Positions 1 through 64,000 of a stretch of DNA of 64,000 nucleotides are shown here, piece after piece. The stretch is from assembly GCF_000385135.1 (NCBI RefSeq), contig NZ_ARQM01000010.1, positions 62,001-126,000 on the forward strand. Direction: 5' to 3'. The notes under the pieces were generated by a model that worked only from the letters and a program-made list of their open reading frames with translations, was not told where the DNA came from and made no database searches. This stretch comes from Promicromonospora sukumoe 327MFSha3.1 (GTDB taxonomy: Bacteria; Actinomycetota; Actinomycetes; Actinomycetales; Cellulomonadaceae). Every line of letters begins with the position of its first letter. Within the stretch, counting starts at the first letter, position 1. A program made the translations under genes and the position numbers.

Positions 1-159
1 TGGGTGGCCGTCGGCGTCGCGCTCGTGGCGTCGATCGGGCTGGGCGAGCTGCTCGTCGGGCGGATCTCGGCGAGCGCGACGCGCAAGGTGCTCGTGACGC
101 TCGCCTACATCGGTGGGTTCGCGACCCTCGGCCGAGGACTGCTGGGGCTGTTCGCCTGA
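1..159 (+). CDS. TauE/SafE-type permease, C-terminal fragment
   Basis: The reading frame is open from the first base and stops with TGA at 157-159, leaving the last 52 residues of a hydrophobic protein whose start lies outside the window. The fragment has a membrane segment, a short basic loop (RISASATRK) and a final segment ending RGLLGLFA. This closely resembles the end of the complete TauE/SafE-like protein at 56382-57128 (RISTRAASR ... ARGLLTL), so the two are probably paralogues. TauE/SafE proteins are inner-membrane permeases proposed to export sulfite, sulfonates or related anions. A palindromic repeat 25 bp downstream probably ends transcription. The substrate cannot be told from the fragment. 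Confidence 0.6.
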   Translation, partial: WVAVGVALVASIGLGELLVGRISASATRKVLVTLAYIGGFATLGRGLLGLFA

Positions 160-184
160 CCCGCCCCCTGATCCCTCCCGGACA

Positions 185-226
185 TGTCAGGCGTACAGAT
201 CACCGGGGTGACCTGTACGTCTGACA
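185..226. repeat. Dispersed palindrome, copy 1 (terminator-like)
   Basis: Two 20-nt arms, 185-204 and 207-226, are inverted repeats matching at 18 of 20 positions, with 2 nt between them. The right arm reads as the complement of TGTCAGACGTACAGGTCACC. It sits between the convergent ends of the TauE/SafE fragment and the SGNH hydrolase, as expected of a bidirectional terminator. The same sequence recurs at 17957-18006 and 56289-56346, which is more conservation than an ordinary terminator needs. Confidence 0.75.
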
Positions 227-242
227 CGACTCCTTGTTGGGG

Positions 243-1586
243 CTACTCGAGCGGTCCCAGGACCATCGACGGCTCGCCCGACGGCGTGAGCTTTGCCGCC
301 CCGAGGTTGCCGACGGTGCAGCTCCCGCTGCGCGGGCTCCCCGCGTTCCAGACCTGGCGCAGGCAGTTGCGCATCGCGAGCTGCCCCCAGTAGCTCGGGT
401 GCAGCGACTCCTGGACGTAGTACGGCGAGTCGCCGATGGTGGAGACCGTCCGGATCTGGTTGACCCACTCGGTCCGGTCGACCGCGCCGGCCGACTGCCA
501 GCTGGGCAGACCCACCTCCTCGTACAGCCCGACGCCGTTCTCGCACAGCCGCTTGCCGTCGAACGCGTGCGTCATGTCGAGGGTGCGGACGTTCGGCAGT
601 CCGACGTCGGCGGCGGCACCCAGCAGCGCGCCGTTGATGGTGGGCAGGGCCGTGGAGTTGGCCCAGTCGGCGTCCCGGTTCCAGAGGCCGCAGCCGCCCG
701 TGGACTGGCGGGTGTACCCGGACTCGGAGTAGCGGATGCCGGAACCGTTCGGCACGGGCGACGGGTAGGTCTGGACCACGAGGGTCCACTGGCTGGTGCT
801 GTACCCGGCGTTGCTCATCGCGGTCGCTACGTTGTCGAGCGCGCCCACCACCCGCGCCCGGACGTCGGCGACGCTCGAGGCGGTGAAGTTGGCCGCGACC
901 GAGCTGTCGTCGTGGCAGTAGTTCTTCCACCAGGTGGGCGAGGTGAGGAAGTTGACGACGCAGGACTGCACGACGCTCGCGAACTCGAAGTCGTTCCCGC
1001 CGATCGAGACGACGACCATGCGCACGTTCCTGGTGGCGGCGGCCTCCTGGAGCATGCGGGCCTGGCCCTTGCCGGCCGAGCCCTCGTAGAAGTCGATGCC
1101 CGGCTTGAAGTTCGTGCCGGTCGAGGTGGCGGTCGTGGCCCCGCTGCACGCGAGGTTGAGACCCTCGACACCGCCGCCGATGTAGGCCTCGGCGGAGGAC
1201 GCGCGATGGCAGCGCGGGATGGTCTCGCCCGTGCCGGAGGCGTTGTCGAAGTAGGCGGTCGGGCCGAGGGCGTCGGCCCGGTCCGAGTCGCTGTTGGAGG
1301 CGCCCGCCCAGCGTCCGGCCTCCCCGGAGATGTAGGAGTCGCCGAGGGTCACGACCCACGGCGTGCCGACGCCGGGGCCGTCGGCGGGCAGGGGAGCCGC
1401 GGTCGCAGGGGCGGCTCCCGGCACCGCGGCCGCGAGGGCCGTGACCGTGGCGAGGGAGACGGCGAAGGAGACGGCGAGGCAGCCGGTCAGGTAGCTGCTG
1501 AGGGGGCGGCGGGCGTTCCAGGGGCGGCGGGTTCGTCTGGTTCGTCGGGGGCCGGAGCGGTCGGGAGAGGGCAGGTGCGTCGTCAT
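243..1586 (-). CDS. Secreted SGNH/GDSL-family hydrolase
   Basis: A 447-residue secreted esterase/lipase-like protein of the SGNH superfamily. A basic N-terminus is followed by a hydrophobic signal segment at about residues 32-64. Block I is GDSYISG at about 82-88, with Ser84 the likely nucleophile. The Gly block appears in the middle, an oxyanion GGND motif follows, and a C-terminal SLHP supplies the catalytic His. Six or more cysteines suggest disulfides outside the cell. The start ATG at 1584-1586 is preceded by AGGAG with 6-nt spacing; an upstream ATG at 1640 would add 18 residues before the signal peptide and is less likely. Related actinobacterial enzymes hydrolyse lipid or polysaccharide acyl esters, but the substrate here is unknown. 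Confidence 0.85.
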   Translation of the reverse strand: MTTHLPSPDRSGPRRTRRTRRPWNARRPLSSYLTGCLAVSFAVSLATVTALAAAVPGAAPATAAPLPADGPGVGTPWVVTLGDSYISGEAGRWAGASNSDSDRADALGPTAYFDNASGTGETIPRCHRASSAEAYIGGGVEGLNLACSGATTATSTGTNFKPGIDFYEGSAGKGQARMLQEAAATRNVRMVVVSIGGNDFEFASVVQSCVVNFLTSPTWWKNYCHDDSSVAANFTASSVADVRARVVGALDNVATAMSNAGYSTSQWTLVVQTYPSPVPNGSGIRYSESGYTRQSTGGCGLWNRDADWANSTALPTINGALLGAAADVGLPNVRTLDMTHAFDGKRLCENGVGLYEEVGLPSWQSAGAVDRTEWVNQIRTVSTIGDSPYYVQESLHPSYWGQLAMRNCLRQVWNAGSPRSGSCTVGNLGAAKLTPSGEPSMVLGPLE

Positions 1587-1707
1587 TGGCACTCCTGTGT
1601 CCAGGCAGCGCCCGAGCGGCGCTGCTGACCATATCTTCAATACCGGAGTTTATGCCACGGCCGAACTTGGGTAAATAGACGGTAAATCACCCGGGAAATG
1701 TTCTTCC

Positions 1708-1742
1708 GGGCGACGGGCGACGGGCGACGGGCGACGGGCGAC
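1708..1742. repeat. Heptanucleotide tandem repeat (GGGCGAC x5)
   Basis: Five perfect head-to-tail copies of a 7-bp unit lie between the helicase stop codon and the SGNH hydrolase promoter region. A 7-bp period cannot keep a reading frame, and nothing here is coding. It is one of several microsatellites in this window. Confidence 0.85.
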
Positions 1743-1752
1743 GACGCCGGCT

Positions 1753-1774
1753 GCCGGGCCGGGCCCGGCCCGGC
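1753..1774 (-). terminator. Probable terminator of the helicase gene
   Basis: A perfect 22-nt palindrome (11-nt arms, GCCGGGCCGGG and its complement, no spacer) starts 8 bp beyond the helicase stop codon. In RNA it would fold as a very GC-rich hairpin. There is no U-tract, as is common in high-GC actinobacteria. Confidence 0.55.
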
Positions 1775-1781
1775 GGCCGGC

Positions 1782-4577
1782 CTAGATCTGGCCCACGGAC
1801 AGCACGGTCAGCACGACCTCGCCGGCCTCGTCGCTCGCCGCCAGATCGATGAGCGCGGTGATCGCCCAGTCGCGGTTCCGGTCGGCGTCGTCGAGCACCT
1901 GCCGTACCCACCAGGTGCCGGGCTCGACGCGGCCGGTCACGCCGTCCTGCTCGCCGGCGCTGCCGGGTAGCTCGGCGCCCGGCTCGAGGATCGTCAGCAG
2001 CGCGGCCGAGCGTGCCTCCGGGCCGATGCCGACGGCGTCGTCGCCCTGCTCGTCGAACAGGGGGTCCAGGGCGTCGCCCCACGCGTCGGCGTCCCAGCCC
2101 TGGTCCAGCGCGGCCAGCGCCGGGTAGGCCTCCCGCGCGATCAGCTCGACGCGCCGGAACATCGCGTTGCGGACCAGGCGTCGGAAGGCGCGCGGGTTTC
2201 CGGTGACGGGTCGCGCGGGTGCCTCGGCGCCGGCGTCGGCCAGCTCGCCGTCGGTCACGAGGTCGGCATCGTCGTCCACGGGGTTGGCCAAGCGCTCCCA
2301 CTCGTCGAGCAACGAGGAGTCCACGCCGCGCACGAGCTCGCCGAGCCACTCGATGATCTCCTGCACCTCCTCGGAGCGGTGCTCGTCGGGGACCACCTGG
2401 CGCACGGCCCGGAAGGCGTCGGCGAGGTAGCGCAGCACCACGCCCTCGGTGCGCTCCAGGCCGTACACGCTCACGATCTCGGCGAACGTCATGGCCTTCT
2501 CGACCATGTCGCGCACCACGGACTTGGGCGACAGCTCGGCGTCGGCCACCCACGGGTTGGTGCGGCGGTAGGTCTGGAAAGCGGGCTCCAGGAGGTCGGC
2601 CAGCGGCTTGGGCCACGTGACCTCCTCCAGCAGCTCCATGCGCTCCTCGTACTCCAGCCCCTCGGCCTTCATGGCGGCGACGGCCTCGCCGCGCGCCCGG
2701 TTCTGCTGGCCCATGAGCACCTGGCGGGGGTCGTCGAGCGTGGCCTCGATGACGGAGACGACGTCGAGCGCGTGCGTCGGGCTCTCGACGTCGAGCAGGT
2801 CCATGGCGGCCAGGGCGAACGGCGACAGGGGCTGGTTCAGCGCGAAGTCGCGCGGGAGGTCCACCATGAGGCGGGCCGACGGGCGAAGCCGGCCGTCGGC
2901 GTCCGGCACCCGGACCTTCTCCACGACACCGGCGAGCCGCAGCGAGCGGTAGATGCGGAAGGCCTGCCGCACGTGCTCGGCCTGCTGCGTCTCCGAGTCG
3001 TGGTTGGCGGTCAGGAGGTGGCGCATGGCGTCCACGGGATCGGTCGGGGCGGTGTGGCCGGTACTGTGCCCGGCGCCGTGCCCGGTGTTGTGGCTGGAGG
3101 CACGGGCGAGCACGTTGAGCACCATCGCGTGGTTCACGCGGAACTGGGAGACCAGGGGCTCGGGGTCGGCGTCGCGCAGGCGCTCGAAGGTGGCGTCGGT
3201 CCAGTTCACGCTGCCGGACGGCGCCTTCTTGCGGACGATCTTCTTGAGCTTCTTCGGGTCGTCGCCGGCCTTGGCCAGGATCTTGCGGTTCTCGATGACG
3301 TGCTCGGGCGCCATGACCAGCACCTCGCCCACGGTGTCGTACCCGGCGCGGCCCGCGCGTCCGGCGATCTGGTGGAACTCGCGCGCGCTGAGGTGCCGCA
3401 TGCGCTCGCCGTCGAACTTCACGAGACTCGTCAGGAGCACCGTACGGATGGGCACGTTGATGCCGACGCCGAGCGTGTCGGTGCCGCAGACGACCTTGAG
3501 CAGGCCCTTCTGCGTCAGGCGCTCCACGAGGCGGCGGTACTTGGGCAGCATGCCCGCGTGGTGCACGCCCACGCCGTGCCGCAGGAACTTGCTCAGGATC
3601 TTGCCGAACCCGGTGCCGAACCGGAAGGCGCCCATCTCCGCGATGATCGCCTCCTTCTCCGACTTGCTGGAGACGTTCATCGACAGCAGGGACTGCGCCC
3701 GGTCGACGGCGTCCTTCTGCGTGAAGTGCACGACGTACACCGGGGCGCGGTGCGTGGTCACCAGCTCCTGGATCACCTCGGTCAGCGGCTCGACCACGTA
3801 CGAGAAGGTGAGCGGCACGGGGCGCTCGGCGCCCGCGACCTCTGCGACGGGACGGCCGGTGCGCTCCTCGAGGTCCTCGCGGAGGCGCGTGGTGTCACCG
3901 AGGGTGGCGCTCATCAGGATGAACTGCGTGTTCGTGAGCTCCAGCAGCGGCACCTGCCACGCCCAGCCGCGCTGGGGGTCGCCGTAGTAGTGGAACTCGT
4001 CCATCACGACCTGGGCGATGGCGTCGTCGTCGGCGGCCGTGTCCGTCTCGTCCGCGGCGTCGCCGCGCCGCAGGGCGAGGTTCGCGAGGATCTCGGCGGT
4101 GCAGCAGATGATCGGGGCGTCCGGGTTGACGGCGGAGTCGCCTGTCATCATGCCGACGTTCTTGGAGCCGAACGCGGCGACCAGGTCGAAGAACTTCTCG
4201 CTGACCAGCGCCTTGAGCGGGGCCGTGTAGTAGGTGCGTCCGCCGCGCCCGGACCGGTGCGCGGCCAGGGCGGCGAACTGCGCACCCATCGCGACCATCG
4301 ACTTGCCGGAACCCGTGGGGGTCGCGAGCACCACGTGGGAGCCCGTCATGACCTCCAGGAGGGCCTCCTCCTGGTGCGGGTAGAGCGCGCGCCCGCCCGC
4401 CGCGGCCCACTCGCCGAACTTCTCGAACAGGACGTCCGGGTCGGGGTCCTTGCCCGTGGGCGCGGGCAGGTAGGGGATCAGGGTCCCCGCCGGCTTCGGG
4501 GCGCCCGACGTGGCGGGTCGGTCGGCGGAGGTGGGGGCGGTCGAGGTTGTCGACGTCGTCGAAGAGGGCGCGGTCAT
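1782..4577 (-). CDS. DEAD/DEAH-box (Ski2-like) helicase, DUF3516 type
   Basis: A 931-residue superfamily 2 ATPase. A disordered Thr/Ser/Ala/Pro-rich stretch of about 40 residues leads into the helicase core. Walker A is TPTGSGKS at 86-93, motif II is DEFHYY at 193-198, motif III is SAT at 223-225, and motif VI is QIAGRAGRAG at 403-412. HHAGMLPKYRR and GTDTLGVGIN are the Ski2/Mtr4-type motifs of the second RecA domain. The long C-terminal half matches the layout of actinobacterial DUF3516 helicases. Such proteins unwind RNA or DNA, but their physiological substrate is not established. The ATG at 4575-4577 is taken as start; one 12 bp upstream is also in frame. It is divergent from the HNH gene. 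Confidence 0.88.
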   Translation of the reverse strand: MTAPSSTTSTTSTAPTSADRPATSGAPKPAGTLIPYLPAPTGKDPDPDVLFEKFGEWAAAGGRALYPHQEEALLEVMTGSHVVLATPTGSGKSMVAMGAQFAALAAHRSGRGGRTYYTAPLKALVSEKFFDLVAAFGSKNVGMMTGDSAVNPDAPIICCTAEILANLALRRGDAADETDTAADDDAIAQVVMDEFHYYGDPQRGWAWQVPLLELTNTQFILMSATLGDTTRLREDLEERTGRPVAEVAGAERPVPLTFSYVVEPLTEVIQELVTTHRAPVYVVHFTQKDAVDRAQSLLSMNVSSKSEKEAIIAEMGAFRFGTGFGKILSKFLRHGVGVHHAGMLPKYRRLVERLTQKGLLKVVCGTDTLGVGINVPIRTVLLTSLVKFDGERMRHLSAREFHQIAGRAGRAGYDTVGEVLVMAPEHVIENRKILAKAGDDPKKLKKIVRKKAPSGSVNWTDATFERLRDADPEPLVSQFRVNHAMVLNVLARASSHNTGHGAGHSTGHTAPTDPVDAMRHLLTANHDSETQQAEHVRQAFRIYRSLRLAGVVEKVRVPDADGRLRPSARLMVDLPRDFALNQPLSPFALAAMDLLDVESPTHALDVVSVIEATLDDPRQVLMGQQNRARGEAVAAMKAEGLEYEERMELLEEVTWPKPLADLLEPAFQTYRRTNPWVADAELSPKSVVRDMVEKAMTFAEIVSVYGLERTEGVVLRYLADAFRAVRQVVPDEHRSEEVQEIIEWLGELVRGVDSSLLDEWERLANPVDDDADLVTDGELADAGAEAPARPVTGNPRAFRRLVRNAMFRRVELIAREAYPALAALDQGWDADAWGDALDPLFDEQGDDAVGIGPEARSAALLTILEPGAELPGSAGEQDGVTGRVEPGTWWVRQVLDDADRNRDWAITALIDLAASDEAGEVVLTVLSVGQI

Positions 4578-4898
4578 GATGCCGCCCATTCTTGCAGGGG
4601 GTGAAGCGGGACGACGATGCGGGGCGGGCTCGCCGTTACGTGCGAGGTGTCGGCTGGGCGTCGGTGGGGCGGGGAGACCGTCGTGCCGTGGTTGCACCGT
4701 GGGAGTGCGACCACAGGGGGCCTCATCGACGAGTTGTGCACAGATTTGAGTTCTGGGCGTTGCGGCGGACATTTGTTCCCTACGGTGGTGGTGGATCGAG
4801 CCGGTGACTGCTTTTTCTTGGGCCTCGTCCTGGTGCTCGTTCTGGTTCTGGCCCGGTCCTGTTCGGGGTCGTAGTGGCGTGGGAAGGAGGTGACGGCC
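4578..4898. other. Divergent intergenic region, helicase / HNH gene
   Basis: This 321-bp gap holds the outward promoters of the helicase (-) and the HNH gene (+). A strong ribosome-binding site (AAGGAGG) lies at 4884-4890. Near 4829-4860 there is a CTGGT-rich stretch. No convincing gene is seen; short open frames here have no RBS or recognisable product. Confidence 0.6.
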
Positions 4899-6614
4899 GT
4901 GGTTCTCGAGGTGATGCCTCCGGCGGGAGGCGGGGCGGGTGCCCCGCGTGGGGTGGCGGACGTCGTCGCCGACCTGGGACGGATCGTCGACGAGCTCGTG
5001 GAGGTGGCAGGTCCGGAGGCGTTGGACGTCCTGGAGTCGGCTGGTGCTGGTGCTGGTGCTGGTGCTGGTGCTGGTGCTGGTGTCGGTGAGGTGGCGGACC
5101 GGCTCACGGTCCTGTCGCCGGTGCTGCGCCGGGCGGTGCACCGGCTCGACGTGCTGCGGGTGTCCTGGCTGCCCAGGATCGAGGCGCACGGCCTGTGGAC
5201 GACCGACGGGTCGCGGACGTTCCCGGCGTGGCTGTCCCGGCGGGAAGGCGTGCGGTTCGGCACGGCGAGCCGCGACGTGAAGGCCGGACGTCGGCTCGCC
5301 GCGCACCTGCCGGCCACCCTCGCGGGCGCGCTGGCCGGCCGGGTGGGACCCGAGCAGCTGCGCGCGATGATCGACAAGGCGCCGACCTCTGACCTGCGCG
5401 CGGAGGCGCTCGCCGAGGAGATCCTGGTGGAAGCCGGCGGGACCGAGGACGAGGTGATCGGGGGTGCCCGGCCTGACGACGCTGACCCCGGCGAGGCTGA
5501 CGGCGACTCCGGCGAGGCCGACGGGGATGCTGGTGACGAGAGTGCTGACAGCGGCGCCGCTGATGGTGACGGCGGACCGACCGGCGTGACGATGACGGGC
5601 GAAGAGCTGCTGCTGACCCACATCGACCTGAACACCCCGGACGGTTTCCGGCGCATCGTCGACCGGTTCGCCGACCAGGCGGACCCCGACGCCGACGAAC
5701 GGGGCTACCGGATCGCTAAGGAGCGCGAGCACCTCGAGCTCTCCAAGACGCTCGACGGCTTCCACGTCAGGGGATTCCTCACCGACGAGCACGGCCACGC
5801 CCTGAGCGCGGCCCTCGGCTCCGTGATGGGCAAGCCGACGCCGGGCGACGAGCGGACGGCGACCCAGCGGCGCGCACAGGCGCTCGCGGACCTGGCCCGT
5901 TCGGCGCTCGACAACGGCCGTACCGGTTCGGGGGCCGCGGTGCGGCCGCAGATCAGTGTGCTGGTGTCGCTCGACGAGATGGAGCGCCTGGTCGCGCGGG
6001 CTGGCAGCCGCGAGGCCACGGGTGCTGGCAGCGGCGCCACCCGTGTTCCTGGTGTTCCTGGTGTTCCTGGTGCTCCTGGTGCTCCTGGTGCTGGTGGTGC
6101 CGGGGGAGCCGCTTCCGTGCGGCCTGGCGCGGCGTTCGAGTCGATTCCGCCGACACTGACCGGGGACGGGCGCGACAGCGTCATCCCGAGGAGCCTGTTC
6201 CGTCGGCTGGCCTGCGACAGTGCCATCACGCGGGTCGTGTTCGGCCCGGACGGCGCGGTGCTCGACGTCGGGCGGGCGCGTCGGACGGTTACCGGCCAGA
6301 TGCGCAGAGCGGTGATCGCTCGGGACCGGCACTGCGTCTATCCGTCGTGCGATCAGCCGCCGTCACGCTCCGAGGTCCACCACGCCGTGAGGCACTGGGC
6401 TGACGGCGGCGAGACCTCCGTGGCCAACGGCGCCCTGCTCTGCTACCACCATCACGACCTGGTCGACACGACCGACGTCACCATGCGCTGGCGCGAGGGC
6501 GGCGGAGGGTGGGCATTCACGGACAGGCACGGCCGGACGATCGCGGATCCCGGCGCACCGGGCGAGACCGCGATCCCGCTCGGTGCGGGCGATCCGCCGG
6601 ACTGGGCATCGTGA
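4899..6614 (+). CDS. DUF222/HNH endonuclease-domain protein (13E12 repeat type)
   Basis: A 571-residue protein of the multicopy actinobacterial DUF222-HNH family. The long helical DUF222 region fills the N-terminal two thirds. The HNH nuclease motif lies near residues 475-520, with HCVYPSCDQ, SEVHH and YHHHDLV providing the Cys/His metal and catalytic residues. The GTG at 4899 is chosen because AAGGAGG lies 8 nt before it; a GTG at 4890 overlaps that RBS. Two in-frame microsatellites interrupt it: seven CTGGTG units (5041-5082) encode alternating Gly-Ala, and 9-bp units near 6042-6095 encode Val/Ala-Pro-Gly. Family members are often tied to mobile elements or called 13E12 repeat proteins, but no element ends are seen here. 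The role is unknown. Confidence 0.85.
   Translation: MVLEVMPPAGGGAGAPRGVADVVADLGRIVDELVEVAGPEALDVLESAGAGAGAGAGAGAGVGEVADRLTVLSPVLRRAVHRLDVLRVSWLPRIEAHGLWTTDGSRTFPAWLSRREGVRFGTASRDVKAGRRLAAHLPATLAGALAGRVGPEQLRAMIDKAPTSDLRAEALAEEILVEAGGTEDEVIGGARPDDADPGEADGDSGEADGDAGDESADSGAADGDGGPTGVTMTGEELLLTHIDLNTPDGFRRIVDRFADQADPDADERGYRIAKEREHLELSKTLDGFHVRGFLTDEHGHALSAALGSVMGKPTPGDERTATQRRAQALADLARSALDNGRTGSGAAVRPQISVLVSLDEMERLVARAGSREATGAGSGATRVPGVPGVPGAPGAPGAGGAGGAASVRPGAAFESIPPTLTGDGRDSVIPRSLFRRLACDSAITRVVFGPDGAVLDVGRARRTVTGQMRRAVIARDRHCVYPSCDQPPSRSEVHHAVRHWADGGETSVANGALLCYHHHDLVDTTDVTMRWREGGGGWAFTDRHGRTIADPGAPGETAIPLGAGDPPDWAS
5041..5082 (+). repeat. Coding microsatellite CTGGTG x7
   Basis: Seven perfect 6-bp units inside the HNH gene encode an alternating Gly-Ala run. 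Because the unit is a multiple of three, gain or loss of units changes linker length without a frameshift. Confidence 0.9.
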
Positions 6615-6662
6615 CGGTGCTGGGTGGCGCTCGGTGGCGCGTGGCAGTGCTCGTGGCGCTCG

Positions 6663-6745
6663 GTAATGGCAACGGCAACGGCAACGGCAACGGCGACGGC
6701 GACGCCAACGGCGACGGCGACGGCAACGGCGACGGCAACGGCGCC
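6663..6745. repeat. GGCAAC/GGCGAC microsatellite between convergent genes
   Basis: About 80 bp built from GGCAAC and GGCGAC hexamers lies in the 190-bp gap between the ends of the HNH gene and the EamA transporter. It could be read as Gly-Asn/Gly-Asp repeats, but no supported gene covers it. Confidence 0.8.
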
Positions 6746-6804
6746 GGCAGGCGCGCTTGTGACGCCCGCCGCGCCTGGCAGTGCTTGTGGCGGTGTCTGG
6801 TGCC

Positions 6805-8229
6805 TTACCGAGTGGTCGTCGGCGTGACCCCAGCCGGCAGGTCGTCCGCCGGCCGTGCCGTTTCTGGTTCCATGCCAGTGGATGTCGCGTTCGTGAGCAC
6901 GGCGCCGACCGGGCCAGTGCTCGCCGGGTCAGCGTCTGCGGGCGCTGCGTCCGCGGGCGCAGCGCCCGCGGCAACCGTGTCCGCGGCAGCCGTGTCCGTG
7001 GCAGCCGTGTCCGTGGGGACTGTGTTCGTGGGGGCCGTGTGCGTGGGGACCGTGTCCGAGGGGACAGGGATGGCGGGGCCGGTGCTGACCGGGCTCGCGT
7101 CCACGCGCTTCTCGCCGGCCTGCACCGCGATGACTCCCGCGAGGATCAGCGCACCGCCCACGAGCTGGATCGGCTGCGGCAGCTCACCCAGCAGCAGCCA
7201 GGCGAAGCCGATGGCGGACACGACCTCGAACAGCCCGACGAAGGACGACAACCGGGGGCCTAGCAGGCGGCCCGCCGCGATCCCGGCGACGTACGCGAAG
7301 CCGGCGGTGATGATGCCGAGGCCGAGCACCGGCAACCACCAGGGCACTGCCGTCCCCGCGTACACCGGCGGTGCCGTGCTGTACTCCAGCGGCATCAGCC
7401 CGGTCAGGCCGAGCACACCCAGGGCCACGGTGGCGGTCGTGAGGCCGCCGGCGGCGAGGGCGAGCGGCGGCAGGCCCGTGTCGACGTTCGCGTTGATGAC
7501 GAAGTAGGTGGAGACACCGAGCATCGCGACCAGGGCCCACGCGATTCCGACCGGGTCGACGGCGGTGGCTCCCGGCGCGCCCGAGATCAGGTTCAGCACG
7601 AGCACCAGCCCGACGGCAGCGAGCAGCGTGCCGCCGATCGTGGCGCGGGTCGGGCGTTGTCCGTGCCGCAGCCAGAACCAGAGGACCACGGCCGCCGGGG
7701 CCGTGTACTCGATGAGCAGAGCCGGGCCGACCGGCATGTGCTGGACCGCCGAGAAGTAGGCGAACTGGCAGCCCGCGACCGACACCGCGCCGTAGACCGC
7801 GATCAGCCCGAGGTTCTTCCGCACGGGGCTCCAGTCACCGCGCAGCGACACGATTCCCAGCGGCAGCACCACCAGGGTCGCGATCGCGACGCGCACGAGC
7901 ACCATCGCACCGGGGCTCCACCCGGTGTCGAGGAGGCCGCTGGCGAACACGCCGGAGAGGCTGAACGCCACGGCGGACGCGCCGGCGAACAACAGACCCA
8001 GGGTGAGTTGCCGCGACGGTCCGGAGCGGGCGGGTCGCCACCTGTTCGACAAGCGTCCGCTGCGGGGCGCGATGTCCGGACCAGGGGAGCCTGAGCTCGA
8101 AACGCCAGGCCCGGGAATGCTCGGCTCAGGAATGCTCCGCCCGGAGATGCCCTGCCCGGAGAAGCCCTGCCCGGAAAGCCCGGACTCCGAGATGCCCGGT
8201 CCGTTGGTGTCAGGTGTCACAGCGCCCAT
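6805..8229 (-). CDS. EamA-family (drug/metabolite superfamily) transporter
   Basis: A 474-residue membrane protein. After about 75 low-complexity residues (Gly/Ser/Pro repeats such as SGQGFSGQGISG) come ten predicted membrane helices arranged as two EamA repeats. The second ends in the typical EamA sequence FEVVSAIGFAWLLLGE. An 85-residue Thr/Ala/Asp/Pro tail follows, again repetitive (PTDTAATDTAAADT). Typical EamA exporters have about 300 residues, so both ends are extended. The ATG at 8227-8229 has AGGA just upstream; an ATG at 8281-8283 would overlap the divergent gene. It probably exports amino acids or other small metabolites. It shares a 39-bp promoter region with a CGNR zinc-finger protein, a pairing that suggests local regulation. 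Confidence 0.85.
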   Translation of the reverse strand: MGAVTPDTNGPGISESGLSGQGFSGQGISGRSIPEPSIPGPGVSSSGSPGPDIAPRSGRLSNRWRPARSGPSRQLTLGLLFAGASAVAFSLSGVFASGLLDTGWSPGAMVLVRVAIATLVVLPLGIVSLRGDWSPVRKNLGLIAVYGAVSVAGCQFAYFSAVQHMPVGPALLIEYTAPAAVVLWFWLRHGQRPTRATIGGTLLAAVGLVLVLNLISGAPGATAVDPVGIAWALVAMLGVSTYFVINANVDTGLPPLALAAGGLTTATVALGVLGLTGLMPLEYSTAPPVYAGTAVPWWLPVLGLGIITAGFAYVAGIAAGRLLGPRLSSFVGLFEVVSAIGFAWLLLGELPQPIQLVGGALILAGVIAVQAGEKRVDASPVSTGPAIPVPSDTVPTHTAPTNTVPTDTAATDTAAADTVAAGAAPADAAPADADPASTGPVGAVLTNATSTGMEPETARPADDLPAGVTPTTTR

Positions 8230-8256
8230 GAGTCCTGACGCTACGGGCGGAGCGAG

Positions 8257-8262
8257 TAATGT
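8257..8262 (+). promoter_or_regulatory. -10 element TAATGT, leaderless start
   Basis: The hexamer ends exactly 6 bp before the GTG start at 8269. Transcription would begin on the start codon. Confidence 0.6.
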
Positions 8263-8268
8263 GTCAAC

Positions 8269-8826
8269 GTGGTTTTCACTCATGACACCGAGGAATCGCT
8301 CCAGGCCGCCGTCGTGCTCGTGAACGCGGCCGAGCCACCGGTCTCGATCACTACGGTGGCGGACCTCGACGAGTTCTTCGCCGGGCAGGGATACACGGGC
8401 CGCCACGACAGCACCCAGGCGGAGCTGGAACAGGTGCTCGACCTGCAGCCCAAGCTGCGCGAGCTGCTCACCGCGGACCGGGACTCTGCGGCCGGCCTGG
8501 TGAACGAGATGCTCGACGCCGCCGGCGCGGTACCACAGCTCGTGCGGCACCCGCCGGCCGACTGGCACATCCACGCCGTGCCGAGCGATGCGCCCCTGGC
8601 TACTCGCATCCTGGTCGAGACGGCGATGGCGATGGTCGACGTGATCCGCGACGACGAGCTCTCCCGCCTCGCGGTGTGCGCCGACAGCGACTGCGAGGGG
8701 ATCGTTCTTGACCTGTCCCGCAACCGGTCGCGCCGGTACTGCTCCACCACCTGCAGCAACCGCAATGCCCAGGCCGCCCACCGCGCGCGGCGCGCCGACC
8801 AGGCCGCGGCGGCCCAGGCGCACTGA
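8269..8826 (+). CDS. CGNR zinc-finger / ABATE-domain protein (putative regulator)
   Basis: A 185-residue protein. The N-terminal ABATE domain (about residues 1-125) is thought to bind a ligand. The C-terminal treble-clef-like finger has Cys137, Cys142, Cys158 and Cys162, the last in CSNR, a variant of the family signature CGNR. It is followed by a basic segment (HRARRA) suited to DNA binding. The family is regarded as putative stress-linked transcription factors. The GTG start is supported by a -10 hexamer 6 bp upstream and no Shine-Dalgarno. It is divergent from the EamA exporter at 6805-8229, which it may regulate (inference). Confidence 0.82.
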   Translation: MVFTHDTEESLQAAVVLVNAAEPPVSITTVADLDEFFAGQGYTGRHDSTQAELEQVLDLQPKLRELLTADRDSAAGLVNEMLDAAGAVPQLVRHPPADWHIHAVPSDAPLATRILVETAMAMVDVIRDDELSRLAVCADSDCEGIVLDLSRNRSRRYCSTTCSNRNAQAAHRARRADQAAAAQAH

Positions 8827-8970
8827 GCGAACTGAGCGGACCGAGCGCATTGGGCGAACCGAGTGCACTGAGCGGATCGGGCGGATCGAGTTGGCGGCGT
8901 GGAACGGGCGGACTGAGCAGATCGAGCTGGCGGACGGGATCGAGCGGGCGGCGCGAATCGACCGGGCCTA
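8827..8970. repeat. Degenerate GAGCGGA-type direct repeats
   Basis: Loosely repeated 9-18 bp units of the type GAGCGGAtCG/GAGCGaACTG fill the gap between the convergent CGNR gene and kinase gene. Nothing coding is seen, and the repeats are too imperfect and short-spaced to be a CRISPR. Confidence 0.6.
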
Positions 8971-8993
8971 GTTAACCCGGCGGACCGGGCGTA

Positions 8994-9677
8994 TCAGCTG
9001 ACGGTGTAGCGGGTCCGGCCCGAGGCCATGGCGGCGACGATCGCCTCTGCCACTCCGGCGACATCGTCCGGCAGATCGCGCAGCACAGCCCCGGGCGGGA
9101 TGGCCGAGCCCGTCGAGCCCGCAGGGCCTGCCGAGCCGGCGGGGCCTCCTGGACTTTCTGAGCCGAGGAAGCCGCCAGGGCCGTCCGACCCGCTCGGACC
9201 CGCGGGGTCGACCGCACCGGGCTTCGTCGCCCGGGCGAAGTCCTCGTACATGTGCCGGGCCGCGTCGAGATCCGTGAAACCGTGGCCCGTGCGCGTCTCG
9301 ACCCGCTTCAGGCAGGTCTCCACGGGCGGGAGCAGCACCACGTAGTCGAGTGCCTCGACGCCGCTCAGCCGGGCGAACGTCGGCAGGAACCACGGGCCGA
9401 TGACGCCGTCGTAGACCACGGCCATGCCACCCGCCGCGAAGCCGCCCGCGGCGGCCGCCGCGGCGCGGACGGTCGTGTCGTTCTGGGCGTGCGACTCCGG
9501 GAGCCACGGCGGGATCATCCCGCGCCGCAGGAACCGGAAGAACGCGTCGCCCTCCACCAGGACGCTCGGCTCCCACAGGTCGGCCAGGGCCTCCGACACC
9601 GTGGACTTGCCCGAGCCGGGCGGGCCGGTCACGACGAGCAGCCCCGGGGTGACGTCGGCGGCCGTTGCCCCGCTCAT
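8994..9677 (-). CDS. P-loop kinase / AAA-type ATPase
   Basis: A 227-residue small-molecule kinase-like P-loop protein. Walker A is GPPGSGKS at 18-25 near the N-terminus, an acidic VEGDAFF follows at the substrate pocket, and a YDGVIGPWF segment resembles the Walker B region of shikimate/gluconate-kinase-like folds. Residues about 160-200 are a collagen-like Gly-Pro/Ser repeat interrupting the C-terminal part. The start ATG overlaps the stop of the APH-like gene upstream (ATGA at 9674-9677), so the two are translationally coupled. The substrate is unknown. Because of the coupling it may phosphorylate a related hydroxylated small molecule (inference). Confidence 0.72.
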   Translation of the reverse strand: MSGATAADVTPGLLVVTGPPGSGKSTVSEALADLWEPSVLVEGDAFFRFLRRGMIPPWLPESHAQNDTTVRAAAAAAGGFAAGGMAVVYDGVIGPWFLPTFARLSGVEALDYVVLLPPVETCLKRVETRTGHGFTDLDAARHMYEDFARATKPGAVDPAGPSGSDGPGGFLGSESPGGPAGSAGPAGSTGSAIPPGAVLRDLPDDVAGVAEAIVAAMASGRTRYTVS

Positions 9678-10459
9678 CCGAGGTCCCACAGGAAGCGGTA
9701 GTAGGCCACGCGGTCCGGGTCCTCGTCTATGCCGTAGCCCTCGTAGACCAGGTGGTCGTAACCCTCGCCGTAGTTCCAGGCGAGGCTGTAGGTCGCGACG
9801 GCGAGGTCGGCCCAGCGGTCGCCGACGCCGAGGCCGCCGAGGTCCACGTGCCCGGCCCACGCGCCGTCGTCGGCGAGCAGGGTGTTGGGCGCGCAGGCGT
9901 CACCGTGGCAGACCACGAGGCGGTCGTGGTCGGGAGCGCCGGCGGCACGGGCCCGCGCCTCGACCGACCAGCCGACGGCGGCGTGACCTCGTGCGGCACG
10001 GTCCTCGGCGATGGCGATCCGGTCCTCGACGCTCCAGGTCCAAGGGCACTCCTCGACCGGCAGGACGTCGTGGAGCGCCCGGAGCCCGGCCCCAATGGCG
10101 CGGGCTGCAGTCTCGGGTTCCGCCAGCCACCGCGGGTCGACGGCGGAGCGACCGGGCATCGCGACCGTGACCAGCCACTGCGCCTCGTCGTCGGACCCCA
10201 CCTCGAGCACCTCCGGCACCGGCGTGTACGGCGTTGCCCAGCGCATCCGAGCGGCCTCGTTGGTCAGGTCGACGCGCTCGGTCGTGGCCCGGTCGTTATA
10301 GGGCATCCACTTGACGAAGTAGGGGCGCCGCTGCACGCCGGGGTCGACCCGGAACGTGAGGCCGCCCAGCTCGTTGCGCCAGGCCGGGGTGATGAGTCCG
10401 TCGCCGGCCAGGTCGCGCACGACGTCGGGCACCGAGGCCGCTTCGGTGGGGATGGTCAT
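9674..10459 (-). CDS. APH(3')-like aminoglycoside phosphotransferase
   Basis: A 261-residue protein, the length of classical APH(3') kinases. Visible motifs are the ATP-binding Lys in YFVKWMP (Lys50), the catalytic loop HGDACAPN at 185-192 (Asp187, Asn192), the Mg-binding VDLGGLGVGDRWADLA (Asp206), and the C-terminal YGIDEDPDRVAYYRFLWDL typical of APH(3'). This supports ATP-dependent phosphorylation of an aminoglycoside or similar sugar hydroxyl; whether it gives resistance is unknown. The ATG at 10457-10459 has CACGCT 6 bp upstream, a possible leaderless -10. It is divergent from the DUF418 gene and coupled to the downstream P-loop kinase. A longer paralogue is at 11957-13246. Confidence 0.88.
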   Translation of the reverse strand: MTIPTEAASVPDVVRDLAGDGLITPAWRNELGGLTFRVDPGVQRRPYFVKWMPYNDRATTERVDLTNEAARMRWATPYTPVPEVLEVGSDDEAQWLVTVAMPGRSAVDPRWLAEPETAARAIGAGLRALHDVLPVEECPWTWSVEDRIAIAEDRAARGHAAVGWSVEARARAAGAPDHDRLVVCHGDACAPNTLLADDGAWAGHVDLGGLGVGDRWADLAVATYSLAWNYGEGYDHLVYEGYGIDEDPDRVAYYRFLWDLG

Positions 10460-10616
10460 GGGGTCAGCGTGGCAGACCGGGTCGCCGGACCACGAGGTGA
10501 TTTCCGCGCCCGCGTGCGGCGTGCCGGTCTCGCCTCCTCCGAAGGATGTACGCGCGCCCGCAGAGATCGCCCGAACGGCCGACGCCGCGGCGGTCCGGCC
10601 GGGACAGGCTCGGGCC

Positions 10617-11978
10617 ATGGCCACCAACCCGTCATCGAGCACGTCATCACCGCAGGCGTCATCACCGCAGGCGTCGGCATCGCCGGAGTCGGCTCCGCCG
10701 GAGTCAGTGCCACCGGAGTCAGCGCCGCCGGAGTCTGCGCTGCCCGAGTCTGCGGTGTCGGCGTCAGCATTGCCGGCGACGACGTCGTCAGGTCCAACGG
10801 TCGCGACCGGGCGGATCCTCGCGCTCGACGTCCTGCGGGGGATCGCGATCCTGGGCACGCTCGCCAGCAACGTCTGGCTGTTCAGCACCCCGGGCGGCCC
10901 GGCCGCGTGGATCTCCGACGGGTTCGCGACGGACGACCCGGCGCGGACGGTGCTGCAGGCCCTGTCCAACGGGAAGTTCCTCGCGCTGCTCACGCTGCTG
11001 TTCGGCGTGGGGCTCGAGCTGCAGTACCGGTCGATGGTGCGGCGCGGTATGCCGTGGCCCGGCCGGTACCTGCTGCGCGCCGGGATCCTCCTGGTCGAGG
11101 GGTTCCTGCACTACGTCCTCGTCTTCGAGTTCGACGTGCTGATGGGGTACGCGATCGCGTCCGTGCTCGCCGCCTACCTGATCGGGCGCAGCGACCGGGT
11201 GGTGCGAATCTGGGGCGGCGTGGTGGCCGGCGTGTACGTCGTGGCGATCGCGGGCCTCACCGCGCTCCTGGCCGTGACCTCGGACGCGTCCACGGCCGGT
11301 GCGTCCACGGCCGGTGCGTCCGGGACCGGGGGCGGGGCCTCCCTGTCGACGGCGAGCTGGCTGGACCAGGTCCTCGTGCGGCTCACCTACATGGACGTGT
11401 TCCGGATCGAGCTGCTCCTGATCGTCCCTTCGGCCACCGTCCTGTTCCTGGTGGGCTCGCGCCTCGTGCGCGCCGGCATGTTCTCCATGACGCCGGACGG
11501 CGCGCGGCTGCGTCGTCGGCTCGCGTGGGTCGGGCTCGGGGTCGGCATCCCGCTGAACGCGCTGACGACCTGGGCCGGGCCGACCTGGGTGCTTGTCGAC
11601 CGGTACCTGGTCCCGCCGCTGGTGGCCCTGGGCATCCTCGCGCTCGGCACCACGCTCGTCGCCCGTGGGCAGTCCGGGCGCGGGCGGGGGCGCGGGCTTG
11701 AGGGCGGGCCGGGGAGCAGGCCGGGTCTGCTGCGGCGCGGCGTCGAGGGGATCGGGCGGACGGCGCTGTCCTGCTACGTGCTCCAGAACGTGCTCGCCTC
11801 GGTGATCTGCTACGACTGGGGTCTCGGCCTCGCGGGCGGTGACGCGTGGCAGGTCGTGCTGATCTGGGCGGTCATCTCGCTGATCCTCCTGGTGGCGGCG
11901 CCCCTGTGGCTGCGTCGGTGGCCGCGCGGCCCGATCGAGCTCGTGATGCACCGGGTCTACGACGCGCGGCGCAGGTGA
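10617..11978 (+). CDS. DUF418-domain membrane protein (YeiB-like)
   Basis: A 453-residue membrane protein. The first 60 residues are Ser/Pro/Ala repeats (SSPQASSPQAS, PPES units). ILALDVLRGIAILGTL then starts the membrane core of about ten helices, with an invariant-looking DVLRG motif. The C-terminal DUF418 region includes ALSCYVLQNV. A 20-residue Ala/Gly/Thr insertion sits near residue 225. YeiB/DUF418 proteins are related to acyl-transferring membrane proteins and are thought to modify or transport cell-surface molecules, but the function is unproven. The ATG at 10617 has CAGGCT 6 bp upstream, a weak leaderless -10. It lies between two APH(3')-like genes. Confidence 0.83.
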   Translation: MATNPSSSTSSPQASSPQASASPESAPPESVPPESAPPESALPESAVSASALPATTSSGPTVATGRILALDVLRGIAILGTLASNVWLFSTPGGPAAWISDGFATDDPARTVLQALSNGKFLALLTLLFGVGLELQYRSMVRRGMPWPGRYLLRAGILLVEGFLHYVLVFEFDVLMGYAIASVLAAYLIGRSDRVVRIWGGVVAGVYVVAIAGLTALLAVTSDASTAGASTAGASGTGGGASLSTASWLDQVLVRLTYMDVFRIELLLIVPSATVLFLVGSRLVRAGMFSMTPDGARLRRRLAWVGLGVGIPLNALTTWAGPTWVLVDRYLVPPLVALGILALGTTLVARGQSGRGRGRGLEGGPGSRPGLLRRGVEGIGRTALSCYVLQNVLASVICYDWGLGLAGGDAWQVVLIWAVISLILLVAAPLWLRRWPRGPIELVMHRVYDARRR

Positions 11979-13246
11979 TGCTGTGGGCCGGTGCGCCGGC
12001 GAGGACGTTCCGCGCGGCGTACCCGGACCGCCTCCTCAGCGTCCCACAGCGCCCGGTAGTAGGCCGTCCGGTCGGGGTCGGGCGCCACGCCGTAGGCGGC
12101 CAGCACCAGCGGCTCCAGGCCGGGACCGTAGCGGCGGGTGACGCTGCGCGTGGTGACGGCGATGTCCGACCAGCGGTCGGCCACACCCAGGTCGCCGACG
12201 TCGACGTGGGCTGCGAACCGGCCGGCGCCGTCCAGCAGGGTGTTCGGGACCGTGGCGTCACCGTGGCACACGACGAGGCGGTCGACGGGCGGCGGGTCGG
12301 CCAGGGCGGCGGGGAACCGGCCGCGGTCTTGTCCGGTGGGCGCGGAAGGCACGCCGGGCGCGGAGGGCGCGCCGGATGCGGAGGATGCGCTGGGCGCGGA
12401 GGACGCGCTGGAAACGCGGGGCGCGGCGGATGCGGAGGACGTCGAGAACGTGGCGGGGCTTGCGGAAGCTGCGGGCTCGGGCGGCGGGTTTCCCCGGTGC
12501 GCCGGGACTGTTGAAACTCCTGAGATCACCGCGGGCGAGGTGATCCCCGATGCCGAAGCCGCTGGGGCTGCGGAGGCCGCCGGGACCGTCGACGCCGCCG
12601 GGGCAACGGCCGGCCCGAGGCCGACACCACGCAGGGCCGCTACCCGCAGCTCCGCAGTGCGGATGAACGGGCAGGTGTCCGTCGGGAGCGCATCGTGGAA
12701 CCGGCGCAGCCCCATCCCGATCGCGATCGCCGACCGCTGGGCGAGGATGCGCCACCGGGGCTCGATGGCGGACGTCGCGATCGCGTCCCCTGCCTCGACG
12801 GCCTCGGTGAGGAGCCAGGCGCCGTGCGCGTCGCGCCCGACGTCGAGCACCCGGGGAACCGCGGTGAAAGTGCCGGCCCAGATGAGCCGGTCGGCCTCGG
12901 CGACCGGGTCAGGGCAGGACGACGAGCGGGGCACCCACTTGAGGTACGAGCACTTGGCATACCGGTGCCCGGGGCGCGGGCTCCGGAGACGCCGGCCCCC
13001 GGAGTGCTGATTCTGGAGGCGCTGACCGCTGGAGTACCGGCTCCCGGGGAACGGATCCGGTGCTGTCCGGGAAGTCGCCGCGCCCGACGCCGTCCGCGGG
13101 TCCTCGAGCCGGGCGGTGAAACCGCCGTACTCGTTGCGCCACACGGGAACGACCGTCGTGCCCGGCCGCAGTCGTCCGGCCAGGATGTGCACGACGGGCG
13201 GTACTTCGACGGGTGTCGGACTGATGCCGACCAGCGCGCTCGACAC
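11957..13246 (-). CDS. APH(3')-like kinase expanded by two low-complexity insertions
   Basis: A 429-residue paralogue of the APH at 9674-10459. The fold markers are present: Lys103 (SYLKWVP), HGDATVPN at 328-335, VDVGDLGVADRWSDIA (Asp349) and the YRALWDAE end. Compared with the 261-residue paralogue, about 45 extra residues lie between the N-terminal strand and Lys103 (about 51-97). About 100 more, almost all Ala/Ser/Pro/Gly, lie just before the catalytic loop (about 209-318). A 25-residue basic tail is added. Catalytic residues are intact, so the protein could be active if the insertions loop out. The GTG start has GACGAT 7 bp upstream. It overlaps the end of the DUF418 gene by 22 bp, convergently. 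Confidence 0.82.
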   Translation of the reverse strand: MSSALVGISPTPVEVPPVVHILAGRLRPGTTVVPVWRNEYGGFTARLEDPRTASGAATSRTAPDPFPGSRYSSGQRLQNQHSGGRRLRSPRPGHRYAKCSYLKWVPRSSSCPDPVAEADRLIWAGTFTAVPRVLDVGRDAHGAWLLTEAVEAGDAIATSAIEPRWRILAQRSAIAIGMGLRRFHDALPTDTCPFIRTAELRVAALRGVGLGPAVAPAASTVPAASAAPAASASGITSPAVISGVSTVPAHRGNPPPEPAASASPATFSTSSASAAPRVSSASSAPSASSASGAPSAPGVPSAPTGQDRGRFPAALADPPPVDRLVVCHGDATVPNTLLDGAGRFAAHVDVGDLGVADRWSDIAVTTRSVTRRYGPGLEPLVLAAYGVAPDPDRTAYYRALWDAEEAVRVRRAERPRRRTGPQHHLRRAS

Positions 13247-13343
13247 CGCACCATCGTCCCATAGAGCGGGTGAAAAATGCCTCCGGGTTCGCGGTGTGGG
13301 CGGGCACTGGGCAACACGGGGTGACGGCTGCTCGGGGGTGCCG

Positions 13344-13640
13344 TCAACGCGTGAGCGGCACCGACGCGTGGGAATCGCCCTTGCGTGAGCGTCCTGCGAG
13401 GTCTGCCTTTACGAGGTCTGCCTTGGCGACGTCTGCCCTTGCGAGCCCTGCCCTTGCGAGCCCTGCCCTTGCGAGCCCTGCCCTTGCGAGCCCTGCCCTT
13501 GCGAGCCCTGCCCTTGCGAGGTCGCTCCCTTGCGGCCTCTGTCCCTTTTCGAGAGTGGCTCCTTCGCGGTCCTTTCGCCTTGCGAGCGCTCGGAACGCGT
13601 CCGGGGCCGGATGTCCGACGCGTGTTTTTGCGTCGGGCAC
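13344..13640 (-). CDS. Doubtful small pentapeptide-repeat-like ORF
   Basis: A 98-residue frame whose centre repeats AGLAR about five times and then gives ADVAK, ADLVK and ADLAG, which fit the pentapeptide-repeat rule A(D/N)LXX. The five-residue period comes straight from the 15-bp DNA repeat. The GTG at 13638-13640 has neither a Shine-Dalgarno nor a -10 hexamer at leaderless spacing. The other strand is also open. It may be a decayed or emerging gene, or only repeat DNA. Confidence 0.2.
   Translation of the reverse strand: MPDAKTRVGHPAPDAFRALARRKDREGATLEKGQRPQGSDLARAGLARAGLARAGLARAGLARAGLARADVAKADLVKADLAGRSRKGDSHASVPLTR
13396..13531. repeat. 15-bp tandem repeat array (about 9 units)
   Basis: Five perfect copies of GCGAGCCCTGCCCTT at 13441-13515 are flanked by three diverged units (13396-13440) and one diverged unit (13516-13531). 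All three frames stay in register across units, so open frames arise on both strands. Confidence 0.92.
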
Positions 13641-13805
13641 CCGGCCCGGGACAGTGCGGTGCGGCCCTCGGATGGTGCCGTGTGGCCCGAGGTGGAACGG
13701 TGCCGTGCATTCTCGGGCAGTGCGTTCTCGGGCAGCGTGATGAGGTCCGGCGATGCAGCGTGATGTGGTCCGGCGATGCGGTCCGGTGTGAGAGGTCGAG
13801 TCCGG

Positions 13806-14450
13806 TCAGACCGCGCTCAGGGCGCCTGCGCCCAGCTTCTTCGTGCCGAGGGTGGCAGGGGCCTGCGAGTCCGACTCCGCCGGGGCGTCGGCCGCGGCCG
13901 AGCCGGACACCGTGACGTCGACGCACTGGTAGAACGCGTTCACGGTGTCGGCGATGTTCCAACGGGCGAAGATGGTGTGGTCGCCCGCGGGCAGGCCGCT
14001 CAGCGTGTGCTCGACGGTCGCGCCGGGCTGTGCGCCGCCGTCGTCGAACGTCTTGAAGAGCTGGCCGTCGACGAAGTACTCCCAGGTGGACGTGGAGTGC
14101 CGGGCGGTGATCTGCCAGCGGAACGTGGTGTCGCCGCTGATGGTCGTGCGCGGCCAGGCCAGCGAGTCGTTGTCGAGCACGGTGAAGCCGCTGCCGCCCG
14201 AGCACTGCGTGGAGCCCTTCGGTGCCTCGACGCTCTGCGGCTCGTACTGGAGACCGCCGCAGTCGAAGCTCACGGCGCCCGTGGCGCAGTGGTCCGCGCG
14301 GCTCGGCGGGCTGGTGATCCAGCCGTGGGCCTGCGCCTGCGGCAGCAGGGCGCTCGGGGCGGAGACGAGGAATGCTCCCGCGAGTGCCAGGGCGGCGAGC
14401 GCGGAGAGCAGGAGTCGGGTCGGCGGGCTGGCGGTGCGTGCACGATTCAC
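13806..14450 (-). CDS. Secreted AA10 lytic polysaccharide monooxygenase
   Basis: A 214-residue copper monooxygenase that oxidatively cleaves chitin or cellulose outside the cell. A signal peptide (about 1-41) ends in AQA, exposing the mature N-terminal His42 in HGWITSPPSR, the first ligand of the copper histidine brace. His118 in ARHSTSTWEYF is the second, and Phe173 in AFYQC probably fills the axial site. Cysteines at about 55, 64, 83 and 176 suggest two disulfides. There is no separate carbohydrate-binding module, only a 30-residue tail ending in KKLGAGALSAV. The GTG start is preceded by GGAAGG at proper spacing. Five 18-bp repeats lie just upstream. It is a tandem paralogue of 14957-15583. 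Confidence 0.93.
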   Translation of the reverse strand: MNRARTASPPTRLLLSALAALALAGAFLVSAPSALLPQAQAHGWITSPPSRADHCATGAVSFDCGGLQYEPQSVEAPKGSTQCSGGSGFTVLDNDSLAWPRTTISGDTTFRWQITARHSTSTWEYFVDGQLFKTFDDGGAQPGATVEHTLSGLPAGDHTIFARWNIADTVNAFYQCVDVTVSGSAAADAPAESDSQAPATLGTKKLGAGALSAV

Positions 14451-14464
14451 GGTGATGCCTTCCG

Positions 14465-14553
14465 TTGTTCGAGCGGGCCGTTTCGTTCGAGCGGTCCGTC
14501 TTGTTCGAGCGGTCCGTCTTGTTCGAGCGGGCCGTTTGTTCGAGTGGACTGCT
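14465..14553. repeat. 18-bp direct repeats upstream of the monooxygenase start
   Basis: GTTCGAGCGG recurs at 14467, 14485, 14503, 14521 and (as GTTCGAGTGG) 14538, a period of 18, 18, 18 and 17 bp. The array begins about 15 bp upstream of the GTG start codon of the minus-strand AA10 gene, so it lies in its 5' leader or promoter. Confidence 0.88.
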
Positions 14554-14833
14554 GGTCCGGACGCGGTTCGGCGGTCGGCCGGGGCTGCGCTGGACCGGCG
14601 GGTGAAATTCGGTGCTGGCATCGAACCTAGGAAATGTTCGCGTTGGTGACAATGAGGGTGAATTCGTACGCGGTTCCCCGTATTTCGGCACCTGGGCGGC
14701 CTCGGACCGGCACGTGGCCTGCCTCGGATCGGCCTCGAATCGGCGTCGGATCGGCACGTGGCCTGCCTCGAATCGGCCCCGGATCGGCGTCTGTCCGGCC
14801 TTGGATCGACGTCCGGCCGGCAGCCGAACGCGA

Positions 14834-14870
14834 GAGCGGCCGGCGTCCCGAGTCGGGACACCGGCCGCTC
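14834..14870 (-). terminator. Probable terminator of the second monooxygenase gene
   Basis: An inverted repeat with outer arms GAGCGGCCGG/CCGGCCGCTC and inner arms GTCCCG/CGGGAC, one mismatch between them and a 3-nt loop, lies 87 bp downstream of the AA10 stop at 14957. Confidence 0.65.
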
Positions 14871-14956
14871 AGTGCGGACTCTGCTGTGGTTCGCGCTCTG
14901 GTTCGCGCTGTGGTTCGTGCTCTGGTTCGGGCTGCTGTTCGGACCTCAGCGAACCG

Positions 14957-15583
14957 TCACAGCTGCGCGGCCAGCAGGCGCCCTCCGCCCAGCTGCCGGT
15001 CGGCGTCGACCGCGGTCTTGGCGGCGCTGGACCCTCCGCCGATGTTCACGTCCATGCAGGCGTAGAAAGCCATGGCGGTGTCGTACACGTTCCAGCGGGC
15101 GAGGATCGTGTGGTTGCCGCTCGGCAGGCCCGAGAGCGTGTGGGTGACGGTCGCGGGCGGCGTCGCCCCGTTGTCGTTCACGGTCTTGAACAGCCGGCCG
15201 TCCACGAAGTACTCCCAGCTGGCCGTGCGGTGGAAGGCGGTCAGCGTCCACTGGAAGGTGTGCGTGCTGCCGATGTTCGTGCGGGGCCAGGCCAGCGAGG
15301 CGTTGTCGAGCGTGGTGAAGCGGCTGCCCCCCGAGCAGAGCATGGACCCCTTCGGCGCCTCGACGCTCTGCGGCTCCCATTCGACGCCGTTGCAGGACCA
15401 GCTCACCGTCCGCTTGGCGCAGTGGTCCTGGCGGCTCGGCGGCGAGACGACCCAACCGTGGGCCTCGGCCTTGGGGGTCATGGCGCTGGGTGTGGCGACC
15501 AGCGCCGTCAGGGTCAGGGCCAGCACGGCGAAGATGCCGAGCACGACTCGGGTGACGGGTGTGTGCGGTGCGATTGCTCTCAT
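14957..15583 (-). CDS. Secreted AA10 lytic polysaccharide monooxygenase (second copy)
   Basis: A 208-residue tandem paralogue of the gene at 13806-14450. The signal peptide ends KAEA, and His42 of HGWVVSPPSR becomes the mature N-terminus. His118 in AFHRTASWEYF completes the copper brace, and MAFYACMD gives the axial Phe. The segment EAPKGS and the cysteine positions are shared with the first copy. The C-terminus is again a short tail ending RQLGGGRLLAAQL, with no carbohydrate-binding module. The ATG at 15581-15583 is preceded by GAGGTGA. The pair probably attacks chitin or cellulose jointly with hydrolases encoded elsewhere. Loop differences may give different substrates (inference). Confidence 0.93.
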   Translation of the reverse strand: MRAIAPHTPVTRVVLGIFAVLALTLTALVATPSAMTPKAEAHGWVVSPPSRQDHCAKRTVSWSCNGVEWEPQSVEAPKGSMLCSGGSRFTTLDNASLAWPRTNIGSTHTFQWTLTAFHRTASWEYFVDGRLFKTVNDNGATPPATVTHTLSGLPSGNHTILARWNVYDTAMAFYACMDVNIGGGSSAAKTAVDADRQLGGGRLLAAQL

Positions 15584-15769
15584 GGCGCTCACCTCGTGAT
15601 CTGAAGTTGGGAAGTACCTGGACTGCTCCTGAGTGCTTGGGTGCGACGATCTGACGCTAGAAAAGGGCGGTACCCGGCGACAAGTAGGGCAACTACGTAC
15701 TCGGGTGCGGGTACGTGTAAGCAGTTCGGGGCACGTTTTCGGCGGAATGGCGCCCCGGCGCCACGCCGG

Positions 15770-16810
<1,041 letters not shown>

Positions 16811-16937
16811 CGGTCCAGGGTACGGCGGCACCCGGACACGCCTGGACTCGCGGCCCTGCCCACGGCCCCGTCCCAAGCCCGACGCCACGGCCCCGCCCCG
16901 CCGTCGGCCCCGCCGTCGCCCCGCAGGGCGGACGCCG

Positions 16938-16943
16938 TAAGGT
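16938..16943 (+). promoter_or_regulatory. -10 element TAAGGT, leaderless start
   Basis: It ends 6 bp before the ATG of the aldo/keto reductase at 16950; no Shine-Dalgarno is present. Confidence 0.6.
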
Positions 16944-16949
16944 GCGACC

Positions 16950-17939
16950 ATGTCCGACCTTCCCCTGCGCCGCCTCGGGCGCTCCGGCCTGTCCGTTCCC
17001 GTCGTCGGCCTGGGGTGCAACAACCTCGGCCGCACCGGCACCGTCACCGAGACCGCGGAGGGCGCCACCGCCCTGATCGACGCCGCCATCGACGCCGGGG
17101 TGACCTTCTTCGACACCGCCGACGCCTACGGCGCCCGTCCCGGACTGTCCGAGGAGCTGCTCGGTGCCGCGCTGCGTGGCCGTCGCGACGACGTGCTGAT
17201 CGCGACGAAGTTCGGGCTCGACCTGCACGGCGCGAACGGCCAGGACTTCGGCGCTCGCGGGTCGCGTCGGTACATCGTGCGGGCGGCCGAGGCGTCGCTG
17301 CGCCGGCTCGGCACCGACTGGATCGACCTCTACCAGCTGCACGCCCCCGACCCGGCGACCCCGATCGACGAGACGCTCGCCGCGCTCGACGACCTGGTCC
17401 GCGCGGGCAAGGTCCGCTACGTGGGCCACTCCAACTTCCGCGGCTGGCAGGTGGCGGACGCCGAGCACGTGGCCCGCGGGACCGGCGGCGCCGTCGGGAA
17501 CAGCGGCACGGGCGGCACCCGGTTCGTCTCCGCGCAGAACAAGTACTCGCTGCTCGCCCGCGGCCTGGAGCGAGAGGTGCTGCCCGCGGCCCGGGAGTAC
17601 GGCATCGGCGTGCTGCCGTACCACCCGCTGGAGAACGGCCTGCTCACCGGCAAGTACACCGGCGGCGCCCGGCCCGACGGCTCCCGTCTGGTCACGACCA
17701 AGCAGCAGCTTCTGGACACGGCGCCCTGGGCGGCCCTGGACCGGTTCGGCACCTTCTGCCGCGAGCGTGGAGTGACCGAGACAGACGTCGCGTTCTCCTG
17801 GCTGCTGACCCGGCCCGAGGTGTCGTCGGTGATCGCCGGGGCGACCCGGCCCGAGCAGGTGCGGGGGAACGCCCAGGCCTGGACCTGGACGCCGACGGCG
17901 GAGGACCTCGCGGAGCTGGACGAGATCTTCCCGGCCTGA
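16950..17939 (+). CDS. Aldo/keto reductase
   Basis: A 329-residue NADPH-dependent oxidoreductase with the (alpha/beta)8 fold. The N-terminal LGRSGLSVPVVGLGCNNLG is typical. The catalytic tetrad is readable as Asp in FFDTADAYG, Tyr in the same motif, Lys in IATKFGL and His in YQLHAPD. VRYVGHSNF and the C-terminal SVIAGATRPEQV (cofactor phosphate binding) are also present. A short Gly-rich insertion (GTGGAVGNSGTGGT) follows VARG. The substrate is unknown; relatives reduce sugar aldehydes or ketones. The start is set by a leaderless -10. A perfect 23-bp inverted repeat 17 bp downstream probably ends its transcript. Confidence 0.9.
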   Translation: MSDLPLRRLGRSGLSVPVVGLGCNNLGRTGTVTETAEGATALIDAAIDAGVTFFDTADAYGARPGLSEELLGAALRGRRDDVLIATKFGLDLHGANGQDFGARGSRRYIVRAAEASLRRLGTDWIDLYQLHAPDPATPIDETLAALDDLVRAGKVRYVGHSNFRGWQVADAEHVARGTGGAVGNSGTGGTRFVSAQNKYSLLARGLEREVLPAAREYGIGVLPYHPLENGLLTGKYTGGARPDGSRLVTTKQQLLDTAPWAALDRFGTFCRERGVTETDVAFSWLLTRPEVSSVIAGATRPEQVRGNAQAWTWTPTAEDLAELDEIFPA

Positions 17940-17956
17940 GCTGTCAGCCTTCCCCG

Positions 17957-18006
17957 CACGTGTCAGACGTACAGGTCACCCGAGTGACCTGTACGTCTGA
18001 CACGTG
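17957..18006. repeat. Dispersed palindrome, copy 2 (perfect 23-bp stem)
   Basis: Arms 17957-17979 and 17984-18006 are perfect inverted repeats of 23 bp with a 4-nt loop (CCGA); the core is TGTCAGACGTACAGGTCAC. It is the best of the three copies in this window. It stands between the aldo/keto reductase and PhzF genes, both on the plus strand. It is followed by several ACACGTGGGGACGGGC repeats up to about 18070. Confidence 0.88.
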
Positions 18007-18073
18007 GGGACGGGCTACACGTGGGGACGGGCCGACACGTGCGGGATGGTCTGACACGTGGGGACGGGCTCGG

Positions 18074-18079
18074 TAGCGT
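18074..18079 (+). promoter_or_regulatory. -10 element TAGCGT, leaderless start
   Basis: It ends 7 bp before the ATG of the PhzF-family gene at 18087. Confidence 0.55.
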
Positions 18080-18086
18080 GGCGGGC

Positions 18087-18974
18087 ATGAGTCTTTCGCC
18101 GCGCGCGTTCCGCCAGGTCAACGTCTTCTCCGCGCAGCCGACGGCGGGCAACCCCGTCGCCGTCGTGCACGGGGCCGACGGCCTCACCGACGAGCAGCTG
18201 GCCGACTTCGCCCGGTGGACCAACCTCTCGGAGACCACGTTCCTGCTCGACCCGACCGAGGCCGGGCGTGCGGCGGGCGCCGACTACCGCGTCCGCATCT
18301 GGACCCCGGGCGGCGAGCTGCCGTTCGCCGGGCACCCCACGCTCGGCACCGCGCACGCCTGGCTGGAGGCCGGCGGCGTCCCGCGCGGGCAGGACGTCAT
18401 CCAGGAGTGCGGCGTCGGCCTGGTGCGGGTCCGCCGCCAGGACACCGGCTCGGGGCAGCGCCTCGCGTTCGCCGGCCCGCCCCTGATTCGCTCCGGCGCC
18501 GTCGACGACGCCGACCTCGCCCGGATCGCGCGCTCGCTGCGCCTCGACGTGTCCGACGTCGTCCGCTCGGCCTGGGTGGACAACGGGCCCGGCTGGGTGG
18601 CGGTCCAGCTCCGCGACGCATACGTCGTGCTCGGCCTGGAGCCCGACCTGGTGGCGATGGGCGACCTCAAGCTCGGCGTCGTCGGCGAGTACGCGCCGGG
18701 CGAGCGCCCCGCAGAACAGAGCGCCAGTGCCCCCGCAGTCGAGGTGCGCGCCTTCGTCCCGTCCATCGGCGTCGGGGAGGACCCGGTGACGGGCAGCCTC
18801 AACGCCGGACTCGGCCAGTGGCTCGCCGGCGACGTGCTGCCGTCGTCGTACATCGCGTCGCAGGGGACGGTGATGGGCCGGGCGGGCCGCGTCCACGTCG
18901 AGAAGCTGCCCGACGGCGAGGTGTGGGTCGGCGGCGACACCGTCACCACGATCGTCGGCGAGGTGACGCTCTAG
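18087..18974 (+). CDS. PhzF-family isomerase/epimerase-like protein
   Basis: A 295-residue protein of the PhzF/diaminopimelate-epimerase fold. The acidic catalytic residue is in NLSETTF near residue 50, the substrate-binding PFAGHPTLGTAHA follows, and the C-terminal half has GEDPVTGSLNAGLGQWL. PhzF itself isomerises a phenazine precursor, but most homologues, including this one, are stand-alone proteins of unknown substrate. No phenazine genes are nearby. The ATG at 18087 fits a leaderless promoter. It is convergent with the DUF418/HGSNAT-like gene, with 26 bp between. Confidence 0.9.
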   Translation: MSLSPRAFRQVNVFSAQPTAGNPVAVVHGADGLTDEQLADFARWTNLSETTFLLDPTEAGRAAGADYRVRIWTPGGELPFAGHPTLGTAHAWLEAGGVPRGQDVIQECGVGLVRVRRQDTGSGQRLAFAGPPLIRSGAVDDADLARIARSLRLDVSDVVRSAWVDNGPGWVAVQLRDAYVVLGLEPDLVAMGDLKLGVVGEYAPGERPAEQSASAPAVEVRAFVPSIGVGEDPVTGSLNAGLGQWLAGDVLPSSYIASQGTVMGRAGRVHVEKLPDGEVWVGGDTVTTIVGEVTL

Positions 18975-19000
18975 GAAGTGGCGCTTCAGGAACCGGCGCT

Positions 19001-20473
19001 TCAGGAAGTGGCACTGCTTGAGGAACTGGCGCTCCGGGACGCCGAGCGGTCCGGGAAGGCCCGCTTGGCGACCCACCCGAACAGGCGCTCCAGCGGGCCG
19101 CGGCCCAGCAGCGCCCGCCACGCCGTCGCCAGCACCAGCGTGACCACGACCATCCAGCCCAGCGGCGTGTTGGTCGCGGGGTCGAGCAGGTCCCAGTAGG
19201 TGCGCGTCCACCACCAGATGGTGACGATCTGCAGGGAGTAGACGGTCAGCGCCAGCGCGCCGACGGCGGCCAGCGGCGTGGTGACGGTCAGCACCACCCC
19301 GCGCGCGACACGCCGGAGCCCGCCCTCCTGCTTGCCCTCCTGCGTGCCCTCGCGCGCGCCGCCCCGGGCCACCGACCCGAGCAGCAGGCACAGCCCGAGC
19401 ACGCCCAGCGCGAATCCGCCGGAGCCGAGCGCCTCGAACGTCGTGTCGTCGTGCGGGCCCTCGAGGTACAGCCCGGCCAGGGGCGGCCACGGGTCGGACC
19501 AGGTGGGCGGGGGCTGCACGTACTGCGACGACGTCACGGCGACCTGCCCCTCGACGGTGGTCAGCCCGCCGGCGTCGGCCACCATCACCGCGGAGGCGAC
19601 CGAGGTCAGGGCGGCCAGGCCGAACCCGCCCGCGACCAGGCCGAGGTGCAGCGTGGGCGACCGCAGGTCGCAGCGGCCCAGCGCGAGCCCGGCGAGCACG
19701 TACGCCATCCAGACCAGCGCGGGGTAGTGGCCCGTGAGCAGGAAGTCGGTGGCGGCGCCCGACCCGTCGTGCGGCGCGCGCAGCCCGGCCCGGGCCAGCA
19801 CCTCGGGCCCGTAGTACACGAGGACGGGCCCGACCACCGCGATGCCCACCGAGATCGCCGCCAGCCGGGCCGGCGGCATCCGCAGGAACGGCAGCGCGAG
19901 CACGAAGTACGCGGCGTAGAAACCCAGGATGAGCAGCACGCGCGTACCGAACAGGTCGAGCACCGCGACCAGGGCCAGCAGCAGCACGACCCGCACGAGG
20001 ATCCGGGCGCGCGCCGTGCGCATCGCCTCGCCCGCCAGCGGCCGGGACCCGCCCGTGACCAGCGCCAGCGAGAGCCCCGCGACCGTCGCGAACAGGATCG
20101 ACGACCGACCGTGCGCCAGGCTCAGCCAGCCCTCGAACGTGGCGAGGTCGTCCGAGGTGACCCCGACGTGCGCCGTGAACATGCCGAGCACCGCGATGCC
20201 CCGGGCGATGTCCGCCCCCAGCACGCGGCCCGGTCCGCCGAGCAGGTTGTCGCGGAGGTTGTCACGCAGGCTCCGGCGCCCGCCGCCGGCGGCACCGGCG
20301 AGCCGGTCGGACGACGCCTCGTCCGGAGCGACGGACTCCCCGGCCGGCGCACCCGACGGGGCCCCGGGGGACGCTCCCGACGACGCCTCGGACGAGGGCC
20401 CGGACGGGGCTCCGGATGAGGCCCCGGACGGGGCTCCCGATGAGGCCCCGGACGGCTGAGCAAGCGTGGACAT
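19001..20473 (-). CDS. HGSNAT/DUF418-like membrane acyltransferase-type protein
   Basis: A 490-residue multi-pass membrane protein. The first 85 residues are Ala/Ser/Gly/Pro repeats (SGASSGAPSGASSGAP). The core opens with LGADIARGIAVLGMFTAHVG, matching the heparan-alpha-glucosaminide acetyltransferase-like/DUF1624 signature, and continues through about ten helices to a C-terminal DUF418-like region (ALALTVYSLQIVTIWWW). A Ser-rich tail ends the protein. It probably acylates or moves a cell-envelope sugar (inference from the family). The ATG at 20471-20473 has AAGGA upstream. A second DUF418 protein lies at 10617-11978, similarly preceded by a repetitive N-terminus. Confidence 0.8.
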   Translation of the reverse strand: MSTLAQPSGASSGAPSGASSGAPSGPSSEASSGASPGAPSGAPAGESVAPDEASSDRLAGAAGGGRRSLRDNLRDNLLGGPGRVLGADIARGIAVLGMFTAHVGVTSDDLATFEGWLSLAHGRSSILFATVAGLSLALVTGGSRPLAGEAMRTARARILVRVVLLLALVAVLDLFGTRVLLILGFYAAYFVLALPFLRMPPARLAAISVGIAVVGPVLVYYGPEVLARAGLRAPHDGSGAATDFLLTGHYPALVWMAYVLAGLALGRCDLRSPTLHLGLVAGGFGLAALTSVASAVMVADAGGLTTVEGQVAVTSSQYVQPPPTWSDPWPPLAGLYLEGPHDDTTFEALGSGGFALGVLGLCLLLGSVARGGAREGTQEGKQEGGLRRVARGVVLTVTTPLAAVGALALTVYSLQIVTIWWWTRTYWDLLDPATNTPLGWMVVVTLVLATAWRALLGRGPLERLFGWVAKRAFPDRSASRSASSSSSATS

Positions 20474-20588
20474 GCGCGCATCCTTGCGCGTCCCGAGGTC
20501 CGACGCTCGTGGGACCCGCCGGGGCCGGCTTGTTGGACAGCCGTCCCGAAGGATGAGAACGCGGATGTGCAGCGTGGCGCGGCGCACA

Positions 20589-20594
20589 TACAGT
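20589..20594 (+). promoter_or_regulatory. -10 element TACAGT, leaderless start
   Basis: It ends 6 bp before the ATG of the methyltransferase gene at 20601. Confidence 0.6.
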
Positions 20595-20600
20595 GCGGCC

Positions 20601-21657
20601 ATGACCGGCAGCGCCAACGAGCACGACATCGCTCGCATCGACACGGCCCGAACCGACGCGCCCAGCCACAAGCTCGGCGACACGTTCGGCGGCAGGTTCC
20701 CCGCGAACGAGGGGAGCGGCGGGCCCGCCCGGGACCGCACCAAGCCCGCGGGCACCGACCCGATCGACGCCGTCGACGCCCCCAGCAGCCTGTCGAGCCT
20801 GACCCGCGGCGCCGGCGACACCAGTGGCGCCGAGCAGGAGAGCCCCGACAGCCCGGGCGCCGGGACGGACCTCACCAAGGAGTCCGAGTCGTACACGCAC
20901 GGGCACCACGAGTCCGTGCTGCGCTCGCACCGGCGCCGGACGGCGGCCAACTCCGCCGCGTTCCTGCTGCCCCACCTGCTCTCCGACATGACGCTGCTCG
21001 ACGTCGGCTGCGGCCCCGGCACCGTCACCGTGGACTTCGCCGAGCGGCTCACGCAGGGCAGCGTCGTGGGCGTCGACGCCTCCGACGACGTGCTGGAGTC
21101 CGCCCGCGGCCTCGCGGACGCGCACGGCACCAAGAACATCACCTTCGAGCACGCGAACGCCTACGAGCTGCCGTTCGAGGACGACTCGTTCGACGTCGTC
21201 TTCGCCCACCAGCTGCTCCAGCACCTCTCCGACCCGGTCGCGGCCCTGCGCGAGATGAAGCGCGTCGCCAAGCCGGGCGGGTTCGTCGCCGTGCGCGACG
21301 CCGACTACGAGGCCATGACCTGGTACCCGGAGTCCGCCGAGCTCACCGAGTGGAACATGCTCTACCACGAGGTAACGCACGCCTACGGCTTCGAGCCCGA
21401 CGCCGGACGCCGCCTCGCCTCGTGGGTGCGCGACGCCGGGTTCGACCCCGCCACGATCGAACCCGGCGCGAGCGTCTGGTGCTACGCCACCCCCGACGAC
21501 CGCACCTGGTGGGGCGGCCTGTGGGCCGAGCGCTGCACCGAGTCCAACTTCGCCGTGCAGGCCAAGGACTCGGGTCTCGCGGACGACGTCGCCCTCGAGC
21601 AGCTCGCCCAGGGCTGGCGCGAGTGGGCCGCCGCGCCCGACGGCTGGTTCGCGGTGC

Positions 21658-21686
<29 letters not shown>
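20601..21686 (+). CDS. SAM-dependent class I methyltransferase
   Basis: A 361-residue protein. The Rossmann methyltransferase core begins near residue 105. Motif I is LLDVGCGPGTVTVDF, an acidic VVGVDASDDVL binds the SAM ribose, motif II/III covers FDVVFAHQLLQHL, and the methyltransferase-11 type KPGGFVAVRD follows. About 95 residues before the core (rich in Asp, Thr, Gly, Ser) look disordered. The start is nevertheless supported by a leaderless -10, so the extension is probably translated. The HLLQHL and UbiE-like layout suggests a small-molecule rather than RNA substrate. Its last 29 bp overlap the convergent serine hydrolase gene. Confidence 0.88.
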
Positions 21687-23673
<1,987 letters not shown>

Positions 23674-23973
23674 CCGAGCTCCTCGTCACCGTGTCGTAAC
23701 CGGCCCGGCGCCGAGCGCGGCCGGGTCGTCCTGTCTGCGAACGCCAGGGGTGGAAACGCTAGGAAAAGAGGCGTGGCCAGGGCATCGGGGATCACCTGGG
23801 CCGCGCCCCTGACCGGCCCCTGAGCCGACCCGGAGAGCGCTCGCGCCGCACCCGCGAGGGCTGCGGCTCCTCGGGAGGGCGGGCGGTAGAGCGGGCGGGA
23901 GGGTGGGCAGGAGAACAGACACGATGGTGCCCACCGATCCCGGGCACGGCGACGTCCGGCATACGCTGAGCTC
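23674..23973. other. Divergent intergenic region (serine hydrolase / FAH)
   Basis: These 300 bp contain the FAH -10 element at 23962-23967 and, at the left, the upstream region of the serine hydrolase. No gene or hairpin is evident. Confidence 0.6.
23962..23967 (+). promoter_or_regulatory. -10 element TACGCT, leaderless start
   Basis: It ends 6 bp before the GTG of the FAH-family gene at 23974. Confidence 0.6.
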
Positions 23974-24756
23974 GTGCGTATCGCGAGATTCACCACCGGA
24001 GACGACCCCCGCTTCGCCCTCGTGCAGCAGGAGGGCGACAAGACCTTCCTCGCCGTGCTGGGCGGCGACCCCCTCTACATGCCGGCCATGCCGACCGGCG
24101 AGCGCATCGAGCTGGGCGACGGCGTCCGGCTGCTCGCCCCGGTGATCCCGCGCTCCAAGATCGTGTGCGTGGGCAAGAACTACGCCGACCACGCCAAGGA
24201 GATGGGCGGCGACGTCCCGACGACGCCGCTGCTGTTCTTCAAGCCGAACACCGCGGTGGTGGGCCCGGACGACCCGATCGTGCTGCCCGACTTCACGCAG
24301 GAGGTCTCCTACGAGGCCGAGCTGGCCGTCGTGATCTCCAAGGTCTGCAAGGACGTCACGCCGGAGAACGCGCCGTCGTACATCCTCGGCTACACCGTGG
24401 CCAACGACGTCACCGCACGGGACGCCCAGCGCACCGACGGGCAGTGGGCCCGTGCCAAGGGCTTCGACACCTCGTGCCCGCTCGGCCCGTGGATCGACAC
24501 CGACCTGAACCCGGAGGACGTCGCCGTGCGCTCGCGCGTCAACGGCGAGCTGCGCCAGGACGGTCGCACCCGCGACATGGTGTTCGACGTGCCGTTCCTG
24601 GTCTCGTACATCTCCGAGGCGATGACGCTGCTGCCCGGCGACGTGATCCTCACCGGCACCCCCGCCGGCGTCGGCCGCATCGACCAGGGCGACCGCGTCG
24701 AGGTGGAGGTCGAGGGCGTCGGCGTCCTGGCCAACCCGGTGCTGCGGCGCCGCTGA
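23974..24756 (+). CDS. Fumarylacetoacetate hydrolase (FAH) family protein
   Basis: A 260-residue protein of the FAH fold. It carries KIVCVGKNYADHAKE and LLFFKPNT, then the metal-binding acidic residues in VSYEAELAVVI, and YTVANDVTARDAQ and ILTGTPAGVG near the end. Relatives hydrolyse, decarboxylate or isomerise acylpyruvates and related diketo acids. The gene sits upstream of gltX in many actinobacteria, including mycobacteria, so its position here is conserved. The GTG start is set by the leaderless -10. It is followed after 1 bp by the Nudix gene, suggesting cotranscription. Confidence 0.92.
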   Translation: MRIARFTTGDDPRFALVQQEGDKTFLAVLGGDPLYMPAMPTGERIELGDGVRLLAPVIPRSKIVCVGKNYADHAKEMGGDVPTTPLLFFKPNTAVVGPDDPIVLPDFTQEVSYEAELAVVISKVCKDVTPENAPSYILGYTVANDVTARDAQRTDGQWARAKGFDTSCPLGPWIDTDLNPEDVAVRSRVNGELRQDGRTRDMVFDVPFLVSYISEAMTLLPGDVILTGTPAGVGRIDQGDRVEVEVEGVGVLANPVLRRR

Positions 24757-24757
24757 C

Positions 24758-25654
24758 GTGACGGTCGAGACGACGAACGACCCAGTGGGTGAGACAGCGG
24801 TCGACCCAGTGGGCGACACAGCGGTCGAGACAGCGGTCGGGACAGCGGTCGGGACGGCGAACAACCCGGTGTCCGGCTCCGGTATCGGACCGGGTGCCGA
24901 CGCCGGCGATGTCCCTGTGCCCGGCGTCGTCCTGCACCGCGACGCCCTCGCGACCCTGCGTGCCTGGACCGGTGCGACGTCGGAGCAGGAGCGCCTGCGG
25001 GCGCGTTACGTCGCGCACCTTGAGGCCACCGGTGCTGCCGGAGCCACCGGAGCTACCGGGGAGGATGCCGCCGGTACGCCCGGTCACGGGGTGCTCCGCA
25101 CCTCCGTCCCGGACCACCTGACGGCCTCGACCCTCGTGCTCTCGCACGACGGCGCGCGCGTGCTGCTCACCCTGCACGCCAAGGCCCGGCGCTGGTTCCA
25201 GCTCGGCGGGCACCTCGAGCCCGGGGACCGCACCCTGGCCAACGCCGCCGCCCGTGAGGCGCGCGAGGAGTCGGGCATCGCGGACCTCGTGGTCGACCCC
25301 GTCCCCGTGCACCTCGACGAGCACGTCGTGCCGTTCTGCCGACCCGGGACGGGCGACCCGGACCGCCCGGTGCACCACCTCGACGTGCGGTTCGTCGCGG
25401 TCGCGGGGCCCGACGCCGAGACCGCGCTGTCGGACGAGTCGCTGGCCCTGCGCTGGTGGCCCGCCGACGCACTGCCCGACCCCGAGCTGACCGAGCTGGT
25501 GCGCCTGGCCCGCGCCCGGACCAGCGCGGACCAGGTCAGCCCGGATCAGCCCGGCCGTGACCAGGCCAGCACGGACCAGGCCGGCACGGACGAGGCCGGC
25601 CCGGATCGTTCGGGCCCGGATGATGCTGGCCCGGGCCGGGCCGGTGGAGCATGA
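24758..25654 (+). CDS. Nudix hydrolase
   Basis: A 298-residue protein. The Nudix core (about residues 115-235) contains GGHLEPGD then REAREESGI. The spacing between the two halves is one residue longer than the textbook box, a variant seen in some GGHxEPGD proteins. The domain hydrolyses a nucleoside diphosphate linked to another group; the substrate is unknown. Before it lie 45 repetitive residues (DPVGETAVDPVGDTAVETAVGT). After it lies a Asp-Gln/Asp-Ala repeat tail (PDQPGRDQASTDQAGTD), both from short DNA repeats. The GTG start follows the FAH stop by 1 bp, so translation is probably coupled. Confidence 0.85.
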   Translation: MTVETTNDPVGETAVDPVGDTAVETAVGTAVGTANNPVSGSGIGPGADAGDVPVPGVVLHRDALATLRAWTGATSEQERLRARYVAHLEATGAAGATGATGEDAAGTPGHGVLRTSVPDHLTASTLVLSHDGARVLLTLHAKARRWFQLGGHLEPGDRTLANAAAREAREESGIADLVVDPVPVHLDEHVVPFCRPGTGDPDRPVHHLDVRFVAVAGPDAETALSDESLALRWWPADALPDPELTELVRLARARTSADQVSPDQPGRDQASTDQAGTDEAGPDRSGPDDAGPGRAGGA

Positions 25655-25661
25655 TCGGACG

Positions 25662-26546
25662 ATGATCATCAGGCGCTCCACGGCGCACGTCCGGCCCGGT
25701 CTGCTCGACGAGTTCCAGGCGTTCATCGAGGCGGGCACCGTGGAGTTCGCCGCGCTCGACGGCTTCGTGAGCGACGAGATCGTCGTCAGGCAGACCAGCT
25801 CGGGCCAGGACACGCTCACCTACGTGAGCCGCTGGCGGGACGCCGCGGCGCTCGCGGCGTACGCCGGTCCTCGCTGGCGCACCGAGCCCGTGGTGCTGGA
25901 GGACGAGGACCGGTTCCTCGTCGCACCGCTGGTGGTGCGGCACGTGGAGCTCCGGCGCGCGGTCCCGGAGGACGCCCCGGCGATCGCCGACGTCTGGCAC
26001 GCCGCCTGGGGCGACGGGCACCGCGGGCTGGTCCCGGCCGCCCTGGAGGCGGCCCGGACGCGGGACTCGTTCGGACCGCGCGCCGCGTCCCGGGTGCCGG
26101 GCACGACGGTCGCCGTCGTGGACGACCCGGTTCTCGACGGCACCGCGATGGACGACCCAGCCGGCCCCGCCGACCCCGCCGGCCCCGCCGACCCCGCCGA
26201 GCCCGCGGCGTCGCGCATCGTCGGTTTCGTGACCGTCCGGGGCGAGGAGCTGGAGCAGCTGTTCGTGGCCGCGACCCACCGGGGCTCCGGGATCGCGGCC
26301 GAGCTGCTCTCGGCGGGTGAGGCCCGGATCGCGGCGGCCGGACACCCCGAGGCGTGGCTCGCCGTCGTGGCGGGCAACACGCGTGCCCGGCGGTTCTACG
26401 AGCGGGCGGGCTGGTCCGACGGCGGCCCGCTCGACTATCAGGCGGAGACCCCCGTGGGACCGGTGCCGGTCTCGACGCGGCGGTACCTGAGACGCCTGGC
26501 CACCGGTTCGTCCTTCCCGGGCCGTGTCGGCCGCGCGGGCCGCTGA
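25662..26546 (+). CDS. ABM-like domain fused to GNAT acetyltransferase
   Basis: A 294-residue protein with two domains. Residues 1-95 resemble an antibiotic-biosynthesis-monooxygenase/dimeric alpha-beta barrel domain (IIRRSTAHVRPGLLDEFQAF and TYVSRWRDAAALAAY). Residues about 98-280 form a GNAT N-acetyltransferase with the acetyl-CoA loop in ATHRGSGIAAELL and the C-terminal NTRARRFYERAGW. A Pro-Ala-Gly-Asp repeat (AGPADPAGPADPAEPA) interrupts the GNAT domain before its core strand. The ATG at 25662 has CATGAT 6 bp upstream. The acyl acceptor is unknown. Confidence 0.85.
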   Translation: MIIRRSTAHVRPGLLDEFQAFIEAGTVEFAALDGFVSDEIVVRQTSSGQDTLTYVSRWRDAAALAAYAGPRWRTEPVVLEDEDRFLVAPLVVRHVELRRAVPEDAPAIADVWHAAWGDGHRGLVPAALEAARTRDSFGPRAASRVPGTTVAVVDDPVLDGTAMDDPAGPADPAGPADPAEPAASRIVGFVTVRGEELEQLFVAATHRGSGIAAELLSAGEARIAAAGHPEAWLAVVAGNTRARRFYERAGWSDGGPLDYQAETPVGPVPVSTRRYLRRLATGSSFPGRVGRAGR

Positions 26547-26595
26547 GCGGCGGACATACGTGGCCGGCCCGGCGTCCGGCAAGCATCATGGGCCG

Positions 26596-27042
26596 GTGGA
26601 CACTCTGCGACGCTCTCTCGCGCTGACTCCCGTGGCGTTCGGCGTCACCGCGGTCGTGCTCTTGTTCGTCTACGGGAGCAACGGCATCTCGTGGCGTGGG
26701 GCCGGCGAGGTCCTCCTGGGCGCGCTCGCGGTGACGGCCGCCGCCCTGGTGGTGATCCGTGTCGCGGCCGCGCTGCTCCGGCTCCTGGCGGTGCGCAACG
26801 ACTGGGTCATCCTGGGCACGGCCGCGATCCTGGCCACCGTCGTGCTTGCGGTCTGCTATTTCTTCGTCGCCGCGTCCCTGTCGCCCGACGACGTGGGGTG
26901 GGAGCTCCTCTACGTCGTGGCGCCTGCCATCCTGTCGATCCCGGTGTGGCCCGGCTACGCGATCGCGCTCCTGATCCGTCGCTGGCGGGAGCGGACGTCC
27001 CGCCGTCGGCCCGGCTCCGCCGCCGGGGCGCGCAACGCCTAG
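26596..27042 (+). CDS. Small membrane protein of unknown function
   Basis: A 148-residue hydrophobic protein with four predicted membrane segments (about residues 10-27, 35-58, 68-90 and 100-122) and a basic C-terminus (RRWRERTSRRR) expected to face the cytoplasm. The GTG at 26596 is chosen because CATCAT lies 6 bp upstream and because longer versions would overlap the GNAT gene. No family is recognised. It lies directly upstream of gltX, whose -10 hexamer overlaps its stop codon. Confidence 0.65.
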   Translation: MDTLRRSLALTPVAFGVTAVVLLFVYGSNGISWRGAGEVLLGALAVTAAALVVIRVAAALLRLLAVRNDWVILGTAAILATVVLAVCYFFVAASLSPDDVGWELLYVVAPAILSIPVWPGYAIALLIRRWRERTSRRRPGSAAGARNA

Positions 27043-27045
27043 GCT
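27040..27045 (+). promoter_or_regulatory. -10 element TAGGCT, leaderless start of gltX
   Basis: It ends 6 bp before the GTG at 27052. The hexamer begins inside the stop codon of the preceding gene. Confidence 0.6.
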
Positions 27046-27051
27046 GTGGGC

Positions 27052-28551
27052 GTGACTTCCGTGACCGATACCCCCACCGACGGCGCGCCCGAGGGCGCCG
27101 CCGTGCGCGTCCGCTTCGCGCCGTCCCCGACCGGCATGTTCCACGTGGGCGGTGCCCGCTCCGCCCTGTTCAACTGGGCCGTGGCGAAGCAGCAGGGCGG
27201 CACGTTCGTGCTGCGCATCGAGGACACCGATGCCTCGCGCAACCAGCCCGAGTGGGTGGACGGCATCCTGTCGGCCATGGAGGCCCTCGGCATCCGCAAG
27301 GAGGACCCGGCCTTCGAGGGCCCGTACTTCCAGTCCGAGAACGCCGGGATCCAGAAGGACGCCGCCCAGCGGCTCTTCGCCGAGGGCAAGGCGTACTACT
27401 GCGACTGCACCCGCGACGCCCTGATCGCGCGCACCGGGAACCAGCAGACCGGCTACGACGGCTTCTGCCGCGACCGCGGCCTGGAGTACGCCGAGGGCCG
27501 CGCGCTGCGCTTCCGCACGCCGGACGAGGGCGAGACGCAGGTGGTCGACCTGATCCGCGGCAACCCGACGTTCCCGAACGCGAACCTCGAGGACTTCGTC
27601 ATCGCGCGCGGCAACGGCTCGCCGGTGTTCCTGCTGGCCAACGTCGTGGACGACATCGACGAGAACATCACCCTCGTCATGCGCGCCGAGGAGCACCTGC
27701 CGAACACCCCCAAGCAGCAGCTGCTCTGGGAGGCCCTGGGCAAGACGCCGCCGCAGTGGGCCCACATGCCGGTGATCGTCAACGAGAAGCGGCAGAAGCT
27801 CTCCAAGCGCCGCGACAAGGTGGCGCTGGAGGACTACCTCGCCGAGGGCATCCTGCCCGACGCGATGGTCAACTACCTGATGCTGCTCGGCTGGGCGCCC
27901 GGCAACGACGAGGAGATCCTCCCGTTCGACGAGCTGGTGCGCCGGTTCCGCGTCGAGGACATCAACTCGTCGTCCGCGTTCTTCGACATCAAGAAGCTCA
28001 CGGCGTTCAACGGCGAGTACATCCGCGCGCTGAGCGTCGAGGACTTCGCGGCGGCCTGCACGCCGTGGCTTCAGGCCCCGGCCGCGCCGTGGACGCCGGA
28101 GCAGTTCGACCAGAAGGTGTTCGACGCCGTCGCGCCGCTGGCCCACTCCCGGGTGGCGCTGCTGTCCGAGATCACGGCCAACGTCGACTTCCTCTTCCTG
28201 GACGCCCCGCTGGTGGACGAGGACTCCTGGAACAAGGCGATGAAGGCCGGCGCCGCCGAGCTGCTCGCCGACGTCCGCGAGGCCCTGGCCGCCGAGGAGT
28301 CCTGGACGGCCGAACCGCTCAAGGACATCGTCACCACGGTGGGCGAGAAGCACGGCATGAAGCTCGGCAAGGCGCAGGCCCCCGTCCGGGTGGCCGTGAC
28401 CGGACGCCGGATCGGCCTGCCGCTGTTCGAGTCGCTCGAGGTGCTCGGCAAGGAGCGCACCCTCGAGCGTGTCGACGCCGCGCTGGCCCGCCTGGGTGCG
28501 GGTGCTGGCGCGGGTGCCGACACAGCCGGGGTGCCCGCCTCGGCGGAGTGA
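27052..28551 (+). CDS. gltX: Glutamyl-tRNA synthetase
   Basis: A 499-residue class I aminoacyl-tRNA synthetase that charges tRNA-Glu (and, in most actinobacteria, tRNA-Gln as substrate for the GatCAB amidotransferase). The HIGH-type motif is HVGG at 31-34 after [10 protein letters not shown], and the KMSKS-type motif is KLSKR at 249-253. The anticodon-binding C-terminal region ends in a short Gly-Ala repeat. The GTG at 27052 is preferred over the one at 27046 because of the TAGGCT hexamer 6 bp upstream. tRNA-Gln and two tRNA-Glu genes follow 2.6 kb downstream. Confidence 0.97.
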
Positions 28552-28701
28552 GCTCGTGGCGGGAGCTGGCGGCGGGAGCTCGCGGCGCCGTCTGCCGGAC
28601 CGGTCTCGCGCGCTGGTCTCGCAGGTTGCCGGAGAGGTGATCCGCGAATGATCCGGCAGGCGGTCCGGCAGGTGGTCCGGGAAGCGGTCAGCGAAGTGGT
28701 C

Positions 28702-28707
28702 TAACGT
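28702..28707 (+). promoter_or_regulatory. -10 element TAACGT, leaderless start
   Basis: It ends 7 bp before the GTG at 28715 of the CPBP protease gene. Confidence 0.5.
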
Positions 28708-28714
28708 GAGCGGC

Positions 28715-30052
28715 GTGACCGACGCCATGACACCTGACGCCGTGCCGCCCACGACCGACCCGACCGGAGCCGTTCCGCCCGAGACAGCGCAGCAGCCGAT
28801 GCCGCAGTCCCCGACACCGGGGGCTGCGGCGTCGTCGTTCCCGGGGGAGGTGCGGTCGGGAGGACCGGGGGTGCCGGAGGTGCCAGGAGCGCCGGGCGCG
28901 CCGGTCCTCGCGGCGTCGTCGTCCGCACCGCGGGAGTACCCGCAGGCCCTGCGCGGCCCGTGGTTCCGGTGGTGGCGGCCGCTGCTCGGCCTGGTCGCGA
29001 TCGCGGGATGCCTGGTCGTGTTCTTCGGGGCGATGCTGCTGTACCTGCTCCTGCTGGTCGTGGGGCAGCTGGCCGGCGTGGACCTCCCGGACCCGTCGTC
29101 GCTCACCGACGCGTGGTTCGTGTCGCCGTCGGGTCTGCTGGTGACGAACCTCGGCCTGGCGCTCGGTATCCCGGTCGCGATGGTCGCGACGTGGGCGCAG
29201 GCGCGGCGCGGTGGCCTCGTGTCGTCGGTGCTGGGCCGCGTGCGCTGGCGCCTGCTGCTCGGCGGGCTCGGGGTGTCGCTGCTGCTCCTGGTGCCGCTCA
29301 CGCTGGGCAGCAGCATCCTGGTCTCCAGCCTCGGACTGGCCGGTGACGCCGCGCCGGGTGCCGACGACGCCAGCCTGTGGCCGCTCACGCCGGCCGCCGG
29401 CTGGGTGGCGCTGGCGCTCGTGATCCTGCTGACCACGCCGCTGCAGGCGGCCGGCGAGGAGTACTTCTTCCGCGGCTGGATGTCGCAGTGGATCGGCAGC
29501 CTGCTGCGGTGGCGCTGGCTCGCGGTGGTCGTGCCCGCCGTGGTGTCCGCGGTGCTGTTCGCGATGGCGCACGGCGCCCAGAGCCCGTGGCTGTTCGCCG
29601 ACCGGCTGGTGTTCGGCCTGGTCGCGAGCCTGCTGGTGTGGCGAACCGGGGGACTGGAGGTAGCCGTCGCCCTGCACGCGGCCAACAACCTGCTGGCGTT
29701 CGGCCTCGCGATCGCCTACGACGGGCTCGCGGACTCGCTGCTGATCACCGAGGTGGCGCCTGCCGAGGGCGCGGCCAGCATCAGCACCACCCTGGTCACC
29801 ACGGCGGTGCTGCTGTGGTGGGCGCACCGGCGCAGGCCGGCGCTGGTCGTACCGGAACCGGTTGAGATGGTGGAGACGGCCCCGATGAGCCCGACTTACC
29901 AGGCGGCCCCGGCGGCTCCGGCGTCGACGTCGGCGAGCGTCCCGGCGGCGACGGCCCCGATGGCTGGGACGGCGTCGGGTCCGGCATCGGACCCGGCCCC
30001 GATGGAGAAGACTGTGGTGGAGCGCGAACCTGCCAAGGGAGAGACGGCATGA
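28715..30052 (+). CDS. CPBP-family intramembrane metalloprotease
   Basis: A 445-residue membrane protein. About 80 Pro/Ala/Gly-rich residues precede seven or eight membrane helices. The CPBP (Abi/CAAX-protease-like) signature is complete: Glu248-Glu249-x-x-x-Arg253 in AGEEYFFRG, a second motif MAHGAQSP and a third, LHAANNLLAFG. Relatives cleave prenylated or other membrane-bound substrates or mature peptides; this substrate is unknown. A Pro/Ala/Ser/Thr-rich cytoplasmic tail of about 80 residues follows. The GTG at 28715 fits a leaderless promoter; GTG 28706 overlaps the -10. Its stop overlaps the HAD start (ATGA, 30049-30052). Confidence 0.87.
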   Translation: MTDAMTPDAVPPTTDPTGAVPPETAQQPMPQSPTPGAAASSFPGEVRSGGPGVPEVPGAPGAPVLAASSSAPREYPQALRGPWFRWWRPLLGLVAIAGCLVVFFGAMLLYLLLLVVGQLAGVDLPDPSSLTDAWFVSPSGLLVTNLGLALGIPVAMVATWAQARRGGLVSSVLGRVRWRLLLGGLGVSLLLLVPLTLGSSILVSSLGLAGDAAPGADDASLWPLTPAAGWVALALVILLTTPLQAAGEEYFFRGWMSQWIGSLLRWRWLAVVVPAVVSAVLFAMAHGAQSPWLFADRLVFGLVASLLVWRTGGLEVAVALHAANNLLAFGLAIAYDGLADSLLITEVAPAEGAASISTTLVTTAVLLWWAHRRRPALVVPEPVEMVETAPMSPTYQAAPAAPASTSASVPAATAPMAGTASGPASDPAPMEKTVVEREPAKGETA

Positions 30053-30972
30053 CGATGGACGGCATCCTGTTCGACGTCGACGACACCCTCGTCGACACCA
30101 AGGGCGCCTTCGCCCGGGCGCTGGAGGCGGTGCGGGCGGAGCACCTGCCGCACGTCCCGGCGGAGCGTGACCCGGAGATCCTGTCCCACTGGCGCACGGA
30201 CCCGGGCGGCTTCTACAGCCGCTACACGCGCGGCGAGATGGACCACGTGACGCAGCGTCGGCACCGGGCGGCGCTGCTGCACGAGACGTTCGGCGCCGCG
30301 CCCGTGACGGAGAAGTCCTTCGAGGCGTGGGACGCGCTGTTCTGGGGCACGTTCGAGCGCTCGTGGACCGCGCACGACGACGCCCGCGCCGCCATCGACG
30401 CCGTCGTCGCCGCGGGGCTGAGCGTCGGCGTCGTGACGAACGCCGCCACGGAGCTGCAGGAGCGCAAGCTGAAGATGGCCGGGCTCGGCGACCTGCCGGT
30501 GCTGGTCGGGGTGGACACCCTGGGCTTCGGCAAGCCGGACCCCCGCGTGTTCCTCGAGGGGGCGCGCAGGCTGGGCACCGAGCCGTCCCGGACGGCGTAC
30601 GTGGGCGACGAGCCCACCGTCGACGCGCTGGCGGCGCACCAGGCGAGCCTGACGGGTGTCTGGCTGGACCGCGCGGGCCACCGCCGGGGCCCGGGCTACG
30701 GCGCGCACGCCCAGCACGGCGTTGCGCTGCCGGGTGCTGCGGAACCCAAGGCCGGCGAGTCGAATGCCGGCGGGCCGAAGGCTGCTGAGCCGAACGCCGC
30801 TGAGCCGAATGCTGCTGAGCGCAACGCCGCTGAGCCGAACGCCGCGCAGCGTGCGGCCCTGGCCGGCGACCCGCAGGATCCCGAGGCGTTGCGGGCGGCG
30901 GGAGTCATGGTGATCGAGACGCTGGCCCAGCTCCCGGCCGCTCTCGGGTACGACACGGGGCGCCGAAACTGA
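30049..30972 (+). CDS. HAD-family hydrolase
   Basis: A 307-residue phosphatase-like protein. HAD motif I is FDVDDTLVD (Asp9, Asp11), motif II is VVTNAA, the motif III Lys is in GFGKPDP, and motif IV is YVGDEPTVD. A helical cap lies between motifs I and II. Before the C-terminal segment an insertion repeats Ala-Glu-Pro-Asn-Ala about five times, from a 15-bp DNA unit near 30768-30846. The ATG is translationally coupled to the CPBP gene and preceded by GGGAGAG. It probably dephosphorylates a small metabolite; the substrate is unknown. Confidence 0.88.
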   Translation: MTMDGILFDVDDTLVDTKGAFARALEAVRAEHLPHVPAERDPEILSHWRTDPGGFYSRYTRGEMDHVTQRRHRAALLHETFGAAPVTEKSFEAWDALFWGTFERSWTAHDDARAAIDAVVAAGLSVGVVTNAATELQERKLKMAGLGDLPVLVGVDTLGFGKPDPRVFLEGARRLGTEPSRTAYVGDEPTVDALAAHQASLTGVWLDRAGHRRGPGYGAHAQHGVALPGAAEPKAGESNAGGPKAAEPNAAEPNAAERNAAEPNAAQRAALAGDPQDPEALRAAGVMVIETLAQLPAALGYDTGRRN

Positions 30973-31108
30973 CCCGATTCGACCCGCGTGACGGACGGCA
31001 CGCCCATTCCGTTTTGCCCACCGTCCGAGGTCAGGTAATGTTCTCCAGCGGTAGGACCCCCACGGAACACCAGTCGGAGACAGGTGTGTCCAGGAGGTCA
31101 TACCCCCA

Positions 31109-31180
31109 TGGGGTATGGTGTAATTGGCAGCACGAGTGGTTCTGGTCCACTTAGTCTAGGTTCGAGTCCTGGTACCCCAG
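31109..31180 (+). tRNA. tRNA-Gln (CTG)
   Basis: The acceptor stem TGGGGTA (31109-31115) pairs with TACCCCA (31173-31179). The anticodon arm AGTGG-TTCTGGT-CCACT places CTG as anticodon, reading CAG. GGTTCGAGTCC is the T arm. CCA is not encoded. The gene is 72 nt long. Confidence 0.95.
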
Positions 31181-31268
31181 CGCAGAGCACTGCGCATCCT
31201 CGCTGACGCAGGTCAGGTGCAGGGTGCGCTATCGTTCTCACGGTGCCGGTCCGTAACCGGTAGTTCAG

Positions 31269-31341
31269 GCCCCCATCGTCTAGCGGCCTAGGACGCCGCC
31301 CTCTCACGGCGGTAACGCGGGTTCAAATCCCGCTGGGGGTA
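31269..31341 (+). tRNA. tRNA-Glu (CTC), copy 1
   Basis: 73 nt. The acceptor stem is GCCCCCA with TGGGGGT (first pair G-T). The anticodon arm CCGCC-CTCTCAC-GGCGG gives CTC, reading GAG. GGTTCAAATCC is the T loop. CCA is not encoded. Confidence 0.95.
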
Positions 31342-31376
31342 CGCAGTCCACCAGCTTCGGCTGTCGGATGTTCAAG

Positions 31377-31449
31377 GCCCCCATCGTCTAGCGGCCTAGG
31401 ACGCCGCCCTCTCACGGCGGTAACGCGGGTTCAAATCCCGCTGGGGGTA
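31377..31449 (+). tRNA. tRNA-Glu (CTC), copy 2
   Basis: Identical in all 73 positions to the copy at 31269-31341 and separated from it by 35 bp. The two were probably produced by tandem duplication and are followed at once by a strong terminator. Confidence 0.95.
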
Positions 31450-31455
31450 CAGCGA

Positions 31456-31487
31456 GAAAGGCCCGGTCCACACGGACCGGGCCTTTC
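31456..31487 (+). terminator. Terminator of the tRNA cluster
   Basis: A perfect 14-bp stem (GAAAGGCCCGGTCC and its complement) with a 4-nt ACAC loop begins 6 bp after the last tRNA. Confidence 0.88.
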
Positions 31488-31823
31488 GCCGTCCCGGGGT
31501 GCCTGCGGCCTGGCTCGGCTCCGGGCACCTGCCGCCCGTGTCGAGCGCCGACGGTCGAACGTAGATTTCGTCGCCCTCTCGGCTCTCTTGGGGCGACTGA
31601 CCCTACGTTCACTTCAGGCGCCGAGGTTGGTCAGGCGCCGAGGTCGGTCTGCCGCTCGAGTCGCATCGGTGCTGGTCGACGGCGGTGTTCCGCCGGCGGC
31701 CGGGTTCATCTCGCGCCGGCGTGCGACGTTACTCGCGCCGAGTGCTGGCCGATCGTGCGTGTGCTGGCGGCCTGCGACTCGGCGTGCTGTCTGCCCGGTG
31801 CGGGGCGGCGCCGGGCAGGCCGG
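31488..31823. other. 336-bp gap without a supported gene
   Basis: This lies between the tRNA terminator (+) and the end of the PH-domain gene (-). It has a few short direct repeats (AGGCGCCGAGG near 31617 and 31634). Short open frames here have no RBS or recognisable product; the minus-strand one ending in the tRNA is a known artefact. Confidence 0.6.
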
Positions 31824-33023
31824 TCAGCGGATCTTCGGGTCCTTGCCGCCCTCGATGAACGGGCTCGGCAGGGAGTCGGAGCCGTCGGTCGCCGACGTCG
31901 GCCCGCCGGGGACGTGATCGCCGCCCTTGCCGCCGCTGGTCCGGCCGGGCAGGTTCCCGCCGCCCGTCGACGACGCCGCGGCACTGCCCGTCGGGGACCA
32001 GCCGACTCGGGCGGGCTGATCGCCGTCCGCGCCCGCACCGGCCCGGCCAGCGCTCTGACCTGCCCCGGGCTGATCGGGGCCGTTGGTCGCGCCGCCGGAG
32101 ACCACCGCACCGGGCGCCGCCTCGTCGTACCCGGCCTGGTCGTAGCCAGGCCGGTCGTAGCCGGCCCGGCCGTACCCGGCTCGTTCGTAGCTCGCGCCGT
32201 ACCCGGCTCGTTCGTAGCTCCCGCCTGAGCCGACGCCGTCCGAGCCGACTCCACCCGAGCCGGCACTGTCCGACCCGGTGCCTGCCGAACCGCCGGACGC
32301 GCCGCCCACGACGGCCCCGCCCGAACCGACCCCGCCCGAGCCCGTCTGGTCGCGCAGGTGCGTTACCTCGATGCGCTGCGTCGGGGGATTGCTGCGCCGT
32401 CCGATCCGCGGCATCAGGGCTGGCGGGGCGGCGGGCGGCGGGGTCTCCGCCGGCGCGACGACCTGCGGCCGGCCGGCGGGGCCGGACTGGGCGGCGGCCT
32501 CGGCGTCGGCGGCGTCGGGGTGGAAGAGCGTCGCGATGATGAGGCGGTACCGGGAGTCCGGGCGGGGGACCCACGTGATGCGGTCGAGCGCCTGGTCCTG
32601 CCCTGCGGTCTCGAAGATGAAGGTGCCGTACCCGAGCACCTGGCCCATCGGGGTGCGCTCGTACCCGAGGTCGGTGACCTTCTCGGACGGCATCATCGCC
32701 ACCCGGTGCACCAGGAACCCCGTGAGCAGGATCAGCCTGCGGTCGGTCATGACGAACCACTCGGCCCGCCAGTCCAGCCACTTCCAGAGCAGGCGCGCGC
32801 CGAGCACCAGGAACGGCAGCCACACCCACGCGAGCTGGTCGCGGACGTTCGGGTCCACGGCGACGAGGATCGCCAGGCCCAGGGCGAACGCGCCGGTCGT
32901 CGTGAGGATCGGCTCCCACAGCCTGGCCCAGTGCCGGCGTGTGGCGATCACGATCTTCTCGTCCGCGAGGATGTACCGCTGCAGGGCGCGATTGCGGATC
33001 ACGAAGTCCGCTGTTGCGCTCAT
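31824..33023 (-). CDS. PH-domain (bPH-type) membrane protein with repetitive C-terminus
   Basis: A 399-residue protein. Two membrane helices (about residues 39-58 and 62-82) precede a bacterial pleckstrin-homology-like domain (WFVMTDRRLILLTGFL ... GYGTFIFETAG). The second half is disordered and repetitive: Gly/Ser repeats, then Tyr-Glu-Arg-Ala-Gly-Tyr-Gly units (YERAGYGASYERAGYG) and Gly/Ser-rich linker to a charged end. Similar proteins occur widely in actinobacteria without an assigned role. Tyr-Gly repeats could drive self-association (speculative). The ATG at 33021-33023 has GGGGAG upstream. Confidence 0.78.
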   Translation of the reverse strand: MSATADFVIRNRALQRYILADEKIVIATRRHWARLWEPILTTTGAFALGLAILVAVDPNVRDQLAWVWLPFLVLGARLLWKWLDWRAEWFVMTDRRLILLTGFLVHRVAMMPSEKVTDLGYERTPMGQVLGYGTFIFETAGQDQALDRITWVPRPDSRYRLIIATLFHPDAADAEAAAQSGPAGRPQVVAPAETPPPAAPPALMPRIGRRSNPPTQRIEVTHLRDQTGSGGVGSGGAVVGGASGGSAGTGSDSAGSGGVGSDGVGSGGSYERAGYGASYERAGYGRAGYDRPGYDQAGYDEAAPGAVVSGGATNGPDQPGAGQSAGRAGAGADGDQPARVGWSPTGSAAASSTGGGNLPGRTSGGKGGDHVPGGPTSATDGSDSLPSPFIEGGKDPKIR

Positions 33024-33166
33024 GCGGGTCTCCCCGGTGCGTTCGGAATGGTCCTGTCCGGAACGGCCCTGTGTGTCACAGGCCTGCCGGGACTGCTCCT
33101 GACAGGGATGTTCCTGGTGACGGGTGTGCTCGACGTCGCCGAGTCCCGCCCGCCGACCCTACGTCG

Positions 33167-33349
33167 TCAGCGGCCGATGGACCCGGTGAAGAGCTCCTCG
33201 AAGAACGTGCCGATGTTCGCGATGGCACCCCAGATGACGTCCCAGAGGGCGAGCACGACGTCGGCGGATCGCTCGGGGTCGTTGATGACCGAGTAGAGCA
33301 GGAAGATCACCACGACCCAGATGATGATGAGTCTCACCTTTGGCGGCAT
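33167..33349 (-). CDS. Small single-pass membrane protein
   Basis: 60 residues. The ATG at 33347-33349 has an excellent Shine-Dalgarno (GGAGGA, 7-nt spacing). One N-terminal hydrophobic helix (LIIIWVVVIFLLYSVI) is followed by an amphipathic region (ALWDVIWGAIANIGTFFEELF). It shares orientation with the PH-domain gene downstream (143 bp apart). The family is not recognised. The RBS and helix pattern make it a credible gene despite its size. Confidence 0.65.
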   Translation of the reverse strand: MPPKVRLIIIWVVVIFLLYSVINDPERSADVVLALWDVIWGAIANIGTFFEELFTGSIGR

Positions 33350-33524
33350 CAGATTCCTCCGACGTTGGTGCGCACGCACCGGGTGTGCGCACGTCGCGGA
33401 CGAGACTACTGACACCACCCCGACCTGGGGAATGACCTGGCCCGGCGTGGCGGGCCAACACTCACGGACCGCTCACCGGGCGCACACCGGGTGAGCACGG
33501 CCAGCCGCAGCAGCACGCGGGGGA

Positions 33525-33555
33525 GCCCGGCGAGATCTCCTGGATCTCGCCGGGC
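33525..33555 (-). terminator. Terminator of the IclR gene
   Basis: A perfect 13-bp stem (GCCCGGCGAGATC and its complement) with a 5-nt loop lies about 60 bp downstream of the regulator's stop codon. Confidence 0.8.
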
Positions 33556-33616
33556 CCGCGCCCCGCCGAATCGTTACTTGCCCAGCTGTTCGTGCCAGGC
33601 TGCTATTGCCGGACCG

Positions 33617-34336
33617 TTACTCGCCGGACCGGTGCAGCACCTCGGTGAGCTTGTTCGCCGCGGCGACGACGGCGGCCGAGTGCAGCCGGCCGGGCTGGCG
33701 CGACAGCCGCTCCACCGGACCGGAGACGCTGACGGCGGCGACGACGCGCCCCGACGGCCCGCGCACCGGCGCCGAGACGGATGCCACACCGAGCTCACGT
33801 TCCGAGACGGACTGGGCCCACCCGCGGCGTCGGACGCCGGAGAGGATCGTGGCTGTGAAGGTCGCGTCCCGGAGGCCGCGGTGGAGGCGGTCCGGCTCCT
33901 CCCAGGCGAGCAGGACATGGGCCGCGGAGCCCGCGCTCATGCTGAGCGTGGCGCCCACGGGGATCGAGTCGCGCAGGCCTACCGGGCGTTCGGCGGCGGC
34001 TACGCACACACGGTGGTCGCCCTGCCGGCGGTAGAGCTGCGCGCTCTCGCCCGTGTGGTCGCGCAGCGCGATGAGCACCGGGTTCGCTGCCGCCAGGAGG
34101 CGGTCCTCACCGGCGGCCGTGGCCAGCTCGTTGAGGCGCGGGCCCAGCACGAACCGTCCCTGCATGTCCCGTGCCACCAGGCGGTGATGCTCCAGAGCCA
34201 CCGCCAGGCGGTGCGCCGTCGGGCGAGCCAGGCCGGTGGAGGAGACGAGCTGCGCCAGGGTGGCCGGGCCGGCCTCGAGTGCCCCGAGGACGGACGCTGC
34301 CTTGTCCAAGACGCCGACTCCGCTAGTATCGTCCAT
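33617..34336 (-). CDS. IclR-family regulator (LtbR-like, divergent from leuC)
   Basis: A 239-residue transcription factor. The N-terminal winged helix-turn-helix ([20 protein letters not shown]) is followed by an IclR effector domain. An IclR regulator divergent from leuCD is a conserved actinobacterial arrangement. In Corynebacterium glutamicum the homologue LtbR represses leucine and tryptophan biosynthesis genes. By position and domain layout this protein is probably the counterpart, repressing leuCD. The ATG at 34334-34336 is the first in the domain. The 140-bp divergent region contains five AGTTGTTCC repeats and an inverted repeat TCTC-N7-GAGA near 34351. Confidence 0.88.
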
Positions 34337-34384
34337 ACCGCGATATTGCCGTCTCGGAACGTGAGATTGCAAGTCGAGGCCCAA

Positions 34385-34441
34385 AGTTGTTCCGAGTTGT
34401 TCCCCAAGTTGTTCCCCCAAGTTGTTCCACACAGTTGTTTC
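34385..34441. promoter_or_regulatory. Five AGTTGTTCC direct repeats upstream of leuC
   Basis: AGTTGTTCC occurs at 34385, 34395, 34407 and 34420, and as AGTTGTTTC at 34433, with steps of 10, 12, 13 and 13 bp. The array lies between the IclR regulator start (34336) and leuC start (34477). It may be a multi-site operator or a leader-RNA feature of the leucine genes. Confidence 0.55.
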
Positions 34442-34476
34442 TGACAGAGGTAGTTTTGACAGGGAGGCGAACCGCA

Positions 34477-36006
34477 ATGGCCGGCACGCTGGCGGAGAAG
34501 GTCTGGGAAGCGCACCTGGTGCGTCGAGGCGAGGACGGCTCGCCTGATCTTCTCTACATCGACCTGCACCTGGTCCACGAGGTCACGAGCCCGCAGGCGT
34601 TCGAAGGACTGCGCCTTGCCGGACGGCAGGTGCGGCGACCCGACCTGACGATCGCGACCGAGGACCACAACACCCCCACGCTCGACATCGACCGGCCGAT
34701 CGCCGATCTGACGAGCCGCACCCAGATCGACACGCTGCGCGCCAACGCCAAGGAGTTCGGCGTCCGGCTGCACAGCCTCGGTGACGCGGACCAGGGCATC
34801 GTCCACCAGGTGGGACCCCAGCTCGGGCTGACGATGCCGGGCCTCACCGTCGTGTGCGGCGACTCGCACACGTCCACGCACGGCGCGTTCGGCGCGCTCG
34901 CGTTCGGCATCGGCACGTCCGAGGTGGAGCACGTGCTCGCCACCCAGACGCTGCCGCTCGCGCCGTTCAAGACCATGGCGATCACGGTCAACGGCGCGCT
35001 GCCCGCGGGCGCGACGTCCAAGGACATCATCCTGGCGATCATCGCCAAGATCGGCACCGGCGGCGGCCAGGGCTACGTGCTCGAGTACCGCGGCGAGGCC
35101 ATCCGGGCGCTGTCCATGGAAGCGCGCATGACCATCTGCAACATGTCGATCGAGGCCGGCGCCCGCGCCGGCATGATCGCGCCGGACGAGACCACGTTCG
35201 AGTACCTCAAGGGCCGCCCGCACGCTCCCGAGGGCGCGGACTGGGACGAGGCCGTCGAGTACTGGAAGACCCTGCGGTCCGACGACGACGCGCAGTACGA
35301 CGCCGAGGTCGTCCTCGAGGCGGCCGACCTGGAGCCGTTCGTCACCTGGGGTACCAACCCGGGCCAGGGCCTGCCCCTGTCGGCGTCGGTTCCCGTCCCG
35401 GCGGACATCGCCGACGAGGGGGAGCGCGAGACCGCGGCCAAGGCGCTGGAGTACATGGGCCTGACCGCCGGTACGCCGCTGCGCGACATCAAGGTCGACA
35501 CCGTGTTCATCGGGTCCTGCACCAACGGGCGCATCGAGGACCTGCGGTCCGTGGCCAAGGTCGTCAAGGGCAAGGAGAAGGCCTCGGACGTCCGGGTGCT
35601 CGTCGTCCCGTCGTCGGCCCGCGTGCGCCTGCAGGCCGAGGCCGAGGGCCTGGACGTGATCTTCAAGGAGTTCGGCGCCGAGTGGCGCAACGCCGGCTGC
35701 TCCATGTGCCTGGGCATGAACCCGGACCAGCTCGCGCCGGGGGAGCGGTCGGCCTCGACGTCGAACCGCAACTTCGAGGGTCGGCAGGGCAAGGGCGGTC
35801 GTACCCACCTGGTGTCGCCGCTCGTCGCGGCCGCCACGGCGATCCGGGGCACGCTCTCCAGCGTCAGCGACCTGGACCTGCCGTTCGACATCGACATCAC
35901 CACGTTCGACGGCACGCCGCTCGACGGCGTCGGTGCCTCGCCGCTGGGTGAGTCCGTCGTCGTCGACCTGCCCATCCCCGTCGCCGGCCAGCCCGCGCTG
36001 CGCTGA
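34477..36006 (+). CDS. leuC: 3-isopropylmalate dehydratase large subunit
   Basis: A 509-residue aconitase-family subunit that, with LeuD, isomerises 2-isopropylmalate to 3-isopropylmalate in leucine biosynthesis. The [4Fe-4S] ligands are Cys348 (SCTNGRIED), Cys408 and Cys411 ([10 protein letters not shown]). [14 protein letters not shown] is the active-site loop. Of about 470 residues usual for the family, the extra length lies in the region after [10 protein letters not shown] and around the C-terminus. The ATG at 34477 has GGGAGG 9 nt upstream. leuD follows after 14 bp. Confidence 0.97.
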
Positions 36007-36020
36007 GAGGAGCACTGACC

Positions 36021-36656
36021 ATGGAGAAGTTCACCACCCACACCGGAGTCGGCGTCCCGCTGCGGCGCAGCAACGTCGACACCGACCAGATCATCCCCGC
36101 CGTGTACCTCAAGCGGGTCACGCGCACCGGGTTCGAGGACGCGCTGTTCGCGGCGTGGCGGGGCGACTCGTCGTTCGTCCTGAACCAGGAGGCGTACTCC
36201 GCGGGGTCCGTGCTCGTGGCCGGGCCGGACTTCGGTACGGGCTCGTCGCGCGAGCACGCCGTCTGGGCGCTCAAGGACTACGGCTTCCGCGTCGTGCTGT
36301 CCTCGCGGTTCGCCGACATCTTCCGCGGCAACTCGGGCAAGCAGGGCCTCGTGGCGGGCGTCGTCTCGCCCGAGGACATCGAGATCCTGTGGAAGATCCT
36401 GGAGACCAAGCCGGGCACCGAGGTGACCGTCGACCTGGAGGCCAGGACCGCCACGGCCGACGACGTCACGGTGCCGTTCCAGATCGACGACTACACGCGC
36501 TGGCGGCTCATGGAGGGGCTCGACGACATCGGGCTCACCCTCCAGGAGGCCGACAAGATCACCGCGTTCGAGGAGACCCGGGCGTCGTGGCGCCCGAAGA
36601 CCCTGCCGGCCCGGCACCTGCCGGCCGTCGAGATCGAGGCGGCCCGCCCGGTCTGA
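36021..36656 (+). CDS. leuD: 3-isopropylmalate dehydratase small subunit
   Basis: A 211-residue swivelling subunit partnering LeuC. It shows [16 protein letters not shown] at the N-terminus, [14 protein letters not shown] (substrate-binding loop) and [14 protein letters not shown]. The start has GAGGAG upstream and lies 14 bp after leuC, so they form an operon. A hairpin at 36665-36710 ends it. Confidence 0.97.
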
Positions 36657-36664
36657 CGCACCGC

Positions 36665-36710
36665 TCGCGCCCCTCTTGTGGTCAGGATCCTGGCCGCAGG
36701 AGGGGCGCGA
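36665..36710. terminator. Terminator between leuD and the convergent acyltransferase gene
   Basis: Arms TCGCGCCCCTC (36665-36675) and GAGGGGCGCGA (36700-36710) form a perfect 11-bp stem with a 24-nt loop. It overlaps the last codons of the minus-strand acyltransferase. Confidence 0.6.
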
Positions 36711-39162
36711 CCGCGTCCGCGACGTACGGGGCCAGCGTTCCCGCGAAGGTGTCCGTCAGGTGGTCGGCGTCCCGGTAGACGGTGACGCCGCCGATCACCG
36801 GCCGGCACTCCCGGGCGTCGCAGTAGACGTCCGTGAAGTCGACCAGGACGACGTCGGGCCGGTGCAGCCGCTCGACGGCGCCCCGCTGCGGGTCGAAGGC
36901 GCTGGTCGCGACGGAGCGCGGGACGCGGCAGGCGGTGGCGACGTCGAGGCCGGTGCCGGCGGCCGTGTCGTTGCCGGCGGCTGTGTGGTTGCCGGCGGCC
37001 GTGTCGTTGTCGGCGGCTGCGTCGGACGTGGTCAGACACTCGATCACCTCCGGGTCGGCCCGGGGCACGTCGGCGACGGCGGCCACCGGTGTCCCGTCGT
37101 CGGCGAGCCGCGCCCACAAGCCCGCCAGTCCCTCCTCGGCCCATGTCTCCTGGTCGTTGTCCGAACCGGGCGGCAGTGCCCAGTCGACGCCGCTCATCTG
37201 CGAGGTGACGACGAGGTCGTAGTCGCCGTCGGCCAGCAGCCGCTCCGTACGGTCGACCCACTCGGCGCACGTCGCGGTCAGGACGTCGTCCTGCACCCGC
37301 CCCGCGTCTGAGAACGGGCAGCCCGCCTTGACGAAGATGTCCAGGGCCCAGCCGTTCGCCTTGGCCGCGCCCACCAGGGCGCTCGCGTAGTGCGCCGCGT
37401 GGGAGTCGCCCACCAGGGCGATCCGGACGCCGCTGCGGCGGTCGCCGCGCTCGCACGCGATCGGCTCGGCCTCCTCGCGGCCGGTGGTCGAGCACATGTC
37501 CGCGCCCAGCGTGAACGGTGCGGGCAGGTCCTCGGCGGCCGCCTCCGGGGCCGGCACGGGGTTCGGCACGGAGCTCGCCACGGAGTTCGCCACGGAGTTC
37601 GGCACGGAGTTCGGCACGGGGTTCGGCACGGAGTTCGGCACCACAGGCGGCACCAAGGTCGGCGCCGGTATCGCCGCAGGGCCTGCTGCGGGGGACGCTG
37701 CCGGGGCCGCGGCGGCCGCGGCCGGGTCCCCGCCCTGGTCCTGCTCCCGGTCCGCACAGGGCTCGCCGCCCGGAGGCCGGGCCGCGGCGCCGAAGCACTC
37801 GGCGCCGGCCCTGTCCTCGGCGGCGTCCTCGGCGACGGCGAGCTCGCTCCGGATGTGCTCCTGCGCCGAGTGCACCCCGGTGAAGGCCACCGCGACGACG
37901 ACGGTGCCGACCGCCGCGGCGGCCGCGAACGTGCCCCAGGGCCGGAACGAGCCGCGGTGCCGGAGCACCGGCAGCTCGACCCAGCGCCGGGTGGCCCAGG
38001 CCAGGAGCAGCGTGGCGAGCAGGATCGCGAGCTTGTCGCCGGTGCGCAGGTCGTGCCCCGTGGCGTAGGGGACCAGCACGACCAGGGGCCAGTGCCACAG
38101 GTAGACCGCGTAGGACACGTCGCCCAGGAACCGCACCGGGGACGACCTGGCGAGGCGGCTGGCGAGGCGGCTGGTGAGACTTTCGGGGGACCGCTCGGTC
38201 GCCCCCGCCCAGATCACCAGGACGGCGCCGAGCACGGGCAGCGCGGCCCAGGCCCCGGGGAACGGCGTCGCGTCCGTGAGGACGACGGCCGCGACGCCGA
38301 TCAGGGCCAGGCCCGCCCAGGCGGCGATCCCGGGCAGGACGGGGGAGCGGTCGGTCGGTCTGGACGGCTGGCCCGGTTGGCCCGGCTGGCCCGGCTGGCG
38401 CGGCTGGCCCGGCTGGCGCGGCTGGCGCTGCCGGGACGACAGCGACGGCGCGAACGCCAGCAGGGCACCGGCGCCGAACTCCCAGGCCCGCGTCGGCGTG
38501 ACGAAGTACGCGTACGCCTGGTCGGCGTCCGTCCAGAGCACCGAGATGACCAGGGACGTGACCACGACCAGGGCCAGCATCCCGGCCACGACCGCCCGCC
38601 ACCCGGCCCCGTGGCGGGCGTGGCCGGTGTACCGGGGGCCGGAGCGGAGCCACCGGTTGACGACGAGGCACCCGCCGATCAGCAACGGCCAGACCAGGTA
38701 GAGCTGTGCCTCGGCCGAGAGCGACCAGTAGTGCCGCACGGGCGACGCCAGGTCGCCCGCCGCGAGGTAGTCCACGGCGGCGTCGGCCAGCACCCAGTTC
38801 TGGACGGACAGCCCGGAGGCCGCGATCTCGCGGAACCACTGCTCCCGGTGCTGCACCGGGACCAGCACGCGGACGCCCACCGCCGTCGCCCCGAGCACGA
38901 GCACCGACGCGGGCAGGAGCCGCAGGATCCGTCGCGACCAGAACTCGGCGACCGAGAACCGGCCGGCGTCCACGTCGCGCGCGATGTGTGACGTGATCAG
39001 GACACCCGAGACCACGAAGAACACGTCGACGCCCACGTAACCGCCCGGGACCCGGTCGGGCCACAGGTGGAAGAGCAGGACCGCCACCACGGCCACGGCC
39101 CGCAGCGCCTGGATGTCGGCACGCGAGGGCAGGGTCGGGGTGGATCGGCGCTCGTCGGGCAC
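36682..39162 (-). CDS. OafA/YrhL-type acyltransferase with SGNH domain
   Basis: An 826-residue membrane O-acyltransferase that probably acetylates an envelope polysaccharide. The acyltransferase-3 domain (about residues 14-400, ten helices) opens with DIQALRAVAVVAVLLFH, has the motif GGYVGVDVFFVVSGVLIT and carries the conserved RR. After a long linker the extracellular SGNH domain has VALVGDSHAAHY and ends near VTVYRDADHLTD, supplying catalytic Ser and His. Three short-repeat insertions are visible: GQP/RQP near 265, VPNSVPNPVPNSV near 510 and Asn-Thr/His-Thr-Ala-Ala-Gly near 725. The start GTG at 39160-39162 has ACGGAG upstream. It is convergent with leuD. Confidence 0.88.
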   Translation of the reverse strand: MPDERRSTPTLPSRADIQALRAVAVVAVLLFHLWPDRVPGGYVGVDVFFVVSGVLITSHIARDVDAGRFSVAEFWSRRILRLLPASVLVLGATAVGVRVLVPVQHREQWFREIAASGLSVQNWVLADAAVDYLAAGDLASPVRHYWSLSAEAQLYLVWPLLIGGCLVVNRWLRSGPRYTGHARHGAGWRAVVAGMLALVVVTSLVISVLWTDADQAYAYFVTPTRAWEFGAGALLAFAPSLSSRQRQPRQPGQPRQPGQPGQPGQPSRPTDRSPVLPGIAAWAGLALIGVAAVVLTDATPFPGAWAALPVLGAVLVIWAGATERSPESLTSRLASRLARSSPVRFLGDVSYAVYLWHWPLVVLVPYATGHDLRTGDKLAILLATLLLAWATRRWVELPVLRHRGSFRPWGTFAAAAAVGTVVVAVAFTGVHSAQEHIRSELAVAEDAAEDRAGAECFGAAARPPGGEPCADREQDQGGDPAAAAAAPAASPAAGPAAIPAPTLVPPVVPNSVPNPVPNSVPNSVANSVASSVPNPVPAPEAAAEDLPAPFTLGADMCSTTGREEAEPIACERGDRRSGVRIALVGDSHAAHYASALVGAAKANGWALDIFVKAGCPFSDAGRVQDDVLTATCAEWVDRTERLLADGDYDLVVTSQMSGVDWALPPGSDNDQETWAEEGLAGLWARLADDGTPVAAVADVPRADPEVIECLTTSDAAADNDTAAGNHTAAGNDTAAGTGLDVATACRVPRSVATSAFDPQRGAVERLHRPDVVLVDFTDVYCDARECRPVIGGVTVYRDADHLTDTFAGTLAPYVADAVAPLLRPGS
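38370..38440. repeat. Coding 9-bp repeat CTGGCCCGG
   Basis: About seven imperfect 9-bp units in the acyltransferase gene encode Pro-Gly-Gln/Pro-Arg-Gln on the minus strand, in a loop between membrane helices. Confidence 0.8.
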
Positions 39163-39240
39163 GTCGGATCTCCGTCGGCGTCAGCTCCCCCGTCGGCGTC
39201 CGCGATGTGTTGTATGTCCTAGATCCGGAAATGCTACCGG

Positions 39241-40098
39241 TCAGATCTCGGGCGGCCCCTGGCGCACCTTCTGCAGGAGCGACTCCGGCGAGTCCTGGGC
39301 CGGGTCCCACCAGGACTCGATCCACCACGTGACGCCGGCGTCGGCCATGGCGCGCGCCTGCTCGGCCGCCTGGTCCGGGTCGCTGGAGAGCTTGCCCTGC
39401 AGGACGACGTCGAACGGGCGGCCCGCGGCGTCCTCCGGGCGGTGTGCCGTCAGCCATTCGACCAGCCCGGCGATGTCGTTCGTCGTCAGGTCGTCCGCGG
39501 TGCCCCGGAGCTGCGGGACGATCCCGTCCCAGCGCAGCGCGCGCCGCAGGTTCTTGGTGGGCGGCCGCTCGGCGTCCCAGACGCCCACCGGCCACACGGG
39601 GATGCGCCCGTTCACCGGGGCCTCGGGGAACCGGAACGGACCCGTGGTGATCTGGTCGCCCGAGGCCTCGAACTCCTCGCCGGTCCAGGACCGTTCCAGC
39701 CACTCCAGGGTCTCGTCCAGCAGGGCCGCCCGGTCCTTCAGCTCGATGGGCTGGCCCGGGACCGACGTGAAGCCGCGGTCGTCGGTCACGCCGACGCCGA
39801 CGGGCAGCACCAGGCGTCCGCCCGAGAGCCGGTCCACCGTGAGCGCCCGTTGCGCGAGCTCCCACGGCCGGTGCCGGGGCACGGCGAAGACCATCGCCCC
39901 GAGCGTGATGCGCTCGGTCACCGTCGCCGCGGCCGCCAGGAGGCTGAACGGGTCGTACACGGGCATGGCCCACTCACCGCCGCCCAGGCTGATGGCGTCC
40001 CAGGTGAACCAGCCGTCCCAGCCGTGCTCCTCGCACTCCCGCGCGAGCGCGACGTGCTGGTCGATCGTGCCGAAGCTGCTGATGAACCCGAACTTCAT
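39241..40098 (-). CDS. LLM-class flavin-dependent oxidoreductase
   Basis: A 285-residue bacterial luciferase-like protein using reduced flavin (FMNH2 or F420). Recognisable parts are the N-terminal strand MKFGFISSFG, the TWDAISLGGG loop, TVTERITLGAMVFAVPRHRPWELAQ and the barrel motif LSGGRLVLPVGVGV. The substrate is unknown. The ATG at 40096-40098 has a strong AGGAGGA. It is divergent from rnhA, and head-to-tail with the acyltransferase gene downstream (78 bp). Confidence 0.87.
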   Translation of the reverse strand: MKFGFISSFGTIDQHVALARECEEHGWDGWFTWDAISLGGGEWAMPVYDPFSLLAAAATVTERITLGAMVFAVPRHRPWELAQRALTVDRLSGGRLVLPVGVGVTDDRGFTSVPGQPIELKDRAALLDETLEWLERSWTGEEFEASGDQITTGPFRFPEAPVNGRIPVWPVGVWDAERPPTKNLRRALRWDGIVPQLRGTADDLTTNDIAGLVEWLTAHRPEDAAGRPFDVVLQGKLSSDPDQAAEQARAMADAGVTWWIESWWDPAQDSPESLLQKVRQGPPEI

Positions 40099-40220
40099 CG
40101 TTCCTCCTGGTGCGTCAGGTCTGGTGGGTCTCACACACGTTATGCGGCACCACTGACACTCGGCCCGCAGCTGATGCCGTCCCCGGCCCCGTGACGGCGC
40201 GCGCCGTCCGGCCCGGCGGT

Positions 40221-40226
40221 TAGGGT
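40221..40226 (+). promoter_or_regulatory. -10 element TAGGGT, leaderless start of rnhA
   Basis: It ends 7 bp before the GTG at 40234. A GTG at 40225 lies within the hexamer and is not the start. Confidence 0.6.
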
Positions 40227-40233
40227 GAGCCCC

Positions 40234-40686
40234 GTGACCAGCACGAGCACCACCCCGACCGTGGAGATGTGGACCGACGGAGCCTGCAAGGGCAACCCGG
40301 GCCTGGGCGGATGGGGCGCGCTGCTGCGTTCCGGCACGCACGAGAAGGAGCTGTTCGGCGGCGAGAAGGTGACCACGAACAACCGCATGGAGCTGAAGGC
40401 CGTCGTCGAGGCCCTGCGCGCGCTCAAGGGGCCCACGACCGTCACGATCCACGTCGACTCGTCGTACGTGATGAACGGGATGAAGAGCTGGATCGTGGGC
40501 TGGAAGCGGAACGGCTGGAAGACCGCGAGCAAGCAGCCCGTCAAGAACGTGGACCTGTGGCAGGAGCTCGACGCCGAGGTCGCCAAGCACGAGGTGAGCT
40601 GGGTCTGGGTCAAGGGCCACGCCGGCGACCCGGGCAACGAGCGGGCCGACGCGCTGGCGAACAAGGGCGTCGACAGCGTGCGCTGA
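40234..40686 (+). CDS. rnhA: Ribonuclease HI
   Basis: A 150-residue enzyme that cuts the RNA strand of RNA-DNA hybrids. The four metal ligands are Asp15 ([11 protein letters not shown]), Glu53 (NNRMELKA), Asp75 (HVDSSYV) and Asp139 (GNERADALA). The basic handle region [16 protein letters not shown] is present. The start is set by the leaderless -10. It is followed 111 bp later by lpdA with its own promoter. Confidence 0.95.
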
Positions 40687-40785
40687 CGCAAGCCCTGGGC
40701 AAGCCCGGAGCAAGTTGCGGGCACGTCCGGCGGCACGTCCGCCCAACGAGACAGAAGTCACGTCACCACGATTCGCGCGCACCAA

Positions 40786-40791
40786 TACCCT
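40786..40791 (+). promoter_or_regulatory. -10 element TACCCT, leaderless start of lpdA
   Basis: It ends 6 bp before the ATG at 40798. Confidence 0.6.
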
Positions 40792-40797
40792 TGACCC

Positions 40798-42201
40798 ATG
40801 GCTTCCCACTACGACGTCGTACTCCTCGGTGCGGGCCCCGGCGGCTACGTCGCCGCTATCCGCGCTGCCCAGCTCGGCAAGTCCGTTGCGATCATCGAGG
40901 AGAAGTACTGGGGTGGTGTCTGCCTCAACGTGGGCTGCATCCCCTCCAAGGCTCTGCTCCGCAACGCCGAGCTGGCCCACATCTTCACCCACCAGAAGGA
41001 CTTCTTCGGCATGTCCGGGGACGTCACGTTCGACTTCGGGAAGGCCTGGGACCGTTCGCGCACGGTCGCGGACGGCCGCGTCAAGGGCGTGCACTTCCTG
41101 ATGAAGAAGAACAAGATCACCGAGGTCGACGGCCGCGGCACGTTCCGCGACGCGAACACCATCGAGGTGGCCCTCAACAAGGGCGGCACCGAGACCGTGA
41201 CCTTCGACAACGCGATCATCGCGACCGGCTCCGAGGTGCGCCTGCTGCCCGGCGTCGAGCTGTCCGAGAACGTGGTCACCTACGAGAAGCAGATCCTCAC
41301 GCGCGACCTCCCGAAGTCGATCGCCATCGTCGGCGCCGGCGCCATCGGCATGGAGTTCGCCTACGTCCTGAAGAACTACGGCGTGGACGTCACGATCGTC
41401 GAGTTCCTCGACCGTGCGCTGCCGAACGAGGACGCGGACGTCTCCAAGGAGATCGCCAAGCAGTACAAGAAGATCGGCATCAAGGTGCTGACCTCGACGG
41501 CCGTCCAGACCGTCAAGGACAACGGCTCGTCCGTCACCGTCTCGTACAAGGGCGTCAAGGACGACAAGCCGGGCGAGCTCGTGGTCGACAAGGTCCTCAT
41601 GGCCGTCGGCTTCGCGCCGAACGTCAAGGGCATCGGCCTGGAGAGCGCCGGCGTGCAGCTCACCGACCGCGGCGCCATCGGCATCGACGACTACATGCGC
41701 ACCAACGTGCCGCACATCTACGCGATCGGTGACGTCACCGCCAAGCTCATGCTGGCGCACGTGGCCGAGGCGCAGGGCGTCGTCGCCGCCGAGACCATCG
41801 CCGGCGCCGAGACCCAGACCCTGGGTGACTACCGCATGATGCCGCGCGCGACGTTCTGCTCGCCGCAGATCGCGTCGTTCGGCCTCACCGAGCAGCAGGC
41901 CAAGGACGAGGGCTACGACGTGAAGGTCGCCTCGTTCCCGTTCATGGCCAACGGCAAGGCGCACGGCCTGGGCGACCCGACCGGCTTCGTCAAGCTGGTC
42001 GCCGACGCCAAGTACAACGAGATCCTCGGCGCCCACATGATCGGCCCGGACGTCTCGGAGCTGCTGCCCGAGCTGACGCTCGCGCAGAAGTGGGACCTCA
42101 CGGCCGACGAGATGGCGCGCAACGTGCACACCCACCCGACGCTGTCGGAGGCCCTGCAGGAGTCGATCCACGGCATCGCCGGGCACATGATCAACTTCTG
42201 A
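40798..42201 (+). CDS. lpdA: Dihydrolipoamide dehydrogenase
   Basis: A 467-residue flavoprotein, the E3 component of pyruvate and 2-oxoglutarate dehydrogenase complexes. The FAD-binding GAGPGG is at 11-16, the redox pair is Cys42/Cys47 ([15 protein letters not shown]), the NAD-binding motif is GAGAIGMEF, and the dimer-interface [12 protein letters not shown] holds the catalytic His-Glu. It is full length. A leaderless -10 sets the start. No E1/E2 genes are adjacent, as in other actinobacteria with a lone lpd. Confidence 0.96.
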
Positions 42202-42234
42202 TCGTCTGACCGGTTCGTCCGGCGGCGATCCCTG

Positions 42235-42294
42235 GAAGCGGCGGCCGACCTGCACTTTCGCCCTATGGCGTGGTGCGGCGTCGGTCGCCGCTTC
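42235..42294 (+). terminator. Probable terminator downstream of lpdA
   Basis: Arms GAAGCGGCGGCCGAC (42235-42249) and GTCGGTCGCCGCTTC (42280-42294) pair over 15 bp with one G-T pair. The loop contains its own CGCC-CTAT-GGCG hairpin, giving a branched structure. Confidence 0.6.
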
Positions 42295-42405
42295 TCGTGT
42301 GGTCCGACGGCGTCGGCCCCCGCTGGGTCCCGGTTCGGTAACGGACGTAGCGCAGTGCCCTGGTGATGTGCGCCTGCCGCGGATGTTCGGGGATGATTAC
42401 TGTTC

Positions 42406-42696
42406 ATGAACGCCGGAAACCCGCTGTCGGGTCTCTACGCCCCGATGCCCGCGGTGGGAACGAAGAAGTTCTGCGTGTTCTGCCGCGAACCGGTGACGTT
42501 GGAGCAGGCGGCATCGGGCTGGCACTACTGGACGGCGGCCGGCGACCCGATCGACGGCGGCCGGCACTGCCTGGGCGGCATGATGGGCAACGTCCACTCG
42601 CCGGCGCTGCGCACGCTGCACCTGCCGCTCGCTGAGTCCGACGACCAGAAGTGGGCCTGGCGGTACTCGCCGGAGGGCGAGGGCCGGCTCCAGTAG
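42406..42696 (+). CDS. Small Cys-rich protein of unknown function
   Basis: A 96-residue soluble protein. Cys23-x-x-Cys26 (KKFCVFCREPV) and His54-Cys55 (GGRHCLGG) could form a zinc knuckle. The layout (FCVFCREP ... WHYWTAAGDPIDGGRHC) suggests a small zinc-ribbon protein. The ATG at 42406 is the only start. No clear Shine-Dalgarno is seen, but TTACTG lies just upstream. It is convergent with the SLC13 gene. No function is recognised. Confidence 0.6.
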   Translation: MNAGNPLSGLYAPMPAVGTKKFCVFCREPVTLEQAASGWHYWTAAGDPIDGGRHCLGGMMGNVHSPALRTLHLPLAESDDQKWAWRYSPEGEGRLQ

Positions 42697-42748
42697 CGCG
42701 CCGGCCTGGGTGAGAAGCCCGGCCAGAACGGCGCCGGACCAGAACAGC

Positions 42749-44338
42749 TCAGAACGGCCAGATCACCGGCACGTACAGCACCGCCGCCGCGAGGAACACC
42801 AGCGCAAGCGGCAGCCCCAGCCGCCAGAAGTCCCCGAACCGGTAGCCCCCGGGCTGCAGCACCATCAGGTTCACCGGCGTCGCGATCGGCGTGAGGAACG
42901 CCGCCGCCCCCACCACGGCCAGCGCCATCATGAACGGCTGCACGCTCACGCCCAGCGTCTGGGCGAACGACACCGCGACGGGCGCCATCACCAGCACGGT
43001 CGCCACGTTCGAGATGAACTGCCCCAGCACGAGCGTGAGGGCGCACACCGCCAGGAGCGCGACATACGGCGACCCGCTCCCGGTCACCCGCATCACCAGC
43101 TCAGCCATCATCTCGGCCGCGCCCGACGACACGAACGCCGCGGACAACGGGATGAGCGCCCCGATGAGGATCACCGTGTCCCAGGAGACCGCGCGCAGGC
43201 CCTGGGGAACCGTGATCACGCGCAGCAGCACGAGGGCCGCCGCGGCGAGCAGCCCGACGATCACCGGAGGAACGGCGCCGGTCGCCAGGAGCCCGATCGT
43301 CGCGACCAGCACCCCGAGGCACCGCTTCCAGCCGACGCCGAGCGGCACGCTCCGCTGCAGGCTCTGGGACGCCTCGACGGCGATGACGTCCGGTGACCGG
43401 GTGTAGCGGTGCAGCGCCTCCCACGGCCCGCGGACCAGCACGGAGTCGCCCGCCTGCAACGGCAGCGGCCCGGACGAGGCCGAGGGGCCGTCCGCGGAGT
43501 CGCTGCCCCGCCGCAGCGCGACCACGACCAGATCCTCGTCCCGCGTCGTCATCCCGGGGCTGACGCGACGTCCGATCAGGGTCGAGCGCGGCGCGATCAG
43601 CACCTCGACGACGCCGGTGGTGCCGGTGAAGAGGTTCGTCGCGTCGAGGTCCTCGGCGTAGCTCTCCTGCCACGAACGCACGCGTTCGCGCGGGTCGGCG
43701 GCGACGTCCGCCAGGCGCTCGGGGACGCGCTCCGGCAGGAGACGCTGGCCGACCGTCACCACGAGGACCATCGTGACCAGGACGAGCGGCAGGCCCACCA
43801 GCGCGAACTCGAAGTACCCGAACTCCCGTCCGCCCGACTCGGCGGCGACCTCGGAGATGATCACGTTCACCGGGGTGCCGGTGAGCGTCAGCAACGACCC
43901 CGCGCTCGCGGCGAACGCCACGGGGATCAGCATCCGCGAGGGCACGATGCCGGCCCGCGCGGCGGCGACGACCGCGACGGGCAGCAGCGCCGCGACCGCC
44001 CCGTTGATGCTGATGACGGCCGCGAGGAGCGCCGTGCCGCCGACCATCGTCACGAGCAGCCCGGTGCGCCCGAACGACGAGCACCGCTCCAGCTGCGCCC
44101 CGATCCACGCCGTGATCCCCGTGGTCTCCAGGGCCGCGCTGAGCACGAACAGCGTGGCGATGAACAGGACGATCGGATCGCTGAAGCCGGCCAGCGCCTC
44201 GCCCAGCGGGAGGACTCCCGTCGCCCACAGCGCCACCGGGACGAACAGGGCCACGATCACGAGCGGCACCCGGTTGGTCGCGAAACCGAGCACGGCCAGC
44301 GCCAGGATCACGAAGGTCGCGACCAGGGGGTCGATCAT
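42749..44338 (-). CDS. SLC13/DASS-type transporter with TrkA-C domain
   Basis: A 529-residue membrane protein with about eleven helices arranged as two halves. Between them a soluble domain of about 130 residues (VVEVLIAPRSTLIGRRV ... LPLQAGDSVLVRGP) resembles a TrkA-C (RCK-C) ligand-binding domain. The signatures LTLTGTPVNVI and LTPIATPVNLMVLQPGGY are the substrate/sodium-binding hairpin motifs of the SLC13/ArsB-NhaD fold. It probably imports sulfate or a dicarboxylate. The ATG at 44336-44338 is taken; a GTG 9 bp upstream (44347) is also possible and has GACGAT 7 bp before it. It is divergent from the RclA-like gene. Confidence 0.87.
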   Translation of the reverse strand: MIDPLVATFVILALAVLGFATNRVPLVIVALFVPVALWATGVLPLGEALAGFSDPIVLFIATLFVLSAALETTGITAWIGAQLERCSSFGRTGLLVTMVGGTALLAAVISINGAVAALLPVAVVAAARAGIVPSRMLIPVAFAASAGSLLTLTGTPVNVIISEVAAESGGREFGYFEFALVGLPLVLVTMVLVVTVGQRLLPERVPERLADVAADPRERVRSWQESYAEDLDATNLFTGTTGVVEVLIAPRSTLIGRRVSPGMTTRDEDLVVVALRRGSDSADGPSASSGPLPLQAGDSVLVRGPWEALHRYTRSPDVIAVEASQSLQRSVPLGVGWKRCLGVLVATIGLLATGAVPPVIVGLLAAAALVLLRVITVPQGLRAVSWDTVILIGALIPLSAAFVSSGAAEMMAELVMRVTGSGSPYVALLAVCALTLVLGQFISNVATVLVMAPVAVSFAQTLGVSVQPFMMALAVVGAAAFLTPIATPVNLMVLQPGGYRFGDFWRLGLPLALVFLAAAVLYVPVIWPF

Positions 44339-44437
44339 CTGCTCCACGGGCTCAATCGTCGCATCCGGATCGTCGCATCCGGCCAGTTCACCCACCGCGC
44401 GCTGGTGGAGCCCCGGTCCACCCGGCAAGATCGACGC

Positions 44438-45868
44438 ATGACCGACCTCGCTGACGAGTCCATGACGGTCCGGACCGGAGACGCCGGCCCCGAGCTTGAC
44501 GTCGACCTCGCGGTCGTCGGCTTCGGCAAGGGCGGAAAGACCCTCGCGGCCACCATGGCCCGCCGCGGCGCTCGCGTCGCGATGATCGAGCAGTCCGCCC
44601 GGATGTACGGCGGCACCTGCATCAACATCGGCTGCGTACCCACCAAGGCCCTCGTGCACGACGCCGAGACCGGCTCGCCCGACATCCCGGGACCCGACCG
44701 GTACCGCCGCGCCGCGGAGCGCACGGACGCCCTGACCACGCTGCTGCGCGGCAAGAACTTCGCGATGCTCGACACCCTCGACACCGTCACGGTCGTCACC
44801 GGCACCGCGACCTTTACCGACCCGCACACCCTGACGGTGCGCGCCGGCGACGACACCCTGCGGGTCACCGCGCGGACGATCGTCGTCAACACCGGTGCCG
44901 ACCCCGAGCTTCCGCCGGTCCCGGGGCTGCGCGAGAGCGAGCACGTCGTCACCAGCACCGACCTGCTCGCCCGCACCGAACGGCCCGGTGAGCTGGTCGT
45001 GCTCGGCGGCGGGTACGTCGCCGTCGAGTTCGCCTCGATGCACGCCGCCTTCGGCGCGCGGGTCACCCTCCTCGCGCGGGGCCCGCGCCTCCTGCGCAGC
45101 GAGGACGACGACGTCGTCGCGGCCGCCACCGAGATCCTCACCGAGGCGGGGGTCACGATCCGGACGGGGGCCACGGTGACCGGCGTCGAGGACGACGGCG
45201 ACGTCGCGGTCGTCACGTACACCGACCAGGACGGCGTCCGGCAGACGGTCCGGGGTGACACCGTGCTCGCCGCGCTGGGCCGCCGCCCGCACACCGCCGG
45301 CCTCGGCCTCGAAGCGGCCGGGATCAAGACGGACGAGCACGGCGCCGTCGTCGTCGACGAGCACCTGCGCACCACCCAGCCGCACGTCTACGCGATCGGC
45401 GACGTCAACGGCGGGCCGCAGTACACGTACGTCTCGCTCGACGACTACCGCGTCGTGCTCGACCACCTGACGGGCGAGGGCCGCCGCACCACGACGGACC
45501 GCCGGGCCGTCGCCTCGGCGCTCTTCATGACCCCGCCCCTGGCGCGGGTCGGCCTCACCGAGGCGGAGGCCCGCGCGACCGGGCGGCCGCTCCTGGTCGC
45601 GACACGCAAGGTCGCGGACATGGCGACCGTGCCCCGGGCGCGGATCGTGCACGACCCGCGCGGCCTCATGAAGGCCGTGGTCGACGCCGGGACCGACGAG
45701 ATCCTCGGGGTCACGATGCTCAGCCACGACGCCCACGAGACGATCAACACGGTCGCGCTCGCCATGCGGCACGGTGTCACCGCGAGCGAGCTGCGCGACG
45801 AGATCTACACGCACCCGTCCATGACCGAGGCGTTCAACGACCTGTTCGCGAACCTCCGCCCGGCGTGA
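44438..45868 (+). CDS. rclA: RclA-like flavin disulfide reductase (hypothiocyanous-acid reductase type)
   Basis: A 476-residue pyridine-nucleotide disulfide oxidoreductase. Stretches match RclA of Escherichia coli rather than Lpd: VGFGKGGKTLA, MYGGTCINIGCVPTKALVHDA (redox Cys61/Cys66), YTYVSLDDYRVV, FMTPPLARVGLTE and IYTHPSMTEAFNDLF. RclA uses NADPH to reduce hypothiocyanous acid and protects against reactive chlorine; that role is inferred here from sequence resemblance. The first 20 residues are extra. The ATG at 44438 has CAAGAT 6 bp upstream. It is divergent from the SLC13 gene and lies 60 bp before a VOC protein. Confidence 0.85.
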   Translation: MTDLADESMTVRTGDAGPELDVDLAVVGFGKGGKTLAATMARRGARVAMIEQSARMYGGTCINIGCVPTKALVHDAETGSPDIPGPDRYRRAAERTDALTTLLRGKNFAMLDTLDTVTVVTGTATFTDPHTLTVRAGDDTLRVTARTIVVNTGADPELPPVPGLRESEHVVTSTDLLARTERPGELVVLGGGYVAVEFASMHAAFGARVTLLARGPRLLRSEDDDVVAAATEILTEAGVTIRTGATVTGVEDDGDVAVVTYTDQDGVRQTVRGDTVLAALGRRPHTAGLGLEAAGIKTDEHGAVVVDEHLRTTQPHVYAIGDVNGGPQYTYVSLDDYRVVLDHLTGEGRRTTTDRRAVASALFMTPPLARVGLTEAEARATGRPLLVATRKVADMATVPRARIVHDPRGLMKAVVDAGTDEILGVTMLSHDAHETINTVALAMRHGVTASELRDEIYTHPSMTEAFNDLFANLRPA

Positions 45869-45928
45869 CGGGTCCCCGAGCCGGGCTGCCATCGATGAGT
45901 TCGGTCCGGCCGCGGCGTCCGTCCTGCC

Positions 45929-46288
45929 ATGAGCGAATTTCTCTCCGACGGACCCGAGCTCTTCGCGGTCGCGTGCGTCCGCGACTACGCCACCGCCTAC
46001 CCGTGGTGGGAGACGCTGCTGGGCAGCCCGCCCTCCTTCAAGGCGACGCCGACCGAGGCGGTGTGGGAGGTCGCCCCGCACCGCTGGATCGTCGTGGAAC
46101 AGCGCCCTGAGCGCGCGGGCCTCGCGACGCACACGCTGTTCGTGGACGACCTCGACCTCAGGGTCGGTCAGATCGCCGCTCGCGGCCTGGAGCCGGACGA
46201 CCACGAGACCTTCGAGGGCGGCGTGCGCAAGATGATCTACCGCGATCCCGAGGGCAACGAGATCGGGTTCGGCGGCAACGCGCAGTAG
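45929..46288 (+). CDS. VOC/glyoxalase-fold protein
   Basis: A 119-residue vicinal-oxygen-chelate protein. ELFAVACVRDYATAYPWWETLLG, THTLFVDDLD and the C-terminal KMIYRDPEGNEIGFGG fit the beta-alpha-beta-beta-beta repeat and a closing Glu. Such proteins act as lyases, dioxygenases or drug-binding proteins; the substrate is unknown. It is codirectional with the RclA-like gene and convergent with the DUF1906 gene (13 bp between stops). Confidence 0.83.
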   Translation: MSEFLSDGPELFAVACVRDYATAYPWWETLLGSPPSFKATPTEAVWEVAPHRWIVVEQRPERAGLATHTLFVDDLDLRVGQIAARGLEPDDHETFEGGVRKMIYRDPEGNEIGFGGNAQ

Positions 46289-46301
46289 GCGACGACGCAG
46301 G

Positions 46302-47696
46302 TCACGGGCAGCGGGGCACCGGGGCGCTCCAGGTCGTGTTCGACCGGTTCGAGACGTAGTAGTCGCTGACCCACCTGCCGTCGCGCAGCTGGTCCCAGAC
46401 GCGGGTCGTCCTGATCTGGGTCCCGACCTTCTGGCACGCGACGTAGGCCAGGGCGCCCTTGCGCAACGGGCTGCCCGAGGCCGGGTAGGACGTGCCGGGT
46501 CCGGTACGGGCGGTGAGGTCGACCGTCACCTGGCCGGGGTAGGCGCACCGCGGCAGCGCCGAGGAGAAGCCGGTGCTCGACGGGGTCGAGACGTAGCGGT
46601 CGCTCACCCAGGCGCCGTCGGTCAGCCGGTCCCACACGGACGTCGTGCCGACCCGCTGGCCGCTGGTCTGGCACACCACGGCCAGCGTCGCGCCCGGCGC
46701 GTAGGTCCGCACCACGGGGTAGGAGGAGGACGGCCCGCTCCGTCCGTTCAGTGCCGACGTGCTGGTGACCGAGTAGTTCCGCGCGGTCGTGGCGACCGGC
46801 GCCCGGACGTTGTCGGAGTCGATGTTGATCGTCACCCCGCCCCAGGTCTCGTCGTGGTCGCCCTGGTACTGCTTCGCGCGCTGGTAGTACGACCACTGCG
46901 AGTCCGGCGCGGTCGGCCAGCCCGTGAGCGAGCTGTTGCCGTCCCAGCGGGCCATCCACACGGCGTCGGGGCGGGCGTACGAGGTCGAGTCGTAGGTGTC
47001 GGAGAGGTCGCGCAGGCCCGAGTCCTGGTGCACGTAGACGCCCGCGAGGTACCCCGAGTCGTGCAGGGTCTTGGTCCATGCCGAGACGTACCGCCGCACC
47101 GCCGTCCGGCACGACGCGTCGGTGCGGTCGTAGTGCTCGACGTCCGCGTACAGGCCGCTCCCGGACAGCAGACCCAGCGCCTGGGCCCTCGCGACGGCGT
47201 CGGCGCCGTCCGAGCTCCCGCGGGCTGTCGCGCTGTTCGCGTCATAGCGGTTCGGCTTGGTGCCGAACATGCAGGTCGGCTGGTACCCGAAGTAGGTGGG
47301 CAGCAGCTTCCAGCCCGCCTGGACGGCCCCGCGCACCCACGTCGGGGTCAGATTCGGCTGGGCGGCACAGCCGCGGTTGATACCGCCGAAGTAGATGTTC
47401 ACCACGTCGTAGGGCGACGTGCCCTGCCAGGCGTTCAGCGCCGCGAGCGAGGGCGCGTCGCAGGTGTCGAAACCGAGGTCGTTGGCCCGCGTCGCCGTCG
47501 AGCCCGAGGTGTAGTCCACCGGCGTCGCCGGCTCGGCCGCGGCCGGGAGGGCGAGGCCCGCGACCAGTACCGCGAGCGCGCCGCCGGCGGCGGCCAGTCC
47601 CCGGCCGATGCGCCGCGCCCGGCCGATGCGCTGGCCGATGTGCTGGCCGGTGCCGATGAGACGCGCTGTGCTGCTGTCGTGCTGCGTGGCGGACAT
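46302..47696 (-). CDS. Secreted DUF1906 (glycoside-hydrolase-like) protein with two SH3-type repeats
   Basis: A 464-residue exported protein. A basic leader with a hydrophobic segment ends near LPAAAEPA (about residue 54). Residues about 65-290 match the DUF1906/Rv2525c-like TIM-barrel domain (GFDTCDAPS, IYFGG, GLYADVEHYD, AGVYVH), seen in cell-wall-associated proteins. Two bacterial SH3-like repeats follow (LNGRSGPSSSYPVV ... WVSDRYVS and LTARTGPGTSYPAS ... WVSDYYVS), expected to bind peptidoglycan. A cell-wall-lytic or wall-modifying role is inferred. The ATG at 47694-47696 has GGAGGT upstream. Confidence 0.87.
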   Translation of the reverse strand: MSATQHDSSTARLIGTGQHIGQRIGRARRIGRGLAAAGGALAVLVAGLALPAAAEPATPVDYTSGSTATRANDLGFDTCDAPSLAALNAWQGTSPYDVVNIYFGGINRGCAAQPNLTPTWVRGAVQAGWKLLPTYFGYQPTCMFGTKPNRYDANSATARGSSDGADAVARAQALGLLSGSGLYADVEHYDRTDASCRTAVRRYVSAWTKTLHDSGYLAGVYVHQDSGLRDLSDTYDSTSYARPDAVWMARWDGNSSLTGWPTAPDSQWSYYQRAKQYQGDHDETWGGVTINIDSDNVRAPVATTARNYSVTSTSALNGRSGPSSSYPVVRTYAPGATLAVVCQTSGQRVGTTSVWDRLTDGAWVSDRYVSTPSSTGFSSALPRCAYPGQVTVDLTARTGPGTSYPASGSPLRKGALAYVACQKVGTQIRTTRVWDQLRDGRWVSDYYVSNRSNTTWSAPVPRCP

Positions 47697-47841
47697 GGCG
47701 TACCTCCGTGGACGGTCCAGTCGCCTACCAGGCAGTTTCCGTCCGCCGGGGGTGGCGCGTCAGGGACTTTGGTCCCGGATGCCGGGTGAGGTGGCGGGGC
47801 TTTTCTCCGGGTCCGGGCACGAGTCCGGGCACGGCTACGGG

Positions 47842-47847
47842 TAGGGT
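47842..47847 (+). promoter_or_regulatory. -10 element TAGGGT, leaderless start
   Basis: It ends 6 bp before the ATG at 47854, heading the four-gene run to 51214. Confidence 0.6.
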
Positions 47848-47853
47848 CCGGGC

Positions 47854-48294
47854 ATGGTCGGACCCCGGCGGTACCGTGACGTGCGCTCGACGTTGATCGA
47901 CGCCTCGCCCGACACGGTCTGGCAGGCCGTCCTGGACCAGGTCGAGGTGCTCGGGCTCCCGGCCTTCTACGTCCGCCTGATCGGCTGCCGCGACCAGCGG
48001 CACCTGGGCCCGCGCCCGCTGACGGCGGGCTCGGTGGTGCCCGGCTTCCACGTCACGGACGCGGACCCGCCGGCGCGACTCGTGCTCGACGGCGTCCACC
48101 GGTTCTCGGTCTACACGCTCACGTTCGCCCTGCTGCCCGACGACGGAGGCACGCGGCTCGAGGCGCACACCGACGCGACCTTCCCCGGGGTGCTCGGGGC
48201 GGTGTACCGGCTGCTCGTGATCGACTCGGGCTTCCACAAGCTCGCGACCAGGAGCATCGTGACCCGGGTCCGGCGCCGAACGGTGGTGGGCTGA
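47854..48294 (+). CDS. SRPBCC/START-fold protein
   Basis: A 146-residue protein. STLIDASPDTVWQAVLDQVEVLGLPAF, then LTAGSVVPGFHV and TRLEAHTDATFPGVLG, indicate the SRPBCC helix-grip fold that binds hydrophobic ligands. The ligand is unknown. The start has a leaderless -10. The CPT-like kinase gene begins 1 bp after its stop, so the two are cotranslated. Confidence 0.75.
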   Translation: MVGPRRYRDVRSTLIDASPDTVWQAVLDQVEVLGLPAFYVRLIGCRDQRHLGPRPLTAGSVVPGFHVTDADPPARLVLDGVHRFSVYTLTFALLPDDGGTRLEAHTDATFPGVLGAVYRLLVIDSGFHKLATRSIVTRVRRRTVVG

Positions 48295-48295
48295 C

Positions 48296-48949
48296 ATGGG
48301 CGCGCACCAGACAGCTGCGCACCAGGCAGCGCCGCCCCTGTGCCTGGTCATCAACGGCCCCTCGGCCGCCGGGAAGTCGACCCTGACGACGGCGGTCCAG
48401 GACCGCGCGGAGCGGCCCCTGCTGCGGTTCGGCCTCGACGAGCTGTTCCGGATGATCCCCGACCACTGGGGCGGCGGGCTGCCGGGCGCCCGGCACTCCG
48501 ACCTGGGCTTTCGCTACGAGGCCGTCGAGCCCGGCGTCCGCCGCATCCGCACGGGCGCGGACGGCATGCGGATGCTCGGCGCGATGAACGTCGCCGTCGT
48601 GGCGATGCTGCGCGCCGGCCAGGGCGTGATCGTGGACGGGCAGGCGTTCGAGCCGGAGGCCAACCAGGATCTCGAGGCGCGGCTCGCCGAGCTGGCCAGG
48701 GAGGGCGCGGCGGCGGTCGCGATCGTCGAGCTCAGGACGGCCGACGGCGACCTCGAGGACCGGCAGCGTCGCCACGAGCACCCGGCGGGGCTCTCGCTGT
48801 TCCACAACCGCCAGCCGCCCCAGTCGCCGGACCCCGACCTGGTCATCGAGACCACCGGGCGGGACGCCGAGCAGGTGGCGGACGCGCTCTGGGACTGGCT
48901 GGTCGAGTTCTACCCCGCGATCGAGACCGGCCACGCCGCGGGCGCCTGA
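48296..48949 (+). CDS. Chloramphenicol-phosphotransferase-like P-loop protein
   Basis: A 217-residue protein. Walker A is GPSAAGKS at 21-28 in LVINGPSAAGKSTL, the characteristic opening of CPT-like phosphotransferases. The acidic FGLDELF follows, then MRMLGAMNVAVVAMLRAGQGVIVDGQ for the lid/Walker B region. CPT phosphorylates the primary hydroxyl of chloramphenicol, but homologues may have other small substrates. It is coupled to the SRPBCC gene and followed 76 bp later by the NTase-Nudix gene. Confidence 0.8.
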   Translation: MGAHQTAAHQAAPPLCLVINGPSAAGKSTLTTAVQDRAERPLLRFGLDELFRMIPDHWGGGLPGARHSDLGFRYEAVEPGVRRIRTGADGMRMLGAMNVAVVAMLRAGQGVIVDGQAFEPEANQDLEARLAELAREGAAAVAIVELRTADGDLEDRQRRHEHPAGLSLFHNRQPPQSPDPDLVIETTGRDAEQVADALWDWLVEFYPAIETGHAAGA

Positions 48950-49025
48950 TCGCTCCTGGCGTACCGCCGCCTTACTTCACGAAAACGGGTGTTCCGGCCG
49001 CGCGCCGTGCGCAAGGATGACGGGC

Positions 49026-50267
49026 GTGGACCCGCGAGCTGACGCTGCTGCCCTGGTGGCCGACCGTTACCCGGAGGCCCGGTGGGCGCTGCTCGCCGGC
49101 AGCGTCCTCGACCCGGGCTCCCGGACCGCGGGTTCGGACCTCGACATCGTCGTGTGCCTGCCGGACGACGCCGTCGGGCACCGGGACGCGCTGCGCTGGC
49201 GCGGCTGGCCGGTCGAGCTGTTCGTGAACACCGAGGCCGGGCACCGCTGGTTCATCACCACGGAGACGGCGCGGCGCAAGCCGACGCTGGCGCGGATGAT
49301 CGCCACGGGCGTGCTCGTGGCCGGGCCCGCGGGCGCCGTCGACGACCTGCAGGCCGAGTGCCGCGCGCTGCTTGACGCCGGCCCCGGTCCGGCGTCCGAC
49401 GCCGCGCTGGAGGACGCCCGGTACGTCGTGACCGACCTGCTGGACGACCTCGCCTACGCGCGCGACGGCGGCGAGGCCGACGTGGTGCGCTCCGTGCTGT
49501 GGGAGCGGGTGGGGCACCTCGCCCTGGCGGCGGCCGGGCGGTGGGACGGCGGCGGCAAGTGGCTGCTGCGCGAGCTGCGCACGTGGGACCTCGGCTACGC
49601 CGCCCGCTGGGTGGCGGCGCGGCACGACGACCAGGCCATGGTGGACGTCGCGCGGGCCACCCTCGACGCCGCCGGCGGCCCGCTGTTCGAGGGATACCTG
49701 CGCCAGGCGCCCGTGGTGGACGAGATCCATGCGACCCGGACCATCCCGCCGACGGTCGTGAGCCGGTCGGCGCGCGCGGTCCTGCTCGACGACGCGGGCC
49801 GGCTGGTGCTCATCAAGCGCACCGTCCGGGGCCGCGCGCCGTACTGGGTGACGCCCGGCGGCCGCGTCGAGCCGGAGGACGCCTCGGTGGAGGCCGGCCT
49901 GCGCCGCGAGCTGCTGGAGGAGCTGGGCGCCACGGCGGACGTCGTCCGGCAGGTGTTCCTGACCTCCCAGCCCAAGGACGCGGGCGTCGCGGTGCACCAC
50001 TACTTCCTGGCGCGCCTGACGTCGCTGGACCTGGCGCTGCGGTCCGGCCCGGAGTTCCAGGAACCGACCCGGGGCACCTACGAGGTGGAGCGCGTGGACC
50101 TGCGCGACGACGCCGCACTGGCCGGCCTCGACCTGGTGCCCGCCGCGCTCAAGGCGTTCGTCCGGACCAACCGGCACGCGCTGCTCGCAGAGGCCGAGGA
50201 CACCGTGGCGGAGGACACCGTGGCGGAGGATCTGGTTGCGGAGAGCGCCGTGGCGGAGGACTCCTGA
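49026..50267 (+). CDS. Nucleotidyltransferase-Nudix fusion protein
   Basis: A 413-residue two-domain protein. Residues 1-230 carry a polymerase-beta-like nucleotidyltransferase domain with AGSVLDPGSRTAGSDLDIVV (Gly25-Ser26, Asp38, Asp40), as in aminoglycoside adenylyltransferases and MNT antitoxins. Residues about 245-380 are a Nudix domain with GGRVEPEDASVEAGL then RELLEELG, whose box is one residue longer than usual. A repeated Val-Ala-Glu-Asp tail (TVAEDTVAEDLVAES) ends it. The GTG at 49026 has AAGGA 8 nt upstream; ATG 49017 overlaps that RBS. The reaction is unknown. Nucleotidyl transfer plus pyrophosphohydrolysis in one chain could make and break a nucleotidyl adduct (inference). Confidence 0.8.
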   Translation: MDPRADAAALVADRYPEARWALLAGSVLDPGSRTAGSDLDIVVCLPDDAVGHRDALRWRGWPVELFVNTEAGHRWFITTETARRKPTLARMIATGVLVAGPAGAVDDLQAECRALLDAGPGPASDAALEDARYVVTDLLDDLAYARDGGEADVVRSVLWERVGHLALAAAGRWDGGGKWLLRELRTWDLGYAARWVAARHDDQAMVDVARATLDAAGGPLFEGYLRQAPVVDEIHATRTIPPTVVSRSARAVLLDDAGRLVLIKRTVRGRAPYWVTPGGRVEPEDASVEAGLRRELLEELGATADVVRQVFLTSQPKDAGVAVHHYFLARLTSLDLALRSGPEFQEPTRGTYEVERVDLRDDAALAGLDLVPAALKAFVRTNRHALLAEAEDTVAEDTVAEDLVAESAVAEDS

Positions 50268-50299
50268 GCGCGATCGAGGTTCCCGCGTCCTTCCTCGCG

Positions 50300-51214
50300 A
50301 TGCCGCGCTGGTGGACCGCCACGACGGCGGAGCAGCGGTGGCTGGCCGACCTCCCGCGCCTCGTGGACGACTGGTGCGCCCGCTGGCACCTCACGGTCGA
50401 CGGGCCACCCCGGCACGGGTCGAACGCCCTGGTCGTCCCCGTCCGCCGCGCTCGTCAGTCCACCCCGCAGCCCGCCGCGCAGCCGTCCGCTCAGTCCGCC
50501 ACGCAGCCAGCCGCGCTGCGCCTGACGCCCCCGGACGACGACGTCGCGGCGCTCTCGACGGCGCTGGAGTTCTGGCGCGGCCACGGCGTCGTGGCGGAGC
50601 TCGAGGCCGACCCCGCGGCCGGCGCGCTCCTGCTGGACCGGCTCGACCCGGACCGCGCCCTCACCGGTGAGCCCCTGGCCGTCGCGATCCCCGAGATCGG
50701 CCGGATCGCGCGCCGCCTCGCGGTCCCGGCGGGCGACGACGTCGCGGCCGGCGTCGGGCACACGGCGGACGACGTCGCGACGCTGACCCCGCTGCAGCGA
50801 CCCGTCTGGGAGCGCCTGGACCGGCCGTTCGACGGGGGAGTCCTCGACCGTGCGGCGGACGCCGCGGCCGTGATCCTCGCCGGCGACCGGGACCCGGTCG
50901 CCGTGAACGCCGACCTGCACTTCGACCAGGTGCTGCGGGACGGCGACGGCCGGTGGTGCGTCGTCGACCCGGTGCTGCGGCGCGGCGACGCCGAGCGGAC
51001 GGCGGTGAACGTGCTCTGGCACCGGGCCGACGAGATGTCCGACCGGGACATCCCGCGCTGGCTCGACGTGCTCGTGGACGCCGCCGGGCTCGACGCCGGC
51101 CTGGCCCGGGCGTGGGCGGTCTGGCGCATCACCGACTACCTGCTGTGGGGGCTGGAGCACGGCCTCACGCAGGACCCGCCGCGGTGTGCCCGCCTGCTCG
51201 ACGCGCTGCGCTGA
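50300..51214 (+). CDS. APH-like kinase with altered catalytic loop
   Basis: At least 304 residues. Similarity to aminoglycoside (APH(6)-type) kinases is seen in WLADLPRLVDDWCARWHL, the Leu-Asp-Pro-rich middle (LLLDRLDPDRALTG), VAVNADLHFDQVLR and CVVDPVLRRGD. In the catalytic loop the usual His-Gly-Asp-x4-Asn reads Asn-Ala-Asp-x4-Gln, keeping the Asp but changing two key residues. An Ala/Gln/Ser/Pro repeat (about 60-75) is inserted before LRLTPPDDD. The ATG at 50300 is the first standard start. The residues before it (SAIEVPASFLA) look like family sequence, so translation may begin at a nonstandard CTG overlapping the preceding stop (50264). Confidence 0.68.
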   Translation: MPRWWTATTAEQRWLADLPRLVDDWCARWHLTVDGPPRHGSNALVVPVRRARQSTPQPAAQPSAQSATQPAALRLTPPDDDVAALSTALEFWRGHGVVAELEADPAAGALLLDRLDPDRALTGEPLAVAIPEIGRIARRLAVPAGDDVAAGVGHTADDVATLTPLQRPVWERLDRPFDGGVLDRAADAAAVILAGDRDPVAVNADLHFDQVLRDGDGRWCVVDPVLRRGDAERTAVNVLWHRADEMSDRDIPRWLDVLVDAAGLDAGLARAWAVWRITDYLLWGLEHGLTQDPPRCARLLDALR

Positions 51215-51250
51215 GCCCGGCTGCGCCGTCTGCGCCGTCTGCCGCGCTGG

Positions 51251-51694
51251 TCACACGGAGAACCAGCAGTACATCTCCCGCCCCTGCACCATCGCGCGCC
51301 GCGCCAGCCCCGACACGCCGCGCAGGAACTCCGCGACCGCCTCCTCGTCCGCGTCCGGCCCGAACTCCTCGGTGCGGCCCCAGGCCGCGGCGACCTCGGG
51401 CACGCGGCCCGGGGCCAGGTCGGCGAGGGCGGTGGTGAGCGTGCCGCGCACCCGCACGATGCCGGACGCGCCGCTCTCGCGCAGGCCCACCGGCGGCGTC
51501 GGGTCCCCGGAGATCTCGGCGTACGGCAGCTCGGTCAGCTCCGCCTCGAGGGTGCCGAGCATGACGAAGGGGTCGATGCCCTTGGCCTCGTGCCGGTCGT
51601 CCTGGTCGAGCCCGGCGCCGTAGACGCCGTCGTCGAGGAACCGCGCCGCCTCGGTGTCGGAGCCGGCGATGAAGTAGTCGGTGATCAAGCCCAT
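51251..51694 (-). CDS. Unrecognised 147-residue protein
   Basis: A soluble acidic protein opening MGLITDYFIAGSDTEAARFLDDGV, with a central IDPFVMLGTLEAELTEL and a helical C-terminus (AEFLRGVSGLARRAM). The ATG at 51692-51694 is the first. I see no catalytic or binding motif and do not recognise the family. It is divergent from the DUF5808 gene and convergent with the APH-like gene (36 bp). Confidence 0.65.
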   Translation of the reverse strand: MGLITDYFIAGSDTEAARFLDDGVYGAGLDQDDRHEAKGIDPFVMLGTLEAELTELPYAEISGDPTPPVGLRESGASGIVRVRGTLTTALADLAPGRVPEVAAAWGRTEEFGPDADEEAVAEFLRGVSGLARRAMVQGREMYCWFSV

Positions 51695-51843
51695 GGGCAC
51701 CGAGCATGCCACCCGCCTCCGACACCCCGCCAAACCCGTCCGGGATCGCCCCCTGCTGCGTTCGCGACCTCCCGCAGGGTGGCCCAGGATGGTGGCGACA
51801 GGCACCGCGATCAGGGGCGGTGCCGTGAGGACCGGAGGACGTC

Positions 51844-52164
51844 GTGGGCTCCAGCAAGTCGGGCAGCGGCCAGGACAAGCACCGCGGAGGCGGCCTGAAG
51901 CGGCTCGTCACCCTCGTGACCATCGGCCTCGCGGTCGCTGCGGTCGTCAAGGAGCTGCGCCTCCCGGAGGAAGAGCGCACGTGGAACGGCAAGGTGGCGG
52001 CCGTGGTGCCGTACGACTTCCGGTTCCCCACGCTCGAGCGTGCCAAGGAGCGGCTCTGGGACCCCGAGGCCGAGCACGTGATCGGGCCGCGCGTCTTCGG
52101 CGTCGGCTGGGCGGTCAACGTGGGCAAGGTCGTGGCGATGGTCCGCAGCCGGCTCGACGTCTAG
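51844..52164 (+). CDS. DUF5808-domain small protein
   Basis: A 106-residue protein. A basic Gly/Ser-rich N-terminus precedes a short hydrophobic helix (VTLVTIGLAVAAVV) and the DUF5808 pattern: VPYDFRFPTLERAKERLWDPE, then FGVGWAVNVGK. The family is small, mostly actinobacterial, and of unknown function. The GTG start has CGGAGGA at good spacing. Confidence 0.78.
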   Translation: MGSSKSGSGQDKHRGGGLKRLVTLVTIGLAVAAVVKELRLPEEERTWNGKVAAVVPYDFRFPTLERAKERLWDPEAEHVIGPRVFGVGWAVNVGKVVAMVRSRLDV

Positions 52165-52245
52165 TCCTGCGGCCCGCACGCGGGCCGGGCGCAGGGCTGT
52201 GCGCACGGCTTCGCGTGCCCGGACGGCCTGTGGTTCGATGCCCGG

Positions 52246-52965
52246 ATGAGGTCTCGCGCCCTGCTCCTCGTCGCCGTCGGACTGCTGGTCATGGCGGCGG
52301 TCTTCGGCACGGTCGCGGGCTTCCTCGCGGTGCGCACCGCGGCCTTCCTGGCCGACGCCCGGCCGGCCGACGGCGTCGTCATCGGGCTCGACGAGCAGTA
52401 CAGCAGCAGCGACAACGGCTCCGCGCGCTACACGTACCACGCGGTCGTGGCGTACGACGTGGGCGGCCGGGAGTACGAGCTCACCGACCGCACCGGCACC
52501 AACCCGCCCCGGTACGACGTCGGCGAGGACGTCACGGTCCTGTACGACCCCGCCGACCCGGGCGAGGCGCGCCTCGAAGCGAGCTACGGGTACTGGCTCG
52601 AGACCATCTTCGGGCTGGTCGCCCTGGCGCTCGCGGGAGCGGGCATCCCGGTGCTGCGCGTCTGGCTGCGGAAGGCCGCCCGCGAGCGGCTGGCCCGGAC
52701 CGGCGAGCGCGCCACGGGTACGGTCACCGAGGTCCGGCCGGCCGGCAAGATGGTCTACAACGGCCGGCCCCGCACGGCGACGACGGTCCGCTGGCGGCAC
52801 CCGTTCGCGGGCGAGCAGACGCTCACCGAGATCACGTGGGGCGCCGCGCACGCCGTCGGCGACCAGGTGGGCCTCCGGTACGACGCCGACAGGCCCGCCC
52901 GGGCGCTCGTCGAGCCGCCCGCGGAGCCCGAGCCGGCGCGAGGGCCGGACGAGCTCGCGGTCTGA
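52246..52965 (+). CDS. DUF3592-domain membrane protein
   Basis: A 239-residue protein with an N-terminal membrane helix (7-30) and a second near residue 120. Two beta-rich units carry the DUF3592 pattern, the first with GVVIGLDEQYSSSD ... VTVLYDPADPGEARLE and the second with GTVTEVRPAGKMVYNG ... VGLRYDADRP. The function is unknown. It is convergent with the TetR gene. Confidence 0.8.
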   Translation: MRSRALLLVAVGLLVMAAVFGTVAGFLAVRTAAFLADARPADGVVIGLDEQYSSSDNGSARYTYHAVVAYDVGGREYELTDRTGTNPPRYDVGEDVTVLYDPADPGEARLEASYGYWLETIFGLVALALAGAGIPVLRVWLRKAARERLARTGERATGTVTEVRPAGKMVYNGRPRTATTVRWRHPFAGEQTLTEITWGAAHAVGDQVGLRYDADRPARALVEPPAEPEPARGPDELAV

Positions 52966-53015
52966 CCGCCATCCGGCCGTCCGGATCGCGTCCCCGCCGT
53001 CCGATAGCCCCGGCC

Positions 53016-53639
53016 TCAGCCGTCCCGCGGCGCCAGGCCGCGCACGAGGGCGGTGAGACCGGCCTCGAACTCGTGCTCCGGGCCCAGCTCGACGACGGCC
53101 CGGACGGCCTGCGCGAGCCGGTCGGCACCCTCGACGGCGCCGGCGTCGTCGGCCAGGACCGGCTGCCCGCCGGGCGTCGTCTGCTCCTCGAGGGTCGCCC
53201 CGATCGTGTACCGGGAGACGGCGATGAACGCCAGGACGGCGTCCGGCCCGGTGAACCCCTGCGCCTCCAGGTGGGCGACCTGGGCGACCGAGTTGGCGAG
53301 GTTCGGGGCCCGCGGCCCGGTCGAGGCGATCAGTCGGGCGCCGTCGCGCACGGAGAGCATGGCGCGGCGCAGGCTGCGGGCGTTGCGCAGCAGGAACGCG
53401 TCCCAGCTCTCGTCGGGGCCGGGCAGCCGGTCGGTGTGCCGGCGGTCGAGCACCTCGGCCGCGACGGCGTTCAGCAGCTCGGCCTTGTTGCGGAAGTGGT
53501 GGTACAGCGCGGGCTGCTGCACGCCGAGCCGGCGCGCCACGTTGTGGCTGGACAGCCCGTCGAGGCCGCGCTCGTCCAGCGTCTCGATGGCCGCGGCGAC
53601 GATCGTCGGGCGGTCGAGTCCGGGGCGGGTACGCGGCAT
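53016..53639 (-). CDS. TetR-family repressor (TetR class, tetO-like operator)
   Basis: A 207-residue protein. The DNA-binding domain reads GLSSHNVARRLGVQQPALYHHFRNK, closely resembling Tn10-type TetR ([25 protein letters not shown]), including the QPxLYxH recognition helix. The C-terminal domain (TetR-C type) has SRYTIGATLEEQ near residue 165. TAGAGT ends 6 bp before the ATG at 53637-53639, and tetO-like palindromes at 53664-53691 cover the likely -35 region. It probably represses itself and the divergent membrane-protein gene until an effector binds. The effector is unknown. Confidence 0.88.
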   Translation of the reverse strand: MPRTRPGLDRPTIVAAAIETLDERGLDGLSSHNVARRLGVQQPALYHHFRNKAELLNAVAAEVLDRRHTDRLPGPDESWDAFLLRNARSLRRAMLSVRDGARLIASTGPRAPNLANSVAQVAHLEAQGFTGPDAVLAFIAVSRYTIGATLEEQTTPGGQPVLADDAGAVEGADRLAQAVRAVVELGPEHEFEAGLTALVRGLAPRDG

Positions 53640-53645
53640 GGGCCG

Positions 53646-53651
53646 ACTCTA
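53646..53651 (-). promoter_or_regulatory. -10 element TAGAGT of the tetR-like gene
   Basis: On the minus strand the hexamer ends 6 bp before the ATG at 53639. The matching -35 would lie within the operator, so bound repressor should block it. Confidence 0.6.
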
Positions 53652-53663
53652 GCCAGGACGCTC

Positions 53664-53691
53664 CTTATCAGTGATACTTATCAGTGATAAG
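53664..53691. promoter_or_regulatory. Tandem tetO-like operators
   Basis: A perfect 15-nt palindrome CTTATCAGTGATAAG (53677-53691) is preceded directly by CTTATCAGTGATA (53664-53676). The TATCAGTGATA core is the same as in the classical tet operator. The sites lie between the TetR-family gene and the divergent membrane-protein gene. Confidence 0.88.
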
Positions 53692-53805
53692 CAGCCGATC
53701 GGGAAGCAGCCGACCGGGAAGCAACAAGAAGCGGGCAGCAACAGGGACCGGGGCGACAGGACCGGGAAGCGACACATGGCGGGGACGCCGTCAGGGGGAG
53801 CAGTG

Positions 53806-54975
53806 ATGACGAACGAGCACGCACCGTCCGGGACCGAGGCGGGACCGGCGGGGCAGGACGCCGCGCACGCGGGTTCAGCACCGGCAGGTTCAGCACCGGC
53901 AGGTTCAGCGCAGACGGGTTCGGCGGAAGCGGGTTCGGTACGGGAGGGTTCGGTACAGGCGGGTGAGGTCCCGACGAGTCCCGCCCGCGCGCCGCGCGTG
54001 CGGAACCGCGGCGCCGCCTGGACGCTCGTGGTGCTCACCCCGCTGATCGCCGAGCTCGCCCTGGGGTCGACGCCGGTCCGGATGGCGTGGCTGGTGCTGC
54101 TCTGGATGCCGGTCTACGGCGCGGGCGTGCTGCTGATCCGCGAGCTCGTCGCGCGGCGCGGGCGCGGCTGGCCGAGCATCCTGCTGCTCGCCCTGGCCTA
54201 CGAGCTCGTCGAGGACGGGATCGGCCTGCAGGCGCTGACCAGCCCGCACCTGTACGACGCCGCGTCGTGGGGCGCCCGCGTGCTCGGCGTCAACCTGCCG
54301 TACCTCGAGGCGAACGCGATCTACCACGCCGTGTTCACGGTCTGCATCCCGATCGCGCTGACCAACCTGCTCTTCCCCGCGCACCGGGGCCGGCCCTACC
54401 TCGGCGTGCCGGGGACGGTCGTCGCCGCCGTCATCGCGGTGCTCGGTGTGGGGCTGCTCCGCACGGTGACGCTCTCGGAGGACCCCGGCTACCAGGCGCC
54501 GCCCGCGTTCGTGCTCGGCGTGGTGGTGGTCGTGCTCGCGCTCGGGGTCGTCGCCCTGTTCGTCGTGCCGGCCACGCGCGGGCGCGCGGCGGACCCAGCC
54601 GGTACGGCGGCGGTCCCGTCCCTCGGCTTCCTCGCCGCGGCGTCCGGCCTGGCGACCCTGGTCTTCTTCGGGCTCTCGTTCCCGGTGTTCGGGGCCGAGC
54701 AGCCGGCGTTCACCGAGGGCCTGACGGTACTGATCCCGATGGCGGTCACCGCGGTCGGCGTCGTGGCCTGCTACCGCTACCTGACGCGGACGGCGTCCTC
54801 CCCGGCCTGGACGCCGCGGCACACGCTCGCCCTGATCGGCGGGGCGCTCGTGGCCCACTCGGTGGGCGGCCTGGTGATCATGGCGCACACCACCGTGGAC
54901 CGGGTCGGTCTCGTGGTGATCATCGCGCTGACGGTCATCGGACTGCTGCTCGTCGACCGGCGCCTGCGCCGCTGA
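53806..54975 (+). CDS. Multi-pass membrane protein under TetR control
   Basis: A 389-residue protein with an Ala/Gly/Ser/Glu repeat leader (AGSAPAGSAPAGSAQTGSAEAGS, from a 15-bp DNA repeat) and about ten membrane helices. The start at 53806 has GGGGGAG 6 nt upstream; ATG 53776 and earlier starts lack one. No transporter signature is recognised. The motif YELVEDGIGLQALTSPHLY between helices and the NAIYHAVFTVCIP helix may help place it. The tetO-like operators 115 bp upstream suggest it is an exporter or permease induced by the TetR effector (inference). Confidence 0.75.
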   Translation: MTNEHAPSGTEAGPAGQDAAHAGSAPAGSAPAGSAQTGSAEAGSVREGSVQAGEVPTSPARAPRVRNRGAAWTLVVLTPLIAELALGSTPVRMAWLVLLWMPVYGAGVLLIRELVARRGRGWPSILLLALAYELVEDGIGLQALTSPHLYDAASWGARVLGVNLPYLEANAIYHAVFTVCIPIALTNLLFPAHRGRPYLGVPGTVVAAVIAVLGVGLLRTVTLSEDPGYQAPPAFVLGVVVVVLALGVVALFVVPATRGRAADPAGTAAVPSLGFLAAASGLATLVFFGLSFPVFGAEQPAFTEGLTVLIPMAVTAVGVVACYRYLTRTASSPAWTPRHTLALIGGALVAHSVGGLVIMAHTTVDRVGLVVIIALTVIGLLLVDRRLRR

Positions 54976-55022
54976 CCAGCCCCGCCGTCGACCAGCCCCG
55001 ACGCCGACCAGCCCCGCCGTCG

Positions 55023-56258
55023 TCAGTGCTCGGCCTCCCACGTCGCGATCTCGGACCCCTTCGCCCCGCCGTACATGTCGACGACCTCGCCGTCGGGGTC
55101 GTAGGTCACCGAGGCGTCGTCGTACGGGCCGGAGCCCCAGACGATGATCTCGTAGGGCAGGCCGGCGTCGTCGAACGCGGACGTCGGCACCCGGACCTGG
55201 ACGGTGACCAGGTCCTCCGGCTCGAAGCCCGCCTGCTGCGGCAGCCGCTCCGCGAGCTCCTGGAGCGCGCCCCAGTCGACGTCGGCGGCGTCGAAGGGTT
55301 CGAGCGGCAGCTCGTCGTCGCGCGGCTGGATCGATGACGGCTCGTGCCGCGTGATGTCGCCGCGCGACCACCAGAGCTCGTCCGTGTGGTCGGAGCCCGG
55401 CTCCGCCGGCATCGTCGCGGTGGCGGTCGTGCTGCCGAGCCCCACGCTCAGGAACCCGCTGTGCCCGGCCTCGGCGACGAACGCGTCGACCACCTCCTGG
55501 GCGCGCGCCGGGTCCAGGGTGCTGGCCGCCTGCTCGACGCGCCGCTCCTGGGCGGCGGAGACCTCCAGGAGCGGGGTGCCGGTGAGCACCGCCGTGATGT
55601 CCTCGCGCACGGGGTAGAGCCGGGCGGCGAACCCCACGAGCACCAGCAGGGCGAGCACGGCGACCGGGATCTTCACGAGGCCGCGCGCGTCTCGGCCGGC
55701 GGGCACGGGCGCGGCCCACTCGGGCGGCTCGTCCATCCGGGCGACCCGGTCGTCCGCGGCTGCCCGTGCGGCCTTCTCCCGCCAGGACTGCGGCGGCGAC
55801 TGGAGCAGGGTCACGCCGGGGGCGTCCGCCTTCTCCTGCAGCACTACGACAACGGCGCCCGGCTGGAACTGCGGCAGCCGCGTCCGGTCGATCAGCGCAC
55901 GCGTGGTGGTCGTGTACCTCGTGCGGGTCCGGGAGTCGACGGCGAGCCGCAGCTCGGCCACGGGGTCGTCGTTGATCTCGGTGCCCGTCGACGAGATGTC
56001 CAGCACCTTGGCCAGGTGCAGCCGCCCCTCGCGCTCGGCGGTGACCACGACGTCGACCGGCGGCGTGGTCCGCAGCGCGCTGGTCCCGCCGATCCCCAGG
56101 AGCGCGGTCGCCATCGACGTCAGCGCGACAGCGAGGGTGCTCACGACGAGGGCCACGGGCAGCCACCAGCCCGGGGCGCCGTGGTCGAGGCGGAGGCCGA
56201 TCAGGAGGAGGCACGCGAGGGCGAAACCCACGGCGAGGGAGCGGACGATTCGGATCAC
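55023..56258 (-). CDS. Unrecognised membrane protein with large extracellular domain
   Basis: A 411-residue protein. Two N-terminal membrane helices (about 7-25 and 33-55) are followed by a cytoplasmic beta-rich domain (VDVVVTAEREGRLHLAKVLDISSTGTEI), a third helix (about 200-220) and a C-terminal domain of about 190 residues with FDAADVDWGALQELAERLP and a final TYDPDGEVVDMYGG. The layout recalls DUF3592-like and lipoprotein-sensor proteins, but the family is not recognised. The GTG at 56256-56258 has GATACT ending 6 bp upstream. The dispersed palindrome copy 3 lies just before its promoter. Confidence 0.65.
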   Translation of the reverse strand: MIRIVRSLAVGFALACLLLIGLRLDHGAPGWWLPVALVVSTLAVALTSMATALLGIGGTSALRTTPPVDVVVTAEREGRLHLAKVLDISSTGTEINDDPVAELRLAVDSRTRTRYTTTTRALIDRTRLPQFQPGAVVVVLQEKADAPGVTLLQSPPQSWREKAARAAADDRVARMDEPPEWAAPVPAGRDARGLVKIPVAVLALLVLVGFAARLYPVREDITAVLTGTPLLEVSAAQERRVEQAASTLDPARAQEVVDAFVAEAGHSGFLSVGLGSTTATATMPAEPGSDHTDELWWSRGDITRHEPSSIQPRDDELPLEPFDAADVDWGALQELAERLPQQAGFEPEDLVTVQVRVPTSAFDDAGLPYEIIVWGSGPYDDASVTYDPDGEVVDMYGGAKGSEIATWEAEH

Positions 56259-56288
56259 GCGGTCAGTATCCCGGACACCACTGACACT

Positions 56289-56346
56289 CCCGCCCGTGTC
56301 AGACACACAGGTCACCCGGGTGATCCGTACGTCTGACACGGGCGGG
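56289..56346. repeat. Dispersed palindrome, copy 3 (29-bp arms)
   Basis: Arms 56289-56317 and 56318-56346 match as inverted repeats at 25 of 29 positions, with GC-rich outer extensions (CCCGCCC/GGGCGGG). The core is the same sequence as copies 1 and 2. It lies 36 bp beyond the stop of the TauE/SafE gene. Confidence 0.85.
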
Positions 56347-56381
56347 GCGGGTCCCTCGGACAGCGGTCGGCGAGAGCGCCG

Positions 56382-57128
56382 TCAGAGCGTGAGGAGGCCC
56401 CGGGCCAGGGCCGTCACGGCGCCCGCCGTCGCGACCGTGAGGGCCGTCCGGGACGCCGCCCGGGTCGAGATCCGCAGGGCCAGGAAGTTGCCGGCCGCCA
56501 CACCGGCCAGCACCGCCGCCAGCAGCACCGGCCACACCCACCACGCCGGGGCGAAGCCGGACGGGATGGCGCCGAAGCCCAGCTTGGTCGCCACCGACAT
56601 GGCGTTCATGACCACGAGCAGCGGCTGCATCGTCGCCGCGAACGACCGGTGGTCCCAGCGGGTGGCCAGCGCGTACGCGGTCCAGGCGGGTGCGGCGACG
56701 CCCGATGTGGTGTTCATGAACCCCGCCGCCAGCCCCGTGGCGACGGCCACCGAGCGGCCCTGGATCCGCACGCGGCGCCGCAGGATCGCCGAGGCGCCCA
56801 GCGCGAGCAGCACCGACCCGCCCACGATCACGTCGAGCCAGGCCGGGTCGGCCTCGCGGACCGTGAGCGCGCCGAGCACCGAGCCCACCAGCATCAGCGG
56901 CAGGATCGTCACGACGCGCCGCCATTCCACGCCGTCGCGCAGCGCGCGCAGGATGAGCAGGGCCGTGACGATCGCGGCGACGTTGCTCACCAGCACGCCC
57001 ACCGAGGCGCCCAGGAACACGGTCAGCACCGGCGCGGCCACCATGCCGACACCCATCCCGGCGATGCGCTGCAGCCCGGCCCCGAGGACGACGGCCACGC
57101 ACGCTGCGATCAGGGCCGTCGTCTCCAC
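56382..57128 (-). CDS. TauE/SafE-family permease
   Basis: A 248-residue membrane protein with eight predicted helices and the duplicated TauE/SafE pattern (GAGLQRIAGMGVGMVAAPVL near the N-terminus, GFMNTTSGVAAPAWTAYAL in the second half). The family is thought to export sulfite or organosulfonates, or to carry other anions. The GTG at 57126-57128 has TAGCGT ending 6 bp upstream. Its end closely resembles the fragment at 1-159, and both are followed by the same palindrome. Confidence 0.88.
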   Translation of the reverse strand: METTALIAACVAVVLGAGLQRIAGMGVGMVAAPVLTVFLGASVGVLVSNVAAIVTALLILRALRDGVEWRRVVTILPLMLVGSVLGALTVREADPAWLDVIVGGSVLLALGASAILRRRVRIQGRSVAVATGLAAGFMNTTSGVAAPAWTAYALATRWDHRSFAATMQPLLVVMNAMSVATKLGFGAIPSGFAPAWWVWPVLLAAVLAGVAAGNFLALRISTRAASRTALTVATAGAVTALARGLLTL

Positions 57129-57134
57129 CCCGTC

Positions 57135-57140
57135 ACGCTA
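57135..57140 (-). promoter_or_regulatory. -10 element TAGCGT, leaderless start
   Basis: On the minus strand it ends 6 bp before the GTG of the TauE/SafE gene at 57128. Confidence 0.6.
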
Positions 57141-57203
57141 ACCCTGATCAGGGGCGGTGCCGGTGCGAGGAATATCACCCTCCGGCAGGCTCGCCGGCTT
57201 CGG

Positions 57204-58640
57204 TCACACTGCCCGGGGCCACACCACCGTGAACCGCGCGCCGCCGTCGGGCGACTCGCCGACGGCGACCTCGCCGCCCCGGCGCCGGACCAGCTCGGCG
57301 ACCAGCGCCAGCCCCAGCCCCGCGCCGCCCGAGGTCCGTGCGCGGTCGTCCGAAACCCGGTAGAACCGGTCGAACACCTTGGCCCGGTGCTCCGGGGGCA
57401 CGCCGGGTCCGTCGTCGTCGACCAGCACGCGCACCGTGGACCGCTGCGCGAGGACCGTCACCACCACCCGCGTGCGGGTATACCGGGCGGCGTTGCGCAG
57501 CAGGTTGTCGAGCACCAGCTCGGTCTCGGTGTGCGCCGCGGCCGCCCAGGCCCGGTCGGTCAGGGCGTTGACGACGACCGGCACGGGCCCACTGCCCGCC
57601 CGCCCCGCCTCCGGCTGGGCCTCGGCCCGCGCCACCGCCGACCGCACCGCGTCGACCAGGTCGATCGACTCCGCGGGCGGCAGCTCGCCGGCGTCCGACC
57701 GGGCCAGCGCCAGCAGGCCGTCGAGCAGCGCGGACAGCCGCTCGGCGTCGGCCAGGACGTCGGCGTGCACCTCCTGCGAGAGCCGCGGGTCGGGGCTGGC
57801 GACGGCGACCTCGGACTGCACGCGGATCGACGCGACGGGGGAGCGCAGCTCGTGCGCGGCGTCGCCCGTGAACCGGCGCAGCCGCTCGGCGGTGGCGTCC
57901 TGGCGGTCCAGCAGCACGTTGAAGTCGTCGGCCAGGGCGTGCAGCTCGCGCGCCGCGCCGCCGGGCACCGCCACGCGGGCGCCGGGCGCGAGCCGGCGCA
58001 CCGAGTCCCGCATGCGCGCGACCGGCGCCAGCGCGGAGCCGACGGCGAACCAGATCGCGACCCCGGCCACCAGCGACCCGACCAGCGCGGTCACCAGCAG
58101 CCACCGACCGCCCGACGCCTTGGCGGCGGCCTGCCCCACCAGCCCCGTACCCGCGACGACGAGGCGCTGGCTGCCGTCGGGCGCCGTGGTGACCACACCG
58201 TGCCAGCGCACCGGCTGCGCGTCGCCCGCGGTGACGGGGGTACCGGCCTTCAGGGCGCGCACCTGTTCCCGCGTCAGGGCCGGTGCCGCGGACGTCGCCG
58301 GGCCCTCCCCGGCCGCCGGGTCCGGCCTGACGGCGTCCCCCGCGGTGTCCAGCACGCGCACCTCCAGCCCGTCGGGGGAGTCCGGCGTCCGGCCCGCCGC
58401 GACGTCGCCGGCCGCCGTGGTCAGCGCCACGTGCAGCTCGTCGTCCACGGCGTCCGTCAGGACGGGGCCCAGGCCCCGGCCGGCCGCCGTCGCCAGGCCC
58501 AGCAGGCAGGCCAGCGTGACCGCCGTGGCGAGCAGCGTGATCCGCAGCCGCAGCGACACCCCGGACCAGCGCCCGCCCGACGGCGCGCCCGGCGGCGCGC
58601 TCGGCGGCCCGCCCGACTGCGCGCCCGACAGCCCGCTCAC
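57204..58640 (-). CDS. Sensor histidine kinase
   Basis: A 478-residue membrane kinase. A periplasmic sensor of about 120 residues lies between two helices (about 30-50 and 178-198), followed by HAMP. The H box DAAHELRSPVASIR carries the phosphorylated His. The N box is NLLRNAARYT, G1 is DDDGPGV, F is FDRFYRVSDDR and G2 is GGAGLGLAL. The GTG start overlaps the response-regulator stop (GTGA, 58637-58640), so they are coupled. It probably phosphorylates the upstream OmpR-type regulator. The signal is unknown, perhaps envelope related given the divergent LolA-like operon. Confidence 0.93.
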   Translation of the reverse strand: MSGLSGAQSGGPPSAPPGAPSGGRWSGVSLRLRITLLATAVTLACLLGLATAAGRGLGPVLTDAVDDELHVALTTAAGDVAAGRTPDSPDGLEVRVLDTAGDAVRPDPAAGEGPATSAAPALTREQVRALKAGTPVTAGDAQPVRWHGVVTTAPDGSQRLVVAGTGLVGQAAAKASGGRWLLVTALVGSLVAGVAIWFAVGSALAPVARMRDSVRRLAPGARVAVPGGAARELHALADDFNVLLDRQDATAERLRRFTGDAAHELRSPVASIRVQSEVAVASPDPRLSQEVHADVLADAERLSALLDGLLALARSDAGELPPAESIDLVDAVRSAVARAEAQPEAGRAGSGPVPVVVNALTDRAWAAAAHTETELVLDNLLRNAARYTRTRVVVTVLAQRSTVRVLVDDDGPGVPPEHRAKVFDRFYRVSDDRARTSGGAGLGLALVAELVRRRGGEVAVGESPDGGARFTVVWPRAV

Positions 58641-59323
58641 CGGAGCGCGTCCCCGAGCTGGTACCCGTGCCCCCGGACGGTCCGCACCAGGTCCCCGGCG
58701 CCGACGGCGGCCAGCTTGCGGCGCAGGTAGCCCACGTACACCTCGACGACGTTCCGGGTCGCGGCCTGCTCGTCGCCCCAGACCTCGGTCAGCAGCTCCT
58801 GCTTGGTCCACACGGTGCCCGGCCGCGAGGCCAGCGCCTCCAGGAGCTTGTACTCGCGCGGGCTCAGCGGGACGCCGACATCGTCGTACCGCACGGTGCG
58901 CGAGGCGCGGTCCACCGTCAGCGGCCCGATCAGGATGCGGGTCCGGGCGGCGCCCGCCGCTGTCCGGCGCAGCAGGGCGCGCACCTGCGCGAGCAGCACC
59001 ACGAACGAGAAGGGCTTGACCAGGTAGCCGTCGGCGCCGAGGTCCAGGCCATCGGCCTGGTCGACCTCGCCGTCCTTGGCCGAGACGAGCAGCACCGGCG
59101 TGGTGACCCCGGCGGCACGCAGCTCCTGCAGCACGCGGTAGCCGGACAACCCGGGGATCATGATGTCCAGCAGGATCGCGTCGAACGAACCCGTGCGGGC
59201 CAGCCGCAGCGCCGTCGGCCCGTCGGCCGCGAGGGCGACGTCCATGCCCTCCGCGCGCAGGCCGCGGTCCAGCGCCTTGCGCACGCCGGGCTCGTCGTCC
59301 ACCACGAGGATCTGCGGCCTCAT
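58637..59323 (-). CDS. OmpR-family response regulator
   Basis: A 228-residue regulator. The receiver domain has Asp10-Glu11 in VVDDEP, the phosphorylated Asp53 in LLDIMIPG, and Lys in LVKPFS. The C-terminal winged helix ends with VEVYVGYLRRKL ... VRTVRGHGYQLG. The ATG at 59321-59323 is chosen as the first before the receiver; GGCAGG lies upstream. It is coupled to the kinase gene. An 11-bp-spaced CTCTCAGC repeat at 59394-59413 is a likely binding site. Confidence 0.94.
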   Translation of the reverse strand: MRPQILVVDDEPGVRKALDRGLRAEGMDVALAADGPTALRLARTGSFDAILLDIMIPGLSGYRVLQELRAAGVTTPVLLVSAKDGEVDQADGLDLGADGYLVKPFSFVVLLAQVRALLRRTAAGAARTRILIGPLTVDRASRTVRYDDVGVPLSPREYKLLEALASRPGTVWTKQELLTEVWGDEQAATRNVVEVYVGYLRRKLAAVGAGDLVRTVRGHGYQLGDALR

Positions 59324-59393
59324 GCCTGCCAGCATGCCGCACGGCCGGCCGCGCGGGTGCGCCGACGGGCCGCGCCGGGCCACCTGCGCGATG

Positions 59394-59413
59394 ACTCTCA
59401 GCGCGCTCTCAGC
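59394..59413. promoter_or_regulatory. Likely response-regulator binding site, CTCTCAGC direct repeat
   Basis: CTCTCAGC occurs at 59395 and 59406, an 11-bp period typical of OmpR/PhoB-type sites. It lies in the divergent region between the two-component genes (-) and the LolA-like/ABC operon (+), so it could control both. Confidence 0.6.
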
Positions 59414-59509
59414 CGGGAGGGCGCATGGTGGAAGAAGTCAGGCACGACTTCACGCACGACGTCACGCACGACGGGGCCGGGCACGGTCCACGGGAGCGAA
59501 GGAGCTGAC

Positions 59510-60676
59510 ATGAGGCCGAGCACGAAGGCGCTGGTCGCCGCGGGGTCGGGTATCACCGTGGGGCTCGCGGGCCTGGCGCTGACCACCCTGCCCGCGGGCG
59601 CGGACGACGATCCGGTGCTCCCCGCGATCGAACCGGAGGCCCTGGTCGCCTCGGCCCTGGCGGCCGAGCCGCAGGCGTTCTCCGGCGAGGCCGAGGTGAG
59701 CAACGAGCTCGGGCTGCCCGCCCTGCCCGGCACGGAGGACCTCGACTTCGAGTCGGCGCGGGTGTTCCACGACGGCCAGGAGAGCGCCCGGGTCCAGGTC
59801 GAGAAGCCGACGTCCGAGGTGACGTTCGTGAAGAACCCCGACGAGGCCTGGGCCTACGACTCGCAGGAGCGCACGGCGAAGCACGTCACCTGGGACGACG
59901 CCGACGCCGCGGCCGCCCGGAAGCACGCCGAGGCCCAGCTCGCGGACCCCGCGCAGGCTGCCGCCGAGATCATCGAGCAGCTCCGGCCCACCAGCGAGAT
60001 CACCGTGGACGGGACGGCACGCGTCGCCGGCCGCGCCGCGTACGAGCTCGTGCTGACGCCCAAGCCGACGGAGAAGACGCTGCTGCGCGAGGTCACCGTG
60101 GCGATCGACGAGCAGACCCGCATGCCGCTCGCGTTCGACGTGTACGCCAACGGCCGGTCCGAGCCCGTGCTCTCGCTCGGGTTCGTCGCGCTCGACCTCG
60201 GCGCGCAGGACCCGGCGCTGTTCGACTTCACGCCGCCGCAGGGCACGAAGGTCGAGACCCCCGACGTGGGCGACGCCGCGGGGCACCGCGCCGGGACGGA
60301 CGGTGCCGGCAAGAACGGTGCCGGCAAGGACAAGGCAGCCGAGCGCATGGCCGAGCACGGCACGACGACGGTCGGCGACGGCTGGGACACCGTGGTGATC
60401 GCCGAGATGCCCACGGAGATGCCCACTGACATGCCGTCCGACATGCCGTCCGACATGCCGTCCGACATGCCCGCCGGGATGCCCGAGGGAGCGTTCGGCG
60501 GCGGGCAGGACCTGGCCGGGACACTGGCCCAGATCGGGCAGCCGGTGTCCGGCGACTTCGGCACCGGGACCCACGTGCAGATCACGGTCGGCGGCGCGAT
60601 CGTGACCGACGACGGCCGGGTCGCGGTCGGCGCGGTGCCCCAGCAGGTGCTCGTCGACGCCCTGGACCAGCAGTGA
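59510..60676 (+). CDS. LolA/RseB-like exported protein
   Basis: A 388-residue exported protein. A signal segment (about 8-31, LVAAGSGITVGLAGLALTTLPAGA) precedes a LolA-like beta domain (about 40-235) with VQVEKPTSEVTFVKNPDEAWAYDS and ITVDGTARVAGRAAYELVLTP. The C-terminal part repeats Met-Pro-Ser-Asp (MPSDMPSDMPSDMP) from a 12-bp unit near 60410-60485. In actinobacteria such proteins often precede an ABC exporter and may carry lipid or sense envelope stress. AAGGAG lies 5 nt before the ATG. Its stop overlaps the next gene's start (GTGA). Confidence 0.8.
   Translation: MRPSTKALVAAGSGITVGLAGLALTTLPAGADDDPVLPAIEPEALVASALAAEPQAFSGEAEVSNELGLPALPGTEDLDFESARVFHDGQESARVQVEKPTSEVTFVKNPDEAWAYDSQERTAKHVTWDDADAAAARKHAEAQLADPAQAAAEIIEQLRPTSEITVDGTARVAGRAAYELVLTPKPTEKTLLREVTVAIDEQTRMPLAFDVYANGRSEPVLSLGFVALDLGAQDPALFDFTPPQGTKVETPDVGDAAGHRAGTDGAGKNGAGKDKAAERMAEHGTTTVGDGWDTVVIAEMPTEMPTDMPSDMPSDMPSDMPAGMPEGAFGGGQDLAGTLAQIGQPVSGDFGTGTHVQITVGGAIVTDDGRVAVGAVPQQVLVDALDQQ
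60410..60485. repeat. Coding 12-bp repeat encoding Met-Pro-x-Asp
   Basis: Seven roughly 12-bp units of the type GACATGCCGTCC in the LolA-like gene. Confidence 0.82.
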
Positions 60677-61713
60677 CCGCAGGCGGCGGGGCACCGGACA
60701 CCGGCCCGGAGACCGGCACCGCCGCCCGCACCGCCCTCGCAGCCCGCACCCGCGGGCTGCGCAAGGTCTACCGCGGCACGGTCGCCGTCGACGGCGTCGA
60801 CCTGGAGGTGCCCGAGGGCGCCGTGGTCGGGATGCTGGGCCCGAACGGCTCCGGCAAGACGACGACGATCCGGATGCTGCTCGGGCTCGTGCAGCCGACC
60901 GAGGGTGAGATCGAGCTGCTCGGGGCGCCCGTGCCGGGGGCGGCCGACCGCGTGCTCCCGCACGTCGGCGCCCTGGTGGAGAGCCCGGGGTTCCACCCGT
61001 TCCTGTCGGGCCGCGAGAACCTGCTGCGCTTCGCTGCCGCGGAGCCCTTCCTGTCCGGGCGGGCGCTGGACGGCGCGGTGTCGGCCGCGCTGGAGCGGGT
61101 CGGCCTCGCGGACGCCGCCCGGCGCAAGTACCGTGCCTACTCGCTCGGCATGAAGCAGCGCCTGGGGCTCGCCTCGGCGCTGCTGGTGCCGCGTCGGCTC
61201 GTGGTGCTCGACGAACCGACGAACGGCCTCGACCCGGCCGGTACGCAGGAGATCCGCCGGATCATCGCGGAGCTGCACGCCGGCGGCGTGACGGTGCTCG
61301 TGTCCTCGCACCTCCTGGCCGAGGTCGAGGCCACGTGCACCCACGTGGTCGTGCTCAACGAGGGCGTCGTCGTCGCGCAGGGCGCGCTGGACGACCTGCT
61401 GGAGTCCGGCAGCCCGGCGCTGCTCGTCTCCACGCCCGACGGCGCCCGGGCCGTGGACGTGCTGCGTGACCGCCGCGTCCCCGCCCGGCTCGCCCCGGAC
61501 GGCGTCCGCGTGGACCTGTCGACGACGCCGCCGGCCACGGTGATCGAGGTGCTGGTGGGTGCAGGAGTCGGCGTGGACGAGGCCCGGCGGGAGCGCACCG
61601 GGCTGGAGGAGGTCTTCGCGCGGCTCACCCACGACGTCGGCGCCGGCACCGGAGCCAGGGAACCTGCGAGCGAACGAGCCGGCGAACGTGCCGGAGCGGG
61701 GGCCGACCGATGA
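60673..61713 (+). CDS. ABC transporter ATP-binding protein
   Basis: A 346-residue ATPase. Walker A is GPNGSGKT at 56-63, the signature is YSLGMKQRL, Walker B is LVVLDEPTNGLD, and the switch His is in VSSHLLAEVEATC. The C-terminal extension (about 240-346) is typical of ABC-2 exporters of the CcmA/DrrA type. Start and stop overlap both neighbours (GTGA at 60673, ATGA at 61710), making a coupled three-gene operon with the LolA-like protein and permease. Confidence 0.94.
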   Translation: MTAGGGAPDTGPETGTAARTALAARTRGLRKVYRGTVAVDGVDLEVPEGAVVGMLGPNGSGKTTTIRMLLGLVQPTEGEIELLGAPVPGAADRVLPHVGALVESPGFHPFLSGRENLLRFAAAEPFLSGRALDGAVSAALERVGLADAARRKYRAYSLGMKQRLGLASALLVPRRLVVLDEPTNGLDPAGTQEIRRIIAELHAGGVTVLVSSHLLAEVEATCTHVVVLNEGVVVAQGALDDLLESGSPALLVSTPDGARAVDVLRDRRVPARLAPDGVRVDLSTTPPATVIEVLVGAGVGVDEARRERTGLEEVFARLTHDVGAGTGAREPASERAGERAGAGADR

Positions 61714-62633
61714 CCGCCCCGGACCTCGCCACGAGCCCGAGCCTCGACCCCGACGGCGTCCTGCCCGCCCGCCGCCGCGCGCCGCTCGGCCGCCTGCTGC
61801 GCTCGGAGCTGCGCTGGATCTTCCGGCGGCCGCGCACCCTGGTCGTGCTCGCGCTGCTCACCGTGCTGCCGGTGATCACCGGCATCGCCGTCGACCTGAC
61901 GTTCGACGGCGCGGCGGCACCCGACCCGACCGCCGGACCCGGCCCGGGCGGTGGCGGCCCGGGTGAGGGGCCGCCCATCTTCGTGACCATGGCCAGCAGC
62001 GCGTTCGTGCTGCCGCTGGGCTCGCTGATGACGCTCCTGATGCTCCTGCTGCCGCTCACCGTCGCCATGGCGAGCGGCGACGCGCTGGCCGGCGAGCAGT
62101 CCACCGGCGCGCTGCGCGGCTGGCTGCTGGCGCCCGTCGCCCGGGGCCGGCTGCTGTTGGTCAAGGCCGTGGGCGTGCTCGTCGTCGCGCTGGTCGCGGC
62201 CACGCTGGTCGCGACGTCCGGCCTGGTCACCGGGCTCGTCCTGTCCGGGACCGATGGCCTGGTGTCGATGTCGGGCACCCAGCTCTCCGTCGGGGACGTG
62301 CTGTGGCGCCTCGCCATCGCCGTCGCCTGGGCCACGGTGTACCTGATGGCGGTCGGCGCGGTGGCGCTCGCGATCTCGGCGTCGACCGAGCACCCGATGC
62401 TCGTGGTGGTGAGCGTGCTGGGCGGGCTCATCGTGTCCGGCGTGCTGCTGCAGATCTCGGCGCTGGACTGGCTGCACCCGTACCTGCTGCCGACGTCGCT
62501 GGCGAGCCTCGCCGACCTGATCCGGGACCCGCTCGCGTTCGACGGCCTGGCCGAGGGCGCGTTCCGGTCGCTGTGCTACCTCGTGATCGGCATGTCCCTG
62601 GCCTACGCCCGCATCACCACCCGCGACGGCTGA
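61710..62633 (+). CDS. ABC-2-type transporter permease
   Basis: A 307-residue membrane protein with six predicted helices. RLLRSELRWIFRRPRTLVVLALLTVLPVI opens it. A Gly/Pro-rich extracellular loop (PGPGGGGPGEGPP) and the ABC-2 motif SGDALAGEQSTGALRGWLLAPVARGRLLLVK follow. It forms the membrane half of the exporter with the preceding ATPase. ATGA overlap couples translation. The substrate is unknown. Confidence 0.9.
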   Translation: MTAPDLATSPSLDPDGVLPARRRAPLGRLLRSELRWIFRRPRTLVVLALLTVLPVITGIAVDLTFDGAAAPDPTAGPGPGGGGPGEGPPIFVTMASSAFVLPLGSLMTLLMLLLPLTVAMASGDALAGEQSTGALRGWLLAPVARGRLLLVKAVGVLVVALVAATLVATSGLVTGLVLSGTDGLVSMSGTQLSVGDVLWRLAIAVAWATVYLMAVGAVALAISASTEHPMLVVVSVLGGLIVSGVLLQISALDWLHPYLLPTSLASLADLIRDPLAFDGLAEGAFRSLCYLVIGMSLAYARITTRDG

Positions 62634-62655
62634 GCAGGACGGCCGAGAAAAGCGA

Positions 62656-62699
62656 GACGCCGCCGCGCGCCTCCCGTACAGAAGGCGCGCGACGGCGTC
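62656..62699. terminator. Bidirectional terminator, ABC operon / MHS transporter
   Basis: Arms of 17 nt (GACGCCGCCGCGCGCCT, 62656-62672, and its complement at 62683-62699, one G-T-type mismatch) enclose a 10-nt loop between convergent genes. Confidence 0.8.
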
Positions 62700-62711
62700 G
62701 GGCAGCGGGGA

Positions 62712-64000
62712 TCAGTCCCCGACGTTGTCCGCGTAGTCGATGTCGCGCGTCTCGCGCGTCAGGAGCAGCGCGACCAGCGTGATCACGGCCATCGCGGAGA
62801 GGTAGACGCCCACGAGCACCGGCGAGCCGTCGCCCTTGGCCCACAGCCACACGGCGATGAACGGGGCCACGGCGGCGCCGAGCACCGACGACAGGTTGTA
62901 CGCGATGCCGGAGCCCGTGTACCGGACGTTGGCCGGGAACAGCTCGGGCAGCACGGCCGCCATCGGGCCGAACGTGAGGCCCATGAGCGTGAAGCCGAGG
63001 ATCAGCAGGGTCTGCACGCCGATGTCGCCCGCGGCGAACAGCGGCACGAACAGGGCACCGAACACGATGATCGCCACCGTGACCCAGATGAGGTGCTTGC
63101 GGCGGCCGAACCTCTCCGCCATCGGCCCGGACGCGAGCGTGAAGATACCGAAGAACACGACGCCGATGATCAGCATCCAGAGGAAGTCGATCTTCTCGTA
63201 GCCGAGGCCGGCGGGGGAGCCGTCGGTCGGCTCGGCGACCGCCACGCCGTAGTTCAGCGTGAACGTCGTCATCAGGTAGAACAGCACGTACGTGGCGAGC
63301 ATGATGAACGTGCCCGAGATGATCTGCCTCCACGACGTGCGGAACACGCGGGCCACCGGCACCTTGCTGACGGCCTCGGCCGCGAGCACCTTGCGGAACG
63401 CCGGGGTCTCCAGCAGCGAGAGCCGCACCCACAGGCCCACGATCACGAGCACCGCCGAGGCGATGAACGGGATGCGCCAGCCCCAGGCCGCGAACTGCTC
63501 GGGCGTGAGCGACGTCGACAGGGCGATGAACACCGTGTTGGCGAGGATGAAGCCGATGGGCGCGCCGAGCTGCGGGAACGTGCCGTAGATGGCGCGCTTG
63601 CCCTCGGGTGCGTTCTCCGTGGCCAGCAGGGCGGCGCCGCTCCACTCGCCGCCGAGGCCGAGGCCCTGGCAGAACCGGCACAGCACGAGCACCGCGGGGG
63701 CCGCGAGGGCCCAGCCGGGGGTCGACGCCGCGGGGATGAGACCGATCAGGACCGTCGCGATACCCATCGTGAGCAGCGACGCGACCAGCGTCGCCTTGCG
63801 GCCGATCCGGTCACCGAAGTGCCCGAACAGGACCGAGCCGACCGGCCGCGCCACGAAGGCGACGCCGAAGACGGCGAAGGACGACAGGAGCTGCGTGGTC
63901 GGGTCCTCGGCGTTCGGGAAGAACAGCGCGGGGAAGACCAGCGAGGCCGCGGTCGCGTAGATGTAGAAGTCATAGAACTCGATGGAGGTACCGATGAGGG
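62712..64000 (-). CDS. MHS-family (major facilitator) transporter, N-terminus outside window
   Basis: 429 residues are visible of a metabolite:H+ symporter; the frame runs off the right edge. GTSIEFYDFYIYATAA (first helix), FGVAFVARPVGSVLFGHFGDRIGRK (loop 2-3), CRFCQGLGLGGEWSGAALLATEN and the central loop to AERFGRRK are hallmarks of the MHS family of the major facilitator superfamily. Relatives carry shikimate, proline/betaine, citrate or 2-oxoglutarate. Eleven or twelve helices are present. The gene is convergent with the ABC operon and separated by a strong hairpin. About 15-35 N-terminal residues are probably missing. Confidence 0.92.
   Translation of the reverse strand, partial: LIGTSIEFYDFYIYATAASLVFPALFFPNAEDPTTQLLSSFAVFGVAFVARPVGSVLFGHFGDRIGRKATLVASLLTMGIATVLIGLIPAASTPGWALAAPAVLVLCRFCQGLGLGGEWSGAALLATENAPEGKRAIYGTFPQLGAPIGFILANTVFIALSTSLTPEQFAAWGWRIPFIASAVLVIVGLWVRLSLLETPAFRKVLAAEAVSKVPVARVFRTSWRQIISGTFIMLATYVLFYLMTTFTLNYGVAVAEPTDGSPAGLGYEKIDFLWMLIIGVVFFGIFTLASGPMAERFGRRKHLIWVTVAIIVFGALFVPLFAAGDIGVQTLLILGFTLMGLTFGPMAAVLPELFPANVRYTGSGIAYNLSSVLGAAVAPFIAVWLWAKGDGSPVLVGVYLSAMAVITLVALLLTRETRDIDYADNVGD

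What the first reader, a model, noticed from the sequence alone, without database searches (positions are those of the whole stretch)
17957..18006. A conserved dispersed palindrome found three times, always just downstream of a gene
The perfect 23-bp inverted repeat here shares its core (TGTCAGACGTACAGGTCAC) with copies at 185-226 and 56289-56346. Plain terminators keep structure but not sequence; these keep sequence across 56 kb. Copy 3 has extra pairing arms outside the core, and compensating changes appear between arms. This suggests a family-wide terminator spread by copying (REP/RIT-like) or a protein-binding palindrome that also ends transcription.
Basis: seen in the sequence. Interest (0 to 1): 0.72.

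Follow-up and report, generated by a model that had tools for sequence, protein, structure and literature searches.

The report
Dispersed palindrome family at gene ends
A short mirror-image DNA sequence is scattered about a hundred times through this soil bacterium's genome, usually right behind genes and sometimes inside them, much like the REP repeats of other bacteria, and it probably folds the ends of messenger RNAs into hairpins.

Summary
Three copies of a 42-44 bp palindrome lie in the window, and the 6.25 Mb genome (a Promicromonospora) has 115 forward and 111 reverse half-sites against 0 in the control. Of 85 copies placed against called genes, 47 are tandem, 27 convergent, 3 divergent and 8 touch a gene. 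Tandem copies start a median of 12 nt after the upstream stop codon. Copies also sit in frame inside conserved genes. This matches the REP/RPE kind of repeat. But no Y1/RAYT transposase is found (0 of 15 genomes), there is no GTAG or CGTC tag, and no T-tract follows the stem. It is neither a tagged REP nor a canonical terminator. Positions are kept in near relatives, paired changes keep the stem, and copies deep in ORFs pair worse. At some orthologous 3' ends, murA among them, species carry palindromes of unrelated sequence, but a blind test of such exchange holds at only one of five settings. Most likely: a REP-like mobile palindrome kept as a two-way RNA 3'-end hairpin. The copying machinery and the RNA function were not shown.

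The parts
185..226 (.). copy 1 of the palindrome (arms 185-203 / 208-226), between convergent gene ends
   Evidence: R1 match 180-231, 65.9 bits
17954..18009 (.). copy 2 (the finding): perfect 23-bp arms 17957-17979 / 17984-18006, loop CCGA; its core starts 21 nt after the stop of an aldo/keto reductase gene
   Evidence: RNA fold -51.9 kcal/mol, z -9.5
56289..56346 (.). copy 3 with extra outer arms, between two minus-strand genes; its core lies 43 nt after the stop of a TauE-type gene
17999..18070 (+). tandem repeat (about 18-nt unit, 4 copies) that starts in the right arm of copy 2
16950..17939 (+). aldo/keto reductase gene upstream of copy 2
   Evidence: PF00248, 3.9e-68
18078..18974 (+). 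PhzF-type gene downstream of copy 2
   Evidence: PF02567, 4e-51
243..1586 (-). gene whose 3' end faces copy 1 (no Pfam match at 1e-5; looks like an SGNH hydrolase, a recalled label)
56382..57128 (-). TauE/SafE-type gene whose 3' end faces copy 3
   Evidence: PF01925, 2.2e-21

Best explanation
This is one copy of a dispersed, non-autonomous, REP/RPE-like palindromic element about 44-46 bp long: GTGTCAGAC, 26 nt of self-pairing interior, GTCTGACAC. It multiplied in some Promicromonospora species. Copies can land in genes (tolerated in the one reading frame without stops) and between genes. They are kept mainly within about 30 nt behind stop codons. There the transcript folds into a hairpin of about 20 or more base pairs that works from either side as a 3'-end element: a barrier to 3' exonucleases, probably combined with factor-dependent termination. 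At a given 3' end a strong hairpin seems to be what is selected, because stems are preserved by paired changes, hairpin-bearing 3' ends are shared between species, and at some ends the palindrome is a different one in another species. Shown here: dispersal, placement, in-frame insertions, orthologous retention, paired changes, and single cases of exchange. Inferred: the RNA function. Unknown: what copies it; no Y1/RAYT transposase was found.
For: 115 forward and 111 reverse half-sites, control 0. Of 85 copies in context, 47 tandem, 27 convergent, 3 divergent, 8 touching a called gene; background gaps of 50 nt or more are 128 tandem, 57 divergent, 55 convergent. 44 of 47 tandem copies are nearer the upstream stop than the next start, p=2.5e-10. 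In-frame copies in a CydC-like ABC gene, a Rieske-type (NirD-like) gene and SUMT, and in Mfd-like and HrpA-like genes of another genus. Own vs G006: 9 of 11 intergenic copies with orthologs meet the positional rule, one more just misses it, and the eleventh has a G006 copy lacking two bases in one arm. Covariation at pairs 9-11. Deep ORF copies pair worse than own intergenic ones: 15.1 vs 17.3 of 19 Watson-Crick pairs, 9 vs 80 copies, p=3.5e-4. Any long palindrome, found without regard to family: 42 orthologous 3' ends have one in both own and G006, 7 own only, 13 G006 only, 182 neither, p=2.5e-28.
Against: No transcript data. Canonical terminator features are absent. The G-U versus A-C asymmetry does not follow the direction of transcription (15 vs 10 at pair 15, 14 vs 11 elsewhere), which a purely RNA-level constraint might predict. 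Pair 15 is anti-covarying (GC 29, AC 27, GT 19, AT 3 of 83). On the 27-copy alignment A1, chosen for one exact arm, covariation does not exceed shuffles (69/500). Several element-less orthologs in G003 have only background-level hairpins. The ORF copies compared are few and related (5 SUMT orthologs, 4 copies of one linker). An excess of family exchange is not robust in a blind test.
Confidence: 0.6

Rival explanations
1. The palindrome is a binding site for a dimeric DNA-binding protein (roadblock, chromosome organiser or regulator) that happens to sit at gene ends.
For: Most outer TGTCAGAC and inner letters hardly vary although pairing alone would let them change. The interior length is kept in G017 while some copies pair poorly inside. 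Pair 15 keeps an asymmetric G/A choice.
Against: Pairs 9-11 change in a paired way within and between species. Unrelated palindromes hold some of the same 3' ends in other species. Other genera keep only part of the letters. Copies lie in proteins.
Confidence: 0.2
2. It is an ordinary intrinsic terminator whose sequence was duplicated by chance or kept by selection.
For: Position right behind stop codons, very stable stem (mean -40.5 kcal/mol for 46 tandem copies), and convergent placement.
Against: No T-tract: at most 3 T in any 7-nt window within 20 nt after the core in 43 of 46 tandem copies, and none called in the region of copy 2. Copies inside ORFs. The same sequence at about a hundred places.
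Confidence: 0.12
3. Purely selfish repeat: the 3'-end bias only reflects that other places are harmful, with no role in RNA.
For: Large copy-number differences within the genus (1 to 191 forward half-sites in the 12 relatives), in-frame ORF copies, and no clear hairpin need in G003 orthologs.
Against: Near-complete retention at orthologous 3' ends at about 91% protein identity, stems kept by paired changes, worse pairing deep in ORFs, and long palindromes shared by slot between own and G006.
Confidence: 0.25

Closest known systems
GTAG REPs with RAYT transposases (Di Nocera 2013, PMC3733652; abstract, passages and section 15 seen)
   Same: Short dispersed palindromes, mostly between tandem or convergent genes and close to 3' ends, with some copies inside genes
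   Different: No Y1_Tnp protein in 15 genomes; stem of about 20 bp or more instead of 5-13; no unpaired GTAG tag. The phyla the passages name for GTAG do not include Actinobacteria.
CGTC REPs, including Rickettsia RPE-4/RPE-6 (same paper)
   Same: Insertion into proteins including repair enzymes and helicases, no dedicated transposase, 3'-end placement
   Different: Stems there are 8-9 bp with unpaired tag and CCA-like tail, mostly as dimers; here one long hairpin, paired to its ends
Untagged REP-like families (the same paper mentions M. tuberculosis and D. radiodurans among others) and the candidates of RepRanger (PMC12306157, passages only, three Actinomycetota genomes in its table)
   Same: Palindromic repeats without conserved terminal tag, also in actinobacteria
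   Different: Their sequences were not compared here
Intrinsic (Rho-independent) terminators
   Same: Hairpin just behind stop codons
   Different: No T-tract; sequence conserved across unrelated sites; copies in ORFs
Uptake-sequence terminators of Neisseria (recalled, not looked up)
   Same: Repeated motif in inverted pairs behind genes
   Different: Single half-sites are rare here: TGTCAGAC 4 times in 304 kb far from elements

Membership tests
REP (general sense: dispersed extragenic palindrome) | many copies of one palindrome, mainly intergenic | tested here: met
REP (general sense: dispersed extragenic palindrome) | preference for tandem/convergent gaps next to 3' ends | tested here: met
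   compared with PMC3733652 section 15
GTAG REP / RAYT system | Y1_Tnp (RAYT) transposase in the genome | tested here: not met
   PF01797: 0 of 15 genomes, control rings in 5 of 14
GTAG REP / RAYT system | unpaired GTAG tag at one end, stem 5-13 bp | tested here: not met
   flank composition of 83 copies: CG..CG continuing the stem, no GTAG
CGTC REP / RPE-4, RPE-6 | 8-9 bp stem with unpaired CGTC tag and CCA-like tail | tested here: not met
   stem of about 20 bp or more, both ends paired
CGTC REP / RPE-4, RPE-6 | in-frame insertion into protein-coding genes | tested here: met
Intrinsic terminator | T-tract after the stem | tested here: not met
Intrinsic terminator | ends transcription | not testable with these tools
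   no transcript data
MITE with terminal inverted repeats of an IS | the arm also found as the end of a longer transposon | tested here: inconclusive
   none seen among 85 copies, all with their partner arm close by, two with an indel; weaker half-sites were not all fetched
DNA uptake sequence | many single copies | tested here: not met

The most novel reading that the evidence does not exclude
In Promicromonospora, gene 3' ends behave as slots for long hairpins that are filled by at least four unrelated repeated palindrome families (this one; CGAACGTAGG, 56 nt; GGTCGAGCTTGTCGAGACC; GTTGAGTGCGGGG, 61 nt) and probably more. The families replace one another at orthologous ends. They are moved by a copying process without a Y1 transposase that favours or converts existing 3'-end hairpins.
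Probability: 0.22. Interest if true: 0.75.

Novelty: new variant of a known kind. Interest (0 to 1): 0.5.

Why it matters
The REP survey seen here (PMC3733652) names no Actinobacteria for tagged GTAG and CGTC palindromes and leaves open how the CGTC kind moves. A high-copy palindrome family without a Y1 transposase, with in-frame insertions that are shared or missing between species, and with unrelated palindromes at some of the same 3' ends, is a system where the origin of such repeats and their use as gene-end hairpins can be tested by comparing close strains. If hairpin slots at 3' ends are refilled by mobile palindromes, this is a route by which bacterial transcript ends are rewired.

Tried and rejected
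Rfam on the window at gathering threshold gave only three tRNAs. Y1_Tnp/RAYT as mobiliser: none. Viral contigs (0 exact matches) and plasmids (no match) as carriers: nothing. A scan of the phylum for the outer arms at fixed spacing: only the own genome of 296. In the order, 11 of 347 genomes match, of which only own (87) and G017 (17) exceed 2. Uptake-sequence idea rejected, single half-sites too rare. Sense-strand G-U bias as proof of RNA function: no clear bias. Compensation outside the core: weak; only the fourth outer pair stands out (49 vs 34 expected), the first slightly (76 vs 74.3). Covariation on A1: not beyond shuffles. A helicase tree to map copy number was poorly resolved and five rows were lost for want of an anchor motif; not used.

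Excess of family exchange: with motifs that I had defined after seeing some of the junctions, own against G006 gave p=1e-11. Leaving out three discovery junctions gave p=0.001 on 3 junctions, but two of those three had also helped define motifs, so only one is independent. Families built blind from shared k-mers: k=10 lumps nearly everything and gives 0 exchanged ends for own against G006. k=11 gives 6 exchanged ends over five genomes, p=0.007 for own against G006. k=12, 13 and 14 give 1 exchanged end, p 0.35-0.41. So the cases are seen, the excess is not established. I lowered the novel-case odds from 0.3 to 0.22 and interest from 0.55 to 0.5 for this. ORF copies: the first comparison (15 copies) held six copies close to a start call; one search uses only nine copies deep in genes, and the report gives that.

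Literature: no hit for the sequence itself, for REP with Actinobacteria and RAYT, or for repeated palindromes with actinobacteri and terminator. Promicromonospora with palindrom gave 9 papers, listing only. Searches gave listings, of which only PMC3733652 and PMC12306157 were opened. These searches cover open PMC papers only.

Full report
Observation. The three window copies are real. Copy 2 has perfect 23-bp arms with a 4-nt loop. The core gives 6 half-sites in the window against 0.02 expected. In the whole genome the core (up to 3 mismatches) gives 115 forward and 111 reverse half-sites; the reversed control gives 0. A covariance model (R1) built on 27 aligned copies matched all 150 candidates that the tool would score, so that count is a ceiling of the tool. 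Within the window's three copies no change is compensated; copy 3's one-sided changes become G-U pairs on the minus strand, apart from one A-C.

Where it occurs. Named relatives found by the SUMT gene are Promicromonospora (best 95% identity, P. kroppenstedtii DSM 19349). The twelve same-genus genomes hold 1 to 191 forward half-sites. The 46 genomes outside the genus hold 0 to 3, close to the control's 0 to 2. With R1, 16 of 121 family genomes match, including G081 (35 of 48 scored) and G017 (10), which are other genera. These use other spellings: G081 has GTGTCAGAACCTCAGGTACC, and G017 keeps GTGTCAGAC outside with a different interior of the same length.

Position. I called genes with a codon-usage script and placed 85 distinct own copies: 47 tandem, 27 convergent, 3 divergent, 8 touching a called gene. 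Gaps of at least 50 nt in the same sequence are 128 tandem, 57 divergent, 55 convergent. Of the eight, three lie wholly inside called genes; I judge from the distances that the other five overlap a gene end or a doubtful start. Tandem copies start a median of 12 nt after the upstream stop and 75 nt before the next start; 44 of 47 are nearer the stop. Convergent copies have a median of 11 nt to a stop.

Inside proteins. The element is open in one frame only, reading roughly VSDVQVTRVTCTSDT. In this genome it sits in frame in a CydC-like ABC transporter gene, in the SUMT (uroporphyrinogen methylase) gene, and 16 nt behind the called start of a NirD-like gene, where translation may really begin further down. 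In G006 the ABC linker carries three copies in a 108-nt tandem unit. In G017, Mfd-like and HrpA-like genes carry several (these four gene names are recalled, Pfam supports the domains). The SUMT insertion is shared by seven of 13 genus genomes, shortened or worn in others, and missing in G011 and G008. Among named records it is present in P. kroppenstedtii, P. panici, P. umidemergens and strains MEB111 and AC04, and shortened or absent in P. soli and two P. iranensis strains. So this insertion is older than many of the species.

Retention and turnover. Syntenic stretches were compared (own 324 kb, G006 360 kb, G007 149 kb, G010 103 kb, G003 220 kb; fetched, compared). Of 11 own intergenic copies, G006 has one at the same 3' end in 9, one more lies just outside my distance rule, and the last is a G006 copy with two bases missing in one arm. 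G007 has 4 of 5, G010 2 of 3 and G003 0 of 7. The R1 search finds one strong element in the 220 kb of G003, at a junction where G006 and G007 have it and own does not, and none in 436 kb of six further species. Median protein identity own-G006 is 91%, and the DNA around orthologous copies is largely unlike by eye, so the palindrome itself is being kept.

Stem or sequence. Among 83 copies (two with an indel left out), pairs 9-11 vary in a paired way (Watson-Crick 70, 69, 76 against 56.5, 48.4, 69.0 with partners shuffled; relatedness not controlled). Most other positions hardly vary. Pair 15 avoids A-T (GC 29, AC 27, GT 19, AT 3), so many copies have one GGTC and one GATC arm. Orthologous copies swap paired letters in the middle, for example own CCCAC/GTGGG against G007 CCCTC/GAGGG. 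On A1 the official pair count is not beyond shuffles. Nine copies deep in ORFs (five SUMT orthologs, four copies of one ABC linker) pair worse than 80 own intergenic ones: 15.1 vs 17.3 of 19, p=3.5e-4, relatedness not controlled. No T-tract follows the stem.

Hairpin slots. Long palindromes found de novo, whatever their sequence, fall at the same orthologous 3' ends in own and G006: 42 ends in both, 7 own only, 13 G006 only, 182 neither, p=2.5e-28. Ordinary conserved terminators contribute to this.

Exchange of families. At the murA 3' end G006, G007 and G003 have this palindrome, own has CGAACGTAGGCCTGGTCGCCTCATGAG in perfect inverted repeat, and G005 has a long hairpin of a third sequence. 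Family 2 (CGAACGTAGG, 56 nt) has 8 copies in 324 kb of own, two of them inside an ORF and visibly less well paired. Family 3 (GGTCGAGCTTGTCGAGACC) has 4 in own; family 4 (GTTGAGTGCGGGG, 61 nt) has 7 in G006; family 5 (GGCGAAGTAGAAC) is at two own junctions, three at looser settings. Reversed controls are 0 at the looser settings. Over five genomes, 48 3' ends carry one of these palindromes in at least one genome; 15 carry the same family in two or more; 12 ends (7 junctions) carry different families. One junction is that of window copy 1: this family in four genomes, a CGACTGCAGACC palindrome in G003, a motif seen only in G003 and G002 and so not shown to be dispersed. The motifs were defined after seeing such junctions. 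Blind clustering of de novo palindromes recovers this family as the largest (26-30 members at k=12-14) and several others. The number of exchanged ends depends on stringency: at k=11, 6 ends, p=0.007 for own against G006; at k=12-14, 1 end, not significant; at k=10 the families merge. The single cases stand; an excess over chance is not established.

Reading. Dispersal, placement and in-frame insertion match what Di Nocera and colleagues describe for REPs (PMC3733652, abstract, passages and section 15). Tags, stem length and transposase do not match. That paper also mentions untagged REP-like families, one in M. tuberculosis, and RepRanger lists candidates in three Actinomycetota genomes (PMC12306157, passages), so palindromic repeats in this phylum are not new as such. 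I call this a REP/RPE-like element of a family not found in print in my searches, most likely kept as a two-way 3'-end hairpin. RNA function and mode of copying are inferred.

Noticed in passing
window 31556-31611: Worn copy of a second palindrome family (CGAACGTAGG...CCTACGTTCG, 56 nt) behind the tRNA-Gln/Glu cluster; 8 copies in 324 kb of this genome.
   Followed up: partly
window 17999-18070: Tandem repeat of the right arm end of copy 2; similar short tandem copies flank elements in G006 and G010, and G001 has a run of GGTCTGACAC-like units with no element found there.
   Followed up: partly
L152:19593-19648: Own and G006 share the hairpin tip at this convergent junction but differ in the outer arms on both sides (family 2 against family 4).
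   Followed up: partly
L173 about 11481-11738 (G006): A 108-nt unit containing the palindrome is repeated three times in frame inside an ABC transporter linker.
   Followed up: partly
L149, L152, L145, L161, L171: GGTCGAGCTTGTCGAGACC palindromes dispersed in this genome and G006, a third family, also with copies inside called ORFs.
   Followed up: partly
own, G006, G007, G010 and G003 stretches: Blind clustering shows further repeated palindromes at 3' ends, for example with GTGATCGGCAGTTCGTCAGG (9 members) and GAGACCTAAGTTTCTTCGC (5 members).
   Followed up: no
L188 1-260 (G017): GTGTCAGAC...GTCTGACAC units at a 61-nt period with about 17-nt spacers in another genus.
   Followed up: no
window 36662-36713 and 31454-31489: Hairpins at a convergent gap and behind the tRNA cluster; similar ones lie in relatives.
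   Followed up: no
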